IMG/VR virus record: IMGVR_UViG_3300043543_000028
Coordinates: 1 to 28,351 of that record
Length of the DNA stretch: 28,351 nt
Strand: one strand, 5' to 3'
From: a virus
Below are positions 1-28,351 of the stretch, piece after piece; position 1 is the first letter of the stretch; the number at the start of each line of letters is the position of its first letter. Made by a program: the position numbers and the translations under genes. Below the pieces are notes generated by a model. It was not told the origin of the DNA, made no database searches, and saw only the letters and a list, made by a program, of their open reading frames with translations.

Positions 1-1
1 G

Positions 2-130
2 CCTGAGCGCGGTGGCGCGCGGCGTTATTACTTTGTTGTCAACGGGCAGGAACAGATACCGCGGACACGCTACGGGTTCCCGGACAGTTTCGACACTGTT
101 TTTGTCTCGTCGCAGGGCGCGCAGCGATGA
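2..130 (+). CDS. C-terminal 42 residues of an upstream gene (partial)
   Basis: The reading frame is open from the window edge to a TGA at 128-130. Its last residues include YYFVVNGQEQIPRTRYGF. It has a more balanced composition than the Arg-rich alternative frame, and it stops 33 bases before the scaffold gene. In T7-like phages the gene before the scaffold is the portal (head-tail connector) or a small gene just after it, so it could be either. No motif is visible in this fragment and no function is claimed. Confidence 0.5.
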   Translation, partial: PERGGARRYYFVVNGQEQIPRTRYGFPDSFDTVFVSSQGAQR

Positions 131-163
131 GCACGCCATTCACAAAGGATAGGAGTAGGGAAC

Positions 164-1033
164 ATGAGTGAAACTGCAACCGTCAACCCCGGCGGCCTGA
201 TTGATCCGGGGCCGACTTCGGCCCCGGCCGCCCCGGCCGCCCCCACCACCCCGGCCGCCCCGGCCGCCCCCACCACCCCGGCCGCCCCGGCGGCCGAGTG
301 GTGGCAGGCGCTGCCCGAGTCGGTGCGCGCCGATCCGAACATCGCCAAGTTCCGCGATGGGCGGCTTGAGGATTTCGCCGAGGCTTACCGCAACGCGGTG
401 AAGCTGATTGGCGCTTCGCCCGACCAAGTTATCAAGGTTGGGGCGGACGACCGGATGGCGGCGCTCCGAAAACTGGGCGCACCTGAGAAGCCGGACGCCT
501 ACCAGTTCACCCCGCCCGAGGGGGTGCCCGAGGAGCTTGCGCTTGGCGGCGCGCTTGACTGGTATCGTGAGGTTGCCGCCAAGGCCGGGCTGCTTCCTGA
601 ACAGGCGCAGGCCGTCTATGAGGCTTATGTCAGCAAGACGGCCGAGATGCGCGAGGCGTTTGTCGAAAACGTCCGACAGGCCGAGGCGTCGCTCCGGCTC
701 GAATGGGGGCCGCAGTATGACCCCAACATCGCCGCTGCGAAGCGGGCGGTGGCGGCTCTCGGGCTGCAAGAGGCCGTCGCCGAGGCGGGCCTCGGGGCGA
801 ACCCCGCTTTCGTCAAGGCCATGGTCGCGGTGGCGAAGGCGATGTATCCCGCCGAGACTGGCCCGACCGGCGGGCAGGGGCCGATGCTCCCCGCCGATCC
901 GGTGGAAGCGCGGGCCGAGGCCAAGCGGCTGATGGAACAGGCGTTCCAGGCTCACCGGGCCGGGCGGCGGGAGGAATCGGCGGCCCTTCAGCGCCGGGCG
1001 GCCGAGCTGTTCAAGCGCGCCGTCGGCGAGTGA
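164..1033 (+). CDS. Capsid assembly scaffolding protein (T7 gp9-like position)
   Basis: This 289-aa protein is close in length to T7 gp9 (about 307 aa) and sits directly before the major capsid gene, where the scaffold belongs. Scaffolds direct procapsid assembly and then leave the shell. Residues about 19-44 are an Ala/Pro/Thr-rich linker built from a 27-bp DNA repeat. They are followed by a WWQALPESVRADPNIAKF segment and a PEKPDAYQF segment, a pattern common in scaffold proteins of alphaproteobacterial phages. The rest is Ala/Glu/Arg-rich predicted helix ending in a charged C-terminus, typical of scaffolds that bind capsid. The ATG at 164 is supported by AGGAG at 151-155 with 8-nt spacing. 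The assignment rests on position, composition and recalled family pattern, not a search. Confidence 0.85.
   Translation: MSETATVNPGGLIDPGPTSAPAAPAAPTTPAAPAAPTTPAAPAAEWWQALPESVRADPNIAKFRDGRLEDFAEAYRNAVKLIGASPDQVIKVGADDRMAALRKLGAPEKPDAYQFTPPEGVPEELALGGALDWYREVAAKAGLLPEQAQAVYEAYVSKTAEMREAFVENVRQAEASLRLEWGPQYDPNIAAAKRAVAALGLQEAVAEAGLGANPAFVKAMVAVAKAMYPAETGPTGGQGPMLPADPVEARAEAKRLMEQAFQAHRAGRREESAALQRRAAELFKRAVGE
224..295 (+). repeat. 27-bp coding tandem repeat in scaffold N-terminus
   Basis: Two identical 27-bp units lie at 224-250 and 251-277, followed by a partial third copy to about 295. They encode a PAAPAAPTT-type linker in frame. Because the unit length is a multiple of three, gain or loss of a copy would keep the frame. 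Confidence 0.85.
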
Positions 1034-1043
1034 AAAAAACCTG

Positions 1044-1072
1044 TTGACAGTCCTTTGCGGCATGGGTAGATA
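1044..1072 (+). promoter_or_regulatory. Candidate host sigma70-type promoter for the capsid gene
   Basis: A perfect -35 box TTGACA (1044-1049) is separated by exactly 17 bp from TAGATA (1067-1072), which keeps the T-A-x-A core of a -10 box. An A-tract lies just upstream at 1034-1039. Transcription would begin near 1079, about 160 bases before the capsid ATG. This is the only long gap (206 bp) in the structural block, so a dedicated promoter for the most abundant virion protein makes sense. It is inferred from sequence alone. Confidence 0.65.
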
Positions 1073-1088
1073 CACCCTGCCGCAAAGG
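1052..1088. promoter_or_regulatory. Inverted repeat embracing the -10 box (operator or RNA hairpin)
   Basis: Perfect 11-bp arms CCTTTGCGGCA (1052-1062) and TGCCGCAAAGG (1078-1088) flank the -10 region. GGG (1064-1066) and CCC (1075-1077) extend the stem after a one-base bulge, leaving TAGATACA as the loop. There is no downstream T-run, so it is not a standard terminator. A transcript starting near 1079 would contain only the second arm, so for that promoter the repeat would act as DNA (operator). Read-through RNA from the scaffold gene would contain the whole hairpin. Confidence 0.7.
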
Positions 1089-1239
1089 GTCAAGGCTAGT
1101 TCTGCGCCCGTCATCGGCTCTGGGCTACCCGGCCGTCGCAAGAAAAGTGCGGTCGGATGCGACCGGCAGGGGCGGACACCGTAGCAACTGCGAAGCTCGC
1201 GAGCGGCGCGGGTTGAACACGTTGCTAAGGAGCTAAGAA
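1079..1239 (+). promoter_or_regulatory. Structured 5' leader of the capsid mRNA
   Basis: The gap before the capsid gene holds no plausible ORF but several nested inverted repeats. One hairpin has arms CGGTCG (1150-1155) and CGACCG (1160-1165). A 10-bp palindrome GCTCGCGAGC lies at 1195-1204. A long-range stem pairs TAGCAAC (1182-1188) with GTTGCTA (1221-1227). The last arm abuts and shares one base with the Shine-Dalgarno AAGGAG (1227-1232), so folding could affect ribosome access. I do not recognise a known riboswitch or leader class. Confidence 0.45.
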
Positions 1240-2151
1240 ATGTCGCAGACGATTGAACGCAGCTTTGTTCAGCAGTTCGGCGTCACGGTGCTGATGCTGG
1301 CCGAGCAGCAGATGAGCCGCGTGCGAGGCGCGGTGCGCACGGAAACCGTCCGGGGCGAGGCTTGGACTGTTGAGCGTCTTGCGGGCGCTCCCTACCAGGA
1401 GATCACCAACCGTTTCGCGGCTATGCCGCTGAACGAGATCGAGCACACTCGCCGGTGGGGTTACGTCAAGGCTTACGACTCCGTGGCGCTGCTGGATTCC
1501 TACGACAAGGTGCGTAACCTTGTTTCGTTCGAGTCCCCCTACACCCGGCGGCTGGCCGCTACCATCGGGCGCGCGATTGACACCACGATCATCAACGCGC
1601 TTGATGCTTCGGTTCAGGAGGGCAAGACCGGATCGACCACGGTCAATTTCCCGAACGCGCAGCGCATTTTCAGCGTGAACTCGTCCAGCACCCCGGTTCC
1701 GCTGGACATGTATAACCTGCTGCGCGCGAAGGAGAAGCTGCTCGCGGCCGAGGCGCAGGAAAACGCGGATGATCCGGTGGTTGTGCTGCTGAACGCCAAC
1801 GCTTGGCGCTCGCTGCTTGAGGACAACCGGATCACCAGCGCCGACTACAACACCCTGCGCGCGCTTGAGACTGGCAGCGTTCAGAACCTGATGGGCATGA
1901 CGTTCATCCGGACTGAGCTTCTGCCAGATATCACGGACGCGGGCTATGACTCGGGCAACGCGGCCAACCGGGTCTTCATGTTCCGGAATGACGCCATTGA
2001 GTTCGGCGTCGCGCAGGAGCCGAGTGTGGATATCAGCCGTCGCAACGATCTGCGCACCATCCCGTGGCAGGCTTATATCATGGGGGCCTGGGGCGCGGTT
2101 CGGACGGAGGATGTCCGCGTTGTCCGCATTCACGCCAAGAAGCTCGCCTGA
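1240..2151 (+). CDS. Major capsid protein
   Basis: This 303-aa protein should form the icosahedral shell, presumably with the HK97-like fold used by tailed phages. It follows the scaffold and a strong Shine-Dalgarno (AAGGAG, 7-nt spacing). Family-like features include an early Arg-rich segment, an HTRRWGYVKAYD motif and a D-S-Y-D-K-V-R-N-L stretch near residues 80-100. Next comes the helix with RLAATIGRAIDTTII, and the C-terminal part ends in WGAVRTEDVRVVRI. I recall this arrangement from podovirus capsid proteins of the HTRR-x-DYD type. It is somewhat shorter than T7 gp10A (345 aa) and no frameshifted minor form was evident. The identification is strong from position plus sequence style, but no search was run. 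Confidence 0.88.
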   Translation: MSQTIERSFVQQFGVTVLMLAEQQMSRVRGAVRTETVRGEAWTVERLAGAPYQEITNRFAAMPLNEIEHTRRWGYVKAYDSVALLDSYDKVRNLVSFESPYTRRLAATIGRAIDTTIINALDASVQEGKTGSTTVNFPNAQRIFSVNSSSTPVPLDMYNLLRAKEKLLAAEAQENADDPVVVLLNANAWRSLLEDNRITSADYNTLRALETGSVQNLMGMTFIRTELLPDITDAGYDSGNAANRVFMFRNDAIEFGVAQEPSVDISRRNDLRTIPWQAYIMGAWGAVRTEDVRVVRIHAKKLA

Positions 2152-2172
2152 TCCTGAGAAGGAGACGTAGAA

Positions 2173-2646
2173 ATGGCTACCCTGTTTTCCGATGCCTTCC
2201 CGGAACAGACGAATGCTCCGGGGCTTGTGTCCTACCGCGCGAGCGGCGGTGTGGTGAAGGTCGCTACCTTCGCCTACACCGTCCCGGCCGGCGGCGTGAA
2301 CGTGACGACCGCGAGCCGCCTCAACCTCTTCCTCATGCCCTTCAACGCGCGGATTGTGCGGGGCGTGATCGAGGTGACCACGGCCTTCGGCACCGGCACG
2401 GCGTGCAACCTTGTGGCGGCGGACGCGGCCACGGACACCACCCTGTGGGGTTCGGGCGGCGTCAACCTCGTCGCGACGGGCCTGTATGAGGTGGATCGTG
2501 TCGGGCGCGGCATGCTCTACACCTCGCCGACGGACATTCCGGCCGGTATCCGGGCGAATGGCGGTGTTCGCATCGCGCTCGCCCCGGCGGCTTCCGCCAC
2601 GTTTTCGGCGGGCGGGACGTTGCGTGGCTTCTTCCTCTACGTGTGA
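2173..2646 (+). CDS. Probable capsid-associated (decoration/head-stabilising) protein
   Basis: This 157-aa protein lies 21 bases after the capsid gene, shares its apparent transcript, and has an excellent Shine-Dalgarno (AAGGAG at 2159-2164, 8-nt spacing), which points to abundant synthesis. It is rich in Gly, Ala, Thr and Val with very few charged residues, suggesting an all-beta fold. No catalytic motif, signal peptide or membrane segment is visible. T7 has no gene between capsid and gp11, so this is an insertion relative to T7. Many podoviruses carry a small decoration protein in this position. The function is inferred only from location and composition. It could also be a minor head or connector protein. 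Confidence 0.6.
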   Translation: MATLFSDAFPEQTNAPGLVSYRASGGVVKVATFAYTVPAGGVNVTTASRLNLFLMPFNARIVRGVIEVTTAFGTGTACNLVAADAATDTTLWGSGGVNLVATGLYEVDRVGRGMLYTSPTDIPAGIRANGGVRIALAPAASATFSAGGTLRGFFLYV

Positions 2647-2671
2647 GGAAGCCGCGAGGTAGGTAATCGGG

Positions 2672-2702
2672 GCGCGGGGGTTGGCGACAGCCCCCGCGCT
2701 TT
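2672..2702 (+). terminator. Terminator-like hairpin after the capsid genes
   Basis: A perfect 9-bp GC stem, GCGCGGGGG (2672-2680) and CCCCCGCGC (2691-2699), encloses a 10-nt loop and is followed by only three T residues. It lies 25 bases after the stop of the capsid-associated gene and before tail tubular A. The short T-run suggests partial termination, which would let capsid mRNA outnumber tail mRNA. Confidence 0.65.
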
Positions 2703-2725
2703 CCGGCTGAAAGGGGCGCTTGGGC

Positions 2726-3364
2726 ATGGCGACGCTGCTGGATATCTACAACACCGTGCTCTTCCGGGTAAAGGAACAGCCCCTGATTTCTGACACGTCC
2801 CCGGGGCGCACGGCCGACGCGGTTAGGCAGGCTTACCGGATGCAGCGGCCCGCGCTGCTTCGGCGCTACCGGTGGCAGTTTGCGATGGCCCGCGTGGAAA
2901 TGTCGCCGCTGGCGTCGCCACCGCCCCCTGGTTGGAAGTATCATTTTCAGCTTCCGGCCGACTTTCTCACCGTTGTCGGGGTTTCTTCCGACAAGGACTA
3001 CGGCAAGCGCGTGTTTACCGAGTCGCCGGATATTTACCGCGTGATGGGCAACCGAATAGTTTCGGATTACGACGCAATCACCCTGACCTACATCAAGGAC
3101 ACGACGGCCGTCGCGGATTTCGACCCCCTGTTTACGGACGCGCTGTGTTGGTCCATGGCGCAGGACCTCGCTCTCGCTTTGGCGGCTGACCGGGAGTTGG
3201 CGGCCATGTGCGCCGAGATGTTCGACATGGCCCTGAAAGCCGCCCGCCGCGCCGGGAGCCTTGAACAGCCCTCCGAGGCCGTGCTATTCAACTCGCGGGT
3301 TCTGGGCGCGCGCGAGTCGTATAGCGGCGGCTGGAACCTGCGCTACCCGGAGGCTCTGCCCTAA
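2726..3364 (+). CDS. Tail tubular protein A (T7 gp11-like, adaptor/gatekeeper)
   Basis: The 212-aa product (T7 gp11 is about 196 aa) should form the ring joining portal to tail nozzle. It begins MATLLDIYNTVL and has the usual pattern of an early helical region (AYRMQRPALLRRYRW). A middle beta part with LPADFLTVVGV follows, then a C-terminal helix bundle beginning near the FTDALCWSMAQDLAL segment, as in the T7 tail tubular A family. ATG 2726 is preferred because AAGGGG (2711-2716) lies 9 nt upstream; the in-frame TTG at 2720 is too close to it. The stop TAA shares its last base with the next ATG (TAATG), implying coupling to tail tubular B. Confidence 0.85.
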   Translation: MATLLDIYNTVLFRVKEQPLISDTSPGRTADAVRQAYRMQRPALLRRYRWQFAMARVEMSPLASPPPPGWKYHFQLPADFLTVVGVSSDKDYGKRVFTESPDIYRVMGNRIVSDYDAITLTYIKDTTAVADFDPLFTDALCWSMAQDLALALAADRELAAMCAEMFDMALKAARRAGSLEQPSEAVLFNSRVLGARESYSGGWNLRYPEALP

Positions 3365-5733
3365 TGCCTCGCTCTTGGCTTGCTAGGACCGGCTGGCCCG
3401 GCGGCGAATGGTCCCCCCGGCTGATCGGCCGGTTTGACTTGGACCAACACAGCCGCGCGCTACAGGTCCTAGAGAACGCCATTCCCCTGCCGCAAGGGAC
3501 GGTCATTCGTCGGCCACCGTCGCGCTGGCACGTCGATCTTCCGGCTTCCACTAGCGCGCGGGTCATCCCGTTTGTTGTCGATACGGAAACCGTTTACGTC
3601 GTGGTCATTCGAAACGATGGCGCAAGAGTTTTCAATCTACAGGACGGCACTGAAACTTTTTGGGCTTATTCTTACACAAACATCGACAAGATTTCTTATG
3701 CGCAAACCGGCGACGTTCTGTATCTTGTCAATCCAAACTGGCCGCCGATCAAGTTTACCCGGACTGCTGTCAACACGTTCACGACGGCCCCGGTTTCGTT
3801 CCTGAACGGCCGCGCTCCCCTCGCGCCGCTAAACCTCGATTCCTCAAAAACTGTCAGCAGCATCACCGGCACTTGGCCTTCGCTTACTATCAATATGAGC
3901 GCGGCGACGTTCATTGCGGCCGACGTTGGGCGCGCGTTCTTTGTTCGGGACACGGTGAACAAACGGGCGATCTACACCACGATCACGGCTGTCATCTCGC
4001 CGACGCAGGCTAACGTGTCGGGAGCCTTTCAGATCGGCGGCCCCGCGTTGCCCGCCACCCCGCAAGCGGATTGGGCGCTTGGGCTTTTTTCGGCGTCGCA
4101 AGGTTGTGGGGCGATCTGTTTCCACGAGTCGCGGCTTTGGTATGGTGGGTTCGCCGAGGAACCCGATCTTGTGGTTTCGTCGGTTTCAAACAGCTTCGAC
4201 AACTTCGAGACTATCAGCCCGGACCCCGCGGCCAGCGCGGCGAGCAACGCCGACAAGAGCATCGCCAGGCGCGTGGATGGTGCGCCGGTTCGCTGGGTTG
4301 CTTCTTCGGCGGGCGGGCTGCTTGTGGGCGGCGACAGCGCGGAGAACATGATCGTCCCCGGCGTCTCGGGTATCCTCACGCCCACGGAGGCTTCGGTTCG
4401 CGTCATCACTGGACGCGGCAGTGAGTTGATTCAGCCCGAGAGCATTGACCGCAGTGTGTTCTTTATTGAACGCGGGGCCTACAGAATCCGGCAGATTCGG
4501 TTCACCAACGAGCAAGATTTTGACACCATAGACGCTACCATCCTCGCCCCGCATCTCGGGGTTCAGGGCTTCCGGCGGCTGGCCTACCAGCAAAGCCCTT
4601 ACTCGGTTCTATGGGCCTTGGATAGAACCGGCTCTCTGTTTGGATGGACTGTTGAGGGCAACCAGGAAGTCATGGGCGCGCACCGTCACCGGCTGGGCGG
4701 CGCTTACCGAGGGGATCACCCGAAGATTTTGGATATCACCACGGTTCCCGTGAAGCGAACGGACGGTTCTTATACCGATGCGCTGTTCCTCGCGGTTAGC
4801 CGCCATATCAACGGCAACCTCACGACTTATCTTGAGCGTATTCAAGATGAGCAAATGACTGAGGATCACACTGAGAACACACCAATCTATCAGGCGCTTT
4901 ATGCTGTTGAGGCCGTTCCTTATGTTGACGCCTGGAAGCGTGTTGATCCTGATTTCATCATTGAAGACGCTTACGTTTCTGGCGGTGCGCTAGAGTTCAA
5001 ATACACCGTCACGTCGCCGGTTCCGGCCGACGATGACAAGATTGAGTTTCGCGGCCTCCGTTGGCGGAAGGAAAACAAGATCATCAACATCGGCGCGGGG
5101 GACCGTGAGGTGTTTGTGGTCAAGAGCCATAACCCGTCCGCGCGCACGTTCCGCATCGCTTTCGAAGCAACGCCGACTGTTGACGTGACTCCGGCCGATC
5201 TGGACCTCCCGGCCTCGGGGGTGGTCTTGCAGCCGTTCCCCAACCGGTTGCGGCCCTTGGCTTTCAAGCGCCGCACCGGGGCATATACCCACGCGGCAAC
5301 GCAGGACGGCGACAATCTCAAGCTGGTAGCCAACGGGGTCATCAAGGCGTCTCTCGGGGCTGGGGAATCCTCCGGGCTGTTGTATGCCGGGTTCCCCTAC
5401 AAGACCAAGTTCCGGACGATGCCGCTGCATCTGAGTAGCGGTTTGGTCCCGACTGATGCGGGGGAGCCGGTTGTTCCGACTCGGGCCACCCTTCGGCTTC
5501 GGGCGGCTGTGGCGGGCCAAGTCTCGGTAAGCAGCGGCGTTGACACGCAGGACGTGGTGATCGCCGACACGCAGAACATCATGGACGCGCCGCCTACACC
5601 CGCCTATAAGGACATAACCGTTACGGTTGGCGGCGGCTGGGATGGGGACGGCTCGATTCTGGTCGAAACCGAAGCGCCGTATCCGATGGAGGTTGTGGGT
5701 CTTTATGTCAATCTCAAGACAAACCCGCGTTGA
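3364..5733 (+). CDS. Tail tubular protein B (T7 gp12-like nozzle)
   Basis: The product has 789 aa, almost exactly the size of T7 gp12 (794 aa), and directly follows the gp11-like gene with a one-base stop/start overlap. The protein is expected to form the hexameric nozzle at the tail tip. Family-style features are the N-terminal WPGGEWSPRLIGRFDL-like start, the early ENAIPLPQGTVIRRP segment, and long beta-rich stretches with many Tyr, Val and Thr residues. A RVIPFVVDTETVYVVVI beta region lies near residue 70, and a central FHESRLWYGGF segment resembles that in gp12 homologues. Base composition is locally less GC-rich than in neighbouring genes (parts of 3600-3700 and 4800-4950), but the frame is intact. 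Confidence 0.88.
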   Translation: MPRSWLARTGWPGGEWSPRLIGRFDLDQHSRALQVLENAIPLPQGTVIRRPPSRWHVDLPASTSARVIPFVVDTETVYVVVIRNDGARVFNLQDGTETFWAYSYTNIDKISYAQTGDVLYLVNPNWPPIKFTRTAVNTFTTAPVSFLNGRAPLAPLNLDSSKTVSSITGTWPSLTINMSAATFIAADVGRAFFVRDTVNKRAIYTTITAVISPTQANVSGAFQIGGPALPATPQADWALGLFSASQGCGAICFHESRLWYGGFAEEPDLVVSSVSNSFDNFETISPDPAASAASNADKSIARRVDGAPVRWVASSAGGLLVGGDSAENMIVPGVSGILTPTEASVRVITGRGSELIQPESIDRSVFFIERGAYRIRQIRFTNEQDFDTIDATILAPHLGVQGFRRLAYQQSPYSVLWALDRTGSLFGWTVEGNQEVMGAHRHRLGGAYRGDHPKILDITTVPVKRTDGSYTDALFLAVSRHINGNLTTYLERIQDEQMTEDHTENTPIYQALYAVEAVPYVDAWKRVDPDFIIEDAYVSGGALEFKYTVTSPVPADDDKIEFRGLRWRKENKIINIGAGDREVFVVKSHNPSARTFRIAFEATPTVDVTPADLDLPASGVVLQPFPNRLRPLAFKRRTGAYTHAATQDGDNLKLVANGVIKASLGAGESSGLLYAGFPYKTKFRTMPLHLSSGLVPTDAGEPVVPTRATLRLRAAVAGQVSVSSGVDTQDVVIADTQNIMDAPPTPAYKDITVTVGGGWDGDGSILVETEAPYPMEVVGLYVNLKTNPR

Positions 5734-5734
5734 C

Positions 5735-6178
5735 ATGGTTCCGGCTGAGCCGGTCGATTTTGTTGATATTGAAGTCCGGCCGGAGGAAACCGCCGACTGG
5801 TTCGGCATGTTGGAGCGCCCCGAGTTCCTTGACTTGCTCCCGAAACTCCGGGCTATGACGCTTCGGCGGAGAGACAACGGCAGGCCAGCGGCTATCATGG
5901 GGGTGGGGCTGATCGGAACGGCCGTGCCCGGGTTCAGCTTGCCTTGGGTATGGGCGGCCCTTGACCGCGTGTCCGTCCGGGAGTGGGGGGCGCGGCGGTA
6001 TGCATTAGAGATTCGGGCGAACCGGCCAGTGATCAAGAGATGGCTTGATGACAACGCGCCGGGGTTCTATACTTCCCCGCAAGTGCTAGGTAACAGCAAC
6101 GAACAGTTCACAAGGGTTCTTTCTATGCTCGGGTTCCGGGACCTTGGCTACGGGTTGTGGCAGTGGGCTTGCGAATAG
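5735..6178 (+). CDS. GNAT-like internal virion protein (T7 gp13 position)
   Basis: This 147-aa product is close in size to T7 gp13 (138 aa) and sits between the nozzle and the gp14-like gene. Its layout resembles an acetyltransferase (GNAT) fold: a mixed alpha/beta N-terminus, a beta hairpin ending AAIMGVGLI, a second hairpin with FSLPWVWAAL, and a C-terminal GFRDLGYGLW ending. The full acetyl-CoA loop is not obvious. Such proteins in podoviruses are thought to be structural or assembly factors. The ATG at 5735 starts one base after the preceding stop (TGA 5731-5733), with no strong Shine-Dalgarno, so translation is probably coupled. Enzymatic activity is not claimed. Confidence 0.65.
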   Translation: MVPAEPVDFVDIEVRPEETADWFGMLERPEFLDLLPKLRAMTLRRRDNGRPAAIMGVGLIGTAVPGFSLPWVWAALDRVSVREWGARRYALEIRANRPVIKRWLDDNAPGFYTSPQVLGNSNEQFTRVLSMLGFRDLGYGLWQWACE

Positions 6179-6193
6179 AAGGAGCGTCAAGCC

Positions 6194-6700
6194 ATGGCTT
6201 TTGTTGGTGAGGCCATAACCGCAGTCGGATCGGCCGTCGGGTCCGCCTATTCCTCTGTGTCGGGCCTTTTTGGGGGGCTGGGGTCGGGCTTCTGGACGGC
6301 GCTCGGGACCGGGTTCACCGTGCTGTCTACCCTTCACACCATCTCAAGCAACAATCAGATGGCTAACGTCGCGCTGGTTGACACCGGCATTCAGCGGGAA
6401 GCCGCGCAACTGGATTACGCCCGCCGCCGAAGTGACGTTCGCCGCGAAACCGACCGGGAGACGGCCCGGCGGACTTCGCTGCTGTCGGCTACCGGCGGCC
6501 TGGAAGATGGCGCGGACTTGGTGCTGGAAGGGCTGTTGGAAGGCGCGCGTGCCGAATCCCGGCTTGCAACCGATCTGGGATTCGAGATGGGCGCGCTCAC
6601 AACTCGGGCCGCCAACATCCGCGCGGGCACCCGGCGCAGCAACACGGGTGCGCTTCTGGAAGGCGGCGCTCGCATGGCTAGCCTGTTTCTCCGGCAGTAG
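6194..6700 (+). CDS. Internal core/ejection protein (T7 gp14-like)
   Basis: The 168-aa product (T7 gp14 about 196 aa) starts with a Gly/Ala/Ser-rich hydrophobic segment (residues about 1-45), as expected for the gp14-type protein thought to form an outer-membrane pore during DNA ejection. After it comes a highly charged helix rich in Arg/Asp/Glu (REAAQLDYARRRSD and onward) that probably packs in the internal core. The start is supported by AAGGAG (6179-6184), 9 nt upstream of the ATG. It is followed closely by the gp15-like and gp16-like genes, the T7 order. It ends with a TAG stop, showing that TAG is a normal stop in this genome. Confidence 0.75.
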   Translation: MAFVGEAITAVGSAVGSAYSSVSGLFGGLGSGFWTALGTGFTVLSTLHTISSNNQMANVALVDTGIQREAAQLDYARRRSDVRRETDRETARRTSLLSATGGLEDGADLVLEGLLEGARAESRLATDLGFEMGALTTRAANIRAGTRRSNTGALLEGGARMASLFLRQ

Positions 6701-6711
6701 GGGGCTAACTA

Positions 6712-8892
6712 ATGCCTAGGCCAGTCCGGGACATACCGCCTAGCCTTTCGGCCGTAGGCGACGCAAGTCGGGCCTACGGCCGGGTTGACAAGGGTGCTGA
6801 TTGGCTGGCGCGGGGGAACGCTGCCATCAAGCGGGGGCTGGATTCTCTCGCCGATCTGGCGGCGCAGCGGTTGCAGCGCGTCCGAGAGTTGGAGGACGAG
6901 GTTTCGCTACAGCGCGCCGACGCGGACTTCCGGCTTCGCCTCGGGGAAGCCGTTCGCAACCTTGACCCGGCCGCCGAAGATTATCAGCAGCAGGTGGCGG
7001 ACGCCTTCAACAGCGTCTTGGAAGCGGCGCGGCAGGACAACGCCTTCCCCGGCAACCGGGTGGCTGAGCGGTTCGCCGCTCGGGCGGAGTCCATCCGCAC
7101 TTCCACGCTCTTGCAGGCGGCCGACAACCGGGAGCGAGCCGTTGTCGGACTGGCGCGGCAGTCCGCGCAGGATGAAATCAATCGCGCGGCGGCGGCCGTC
7201 GCGTCCGGCGCGGACTACAACACTGTCACGACCTCCGCCATGGAAAGGCTCTCGGGCATTCTGGGGCGGATGGACACGCTGGAACGCCAACAGATTGAAC
7301 GGAACCTCCGCGAAAGCGTCGGCACGTCCTACGCTCGGGCGCTGATCGGCCGCCGGGACTTCCGGGGGGCTGAAGCCGCGCTCCGGGACCTGGGCGGGCA
7401 GGGGGTGCTGACGCCGACTGCCGTGAACGCCTTGCGCGCCGGGCTGGAACAGGAACGCCGCCAAGCCGCCGGAGAAGCGCGGGCGGAAGCCGCTGCGCGG
7501 TTCCAGATGGCTACCATCGCCATTGGCATGTTCTCCGACGAAGCGCAACAGATGACCCCCGAGGAAGCGCGGGAACAGGCCGCGCGGATGCAGCCGCAGA
7601 TTGACGCGGCGATTGCGGCGGCGGGCGGGATGAACAGCCCTCGGGGGATGATGCTGGCCCGTTCCTGGGAGCGCGCGGTCGCGCGGGCCAGCAACAGGTA
7701 TGTCCTAGAGTTCAACAGCATCGCTTCCCGGCTTGAGATGGGCGAAGAGCTTTCGGTCAGGGATCAGCGGCGCTTTGTCGAAATCCAGGGCATGCGGGCG
7801 GCGCAGTCGGCGGAGGTGCCCCCCGACGCCACGCCGGAACAGGCGCGCAGCCTGCGCGAGGCGGCAGCCGAGGAAGCGCGGCATAGGACGACCCTGTTTC
7901 TGGCCGCCCGGCAGAACCGGCAGCCGATCCAGATTCTCGCCGATGAGGCGGCGCAGGCGACTTCGCCGGAACAGATTGCGCGGCTTGTGGATGCGATCCG
8001 GGTCATCACTCAAAGCAACCCGGGCATGGGAGAGGCGAACCCGACTGTCCGCGCCATGTTCGCCGCGAACCCGGCGCTGGAATCCGCGTATCGGACGGCG
8101 CAAAGCCTTGGCGTTCCCGTGACCGGGACCAACGTCGCCGGTCTTTATGCTAGGCTTCCCCGGATCGAGCCGGATGCGGCGGAGAGGCTTGAGCGTGGCT
8201 TTGATACTCGGTATTCGCTCTCGGGCAACGCGGCGGCGGATACCCGGCGCGCGGTTGACCGCGCCCTGTCGGCCGCCGGTATCAGCAGCCCGGACGAAGG
8301 CACTCGCATGAACGTGTTGAGCCGGGCAAGGGAGATCGCCCGGCGTGCGGGGGTTGACCCGGAGGTTGCCCTGAGGCAGGCGGCGGAGGGCTACTCGCGT
8401 TCAACCGTGCCGCAAGCCATGTTTTCCACCTCCGGCTGGACCGGCCAGCCGCCCCGCTTGCCTGCTGAACAGTCTCCCCTGACGTATGTCCCACCCAACT
8501 ACCGGGAGCGGTTCGGCCCGGAGACTATTTCGGGCGCGGCGCGCGAGGCCCTGGAAGCCGCCGGACGCAGCGCCTTGCGCTCGCGGGGGATGCCGGATAA
8601 CATGGAGTTTGCGGTCGTGCCGAGGGTCTATCAGCAGGGCGGACGGCCGATGATGAGCCTTTCCGTTCAGCTGGAAAACGGCGCGACGATCAACATCATT
8701 GACGCCGAAACCGGCTTGATACGCATGTTTGACTTGAGCGACGAAAGCACTTGGCGCGACTTCTTCCGGCTTACTGATGAGCGCAGGCGTGATCTTGAGC
8801 GACGCTACGGTGATCGTAGGTCCGGGCGCAGTAGAGGCTCCATGATGTTCGGGGTGGAAGAGTTGTTTTCAACCGGCGAGTCCGAGGAATAA
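6712..8892 (+). CDS. Internal core/ejection protein (T7 gp15-like)
   Basis: The 726-aa product compares well with T7 gp15 (747 aa), lies between the gp14-like and gp16-like genes, and is strongly helical: long Ala/Arg/Glu/Gln runs from residue about 25 to 480. The last quarter is more mixed, with PNYRERFGPETISGAAREAL followed by a beta-like stretch around SLSVQLENGATINIID. gp15 builds the periplasmic ejection tube together with gp16 in T7. I see no enzyme motif. The ATG at 6712 follows the previous stop by 11 bases, with a G-rich Shine-Dalgarno-like run (AGGGGG) just upstream. The assignment depends on synteny and size more than on sequence identity. Confidence 0.75.
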   Translation: MPRPVRDIPPSLSAVGDASRAYGRVDKGADWLARGNAAIKRGLDSLADLAAQRLQRVRELEDEVSLQRADADFRLRLGEAVRNLDPAAEDYQQQVADAFNSVLEAARQDNAFPGNRVAERFAARAESIRTSTLLQAADNRERAVVGLARQSAQDEINRAAAAVASGADYNTVTTSAMERLSGILGRMDTLERQQIERNLRESVGTSYARALIGRRDFRGAEAALRDLGGQGVLTPTAVNALRAGLEQERRQAAGEARAEAAARFQMATIAIGMFSDEAQQMTPEEAREQAARMQPQIDAAIAAAGGMNSPRGMMLARSWERAVARASNRYVLEFNSIASRLEMGEELSVRDQRRFVEIQGMRAAQSAEVPPDATPEQARSLREAAAEEARHRTTLFLAARQNRQPIQILADEAAQATSPEQIARLVDAIRVITQSNPGMGEANPTVRAMFAANPALESAYRTAQSLGVPVTGTNVAGLYARLPRIEPDAAERLERGFDTRYSLSGNAAADTRRAVDRALSAAGISSPDEGTRMNVLSRAREIARRAGVDPEVALRQAAEGYSRSTVPQAMFSTSGWTGQPPRLPAEQSPLTYVPPNYRERFGPETISGAAREALEAAGRSALRSRGMPDNMEFAVVPRVYQQGGRPMMSLSVQLENGATINIIDAETGLIRMFDLSDESTWRDFFRLTDERRRDLERRYGDRRSGRSRGSMMFGVEELFSTGESEE

Positions 8893-8897
8893 AGGTA

Positions 8898-11800
8898 ATG
8901 CCGGATAACCCCTTCAATCTGGCCCTGCCGGAGGATGCGCGGTTTCTTGTTGAAGATGCCGCCGCGCGCCGGAACGTCGGGTTTTTTGAACAGTTGGGCA
9001 CGTCTTTCAGCGCCGGGTCCTCAATCGCTGGCGTGATGGCTTTTTTGCGCGACTCGGGCCAGGACTTCGCGCGGGAGGAAGGTTTCGATCCAGTCGGGTT
9101 GCTGACCGGCGAGGAATTGGAACAGCCTGACGTGGCGCGCGTTCTTTCGCAAGCGCGGTCAAGCGAAGAGCTTGCGTATCTCCGGCAACGGCGCGCTGAG
9201 CTGATGGACCTTGAGCGGACCATCGGCGCGGGTCCCTTGCACCCCCTGGTTTCGGGGTTTCTTGCTGGGGTTGCGGACCCGATCAATCTTGTGCCTCTCG
9301 GGTGGGCCGCGCGCATCGGGATGGCTGTCCGAGGGGCAGCCTTGGCGCGCGGGGTTGCTGAGGGCGCGGCGGTGGGCCTTGCCTCCGCCGCTGTCATGGA
9401 GCCGTTCAGCCGCGCCATTGACCCCTTCCGGGGGCTATCCGACACCCTGGTAGATTTGGCTTTCGGCACCGCGCTTGGGTCGGCTTTCGGCGCGGCAGGG
9501 GTCGGCCTGGGCGCGCTGATGCGGCGGCGGACGGCGGTGCTCATGCCGAGTGAGCGGACCCCGGATGTTGACCCGGCCGTTCGCGCCATGGTGCGCGAGG
9601 GTATCCCCGAGGAAACCGCCGCCGCCGCTTCGCATGAGGCGCGAGCGGCCATGAACCGGGCGCTGAACGAGACTGCCCCCGGACGGCCGGGGGATACCCC
9701 GGAGGGCGGGTCGGTTGGCGCGGCGCGGGTGGTGGATGACAACAGGATCGTCCGCGACTTGCTGCGCGAGGCGTTGCTCGAGCCGGACCTGGGGCCAATC
9801 GGCCGCGCGCTCTCCCGGCTTGCGACGCGGTTCGGGGCTTTCCGTTATCCCGGTTTGGAATTGGCTACGTCGCCCTTCCGGGCGGCGCGGGAGTTCGTCT
9901 ATTCCTACGGTGACCCGGGCATTCTGACGGCCTCCCTGATGCGGCAGGTTTCCGACACTGACTTGAGGAAAGCCTACGCCGAGGCGCAGCGGCGGGGGCT
10001 GACTCTGACCGAGGATGAGTTCATCGCGGCGGCTCGGGATGAGATGGCGGCCGGGCTGGCCGTCACTGAGCGCGGAAACTTTGAAGCCCGTCGTGCGCTG
10101 CTGATGTCGCAGTTTCATAGGTTCGTTGACGACTTCCGCCAGATATCTTCCGAGGCCGTTCAGACGGGGCTTGTGCCGGAACAGAAGAGTTTTGATGAGC
10201 TTGCCGCAACGTGGGCGCGGTTTCGGCAAGAGCCGCACCGGTTTTCCTTCCCGCCGGTTCAGAACCCGGAGTTGGTCCGGCTTTTGGATCGTGCGTTCGC
10301 CGAGTGGCAGAGCAAGATTTCAAGGCCTTTCCTTGAACGCATCCGGCAGTCGGGGCTTTGGGATACTTACGGAAAGGACGCGAAGAGCAACCCCCTCCGC
10401 GACCTGGATGCCGAGTATTTCCCGAAACAGCTTGACGTTCACAAGATCGCCGAGAGGCCGACAGAGTTTGAGGACCTGCTTGTTACACAGATCGGCGACG
10501 CAGCCGAGGCCGCGAAGGCGCGGGTGGATGCGCACGATGCGGCCGTCCGGGCGAGCGAAAACTCAAGGTCTGTGTTCCGTGAAACCCTTGACGCGCTTGC
10601 GTCGGTTCGCGGGGAAGAGTCTGCCAATCTCCGCACGTCGCTCCGGAAGTTTTCCGGCCGTGTCTTTGAAGCGCGGCGGAATATGAGCAAGGCCGAGGAA
10701 GAGATAAGGGCACACGCTCGCCTCGGGGGCCGGTGGGATATTCAGGAATGGCTCGACGAAATGGCGGGCCGGGAGAGCAAGCAACGGCCTGGAACCGTCA
10801 CTGACGTTGACCGCGCTCTGATCGCCGGATACCGGGAAGCACAGGCTAGGCTTTCGCGTGCCCAAACCGACTACATGATCTTCGCGGCGTCGAATGGCGA
10901 CAGGATAAAGGCGCTCACCGGCAAGACCCTGCCGGAGGCTCTCACGGGCCGCCCGACGCGGCCACCGTCTTACGAGCGTGATCGGCTTTTGGCCTACGGC
11001 GACGGCGAAGAGCCGGGGCTGGCGGGCCGCCCCGACCTGATCCGAGAGCGCGCGCGGGAGATAACCGCCAAGCTGCTGGCCGGGACTGACCCGCACTTGC
11101 AAATGGAATACGGTCTTCGTTCCAGTTTGAAAGCGCGTGAGGTTGACCTGAACCCGCAGGTATTCGAGCCATATTTCAAGCAGAGTTTTGTTGAGAACGT
11201 GGAAGCCTATACTTCCATCATCAGCCGCGAAGTTGCGGCGATGGAGAAGTTTGGATCCGTCAAGTCAGAAGATATAATCGCCCGGCTGAACGATGACTAC
11301 ATGCGGCTTCTGGAAAACACGCAAGACCCCAAGGCGCGGGAAGAGCTTCGTCGGAGGTTCGAAGCGGAAACCGCGCTCATTCGGGACCTGATGGCCGAGG
11401 CGCGAGGCGTCCGGAATCAGGCGAAGAACAACGTGGAACGCAAGACGCGGGAGGCGTTCAGAACGCTATCCACCTATAACTACACGCTCTACATGGGTTC
11501 CGGCCTGTTCGCGCAGATCGGCGACACGACGCGCGCCGTGATGGCGTATGGGCTGATGCCGTTCGTCCGGCATAGCATCAAGTCATTCGCGGCGGGAGTG
11601 ACCGGCACGTTCCGGAAGATACCCCGCGAAAACCTCGCCCGTCTTGCGACGGCGATGGAGTGGGCCAACCTCGGCCGCGAGCGGGCGCTCTACGAAATCG
11701 CGCCGCCGGAACATCAGGGGCCGGTGTCCCGAGGCGTGACGGCCGTCGGGAACGTGGCTTCCAGGTTGACCCTGATGCCGCTTTGGAACGATTGGCTCCG

Positions 11801-12719
11801 AACCGCCGGTGTGCGCGTCACGGATGACCTGCTGATCCGGGGCCTAGAGGACCTGCGCGCTGGGCGGCAACCGAGCTATGAGTTCCGGGTGATCACCTCC
11901 AAGGCGGGCGTCGGCGCGGACATGTTGGAGCGGATCGGGCGGCAGATCGAAGAGTATAAGAACGTGATCCCCGGCGCGAGGGACTACGGAAGCCCGCTTT
12001 TCGATTCTAACATGGAAGCTTGGTTCAGCCGGGACCGGGAAGCTTTCGAGGCTTACCGGCTGCTGTTGCACACCGGCGGCCAGCAGGCGCTGATCCAGCC
12101 GGGCACGCTTGATAGCCCGATGTGGACGCAGAACGCATTTGCCGGGTTGCTTTTGCAGTTCAAGCGGTTCGTTGTCGCATCCGTTCCTCAACTGATGATC
12201 CCGTTCTTGCAGATACCCGCCGGAAAGCAGTTCGTTATCGGAATGACCGCCCTTGCTTCCGGGGCGATGGCTACCGTGCTGCGCGACCTGAACAGCAAGG
12301 GCGAGGTGAAGGAACGCAACGCGGCCGGGTGGGTTTTGGATTCCTTGGACATGAGCGGCCTAGTCTCCGGGCTGACAGAGATGGACGCGACTTTCTCCGC
12401 GCTGACCGGCGCGCGCGGTGTCAAGCGGCTGCTGACCGGAGAGGACTACACGCGTTGGCAGGAAAGGCAGCGGCTTGAGGGGCTGATTGGGCCTTCCGCC
12501 CGGACGCTCCGGCTGTTCAACGATGCCATGTGGCTGCCATACAACGCTATCAGTCCCTACGATAACGTCGCCGAGCGGCAGATCACGGCGGTTAGGCGGC
12601 TGATGCCGATCCTGAGTTCCAACTTGTTTTTGCGCCACCCGGTTGATATGATAGAGGCCAGCCTCGGGGGACGGCAGAACACGACTGGCGCACGGGCTTT
12701 GCAGGCTTTGAGGGAGTAA
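8898..12719 (+). CDS. Giant internal virion/ejection protein (T7 gp16-like)
   Basis: The 1273-aa product matches T7 gp16 (1318 aa) in size and place, directly before the tail fibre. Residues about 115-207 are rich in Gly, Ala and Leu with hydrophobic stretches and could insert in a membrane during ejection. From about residue 300 it is mostly charged helix. The C-terminal third has several short hydrophobic helices, including one around FAGLLLQFKRFVVASVPQLM. T7 gp16 begins with a lytic transglycosylase domain. Here I see no SLT-type catalytic Glu motif at the N-terminus, so the wall-opening enzyme appears lost or carried elsewhere. ATG 8898 lies 5 bases after the preceding stop, with AAAGG upstream. 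Confidence 0.78.
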   Translation: MPDNPFNLALPEDARFLVEDAAARRNVGFFEQLGTSFSAGSSIAGVMAFLRDSGQDFAREEGFDPVGLLTGEELEQPDVARVLSQARSSEELAYLRQRRAELMDLERTIGAGPLHPLVSGFLAGVADPINLVPLGWAARIGMAVRGAALARGVAEGAAVGLASAAVMEPFSRAIDPFRGLSDTLVDLAFGTALGSAFGAAGVGLGALMRRRTAVLMPSERTPDVDPAVRAMVREGIPEETAAAASHEARAAMNRALNETAPGRPGDTPEGGSVGAARVVDDNRIVRDLLREALLEPDLGPIGRALSRLATRFGAFRYPGLELATSPFRAAREFVYSYGDPGILTASLMRQVSDTDLRKAYAEAQRRGLTLTEDEFIAAARDEMAAGLAVTERGNFEARRALLMSQFHRFVDDFRQISSEAVQTGLVPEQKSFDELAATWARFRQEPHRFSFPPVQNPELVRLLDRAFAEWQSKISRPFLERIRQSGLWDTYGKDAKSNPLRDLDAEYFPKQLDVHKIAERPTEFEDLLVTQIGDAAEAAKARVDAHDAAVRASENSRSVFRETLDALASVRGEESANLRTSLRKFSGRVFEARRNMSKAEEEIRAHARLGGRWDIQEWLDEMAGRESKQRPGTVTDVDRALIAGYREAQARLSRAQTDYMIFAASNGDRIKALTGKTLPEALTGRPTRPPSYERDRLLAYGDGEEPGLAGRPDLIRERAREITAKLLAGTDPHLQMEYGLRSSLKAREVDLNPQVFEPYFKQSFVENVEAYTSIISREVAAMEKFGSVKSEDIIARLNDDYMRLLENTQDPKAREELRRRFEAETALIRDLMAEARGVRNQAKNNVERKTREAFRTLSTYNYTLYMGSGLFAQIGDTTRAVMAYGLMPFVRHSIKSFAAGVTGTFRKIPRENLARLATAMEWANLGRERALYEIAPPEHQGPVSRGVTAVGNVASRLTLMPLWNDWLRTAGVRVTDDLLIRGLEDLRAGRQPSYEFRVITSKAGVGADMLERIGRQIEEYKNVIPGARDYGSPLFDSNMEAWFSRDREAFEAYRLLLHTGGQQALIQPGTLDSPMWTQNAFAGLLLQFKRFVVASVPQLMIPFLQIPAGKQFVIGMTALASGAMATVLRDLNSKGEVKERNAAGWVLDSLDMSGLVSGLTEMDATFSALTGARGVKRLLTGEDYTRWQERQRLEGLIGPSARTLRLFNDAMWLPYNAISPYDNVAERQITAVRRLMPILSSNLFLRHPVDMIEASLGGRQNTTGARALQALRE

Positions 12720-12725
12720 GGAAAA

Positions 12726-14069
12726 ATGGCGGTTTCTTCGGATGTCGCGCGGGTTGTCCATACCGCTAACGGTGTGGCGACGTTCTTTTCCTACGCCCCC
12801 ATTGACGGCGCGACCTCCGCCAACCTGAAAGTCTACCTGTTCAACCCCACGACCGGCGTGCTCACGCTGCAAACCTTGGGGACGGACTACACCTTCGGGG
12901 GCGGCGGGGTGACGTTCACCGCCGCCCCGCCTAACGGCCGACGTGTCATTCTGTTTCGGGTGGTCGATCTGTTACAGCCGGATGTCTACAAGACCAACGC
13001 ACCTTTCCCGGCGGTTGTGACTGAAAAGCGATTCGATGAGGTCGTAAAAGGCTTGCAGCAAATCAATGATGTTGTTCAGAATCGTTCGATCATTCTGCCG
13101 CTGAGCGACGCGGGCTTTTCAAGCAACGTGCTCCCGGCGGTGGAAAACCGTAAGGGCCGTGTGCTTTACTTCAACGCCGCGACCGGCGACCCGGAGGCTA
13201 AAAGTCTAGTCGATGTAGGCGCGGTTACGACTTTTCCGGCTTGGGCCGATTCATTTCTGTTTCAGTCTACAGCGGCAGCGGGGTTGGCCGATATCGGCGC
13301 GGTTGCCAAAGCTGGCGACACGATGACCGGGCCGCTTACGCTGCCGGGAGCGCCGACGGCTACGAACCACGCGGCGACGAAGCAGTATGTCGATACGGAG
13401 GTTGGCGCCCGCGTCGCGAAGGCTGGCGACGCGATGACGGGGCCGCTTACGCTTTCGGGCGCGCCGACGGCCGCAATGCATGCGGCAACGAAGGGGTATG
13501 TAGATACGGAAGTCGGCACTCGGGTTGCCAAAGCTGGCGACACGATGACCGGCTTTTTGACGCTTCACGCCGACCCGACAGCGGCAATGCATGCCGTGAC
13601 AAAGCAATATGTAGACCGAGCGTATTCCAGCACTGCAACGGTAACCGCCGTTACTGCCGTCGATTTTACCGGGATTCCTTCTTGGGCTAATCTTGTTATT
13701 GTGCATATCGTCAATATGGCAACAACAAGTCACTCGCTTCGTGTGCAAATCGGAGATACAGGTGGTTTTGTTACAAGTGGCTACAGCTCTTATGCGTCAA
13801 ACATAGCAACGGGAGTTTCAACGATATCATCAACAACCCATTTCTCTACAGCGGGGCAAGAGATTAGTGCTACGTTTTTTGCTATTTTTGAAATAAAGAG
13901 ACAGCGCCTTTTCAACAGGTGGCAGTTCACATCAATAGGTGGTTATAACTCGCCCGGCACTATGCTTGGGGCTGGGTATCTAAACACAGACTTAGTTTTG
14001 GATCGTGTTCGTGTGTTTGTAGCGGGCGGCACGATGACAGGGCAGTGTCATGTGGAGTGGCTGCGATGA
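12726..14069 (+). CDS. Tail fibre protein with T7 gp17-like anchor and three GDTMTG repeats
   Basis: The 447-aa product starts with a domain (residues about 1-155) resembling the N-terminal anchor of T7 gp17, which fixes the fibre to the tail: an early VHTANGVATFFSYAPIDG strand pair and later FRVVDLLQP and AVVTEKRFDE segments. Residues 194-304 are three 37-residue repeats with a K-A-G-D-T-M-T-G start and a T-K-x-Y-V-D end, common in fibre shafts. The C-terminal part (about 305-447) is Thr/Ser/Val-rich and probably contacts the receptor. It is encoded by clearly AT-richer DNA: by direct count 13861-13920 is 35% GC against 68% for 13441-13500. That suggests exchange of the tip by recombination. 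The start follows AAGGAAAA at the end of the gp16-like gene. Confidence 0.85.
   Translation: MAVSSDVARVVHTANGVATFFSYAPIDGATSANLKVYLFNPTTGVLTLQTLGTDYTFGGGGVTFTAAPPNGRRVILFRVVDLLQPDVYKTNAPFPAVVTEKRFDEVVKGLQQINDVVQNRSIILPLSDAGFSSNVLPAVENRKGRVLYFNAATGDPEAKSLVDVGAVTTFPAWADSFLFQSTAAAGLADIGAVAKAGDTMTGPLTLPGAPTATNHAATKQYVDTEVGARVAKAGDAMTGPLTLSGAPTAAMHAATKGYVDTEVGTRVAKAGDTMTGFLTLHADPTAAMHAVTKQYVDRAYSSTATVTAVTAVDFTGIPSWANLVIVHIVNMATTSHSLRVQIGDTGGFVTSGYSSYASNIATGVSTISSTTHFSTAGQEISATFFAIFEIKRQRLFNRWQFTSIGGYNSPGTMLGAGYLNTDLVLDRVRVFVAGGTMTGQCHVEWLR
13305..13637 (+). repeat. Three 111-bp in-frame repeats in the tail fibre gene
   Basis: Units at 13305-13415, 13416-13526 and 13527-13637 each encode 37 residues (194-230, 231-267, 268-304). 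Units 1 and 3 share a DNA identity that begins in the codon before the unit and runs through the GDTMTG codons. The third unit diverges at its end, where the AT-rich tip begins. Such repeats can promote copy-number change and tip exchange. Confidence 0.88.
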
Positions 14070-14404
14070 GGAAAATCGTTGACGTGCGCACGGGCAAGGT
14101 TACGGAAGATGCTGCGTGGCGGCCGGAGCCTCTCCCGCCTCCGCCGCCGCCCGCTGCCATCACGCGCCGACAGCTTCGCCTTTGGCTTGTGCGCAACGGC
14201 TTCACGCTCGCTCAGGTTGAAGCGCTGATTGATGCGCTGCCCGAGCCGCAGCGCACGGAAGCTCGCATCGAATGGCAGGATGCAACGCAGTATGAGCGCG
14301 GCCACCCCCTGTTACAGCAGCTTTCTGGCGCACTTCTCAAACTGAGAGGCGTGACGCTGGACGCGGCGCTTGACAAGGCTTTCCGCGAGGCGGCGGCGAT
14401 GTGA
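14066..14404 (+). CDS. Small protein encoded after the tail fibre (possible fibre assembly factor)
   Basis: The ATG at 14066 overlaps the fibre stop (ATGA), giving 112 aa. The N-terminus MRKIVDVRTGKV is followed by a Pro run (residues about 27-34) and a helical domain starting ITRRQLRLWL, with QVEALIDALPEPQRTEARIEW in its middle. This layout is common in small proteins coded just after fibre genes in alphaproteobacterial phages, usually annotated as hypothetical. A fibre chaperone role is suggested by position only. An in-frame GTG at 14045 lies further upstream but would overlap the fibre gene more and lacks a better ribosome site. Confidence 0.7.
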   Translation: MRKIVDVRTGKVTEDAAWRPEPLPPPPPPAAITRRQLRLWLVRNGFTLAQVEALIDALPEPQRTEARIEWQDATQYERGHPLLQQLSGALLKLRGVTLDAALDKAFREAAAM

Positions 14405-14422
14405 GTGAAGCGAGGCGGAAAG

Positions 14423-14635
14423 ATGGATGAGCAAAAGCAGGTAGAGCTTTTGGTTGACATTCACGCTCGCGTGAAGTCAATCGAGGATCGGCTTGCGCCC
14501 ATGGCCTCCGATCACGAACAGCGCCTGCGCGTCTTGGAAGGCACCCGCCACTATCTCTTGGGGGCCGCGGCGGCGGTGGCGGCTGGGGTTTCGTTGCTTG
14601 CGTCTCACCTCAAAAATATGCTATCGGGGTCCTGA
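14423..14635 (+). CDS. Small coiled-coil/membrane protein, holin-like (XhlA-type layout)
   Basis: The 70-aa product has a charged N-terminal helix (residues 1-40, heptad-like, with VKSIEDRLAPM and HEQRLRVLEG). One hydrophobic segment at about 43-61 (YLLGAAAAVAAGVSLLA) precedes a short basic tail. That layout resembles XhlA-type holin accessories and small phage membrane proteins placed after fibre genes. Lysis would make sense, but no endolysin is seen in the window, so the role is uncertain. The ATG at 14423 is chosen over GTG 14405 because GAGG (14412-14415) lies 7 nt upstream. Confidence 0.6.
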   Translation: MDEQKQVELLVDIHARVKSIEDRLAPMASDHEQRLRVLEGTRHYLLGAAAAVAAGVSLLASHLKNMLSGS

Positions 14636-14662
14636 CGCTACATAGCCGAAGGATGCCCGATT

Positions 14663-16321
14663 GTGCCGCTGGCAAGCCTGACGTTTGATGCCGACCAAGC
14701 CGCTTTCCGTCTCACGCTAAGCCCCGAAGCCGCCAAGCGGCAGGACCTGCCGAGCTTGGCGCGCTGTTGGCTGTCCGTGCGGCGCGGCGGGCTGGAATGG
14801 ATCACGGCGGCGCACGGCAAGCCTGGGTATCTGCCGTTCGCCGCGCTGCCTTGGGCGGATTTTGCCGACGAAAGCGCCACGCTGCGACTTGAACCGTTGC
14901 TTGCGGAATACCGCGCTTCCTTCGCGCTGAACGACCCCGGCGATCCGCTATGGCTGCCGGACGGGGAGCACCTGATGCCGTTCCAGGCGGCCGGGGTGCG
15001 GTATGCGCTGCGCCGCCCGCACGCGCTGATCGCCGATCCGATGGGCCTCGGGAAAACGGTTCAGGCATTAGCCCTGTGCAACGCAACCGAGGCGCAGCGC
15101 ATCCTGGTGGTATGCCCGGCCGCGATTACCCGGCAGTGGCGGAATGCTGCCATGCGGTGGCTTCGGCCGCTGCGCGTGTGCGCCACGAATGGCGTGGCAA
15201 TCGTCAGTGGGCCGCACATTCACCCGACCGCGCGGACGGTGATCGTCTCTTACGACCGCGCCAAGCTGCCCGCGATCTGCGCGGCGCTCGGGGCGGCGGA
15301 ATGGGACGTGGTGATCCTGGATGAGGCGCACTACCTCCGCAATCATTCGTCCGCCCGGACCAAGCACATTCTCGGGTCGTGGGCGGCCGGGCGGCACCCG
15401 GGCATCCTGGGCCGCGCTCGCCGGGTGGTGGCCTTGACCGGCACGCCGCTCCCTAACCGGCCGCTGGAAATCTACGGGCTGGCCCGCGCGCTAGACTGGG
15501 AGAGCATTGACTTCATGTCATTCGATGCGTTCAAGGAAGCGTTCAACAAGTATGAGATCGTTCAGGTCACAAAACAGGACGGCACGGTCGCCTTCGCTCG
15601 GTCCGAGAGCGTGTCGCGGCTGGAAGAGTTGCAGGCCCGGCTGCGTTGCGGCTTCATGGTCCGGCGGGACAAGACCGCCGCCGCGCCGCAGATGCCCGCG
15701 AAAATCTACGACGTGCTGGATGTGGGCAGCCGTCAGCTTGAGGTCCTGGTTCAGCGGGAGCGGCTGTTGGACATAGATGTTGACCATCTCGACACGCTCA
15801 CCTTTGAACAGCAAGCGGCCGTTGCTTCCATCCGGCGCGAGATGGGCCTTGAGATGGCCGAGGCCGCGCGGGACGTGATTGAGGACATGATCGAATCCGA
15901 CGGCAAGATAGTGGTGTTCTGTTGGCATTTGGACGTGGTGGCGAAGCTGGCGGACCTGTTCGCGCACCACAAGCCCGAGATCGTCATCGGCCAGCATAGC
16001 GCGTCGCAGCGCGAGGCGGCCGTCAAGGCTTTCGTGGAAAACCCGGAGTGCCGCCTGTTCATCGGGAACATTCAAGCCGCCGGGACCGGCATTGATGGCT
16101 TGCAGCGCGCGGCGTGCTCCCTGGTTATCTTGGAGCCTTCTTGGGTCCCGGCCGAGAACGAACAGGCGATTGACCGCTTGCACCGGGTGGGGCAGGCGAA
16201 CCCGGTGCTGGCCCGGTTCCTGGTGGCCGAAGGGAGCATCTCCGCCCGCATCATCCGCCGGGCGGTGGAAAAGGCGCGGGTGGCGCATTGCGCGCTTGAC
16301 AGCGCCGGGTTCCTTCGATAG
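14663..16321 (+). CDS. SNF2/SMARCAL1-like DNA helicase
   Basis: This 552-aa superfamily 2 ATPase probably translocates on DNA to remodel forks or recombination intermediates. Visible motifs: Walker A DPMGLGKT (residues 125-132), Walker B DEAH (220-223), motif III TGTP (259-262), motif V AAGTGID (472-478) and motif VI QAIDRLHRVGQ (501-511). The GLGKT Walker A and the HRxGQ motif mark the SNF2 group. The N-terminal 100 residues are a small extra domain as in phage SMARCAL1-like helicases. The start is GTG 14663, supported by AAGGA (14649-14653); an in-frame stop lies at 14633, so no longer form is likely. It begins the replication block and is separated from the fibre module by the holin-like gene. 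Confidence 0.92.
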   Translation: MPLASLTFDADQAAFRLTLSPEAAKRQDLPSLARCWLSVRRGGLEWITAAHGKPGYLPFAALPWADFADESATLRLEPLLAEYRASFALNDPGDPLWLPDGEHLMPFQAAGVRYALRRPHALIADPMGLGKTVQALALCNATEAQRILVVCPAAITRQWRNAAMRWLRPLRVCATNGVAIVSGPHIHPTARTVIVSYDRAKLPAICAALGAAEWDVVILDEAHYLRNHSSARTKHILGSWAAGRHPGILGRARRVVALTGTPLPNRPLEIYGLARALDWESIDFMSFDAFKEAFNKYEIVQVTKQDGTVAFARSESVSRLEELQARLRCGFMVRRDKTAAAPQMPAKIYDVLDVGSRQLEVLVQRERLLDIDVDHLDTLTFEQQAAVASIRREMGLEMAEAARDVIEDMIESDGKIVVFCWHLDVVAKLADLFAHHKPEIVIGQHSASQREAAVKAFVENPECRLFIGNIQAAGTGIDGLQRAACSLVILEPSWVPAENEQAIDRLHRVGQANPVLARFLVAEGSISARIIRRAVEKARVAHCALDSAGFLR

Positions 16322-16357
16322 AACCTTGCACGCGGGCGGAAAGGAGGCCCGAGCACC

Positions 16358-16828
16358 ATGAGCAACATCATGACGTTTCGCGCCAGTGTTACGCGGCGCT
16401 ACAATCTCGGAGACTACCAGCACGTGGAAGGGACGGCCGAGGTGGCCGGTCCCGTTCCGGAGGGGCAGACCCCCGAGGAGGTCATTGCCGAGGCACAGGC
16501 GATGCTTGTGCGGCGGCTGACCAAAGAGGTCCTGGTAGGCCACGCGGCGGCCCCGGCACCCGCCCCGGCACCCGCCCCGGCACCTGCCCCGGCACCTGCC
16601 CCGGCACCTGCCCCGGCACCTGCCCCGGCACCTGCCCCGGCACCTGCCCCGGCACCTGCCCCGGCGGCCGATCTGCGGGTCAAGCTCAAGGCGGCTATTG
16701 TCGCCAACCCGCACCTGATCCCGGTCATGCAATCGTTCCTGCATGAGCGCGGGGCACGCGGGCTGCAAAGCGCGCCGGAGGCTCTGCTTCCCGAGCTTGC
16801 GCAGGTGATGGGAGTTGAGGTGGCATGA
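16358..16828 (+). CDS. Protein with N-terminal phage domain and long Ala-Pro linker
   Basis: The 156-aa product has three parts. Residues 1-60 hold a small alpha/beta segment (TFRASVTRRYNLGDYQHVEG and a helix rich in Glu/Ala), resembling a domain often found next to phage recombination genes. Residues about 64-104 are an almost pure Ala-Pro linker. Residues about 105-156 form a helical tail (DLRVKLKAAIVANPHLIPVM and onward). The Shine-Dalgarno AAAGGAGG (16340-16347) lies 10 nt before ATG 16358. The stop overlaps the next start (ATGA at 16825), coupling it to the DUF2800 nuclease. A partner or tether role for the nuclease/SSB pair is plausible, but no catalytic function can be named. Confidence 0.72.
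   Translation: MSNIMTFRASVTRRYNLGDYQHVEGTAEVAGPVPEGQTPEEVIAEAQAMLVRRLTKEVLVGHAAAPAPAPAPAPAPAPAPAPAPAPAPAPAPAPAPAPAPAPAADLRVKLKAAIVANPHLIPVMQSFLHERGARGLQSAPEALLPELAQVMGVEVA
16550..16657 (+). repeat. Nine tandem 12-bp units encoding Ala-Pro-Ala-Pro
   Basis: Nine 12-bp copies run from 16550. The first two end CCC and the next seven are identical units ending CCT, before the array degenerates at 16658. The unit (GCCCCGGCACCT) keeps the reading frame, so slippage changes only the linker length. The seven identical copies point to recent expansion. Confidence 0.9.
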
Positions 16829-17955
16829 CCAAGGCGCATTCAGTCTACAGCCCGAGCGCCGCGAAGCGGTGGCTTTCCTGCCCGGCTTCCATCCGGCTGA
16901 CGGAAGCCGCGCGGCAGCGGGGGATCGAAAACGAGAGCACGTCGCCCTACGCGCTCTCCGGGACCGCCGCCATGGCGGTGCTGGAACAGATGATCCAGCA
17001 GCCGGACGCCACCTACGAGGCCGCCTTCGCCGCCGCCCGCGCACTGCGGGAGGACGCGGCCGAGGGGTTCGACCTGATCGCCAATGATGACAGCCGTAGC
17101 GCCATCTGCAAGGCGGCGGGGCGGCTGCGCGACTTGGCGGGGCGGGCGCTTACCTGGGGGGTCGAAACCCGGGCGGTCATTTTGGAGGAGCCGAGCATCT
17201 GGGGGACCGTTGACTTCTGGGCGCTCACGGATGACGGCACAGTGCTTCACGTCGTGGATTACAAGCACGGCGCGGGCTATCTGGTGTCGGCCGAGAGCAA
17301 TCAGCAGTTGCTTCTTTACGCCGCCGGGCTGATCCGCAACCGCTTGCACAACTACCCGATTCACACGGTGCGGCTTGCGATCTGCCAGCCGCGCCACCAT
17401 GAGGCTTCGGCCGACGGGTGGGATGAGGTGGAAGAGGACGCGGCCTTCGTCGCCGCGTTTCTGCGGGAGGTTGTCCGGCGGCTGGAACGGGCCGAGAAAG
17501 ACCCGCCGGTGACTGGGGATCATTGCCAATACTGCCCGGCGCTTCTGGCCTGTCCGGCCCGCCGCGCTGAGTTCGAGGAGATTGCGAACATGAGTGAAAC
17601 ACTGTCCCCCGAGCAAGCCGACGCCGAGATGATCGCGCGGGCGGTGCGCCTCAAGAAGCGCGTTTCGGATTGGATCGCGGCGGCCGAGCGCGTCGGCCTT
17701 CGCATGATCCAGTCCGGGGTGGAAATGTCCGGACTGCGGACCAAGAGCCGCGCCGGGGCGCTCGCTTGGACGGCAAGCGACGCGGAGGTTATCTCCGAGC
17801 TTTCCGCCTTCATCCCGGAGAGCGATTTTACGTCGCTTTCCCTCTTGACGCCGACGCAGGTGCTCGATAGGTTCGGCGACGCGGCGGGAGTGAAGGAGGC
17901 CGTCGGGAAGCTGGCGCAGCGCAAGCCCTCGCACCTCTATCTCGCCGCAGACTGA
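16825..17955 (+). CDS. DUF2800 nuclease, Cas4/RecB-like with Fe-S cysteines
   Basis: The 376-aa product resembles the DUF2800 family of phage PD-(D/E)XK nucleases. The catalytic core shows GTVD (127-130, Asp130), VVDYKHG (143-149, Asp145-x-Lys147) and a following QQLLLYA helix. Four cysteines in the Cas4/AddB arrangement are present: Cys19, then Cys234-x2-Cys237-x5-Cys243, expected to hold a 4Fe-4S cluster. The region that usually carries a conserved His (GTxxH) reads SGTAAM (residues 45-50), so this His is absent. The enzyme probably resects DNA ends for recombination-dependent replication with the SSB-like protein next door. The ATG overlaps the previous stop (ATGA). Confidence 0.85.
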   Translation: MTKAHSVYSPSAAKRWLSCPASIRLTEAARQRGIENESTSPYALSGTAAMAVLEQMIQQPDATYEAAFAAARALREDAAEGFDLIANDDSRSAICKAAGRLRDLAGRALTWGVETRAVILEEPSIWGTVDFWALTDDGTVLHVVDYKHGAGYLVSAESNQQLLLYAAGLIRNRLHNYPIHTVRLAICQPRHHEASADGWDEVEEDAAFVAAFLREVVRRLERAEKDPPVTGDHCQYCPALLACPARRAEFEEIANMSETLSPEQADAEMIARAVRLKKRVSDWIAAAERVGLRMIQSGVEMSGLRTKSRAGALAWTASDAEVISELSAFIPESDFTSLSLLTPTQVLDRFGDAAGVKEAVGKLAQRKPSHLYLAAD

Positions 17956-17989
17956 CAACCGCAGCAAAACCCAAAGGAGCAACAGGACC

Positions 17990-18547
17990 ATGAGTGACGG
18001 TAAGAACGCCAACGTCCCCACGCCGCGCGGTGTGATCATCTATGAACATCTGTGGGAGCCGGACCAACCGCGCACCCTCAAGGATGGCAGGGTGGTCGGG
18101 GACAACAAGTACGGGGTCCAGTTCGCCGTTGACCCCGACACGGATGAGTTCGAGAAGTTCACTTCCGTGTTCGCGAATATCGCTGGCGTGGATGCGCGGG
18201 TGATGGCTAAGCTGATTACCGAGTCCTTCCCGGCAGTCGGCGACAAGTATCAGGGGATTGACCCGACGCATCTGGTGTTCAAGGCGAAAACCAAGTTTCA
18301 GCCGCCTGTTTTCGACAGCCGGGGCAGGCCGATCCAGTCGGGCGGCGCGTATTCCGGGAGCATCATTCGCGCGCTGGTGCGGCCGTTCATCTACGACTCC
18401 GCGCTGGCCCGGAAGAAGATGCTCGCCCTGCGGCTTCAGGCGGTGCTGGTGGTGGACCCCGGCACTCCGGCCGTGTTCCGGAACGTCAGCGCAAAGGCGC
18501 TGTTCGGCGATCTGATCCAGGACGACGGCGGCGACGTTCCCTTCTGA
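17990..18547 (+). CDS. DUF2815 single-stranded-DNA-binding-like protein
   Basis: The 185-aa product follows the DUF2800 nuclease, the usual partner order in phages. It is expected to coat single-stranded DNA. The body is beta-rich with a YGVQFAVDPDTDEFEKF segment and a GGAYSGSIIRALVRPFIY segment. The last residues, DDGGDVPF, form an acidic tip ending in Pro-Phe like that of bacterial SSB proteins, which recruits partner enzymes. This tail is direct sequence evidence for the SSB role. The start ATG 17990 has AAAGGAG upstream, with a rather long 12-nt spacing. A terminator-like hairpin follows, which would make this a high-abundance product. Confidence 0.85.
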   Translation: MSDGKNANVPTPRGVIIYEHLWEPDQPRTLKDGRVVGDNKYGVQFAVDPDTDEFEKFTSVFANIAGVDARVMAKLITESFPAVGDKYQGIDPTHLVFKAKTKFQPPVFDSRGRPIQSGGAYSGSIIRALVRPFIYDSALARKKMLALRLQAVLVVDPGTPAVFRNVSAKALFGDLIQDDGGDVPF

Positions 18548-18556
18548 CGCCTACCT

Positions 18557-18587
18557 GGGGGCCGGGGCAACCCGGCCCCCCGCCTTT
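18557..18587 (+). terminator. Terminator-like hairpin after the SSB gene
   Basis: Perfect 10-bp arms (18557-18566 and 18571-18580) close a GCAA tetraloop of the very stable GNRA class, 9 bases after the SSB stop. Only three T residues follow (18585-18587), so it may attenuate or protect the 3' end rather than fully stop transcription into the polymerase gene. Confidence 0.6.
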
Positions 18588-18610
18588 CACCATCCATCGG
18601 GAGCAAGAGC

Positions 18611-20545
18611 GTGACGCCTTCCGAGGTAGTCATCGACTTCGAAACAGTTTCCAAGGCGGACCTCGCTAAGACCGGCGCATTCGCCTACGCGCAGGACAAG
18701 ACCACGCGGGTTCTGTGCATGGCGTGGTGTGTGGCGGGCGGTTCCGCAAGCGGTGTGTGGCAGCCCGGCGAGCCGTTCCCGAGGCTTGTCATTACGGCCG
18801 CGCGCGAGGGGCGGCTTGTGGCGCACAACGCCACCTTCGAGTTCGCCATCTGGCAGTATGCGTTACGGCGCGACCTGCCGGACCTGCCCGACCTGTCGCC
18901 GGGGCGCATCTCATGCACCATGGCGCGGGCGGCCTGCGCGGGCTACCCGCTGGCACTGGCCGACGTGGCGGAGGCCATGGGGCTTGAGGCACAGAAAGAC
19001 CCGGCGGGCAAGCGGCTGATCCAAGCGGCGCGGCGGCATTACGAGCGGACGGGTTCCGCCGAGCCGCCGCCGGGGATGACGGCCTATGCGCTGCAAGACG
19101 CGAAGGCGGAGGCCGAGCTGCATCGGAAACTCCCGCCGCTGCCCGAGCGGGAACAACGTATATACCGCTTGGATGCGGAGATCAATGCGCGCGGCATCGG
19201 CCTCGACGTGGCGTCGGCCGAGGCGATCAAGCGAATGGTGGAAGCCGAGGCGGCCGAGGCCCGAGCCGCGTTGACGGAGATCACCGGCGGCGTGGTCAAC
19301 AGCATCAGCGAAGTCGTTAAGATGCTGGCGTGGCTGCGCGGCCATGGGATGCCGGACCTTCCGGACCTCCGGGCCGAGACGGTGGCGAAGGTGCTGAAGT
19401 CCCCGCCAAAGACGGCGCGCAAAACAGCCCTCCGGGTGTTGGGGTTGCGCGCCGACGCGGCGGGATCGGCGGTCAAGAAGATTGACGCGATGCTGTCCTG
19501 TGTCGGCCCGGACGGTCGCATGCGGGGGCTGCTGCAATACTACGGGGCGGTGGCTACCGGCCGCTGGGCCGGGCGGCTGGTTCAGCCGCAGAACCTCCCG
19601 CGCCCCGAGATGGACGTAGACCCGGAGGACTTCCAGCGGCTCCCGCGCGAAGGCATCAAGGCCGTCTATGGCAGCGATCTGCTAAGCGTAGCTAAATCGT
19701 CGCTCCGGCGGCTGCTGTGGGCCGCGCCGGGCAAGGTGTTGGTCCGCGCGGACCTGAGCGCAATCGAAGCCCGGTTGGTCTTTTGGCTCGCTGGCGAGGA
19801 AAAGGCGCTGCAACTCTACCGGGAGAAAGCGGATATCTACTGCGAGATGGCGAGCCGGGTGTTCAACAGGCCCATCACCAAGGCCGACAAGGAAGAACGT
19901 TTCGTAGGCAAAACTTTGGTCCTCGGTTGCGGCTACGGCATGGGCTATCGCAAGCTGCAAGGGACCATTGAAGCTCTCGGGGGCGGCACCGTCGATGACC
20001 TGACGGCTGAACACTATGTAGGAGCGTATCGCAAAGCGTGGCCGCGCGTCGTGGCGGCGTGGTGCGAGCTAGAGCAAGCGGCGGCGCGCGCCTACAGTTC
20101 CATGGGGCGGCCCGTGGAAGCTCTGGCCGGGCGGGTGGCGTTCCGGTGCGACGGGAGCACGATGCGGGTCCGGCTGCCAAGCGGCCGGGTGCTGAGTTGG
20201 CACGGGGTGGAATGGAACCACGAGGAGCAGAACCTGATCGCTGGCCGGGCGGTGGCTAGCAGCGCGGAACGGGGGGCTTTTCAACGGCTTTACGGCGGAG
20301 CGCTGTTGGAGCGCATTACGCAGGCCACGGCGAGGGACGTTATGGCCGACGCCATGCTGGCGGCGGAAGCAAACGGCATGCCAGTCGTGCTTACCGTCCA
20401 TGACGAAATCGTATGTGAAGTTCCCGAAAATAGCGGGGTTGCTGCTGTCAAGACCCTGCTAGACCTGATGCGGACGCCGCCCGCGTGGGCGGGTGGGCTG
20501 CCGTTGGATGCGGAAGCGGAATGCGAAAGGAGATACGGCAAATGA
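18611..20545 (+). CDS. Family A DNA polymerase with 3'-5' exonuclease domain
   Basis: The 644-aa product is the phage replicative polymerase. Exonuclease motifs: Asp9-x-Glu11 in VIDFETV, HNATFE (72-77, with Glu where many family A enzymes have Asp), and Tyr159-x3-Asp163. Polymerase motifs: the TGRWAGRLVQPQNLPR segment (316-331), motif A DLSAIEAR (Asp381), motif B with Lys434 and Tyr442-Gly443, and motif C VHDE (His597-Asp598-Glu599). The length is typical for phage Pol A without a 5' nuclease domain. The likely start is GTG 18611, with GGGAG (18599-18603) upstream and 7-nt spacing. The stop overlaps the next ATG (ATGA). Confidence 0.95.
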   Translation: MTPSEVVIDFETVSKADLAKTGAFAYAQDKTTRVLCMAWCVAGGSASGVWQPGEPFPRLVITAAREGRLVAHNATFEFAIWQYALRRDLPDLPDLSPGRISCTMARAACAGYPLALADVAEAMGLEAQKDPAGKRLIQAARRHYERTGSAEPPPGMTAYALQDAKAEAELHRKLPPLPEREQRIYRLDAEINARGIGLDVASAEAIKRMVEAEAAEARAALTEITGGVVNSISEVVKMLAWLRGHGMPDLPDLRAETVAKVLKSPPKTARKTALRVLGLRADAAGSAVKKIDAMLSCVGPDGRMRGLLQYYGAVATGRWAGRLVQPQNLPRPEMDVDPEDFQRLPREGIKAVYGSDLLSVAKSSLRRLLWAAPGKVLVRADLSAIEARLVFWLAGEEKALQLYREKADIYCEMASRVFNRPITKADKEERFVGKTLVLGCGYGMGYRKLQGTIEALGGGTVDDLTAEHYVGAYRKAWPRVVAAWCELEQAAARAYSSMGRPVEALAGRVAFRCDGSTMRVRLPSGRVLSWHGVEWNHEEQNLIAGRAVASSAERGAFQRLYGGALLERITQATARDVMADAMLAAEANGMPVVLTVHDEIVCEVPENSGVAAVKTLLDLMRTPPAWAGGLPLDAEAECERRYGK

Positions 20546-21024
20546 GGCACGAGCGTTGTCTTTTCATCGGGGTTGACCCCGGCAAGACCGGCGCTGTTGC
20601 GGTCATCAACGATCTTGGCGAAGCGCATTGGGTGGATGATATCCCCCGCCTGGGCGGCGAGGTGGACGCCCACGGGTTCGTCGAGATGTTGCGCGAGTGG
20701 CGGGAGCCGTTCCTTAGCGCCGCAATCGAGCGCACGCAGGCTATGCCGCAGACCCCCCGGAGTGTGTGTCATTCTCTCGGGATGAGCGAAGGCATGGCGC
20801 TGGCCGGGTTGCTTATGCTCTGTGATGTTCGGATCGTTCGCCCTCGCTCCGCCGAGTGGAAGCGCGTCATGCGCGTTCCGGCCGACAAAGCGAAGGCGAA
20901 AGAGATGGCCGAGATGATGTTCCCTGCGATGAAACACCGACTCACGCGGGCGAGTGATCACAACCGAGCGGAGGCGCTGCTGTTGGCCGACTACGCGCGG
21001 CGCATGTGGGAGAAGAACAAGTGA
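20542..21024 (+). CDS. RuvC-like Holliday junction resolvase
   Basis: The 160-aa protein has the RNase H-fold layout of phage RuvC-like resolvases: FIGVDPGKTGA with Asp12, then IERTQAMP with Glu63, and the C-terminal SDHNRAEALLLADYA with Asp139. These positions match the acidic metal-binding set. It should cut branched DNA before packaging or during recombination. ATG 20542 overlaps the polymerase stop and is preceded by AAAGGAG about 10 nt away. Its own stop overlaps the next start (GTGA), placing it in a coupled series with the polymerase and metallophosphoesterase. Confidence 0.88.
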   Translation: MRHERCLFIGVDPGKTGAVAVINDLGEAHWVDDIPRLGGEVDAHGFVEMLREWREPFLSAAIERTQAMPQTPRSVCHSLGMSEGMALAGLLMLCDVRIVRPRSAEWKRVMRVPADKAKAKEMAEMMFPAMKHRLTRASDHNRAEALLLADYARRMWEKNK

Positions 21025-22064
21025 ACAAAGAAACCAAACAGCTTCGGGCGCGGGTTCAGCTACTGGAACGCGCGTTGAAGCGCGCGGAACAGGGGCAGAC
21101 TACGCAAGCCGAAATCCGCAAGAAGATTTTCGGGCTGGCCGCTGCGCCGCCGCGCGTGATCGCGGCCGTCCGGCCGAAGGCCCCCGGCCCGGATGACGGT
21201 GCGCCCGGTGTGCCAGTGCTGATGCTGAGCGACTGGCACGTCGGCGAAACCGTGCATCCTAGCAGCGCCGGTGGCAACCGCTACAACTCGCAGGTTGTGT
21301 TCACGCGCGCGAGCAACCTGATCGTCAACGCCATTCATGTTATCAACCTGCAATGGAAGGCGGTCGGGGAGCGCGGGAAGCCGAAGCAGATCGTTTTGCC
21401 GCTGTTGGGCGATTTTGTCTCGGGGGAAATCCACGATGAGTTGGCGAGAACAAATGACATTGACCCGCTGCCAAGCGTCTTGGCGGCGCGGGATATCCTG
21501 CTGTCCGTGATTCGCAGTCTCACCGATCAATACGGCCGGGTGATCTGCCCCTGCGTGAGCGGCAATCACGGCCGGACAGACCGGAAGCCGACGGCCAAGC
21601 ATATGCTCTGGCGCAACCTGGATTGGCTGATCTACACGCTGCTTGAGCGCGACTTGGCTGGCGACAAGCGCGTGACCATTTTCACGCCCGGCGACAACAT
21701 GGCGTTCTTCGACGTGCATAACGTCCGGTTTCTGGCGATGCACGGGCACGACCTGGGGGTGCGGGGCGGCGACGGGATCATCGGCAGTGTCGGCCCGATC
21801 ATGCGCGGGCGGGCGAAGATGGCCGCTTTCTGCGAGGCCCGCCGGACGCCATTCGATACCCTCTTGCTGGGGCACTGGCATCAGCATATGATGCTGCCTG
21901 GAGTGGTGGTGAACGGGAGCCTCAAGGGGCCGGACGAATATACCCTAGGGGTGCTGCGCGCGAGGCCCGAACCGGCGGGGCAGGCGCTTTTCTTCGTTCA
22001 CCCCACCTACGGGGTCACGTCGCATTGGCTGGTCCGAGTTGAAAGCAAGGGGTCCAAACGATGA
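21021..22064 (+). CDS. Calcineurin-like metallophosphoesterase
   Basis: The 347-aa product (start GTG 21021) has the full set of metal-site motifs: SDWH (70-73), GDF (130-132), GNH (181-183), MHGHD (240-244) and GHWH (284-287). The first 40 residues are a coiled-coil-like Gln/Arg/Glu helix. Such phosphoesterases in replication operons may act as nucleases on DNA ends or structures (SbcD/Mre11-like) or on nucleotides. No SbcC-like partner is seen nearby, so the substrate is unknown. A longer in-frame start at 21006 would overlap the resolvase further; GTG 21021 fits the local overlap pattern. The stop overlaps the next ATG. Confidence 0.9.
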   Translation: MNKETKQLRARVQLLERALKRAEQGQTTQAEIRKKIFGLAAAPPRVIAAVRPKAPGPDDGAPGVPVLMLSDWHVGETVHPSSAGGNRYNSQVVFTRASNLIVNAIHVINLQWKAVGERGKPKQIVLPLLGDFVSGEIHDELARTNDIDPLPSVLAARDILLSVIRSLTDQYGRVICPCVSGNHGRTDRKPTAKHMLWRNLDWLIYTLLERDLAGDKRVTIFTPGDNMAFFDVHNVRFLAMHGHDLGVRGGDGIIGSVGPIMRGRAKMAAFCEARRTPFDTLLLGHWHQHMMLPGVVVNGSLKGPDEYTLGVLRARPEPAGQALFFVHPTYGVTSHWLVRVESKGSKR

Positions 22065-22495
22065 GCGAAACCGAACAGAAGCCGCGTCGCAAGCGTGGTG
22101 GCATTCCTTGGTCGCGTGGTGGTAAGTTCGCTTACGCCACGCAGCAAGCGCCGCTGACGGATGAAGAGATCAAGCAGCGGTTTCCGCGCTACATGCAGGT
22201 TTCGGCGGCGGCGAAGGCGCTGAGCGTCAGTTACGATTCCATCTATACCGCTTGGCGGGATTGGCTGGGGTTGCCGTTCTACACGATCACCAAGCCGGTC
22301 AGGAACCGCGACCGTTTTATCCAAGCGGTGGATATCTGGATGCTGTTGGAGTTCCGCAAGTATAACCGGCTGATGCCGCCGGATCGGCGCAAGCCACACT
22401 CCCGCCTGGAACCTATGCCGCGTGAGATCGGCCGGAAGATCGTGGAAGAATGGGCGGCCCAGGCCGCCGCCCGAGCCAAGGAAGCCGACGAATGA
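22061..22495 (+). CDS. Hypothetical basic protein with possible helix-turn-helix
   Basis: The 144-aa product has a basic N-terminus (KPRRKRGGIPWSRGG) and a segment at residues about 43-70 (MQVSAAAKALSVSYDSIYTA) that reads like a helix-turn-helix, the SxAAKALxVS spacing being typical of DNA-binding or origin-binding factors. The C-terminus is a long Ala/Arg/Glu helix. It lies between the phosphoesterase and the primase-polymerase with ATGA overlaps on both sides, so its abundance should track theirs. A role in loading the primase or marking an origin is possible but not shown. Confidence 0.65.
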   Translation: MSETEQKPRRKRGGIPWSRGGKFAYATQQAPLTDEEIKQRFPRYMQVSAAAKALSVSYDSIYTAWRDWLGLPFYTITKPVRNRDRFIQAVDIWMLLEFRKYNRLMPPDRRKPHSRLEPMPREIGRKIVEEWAAQAAARAKEADE

Positions 22496-23055
22496 CTGAG
22501 GTTCCCGCAGTCTCGCCCGCGTCGCGGTTTTCGCCGCAGAAACTCGCAGCGCAGTTCGTCGAAAAGTTCGGCTGGCCGGTGTTCCCGACGTGCGGGAAGG
22601 TGCCTGCCGTTCGAGGCGTGTCGTGGCAGGACATTGCCGCGCGTAACCCGGCCGAGGTTGCGGCGCAAGAGGGATGGCTTCACGCCGACGGCTACGGCGT
22701 TGCCATCCCGCCGCACGCCATGGTGGTAGACTTGGACACGGATGAAGACGGCGGGCTTGACACGGCCTATCGTGTCGTGGCCGGGTTCCCCGCGCTGCTG
22801 GCGGATAGCGTCAACACCTTGCGCGTTCAGACCCCGAGCGGCGGGCAGCACTGGTATTTCAACGTCGCCGATTTGGAGTTCGAGCCGCGCAGCGGGCGGC
22901 CGTTCGGCGCGGATGTGCCGGTGGATATCAAGGCGTTCGGGGGTTACGTCATCGGCCCCGGCTCTCGCGGCGGTAAATACAAGGCAATCACCAAACCCAA
23001 GGAAATCGCAGTAACGTCTTTTCCTTGGGCCGCCGGGGTCCTGACTGTTCACTGA
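22492..23055 (+). CDS. Bifunctional DNA primase/polymerase (prim-pol domain)
   Basis: The 187-aa product is an archaeo-eukaryotic-type primase-polymerase domain, making primers for phage replication. Visible motifs: FPTCGKVPA near the N-terminus, VVDLDTD with Asp80-x-Asp82, SGGQHWYF (116-123, His120) and VDIKAFGGYV with Asp145. These match the three prim-pol motifs. In many phages this domain is fused to a PriCT domain and a helicase. Here the ORF stops just after the prim-pol domain, and the PriCT-plus-helicase part continues in another frame. The start overlaps the previous stop (ATGA). Confidence 0.88.
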   Translation: MTEVPAVSPASRFSPQKLAAQFVEKFGWPVFPTCGKVPAVRGVSWQDIAARNPAEVAAQEGWLHADGYGVAIPPHAMVVDLDTDEDGGLDTAYRVVAGFPALLADSVNTLRVQTPSGGQHWYFNVADLEFEPRSGRPFGADVPVDIKAFGGYVIGPGSRGGKYKAITKPKEIAVTSFPWAAGVLTVH

Positions 23056-24542
23056 GCAATCCCGAGCCGCCAACTCCGGCGGCGGGCGAGGTGAATACTC
23101 CGGAGGCTGATAAACTATACAGCGTAGTTTTAGCGCCTTATGAACACAACGCGCCGCAAGGTGAGGACACGTTGCGGTTCACCCTCGCGTGCAAGCTGCG
23201 CGACCTAGGAGCGGATGAGGACACCGCGTTGAACCTGTTGCGGCTCTGGAACATGAGCTGCGACTATCCGCGCGAGGACTCCGCGTTGGTCAAGGCGGTG
23301 CGCAACGCCTACCGCTACGGCAAGAACCCCCCGGGGTCCGGTGGGAAGTGGGAGCCGCCGCCTCCGCCGCCCGAGGTGGCATTCGAGACGCTGGCGCAGG
23401 CGGAGGCGGCCAGCCCCACGCCGCCGCCCAAGCCGCGCGCGGGGCTGCGACTGCGGCGCGCTGGGGAACTGATGGACGCGCCGCCGCCCGAGTGGTTGAT
23501 CCGGGATTGGCTGCCCGCGCGCGGGCTGACGGTGATCTACGGCCCGCCCAAGAGCGGCAAGACATTCGTGGCGTTGGACCTCGCGCACGCCATCGCCACC
23601 GGCCGGGAGCGTTGGCTTGGCGACAACGGCTTGGAAATGAACCCGGACTTCCGGGACCGGCCGGTTCTGTTGCTGGCATTGGAAGCGCCTGAAACCCTCG
23701 GCCCCCGATTGCATGCGCTGGCCGTCCGCTATGACGGCACGGAAGCCGCCACGCGCGAGCGGATCGTTTGGCTTGGTCGGGAAGCCGCCGGGTTCGAGAC
23801 GATTACCCGCGACCTGCCGCGCCTGTTGGAACAAGAAGGCATTCGCCCGGCGGCCGTAATCGTGGATACCTACGCGCGGCTGATGGTCATGAACGGCGCG
23901 GAAGAAAACAACACGTTGGATCAAGGCCGCGCGGCCGAGGTGTTGGAGCGTCTCGGGGAAACCCTGGGCTGCACCGTGATCGTCGTGGCGCACACGGGCA
24001 AAGACGCCGAGCGCGGCATCCGGGGCAGCAACGCGCTACTCGCGGCGGCCAGCGCGGCGATTGAAGTCTCGCCCGACCCCGAGGGCCGGAAAGGCGTCAG
24101 CATCATGCGCGTCTCGGAACAGCGCAGCGGCCCGAGCGGGCAGAAGCTCACCGTCGGGTGCGGCTGCCCGGTTGCCATTGACGCGGACGGCGACACCCTG
24201 GTTCCCGTGTGGGAGGCGCTGGCAGGCGAGGGCGCGGGCGAAACCGCCGCCCCGGTGACGGCAACGGTGACGGCGGTGCGCGAGGCGGTGCAACAGGTGG
24301 CGGCTAGCGCGCTGCGCAACGGCACCGCTCCCGAGATATCGCTTGCCTCGCTACATCAACTAGTGCTATCGTGCATGCCCATGCCGACCAAGACCCCGCC
24401 GAAACGGGCGGATATCTTGCGGGCACTGCGGGCGCTGTTGGGCCGGTGGCCGCCCGGCGCGGTGATGTTCGCGGCTGACACACAACGGGTTTTCCTGCAA
24501 CCGGAGATGATACTACGCCATGACGAAGAAGCCAACGCCTGA
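23025..24542 (+). CDS. PriCT plus RepA-like hexameric helicase
   Basis: Numbered from the earliest standard start (TTG 23025), the product has 505 aa. Residues about 40-105 resemble the PriCT domain that follows prim-pol (GEDTLRFTLACKLRDLGAD and onward). After a Pro/Ala linker (110-140) comes the RecA-type ATPase: Walker A GPPKSGKT (173-180), Walker B VIVDTYARL (278-286) and VAHTGKD...RGIRGSNAL (321-338), as in RSF1010 RepA-type replicative helicases. The start is unclear. TTG 23025 and GTG 23091 both lack a Shine-Dalgarno. CTG 23052 forms a CTGA overlap with the prim-pol stop (23053-23055), copying the NTGA overlaps of its neighbours. A -1 frameshift product fused to prim-pol is also possible, as this frame is open from 22977. 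Confidence 0.88.
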   Translation: MGRRGPDCSLSNPEPPTPAAGEVNTPEADKLYSVVLAPYEHNAPQGEDTLRFTLACKLRDLGADEDTALNLLRLWNMSCDYPREDSALVKAVRNAYRYGKNPPGSGGKWEPPPPPPEVAFETLAQAEAASPTPPPKPRAGLRLRRAGELMDAPPPEWLIRDWLPARGLTVIYGPPKSGKTFVALDLAHAIATGRERWLGDNGLEMNPDFRDRPVLLLALEAPETLGPRLHALAVRYDGTEAATRERIVWLGREAAGFETITRDLPRLLEQEGIRPAAVIVDTYARLMVMNGAEENNTLDQGRAAEVLERLGETLGCTVIVVAHTGKDAERGIRGSNALLAAASAAIEVSPDPEGRKGVSIMRVSEQRSGPSGQKLTVGCGCPVAIDADGDTLVPVWEALAGEGAGETAAPVTATVTAVREAVQQVAASALRNGTAPEISLASLHQLVLSCMPMPTKTPPKRADILRALRALLGRWPPGAVMFAADTQRVFLQPEMILRHDEEANA

Positions 24543-25227
24543 ACCCCGGCCGACGCCGCCCGAGCGTGCGCTTGAGGACGTGCCCCCCGAGATGCAAGAG
24601 GCCATCCGGTCCAAGTTGACGCGCGCGGCGGACCCGCAAGCCGGGGCTTTCCGAGGGCCGCTGGTAGTCGGCGCGGGGGAGTTGGTGGCCGCCGCGACCG
24701 GCATACCGACTACTAGCGCCGAAATGGCCGAGATCAAGCGGTTCGCACGGTATGACTCAATCCGCGCCTACCGCCGCGCCGTGGATCGGCTGATTCACTG
24801 GGCGCTGGTGGGCAAGATCGCCCCCCGCGCCGCGCTTGACATCGCGCAGACCGTGAAGATCGGCGCGGAGATGCTTATGAGCGAACACGTCTTGCACGCG
24901 GGCGGCCGGGTTGACCAAGCCCCGCCGCACGTTGACGGGGTTGACGGCGGGGCGGACCTGCCGACGGTCGCGCCCAAGTCCGATCCCGAGGTTCGGATCG
25001 GGCGGCGTGTTGGCGTCGCGCCCAACGGTGCGCCGGTGGATGAAACTACTGTCGAGTTGCGCAGCGACAACGCCGAGATCGCCGTGGCCCGGCCGGACCT
25101 GATCGGCCCGGCGCTGGCCGAGCTACTCCGCCGCCGCCTTGCGAGCGCGGATGACGAAACCCGAGATCGCATCGCGCAGGCACTCGGGATGCGCAGCCAA
25201 GACATTGAAACACTGCTGAACGGGTGA
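24520..25227 (+). CDS. Hypothetical protein after the helicase
   Basis: The 235-aa product begins inside the helicase gene (23-base overlap), with GGAG about 12 bases upstream. The N-terminus is Pro-rich. Residues about 60-130 look helical (EIKRFARYDSIRAYRRAVD and ALDIAQTVKIGAEMLM), followed by an Asp/Gly/Pro-rich linker and a C-terminal helix rich in Arg/Ala. I see no enzyme motif. The helical middle resembles DNA-binding or small-terminase-like proteins only in general character, so the function is unknown. The charge pattern and good codon use support a real gene. Confidence 0.7.
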   Translation: MTKKPTPEPRPTPPERALEDVPPEMQEAIRSKLTRAADPQAGAFRGPLVVGAGELVAAATGIPTTSAEMAEIKRFARYDSIRAYRRAVDRLIHWALVGKIAPRAALDIAQTVKIGAEMLMSEHVLHAGGRVDQAPPHVDGVDGGADLPTVAPKSDPEVRIGRRVGVAPNGAPVDETTVELRSDNAEIAVARPDLIGPALAELLRRRLASADDETRDRIAQALGMRSQDIETLLNG

Positions 25228-25231
25228 CAGG

Positions 25232-25822
25232 ATGCGCGTTCTTCTGGCATGCGAGTTTTCCGGGGTGACACGACGCGCCTTCAAGGCGCTGGGCCACGAC
25301 GCTTGGTCCTGCGATCTGCTGGAAGCGGAGGATCATCAAGAGAACCCGCAGCACATCAAGGGAGACGTGAAGGCCCTGCTGGCAACCGAGTGGGGCGCAC
25401 CGCAAACTTGGGATATCATCATAGCGTTCCCGCCATGCACACATTTGGCATCAAGCGGGGCGAGGTGGTGGGGGTCGCCCGAGAAACAGGAAGGTCAACG
25501 CCAAGCCCTTGAGTTTGTCCGGTTCCTGCTGGGGTTGGACTGCCCCCGCATTGCCTTGGAGAACCCCATCGGCAAAATCGGAACCGCCATTCGCAAGCCC
25601 GACCAGATCATCCAGCCGTGGCAGTTTGGGCACGGCGTGACCAAGGCGACGTGCCTTTGGCTGAAGGGGCTGCCGCCCCTGAGGCCGACATTCATTATTC
25701 CGCCGGAAAACCGCAAGGCGCTAATTCACAAAATGCCGCCAAGCGCAGACCGGTGGAAGAAGCGCAGCCGCATGTTCGAGGGTGTGGCGGCTGCGATGGC
25801 GTCTCAATGGGGAGCAGAATGA
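25232..25822 (+). CDS. Short cytosine-C5 DNA methyltransferase-like protein
   Basis: The 196-aa product begins with a nucleotide-binding-like ACEFSGVTRRAF segment (6-17) and CDLL. It carries the motif IV-like AFPPCTHL (65-72, Cys69 as the possible attacking residue) and ENPIG (110-114, motif VI-like). It therefore follows the C5-methyltransferase plan, as in many small phage proteins annotated as DNA cytosine methyltransferases. It is far shorter than full enzymes (usually 300 aa or more) and no target-recognition domain is evident. It may modify phage DNA with relaxed specificity or act on another target. The start is 4 bases after the previous stop, and its own stop overlaps the dNMP kinase start. 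Confidence 0.78.
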   Translation: MRVLLACEFSGVTRRAFKALGHDAWSCDLLEAEDHQENPQHIKGDVKALLATEWGAPQTWDIIIAFPPCTHLASSGARWWGSPEKQEGQRQALEFVRFLLGLDCPRIALENPIGKIGTAIRKPDQIIQPWQFGHGVTKATCLWLKGLPPLRPTFIIPPENRKALIHKMPPSADRWKKRSRMFEGVAAAMASQWGAE

Positions 25823-26400
25823 TCATGCCGCTTATTGGACTGACTGGCAGCAACGGCGCGGGCAAGACAAGCCTCGCCTGGATGCTCACGACACGATGCA
25901 GGCCGCACTACGCGCGCCTGGGGTTCGCCGATCCGATCCGGACGGCCGTAGCCGCCACGCTGGGGGAGACGGTGGAGCGCGCGTTCGCCCACCCGGCCAA
26001 GGACACGCCGCACCCCCGCGCGCCCGGTGGCGTCAGCCCGCGCGATTTGACGATCTGCTGGGCCAACGCGGCGCGCGCGGCTTTCGGGGACCGGTGTTGG
26101 GTGTCGGCGCTGGCCACGCGCGCCGCGCAATGCGGCCCTCGCGTGGTGATTGATGACCTGCGCTTCCGGGTGGAAGCGGATTGGGTTCGAGAGAACGGCG
26201 GCTTCATCGTCGCCCTTGGCCCGCCACCCGAGGACCTGCCGCTTGACGGGATCGCCCTGTTCGCGCCCCGCTGCCCGGCGGTGAGCGAAGGGCCGGAAGC
26301 CCGAGAAGCGTGGATGTTGGAAACGGCGCGGCAGGTGCTAGAGATTGCGCGCGGCTACCCGCCGCCCCCGTGGTGGCACCGGGGGGCCGAAGCACCATGA
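25819..26400 (+). CDS. Deoxynucleoside monophosphate kinase-like P-loop protein
   Basis: The 193-aa product starts MIMPLIGLTG and continues into a Walker A loop GSNGAGKT (residues 10-17), as in phage dNMP kinases (T4 gene 1 type). These enzymes phosphorylate dNMPs for DNA synthesis. Later segments LGFADPIRTAV and VVIDDLRFRVEADWVRENGG fit the family: the latter matches the DDxRFxxE motif near the C-terminal half. The ATG overlaps the methyltransferase stop (ATGA), with GGGGAG upstream; ATG 25825 is an alternative. Its position next to a methyltransferase-like gene could link it to supply of a nucleotide for modified DNA, but that is inference. Confidence 0.85.
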   Translation: MIMPLIGLTGSNGAGKTSLAWMLTTRCRPHYARLGFADPIRTAVAATLGETVERAFAHPAKDTPHPRAPGGVSPRDLTICWANAARAAFGDRCWVSALATRAAQCGPRVVIDDLRFRVEADWVRENGGFIVALGPPPEDLPLDGIALFAPRCPAVSEGPEAREAWMLETARQVLEIARGYPPPPWWHRGAEAP

Positions 26401-26693
26401 GGATCAAGACGGCATCCCCGGACTTCGACCAAGCGGCCGTGTTCGCACGTCGCAGGCGGCTGACGGATGAATACGTTGAGCCGCTGCGCCGCCACCTGGG
26501 AATCCGGCAGGACCGGCTTGGCCCCATGATCGGGCTGAGTCCCTCGCACTACAGCGTTTGTTGCATGAGCAAGAACAACATTTGCCCACTGGACATCCTG
26601 TTGCTTTACGCAACGAAACTGGAACAGATTGCGAAACAACGGGGCGAGAAGGTCCCGTTCGAACGGCCTAACCTTTGGTGGGGGGAGTGCTGA
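26397..26693 (+). CDS. Small helix-turn-helix protein (XRE-like)
   Basis: The 98-aa product has an HTH-like region at residues about 27-60: YVEPLRRHLGIRQDRLGPMI followed by GLSPSHYSVC, the usual two-helix pattern of XRE-type regulators. A longer helix follows (LLLYATKLEQIAKQRG), and Trp residues sit near the end. It probably binds DNA and may control transcription between early and late genes, but no operator could be tied to it. ATG 26397 overlaps the kinase stop (ATGA). A longer in-frame start at 26310 lies inside the kinase gene and is unlikely. Confidence 0.65.
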   Translation: MRIKTASPDFDQAAVFARRRRLTDEYVEPLRRHLGIRQDRLGPMIGLSPSHYSVCCMSKNNICPLDILLLYATKLEQIAKQRGEKVPFERPNLWWGEC

Positions 26694-26695
26694 CC

Positions 26696-26791
26696 ATGTG
26701 GCGCTTTTACCTCAAGACGCTGCTGGAAGCGTCGGTTTTCTGCGCTTCCATGACCGCCATTCTGGCGTTCGTGTTCTTCGCCTTAGGCTGA
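26696..26791 (+). CDS. 31-residue single-pass membrane peptide
   Basis: The frame encodes MWRFYLKTLLEASVF and then a hydrophobic run (about residues 13-30) ending FVFFALG, so a one-helix membrane peptide is likely. GGGGGAG (26681-26687) sits 8 nt before the ATG, a better ribosome site than many neighbours have, and the gene starts 3 bases after the HTH gene stop. Functions of such peptides range from holin helpers to superinfection exclusion. None can be chosen here. Confidence 0.6.
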   Translation: MWRFYLKTLLEASVFCASMTAILAFVFFALG

Positions 26792-26801
26792 CACCGAGAA
26801 A

Positions 26802-26876
26802 ATGACGAGCACGAGCGAAAGCCTGAGCAACAAACGCGCTTTGGCGTGGGTAGACCTGATGGACCACGGCCTATGA
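26802..26876 (+). CDS. Possible 24-residue microgene
   Basis: This small frame (MTSTSESLSNKRALAWVDLM and four more residues) fills the space between the membrane peptide and DUF4031. Its stop TGA (26874-26876) overlaps the DUF4031 ATG (ATGA), the same arrangement as proven-looking genes nearby. The Shine-Dalgarno is weak. It may be a coupling leader rather than a functional protein. Confidence 0.35.
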   Translation: MTSTSESLSNKRALAWVDLMDHGL

Positions 26877-27205
26877 CTGTCTATGTCGATGACGTTCGGC
26901 ATCGGTTCGGTCGCATGGTCATGTGCCACATGTGGGCCGACTCTGATGAAGAGTTGCACGCAATGGCCGACGCTATCGGCGTGGCGCGTCGTTGGCACCA
27001 GAAGCCTCCGAAGGCATCTTGGAGCCACTACGACATTTCGCTTGGGATGAAAGCGAAGGCAATCCTACGGGGAGCGGTGCTCACAGATCGCTACGGGCCA
27101 GCAGAACACGTTGCCCGCATTCGCGGCAACACAAGAATGCTGGAAAGCATCGCGACAGCACGCGCGATTAGGCGCAACGCCTGCGGAGATGGAGGCGAAG
27201 CATGA
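26873..27205 (+). CDS. DUF4031 family protein
   Basis: The 110-aa product begins MTVYVDDVRHRFGRMVMCHM and continues with a WADSDEELHAMADAIGVARR segment, which I recognise as the DUF4031 pattern widespread in phages and bacteria. Its HYDISLGMKAKAILRGAV segment completes the usual domain. The family has no assigned function, although the early acidic pair and conserved His and Trp residues suggest a small enzyme or nucleotide-binding protein. The start is translationally coupled to the microgene before it, since no strong Shine-Dalgarno is present. The stop overlaps the next microgene (ATGA). Confidence 0.82.
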   Translation: MTVYVDDVRHRFGRMVMCHMWADSDEELHAMADAIGVARRWHQKPPKASWSHYDISLGMKAKAILRGAVLTDRYGPAEHVARIRGNTRMLESIATARAIRRNACGDGGEA

Positions 27206-27273
27206 CTGACGCCCCGAACCCCGCGCCACGCCGTCCAGCACAAGGTCGTTTAGTGAAGGAGCAGAAGTCATGA
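27202..27273 (+). CDS. Possible 23-residue microgene
   Basis: The ATG at 27202 overlaps the DUF4031 stop and the TGA at 27271-27273 overlaps the next ATG (27270). It encodes a Pro/Arg-rich peptide beginning MTDAPNPAPRRP. Its end contains AAGGAG (27256-27261), the ribosome site for the following gene, so translation through it would expose that site. It may serve only as a coupling leader. Confidence 0.35.
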   Translation: MTDAPNPAPRRPAQGRLVKEQKS

Positions 27274-27527
27274 GCAACACGCTTATCATTCTGACCCGGT
27301 TTCTCCAACCGATCAGCACGCGCCCTTCGCGCGTCCGCGCCGAGGTTCTCGCGCCGGGCTACAAGCCCGCCACAATCACCTATGATCATGCCTAGGGGTT
27401 CGAGAGAAACTGCCGGACGGCGGTCAAAGAAGTCATACGCCGGAACAAGGTGGCCTGGGTTGTCAGCGAAAGCTCGGCGGGCGAGGACAAGCGCGGGCTT
27501 TATTGGGTCGCAGCCGCCGAAGCCTAG
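27270..27527 (+). CDS. Small gene interrupted by an in-frame amber codon
   Basis: ATG 27270 has a good Shine-Dalgarno (AAGGAG, 8-nt spacing). The frame gives 41 residues (MSNTLIILTRFLQP and onward to TITYDHA), then TAG at 27393-27395. It continues in the same frame for 43 residues (GFERNCRTAVKEVIRRNKV, WVVSESSAGEDKRGLYWVAA) to a second TAG at 27525-27527. The second part looks far more protein-like than the other frames there, so the gene probably once made an 85-residue protein. TAG ends at least three other genes here (stops at 6178, 6700 and 16321), so general recoding is unlikely. Explanations are a point mutation, programmed read-through or a sequence error. Function unknown. Confidence 0.6.
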
Positions 27528-27540
27528 GGCCGCGCGGCCC
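27527..27540. repeat. 14-bp perfect palindrome after the interrupted gene
   Basis: GGGCCGCGCGGCCC is its own reverse complement and begins on the last base of the second TAG. It lies in the 163-bp non-coding stretch between the converging genes. It could pair as RNA or bind a dimeric protein. No T-run follows. Confidence 0.5.
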
Positions 27541-27560
27541 GCCGCCGCCCGAGTCGCCGC

Positions 27561-27620
27561 GGGCTTTGGCGTCACGGGCTTTGGCGTCACGGGCTTTGGC
27601 GTCACGGGCTTTGGCGTTAT
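27561..27620 (+). repeat. Four tandem 15-bp units
   Basis: Three perfect copies of GGGCTTTGGCGTCAC (27561-27575, 27576-27590, 27591-27605) and one diverged copy (27606-27620) lie in non-coding DNA between converging genes. They could be iteron-like protein sites, but this is unproven. The frames across them give low-complexity peptides that do not look like real proteins. Confidence 0.85.
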
Positions 27621-27636
27621 GAGCGCCTGCCAGCGC

Positions 27637-27669
27637 AAAAAAAATCGGCCGCGCTGGTAAACGCGGCCG
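27637..27669 (-). terminator. Leftward intrinsic terminator
   Basis: Read on the minus strand, an 8-bp GC stem (CGGCCGCG and CGCGGCCG, arms 27662-27669 and 27646-27653) with an 8-nt loop is followed by one A and then eight T residues (27644-27637). This is a textbook intrinsic terminator placed 21 bases after the leftward gene's stop. An overlapping 7-bp stem (CCAGCGC 27630-27636 with GCGCTGG 27651-27657) could form instead. Confidence 0.85.
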
Positions 27670-27690
27670 GAAGTAAAAGGCAGGTTAGGA

Positions 27691-28351
27691 TCACTCCGCC
27701 CCTGCCGCAGCACACGCCTCATGCCAAGCCGCGATTGCCTTGGCCATGTCGCCACCGGCGGCATCGGCGATTTCAACGAGGACGTTGACCACGTCCTCGG
27801 GCAGCTGCGCCGGCGGTGTGTCATAATAGACCGCCGCCAGCGGCCCAAGCTGGCGCTTCAGGCGCGCCAGCCGCTTCTCCGGCGTCTCGGCCACCGGAGT
27901 CGCCGCCGGAAGGGCGGGCGCGCCTGGGGCATCGGGCGGAAGCTCCGCCTCGATGTCGGCCAGCGCCGCGCAGCGGCGCTCGGCCTCGAACTGGGCCGCA
28001 AACTCGCGGCTGGACCGGAGCGGGCCGCGGTCCAGCCTAGGCCACCAGCCGTAGAGGCCGGGCCGATCCGGATGCCTGCCGAACACGTGGCCAGCCGGCC
28101 CGAAATCGCTGATGGCCTCCTCCATGTCCTCGCGCTTGCTGCGCGGGGTCCATGGATCGAGGATCTTCCGACCCTCGAAATGCTCAATCCAATCCTCGCC
28201 ATGCCGCAGCACGGCGAGGTGAAAACCGTGCCGGGGATACCCGGCCTCCGGCTGCGCCGCGAGAAGACGGCGCAGCAGGTTCACGTGCGCCCGCCACCAT
28301 GCGGCTTGCGCCGCATGGTAGGAGGTCTCCGATATCAGATCATCGTCTGAT
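27691..28351 (-). CDS. Leftward gene of unknown function (5' end beyond the window)
   Basis: The frame is open to the window edge and gives 219 residues with no start needed inside. A GTG at 28284 is possible, but the residues before it (SDDDLISETSYHAAQAAWW) look coding. The visible part has mixed Trp/His/Tyr-rich sequence (RHGEDWIEHFEGRKILDPW; GHVFGRHPDRPGLYGWW) and a region of Ala/Pro linker near residue 140. A C-terminal helix rich in Asp/Glu/Ala follows (PEDVVNVLVEIADAAGGDMA). No known family is recognised. The opposite direction and its own strong terminator suggest a separately controlled, perhaps early, transcription unit. Confidence 0.7.
   Translation of the reverse strand, partial: SDDDLISETSYHAAQAAWWRAHVNLLRRLLAAQPEAGYPRHGFHLAVLRHGEDWIEHFEGRKILDPWTPRSKREDMEEAISDFGPAGHVFGRHPDRPGLYGWWPRLDRGPLRSSREFAAQFEAERRCAALADIEAELPPDAPGAPALPAATPVAETPEKRLARLKRQLGPLAAVYYDTPPAQLPEDVVNVLVEIADAAGGDMAKAIAAWHEACAAAGAE
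28296..28319. repeat. Perfect 10-bp inverted repeat near the window edge
   Basis: ACCATGCGGC (28296-28305) and GCCGCATGGT (28310-28319) enclose TTGC. It lies inside the open frame of the leftward gene, close to its possible GTG start at 28284, so it could be coding by chance, an RNA hairpin or a protein site. Confidence 0.5.

Follow-up and report, generated by a model that had tools for sequence, protein, structure and literature searches.

Hairpins that overlap promoters of phage T7 are known to be cleaved by RNase III. The stems at two of these promoters, phi13 and phi6.5, lie at the known RNase III sites R13 and R6.5, both of which were reportedly described as such by Dunn and Studier in 1983. 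In phage N4, a hairpin lies within the promoters of the virion RNA polymerase, near the start site. When the T7 start regions were folded, phi13 was found inside a 19-position imperfect stem with arms at -40 to -22 and -12 to +6 (none of 200 shuffles was as good) and phi6.5 inside a 10-position stem with arms at -30 to -21 and +6 to +15 (7 of 200 shuffles were as good), whereas the stem at phi3.8 was almost entirely transcribed. Of the 10 RNase III sites of T7, 6 are located in intergenic regions that also contain a promoter (PMC9135205). A preliminary description of the locus analyzed here, in which an inverted repeat surrounds the -10 box of a capsid promoter, had named no comparable element known from phages; that statement is incorrect, as phi13 and phi6.5 share its geometry.

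The window, meaning the whole stretch of DNA that was analyzed, is the 28,351-base IMG/VR virus record IMGVR_UViG_3300043543_000028, which is classed as linear. It carries podovirus genes for a scaffold/protease-like protein, the major capsid protein, tail proteins, a helicase, and a PolA-type polymerase. The scaffold/protease-like capsid assembly protein is encoded on the plus strand at 164 to 1033 (phrog_3742, E = 2e-34; phrog_458 protease, E = 2e-10), the position at which relatives have a gene annotated as "putative protease" or "capsid assembly protein," and this gene is the presumed source of read-through RNA. The major capsid gene follows on the same strand at 1240 to 2151 (phrog_3437; PF19821, E = 1e-54), and the gap of 206 bases between the two genes contains both the promoter and the inverted repeat. 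A search of the 28-kb record for a single-subunit RNA polymerase (PF00940) found none, a weak negative given that the record may be incomplete and that a control search was also without a match; the gene for such an enzyme has been reported absent from phage MEP301 (PMC8024684). Neither blastn of the region against cultured phages nor a search of host genome contigs with the capsid profile and the leader pattern gave a match, and no convincing copy of the arms or the promoter was seen in the window outside the site itself. Repeats of other kinds were seen as low-complexity Pro/Ala repeats at the N terminus of the scaffold-like protein (220 to 300), as an Ala-Pro repeat at 16540 to 16660 in the open reading frame at 16358 to 16828, and as three copies of a short tandem repeat with 15-nt spacing and the core CTTTGGCGTCA (27564 to 27604).

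By its -35/-10 form, the capsid promoter is of the sigma70 type. The -35 hexamer, TTGACA, lies on the plus strand at 1044 to 1049 and is separated by a 17-bp spacer from the -10 hexamer, TAGATA, at 1067 to 1072. An A-tract resembling an UP element is found directly 5' of the -35 hexamer (1035 to 1040) and is variable among relatives, with A-runs of other lengths in L001, L002, and L006 and none in L004. A -10 hexamer without T at position -7 is usual in Alphaproteobacteria (PMC8407463), and TAGATA would suit an alphaproteobacterial host; the host may belong to another group. The left arm of the repeat, CCTTTGCGGCA, occupies 1052 to 1062 within the spacer and pairs at 11 of 11 positions with the right arm, TGCCGCAAAGG, at 1078 to 1088. 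The right arm lies across the predicted transcription start at 1079, approximately 7 nt past the -10 hexamer, from whose position the start is inferred. Inside the arms, GGG at 1064 to 1066 can pair with CCC at 1075 to 1077, which gives an extended repeat of 14 nt (93%) in which T 1063 is a bulge or mismatch and the -10 hexamer is in the loop. The promoter and the repeat centered on its -10 box, as laid out in the preliminary description, were confirmed to the letter. Outside the part described there, TTGAC at 1044 to 1048 could pair with GTCAA at 1089 to 1093 over a 3-nt bulge; this outer pairing was not retained in L002 and L004 to L006. The left arm with its extension (1052 to 1066) is upstream of the -10 hexamer and thus outside any RNA begun at approximately 1079, which supports the proposal that such a transcript would lack the first arm and that read-through RNA would carry both, the start being predicted from the -10 box.

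When folded as RNA, positions 1030 to 1105 gave -32.6 kcal/mol (z = -3.9), a value equaled by none of 200 shuffles, and only 0.14% of shuffled 300-nt upstream regions contained a perfect repeat of this length. Across the 28-kb window there were two perfect repeats of at least 11 bp with loops of 3 to 16 nt, compared to zero or one in each of 15 shuffles, so a single repeat of this length per 28 kb is only mildly unusual. The second, a perfect 11-bp repeat at 6749 to 6782, is intragenic and indicates that chance alone can produce an isolated case. Together with the lack of the repeat in several relatives, it is what speaks for the repeat being a chance event or a relic without function, an explanation that we consider highly improbable in view of the enrichment, the repeated occurrence with different arms, and the compensatory changes reported below. 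The significance of the repeat comes from its position in the core promoter and from its conservation in relatives.

Eight IMG/VR loci have capsid proteins 88 to 96% identical to that of the window, and the site is complete in six of these, giving seven sequences with the window included. The promoter and the repeat were kept in all six (capsids 92 to 96% identical), with TTGAC and GTARAT present in 7 of 7 sequences and TGCCGCAAA of the right arm invariant in 8 of 8. Loss of the repeat in close relatives, which the preliminary description had named as evidence against its proposal, was thus not seen, and the covariation of the arms that it had suggested looking for was found. Across the alignment, 92% of 105 cells were paired, 4 pairs were changed on both sides, and 7 pairs were invariant. 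The changes include a C-G to T-A replacement at pair 10/44, at the end of an arm, and a series of inner triplet pairs, GGG/CCC, GGA/TCC, GAA/TTC, and AAA/TTT. The covariation score was reached by 7 of 500 shuffles. These results support pairing between the arms, at a strength that we judge to be modest; several of the mismatched cells fit minus-strand wobble rather than plus-strand wobble. One of the relatives, L006, appears in its positions 1 to 142 to be unrelated 5' of the promoter to the end of the scaffold gene of the others and retains the promoter, hairpin, and leader. The core TTTGCGGC/GCCGCAAA was nearly constant within the window clade. Such constancy would be in line with a DNA operator, in which a dimeric phage or host protein bound to the palindrome across the -10 box would repress or time the capsid promoter.

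A wider comparison was made with a sister group of cultured and uncultured phages with capsids approximately 24 to 33% identical to that of the window, plus their relatives. Their layout is like that of the window, with a scaffold gene, a gap of mostly 100 to 200 nt, and a capsid gene, and many of the gaps contain a promoter of the form TTTACA or TGTACA, approximately 17 bp, and TANNNT. A TAATTATCCCG/AATAATCCCG motif recurs at the stop codon of the scaffold gene or just past it, shortly 5' of the -35 hexamer (L017, L051, L055, L058, and others). Many of the capsid promoters are covered in their core by repeats of 8 to 14 bp with arms that are unrelated in sequence and with centers on the -10 hexamer, the spacer, or the -35 hexamer. 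On or near the -10 hexamer, the arms are CGGGTCTACGT in L017, CAGGTCCACTGT in L051, TCGAGGTCACTCT in L054, ACGGGCCCGTCTC in L055 (with one G.U), AACGTAATCACCAT in L056, CTTGTAACGCCCAC in L058, GGACCTAACAGTGG in L031 (with one G.U), and GCTCAGGCCA in L165, and the stem of the cultured OM43 phage MEP301 (L154), with three G.U pairs, is likewise centered on its -10 box. Repeats on or near the -35 hexamer were found in L168, L169, L171, L172, L174, L211, and L196, with loops such as GTGTTTACAT. In most versions, the spacer forms one arm or part of one. The repeat was absent from six sister phages with similar capsids (L052, L057, L059, L061, L063, and L064) and is therefore not essential.

With an ungapped score applied to 96 promoter regions, a set that includes related loci, such as seven from the window clade, 25 regions scored at least 9 and 16 scored at least 11, compared to 0.9% and 0.2% of shuffled regions, respectively. 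In the region preceding the capsid gene, the density of perfect repeats of at least 11 bp was 13-fold that of the remaining sequence of these loci (p = 2e-8, with two window-clade loci included and loci treated as independent, kinship ignored). In nearly all of the high-scoring cases, the repeat overlapped the core promoter, as an operator might, and in E. coli promoter regions, an association of inverted repeats with neighboring transcription factor sites has been reported (PMC6060812). However, no half-site was common to sister phages even where their capsids were 66 to 82% identical, the repeat center moved by approximately 24 bp, from the -10 to the -35 hexamer, and the repeats were perfect over 11 to 14 bp and spanned 27 to 39 bp, which is long for a single dimer. 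An unsystematic look through the 28-kb window also identified no repressor gene. The operator half of the original proposal, under which one element would act both on DNA and in RNA, was weakened by these observations, and half-sites common within the window clade proved to be unrelated in the sister phages. Since the arms differ completely in their letters, shape is what is kept, and a fixed repressor operator is disfavored because the letters change, the shape is conserved, and the center shifts. We regard an operator as unlikely. Free letters and a moving center would be odd for an operator but natural where a hairpin has to fit around hexamers that are fixed, and this pattern favors the hairpin.

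Shape kept with letters free, placed over the core promoter, is also what would be expected of a supercoil-sensitive promoter, in which extrusion of a cruciform under negative supercoiling would block RNA polymerase until supercoiling drops. Several of the sister repeats, with arms of 11 to 14 bp and loops of 4 to 6 nt, have the dimensions of classic extruding repeats, and one promoter is known to be repressed by extrusion (Horwitz and Loeb 1988, as cited in PMC6060812). The window version is G+C rich with a loop of 9 to 15 nt, which makes it a poor cruciform former, and given this loop size and composition its extrusion seems unlikely. DNA would moreover show no strand preference among mismatches, whereas single mismatches in the stems were G.T in 28 cases and A.C in 11 (p = 0.009), the G.T cases being G.U in plus-strand RNA. 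When homologous cases were collapsed by hand, the counts were approximately 13 versus 7, which is not significant, so the bias is only a hint, of the kind expected if pairing of the plus-strand RNA matters. A comparison of plus- and minus-strand folding energies as a means of telling RNA from DNA was dropped, as loci without the repeat differed as well. Overall, we hold a cruciform switch to be improbable for this promoter.

The hairpin does not have the form of an intrinsic terminator, because there is no U-run 3' of the stem on the plus strand, where GGGTCAAGG follows; a terminator scan was empty there, and the stems of the sister phages also have no U-tract after them. On the minus strand, window positions 1096 to 1035 have a terminator-like CAGG and T-run after the hairpin; this T-run is not conserved, being absent in L003 to L005 and in the sister phages. 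Searches against Rfam matched no family in the window at the curated score, gave nothing credible for 1030 to 1260 at a lax threshold, and gave no match in 26 related loci.

Directly 3' of the right arm is the leader of the capsid gene (1089 to 1239, plus strand), in which blocks shared by eight sequences are identical or nearly so and which is the most conserved noncoding stretch seen in the window clade. It is probably a structured RNA; the fold of the window leader as a single sequence was unremarkable (z = +0.6). In the L039 to L050 subgroup, the capsid leader (e.g., L043:1884-2003), also undescribed, has 21 predicted pairs, 8 of them with compensatory changes, and includes a hairpin that pairs CCTTTCC with GGAAAGG, so that the 3' strand of one stem is a Shine-Dalgarno-like GAAAGG; this hairpin is possibly a translation switch for the capsid. 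A covariance model (R1) of the leader of a subgroup other than the window clade did not match the window leader, and a wider alignment of sister leaders yielded one short consensus helix only, because the alignment was poor. Two motifs, UGGRCAAC-[stem]-UCC and GUCC-GNAA-GGRCAACUC, occur in the sister leaders (L017, L051 to L064, and L161 to L226), and both resemble permuted copies of a single GG/CC helix with an ACAA-like bulge. The leader adjoining the hairpin is highly conserved and undescribed, and no open paper was found that reports such an element, or a leader RNA of the capsid gene, from these phages. With an invariant right arm next to this leader and a left arm that varies, the role of the right arm could be confined to that of the leader RNA's 5' end, and the left arm would allow read-through RNA to hide that end, giving a switch between two leader states. 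In the versions centered on the -35 hexamer, however, both arms are 5' of the start and promoter-made RNA would contain neither, and right arms are wholly different between sister phages; we give such a switch a slim chance.

The explanation that we prefer, and that we hold at close to an even chance of being correct, is that the capsid promoter is nested within an intercistronic RNA hairpin through which the read-through message is processed or insulated. If transcription reads through from the scaffold gene, as we assume, the resulting RNA would contain both arms and would fold, and RNA started at the promoter, with its 5' end in or past the right arm, would not form the full stem. The full stem would thus be specific to read-through RNA because promoter RNA lacks the left arm (or both arms, in the -35-centered forms). 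The most likely role of the hairpin would be to divide the read-through message in two: it may be processed by host RNase III or a similar double-strand nuclease, and/or it may insulate the capsid leader from what lies 5' of it and protect the 3' end of the scaffold message, and capsid mRNAs of similar form would come from both sources, read-through and promoter. Because T7 does likewise, host RNase III would be the most likely actor, a suggestion that we offer as doubtful; stems of 8 to 14 bp are short for this enzyme, though as many as 19 pairs could form in the window, and argue for caution. Phages without their own RNA polymerase still need far more capsid than scaffold protein, and a hairpin-wrapped promoter, if real, would be a compact means of setting apart the fates of the scaffold and capsid messages. 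The arms are free in sequence, so a clean test by compensatory changes is possible. We tentatively extend this reading, with rather less confidence than we have in the nested hairpin itself, to HTVC010P-type podoviruses and MEP301, which may repeatedly have evolved sequence-free hairpins in a core host-type capsid promoter. These would be a class of promoters that mark read-through, with spacer and stem arm formed from one set of bases and an undescribed leader RNA of the capsid gene downstream, and they would help to set the ratio of scaffold to capsid.

Compared to described elements, the window site has a dyad over the -10 box in common with palindromic phage repressor operators and differs from them in its long span, its moving center, and arms that are not shared by relatives. 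It has an inverted repeat at a promoter, as does the promoter of Horwitz and Loeb (1988), but the latter, an E. coli promoter construct, is switched by supercoiling at the level of the DNA, whereas the window version has a large loop and a G+C-rich stem. The N4 promoters have short stems with 3-nt loops and are used by a giant virion polymerase, whereas here the stem is at least 11 bp, free in sequence, and in a host-type promoter; the stem and loop sizes of the window do not fit the N4 type, and its arm sequence is not conserved. The closest likeness is to phi13 and phi6.5 of T7, which are also located between neighboring late genes and in which, as in the window, the promoter is inside an intercistronic hairpin whose 5' arm precedes the start site, a predicted one in the window, and the whole stem would be present only in read-through RNA. 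The T7 promoters are served by the phage's own single-subunit RNA polymerase, whereas the window promoter has host-type -35 and -10 hexamers at 17-bp spacing, and the stems of the window and sister phages, known here from sequence, are mostly shorter than those of T7. By this analogy, we judge the window element to be a host-promoter version of the phi13 and phi6.5 arrangement, which, if true, would mean that a T7 design also operates at host-type promoters of abundant aquatic phages.
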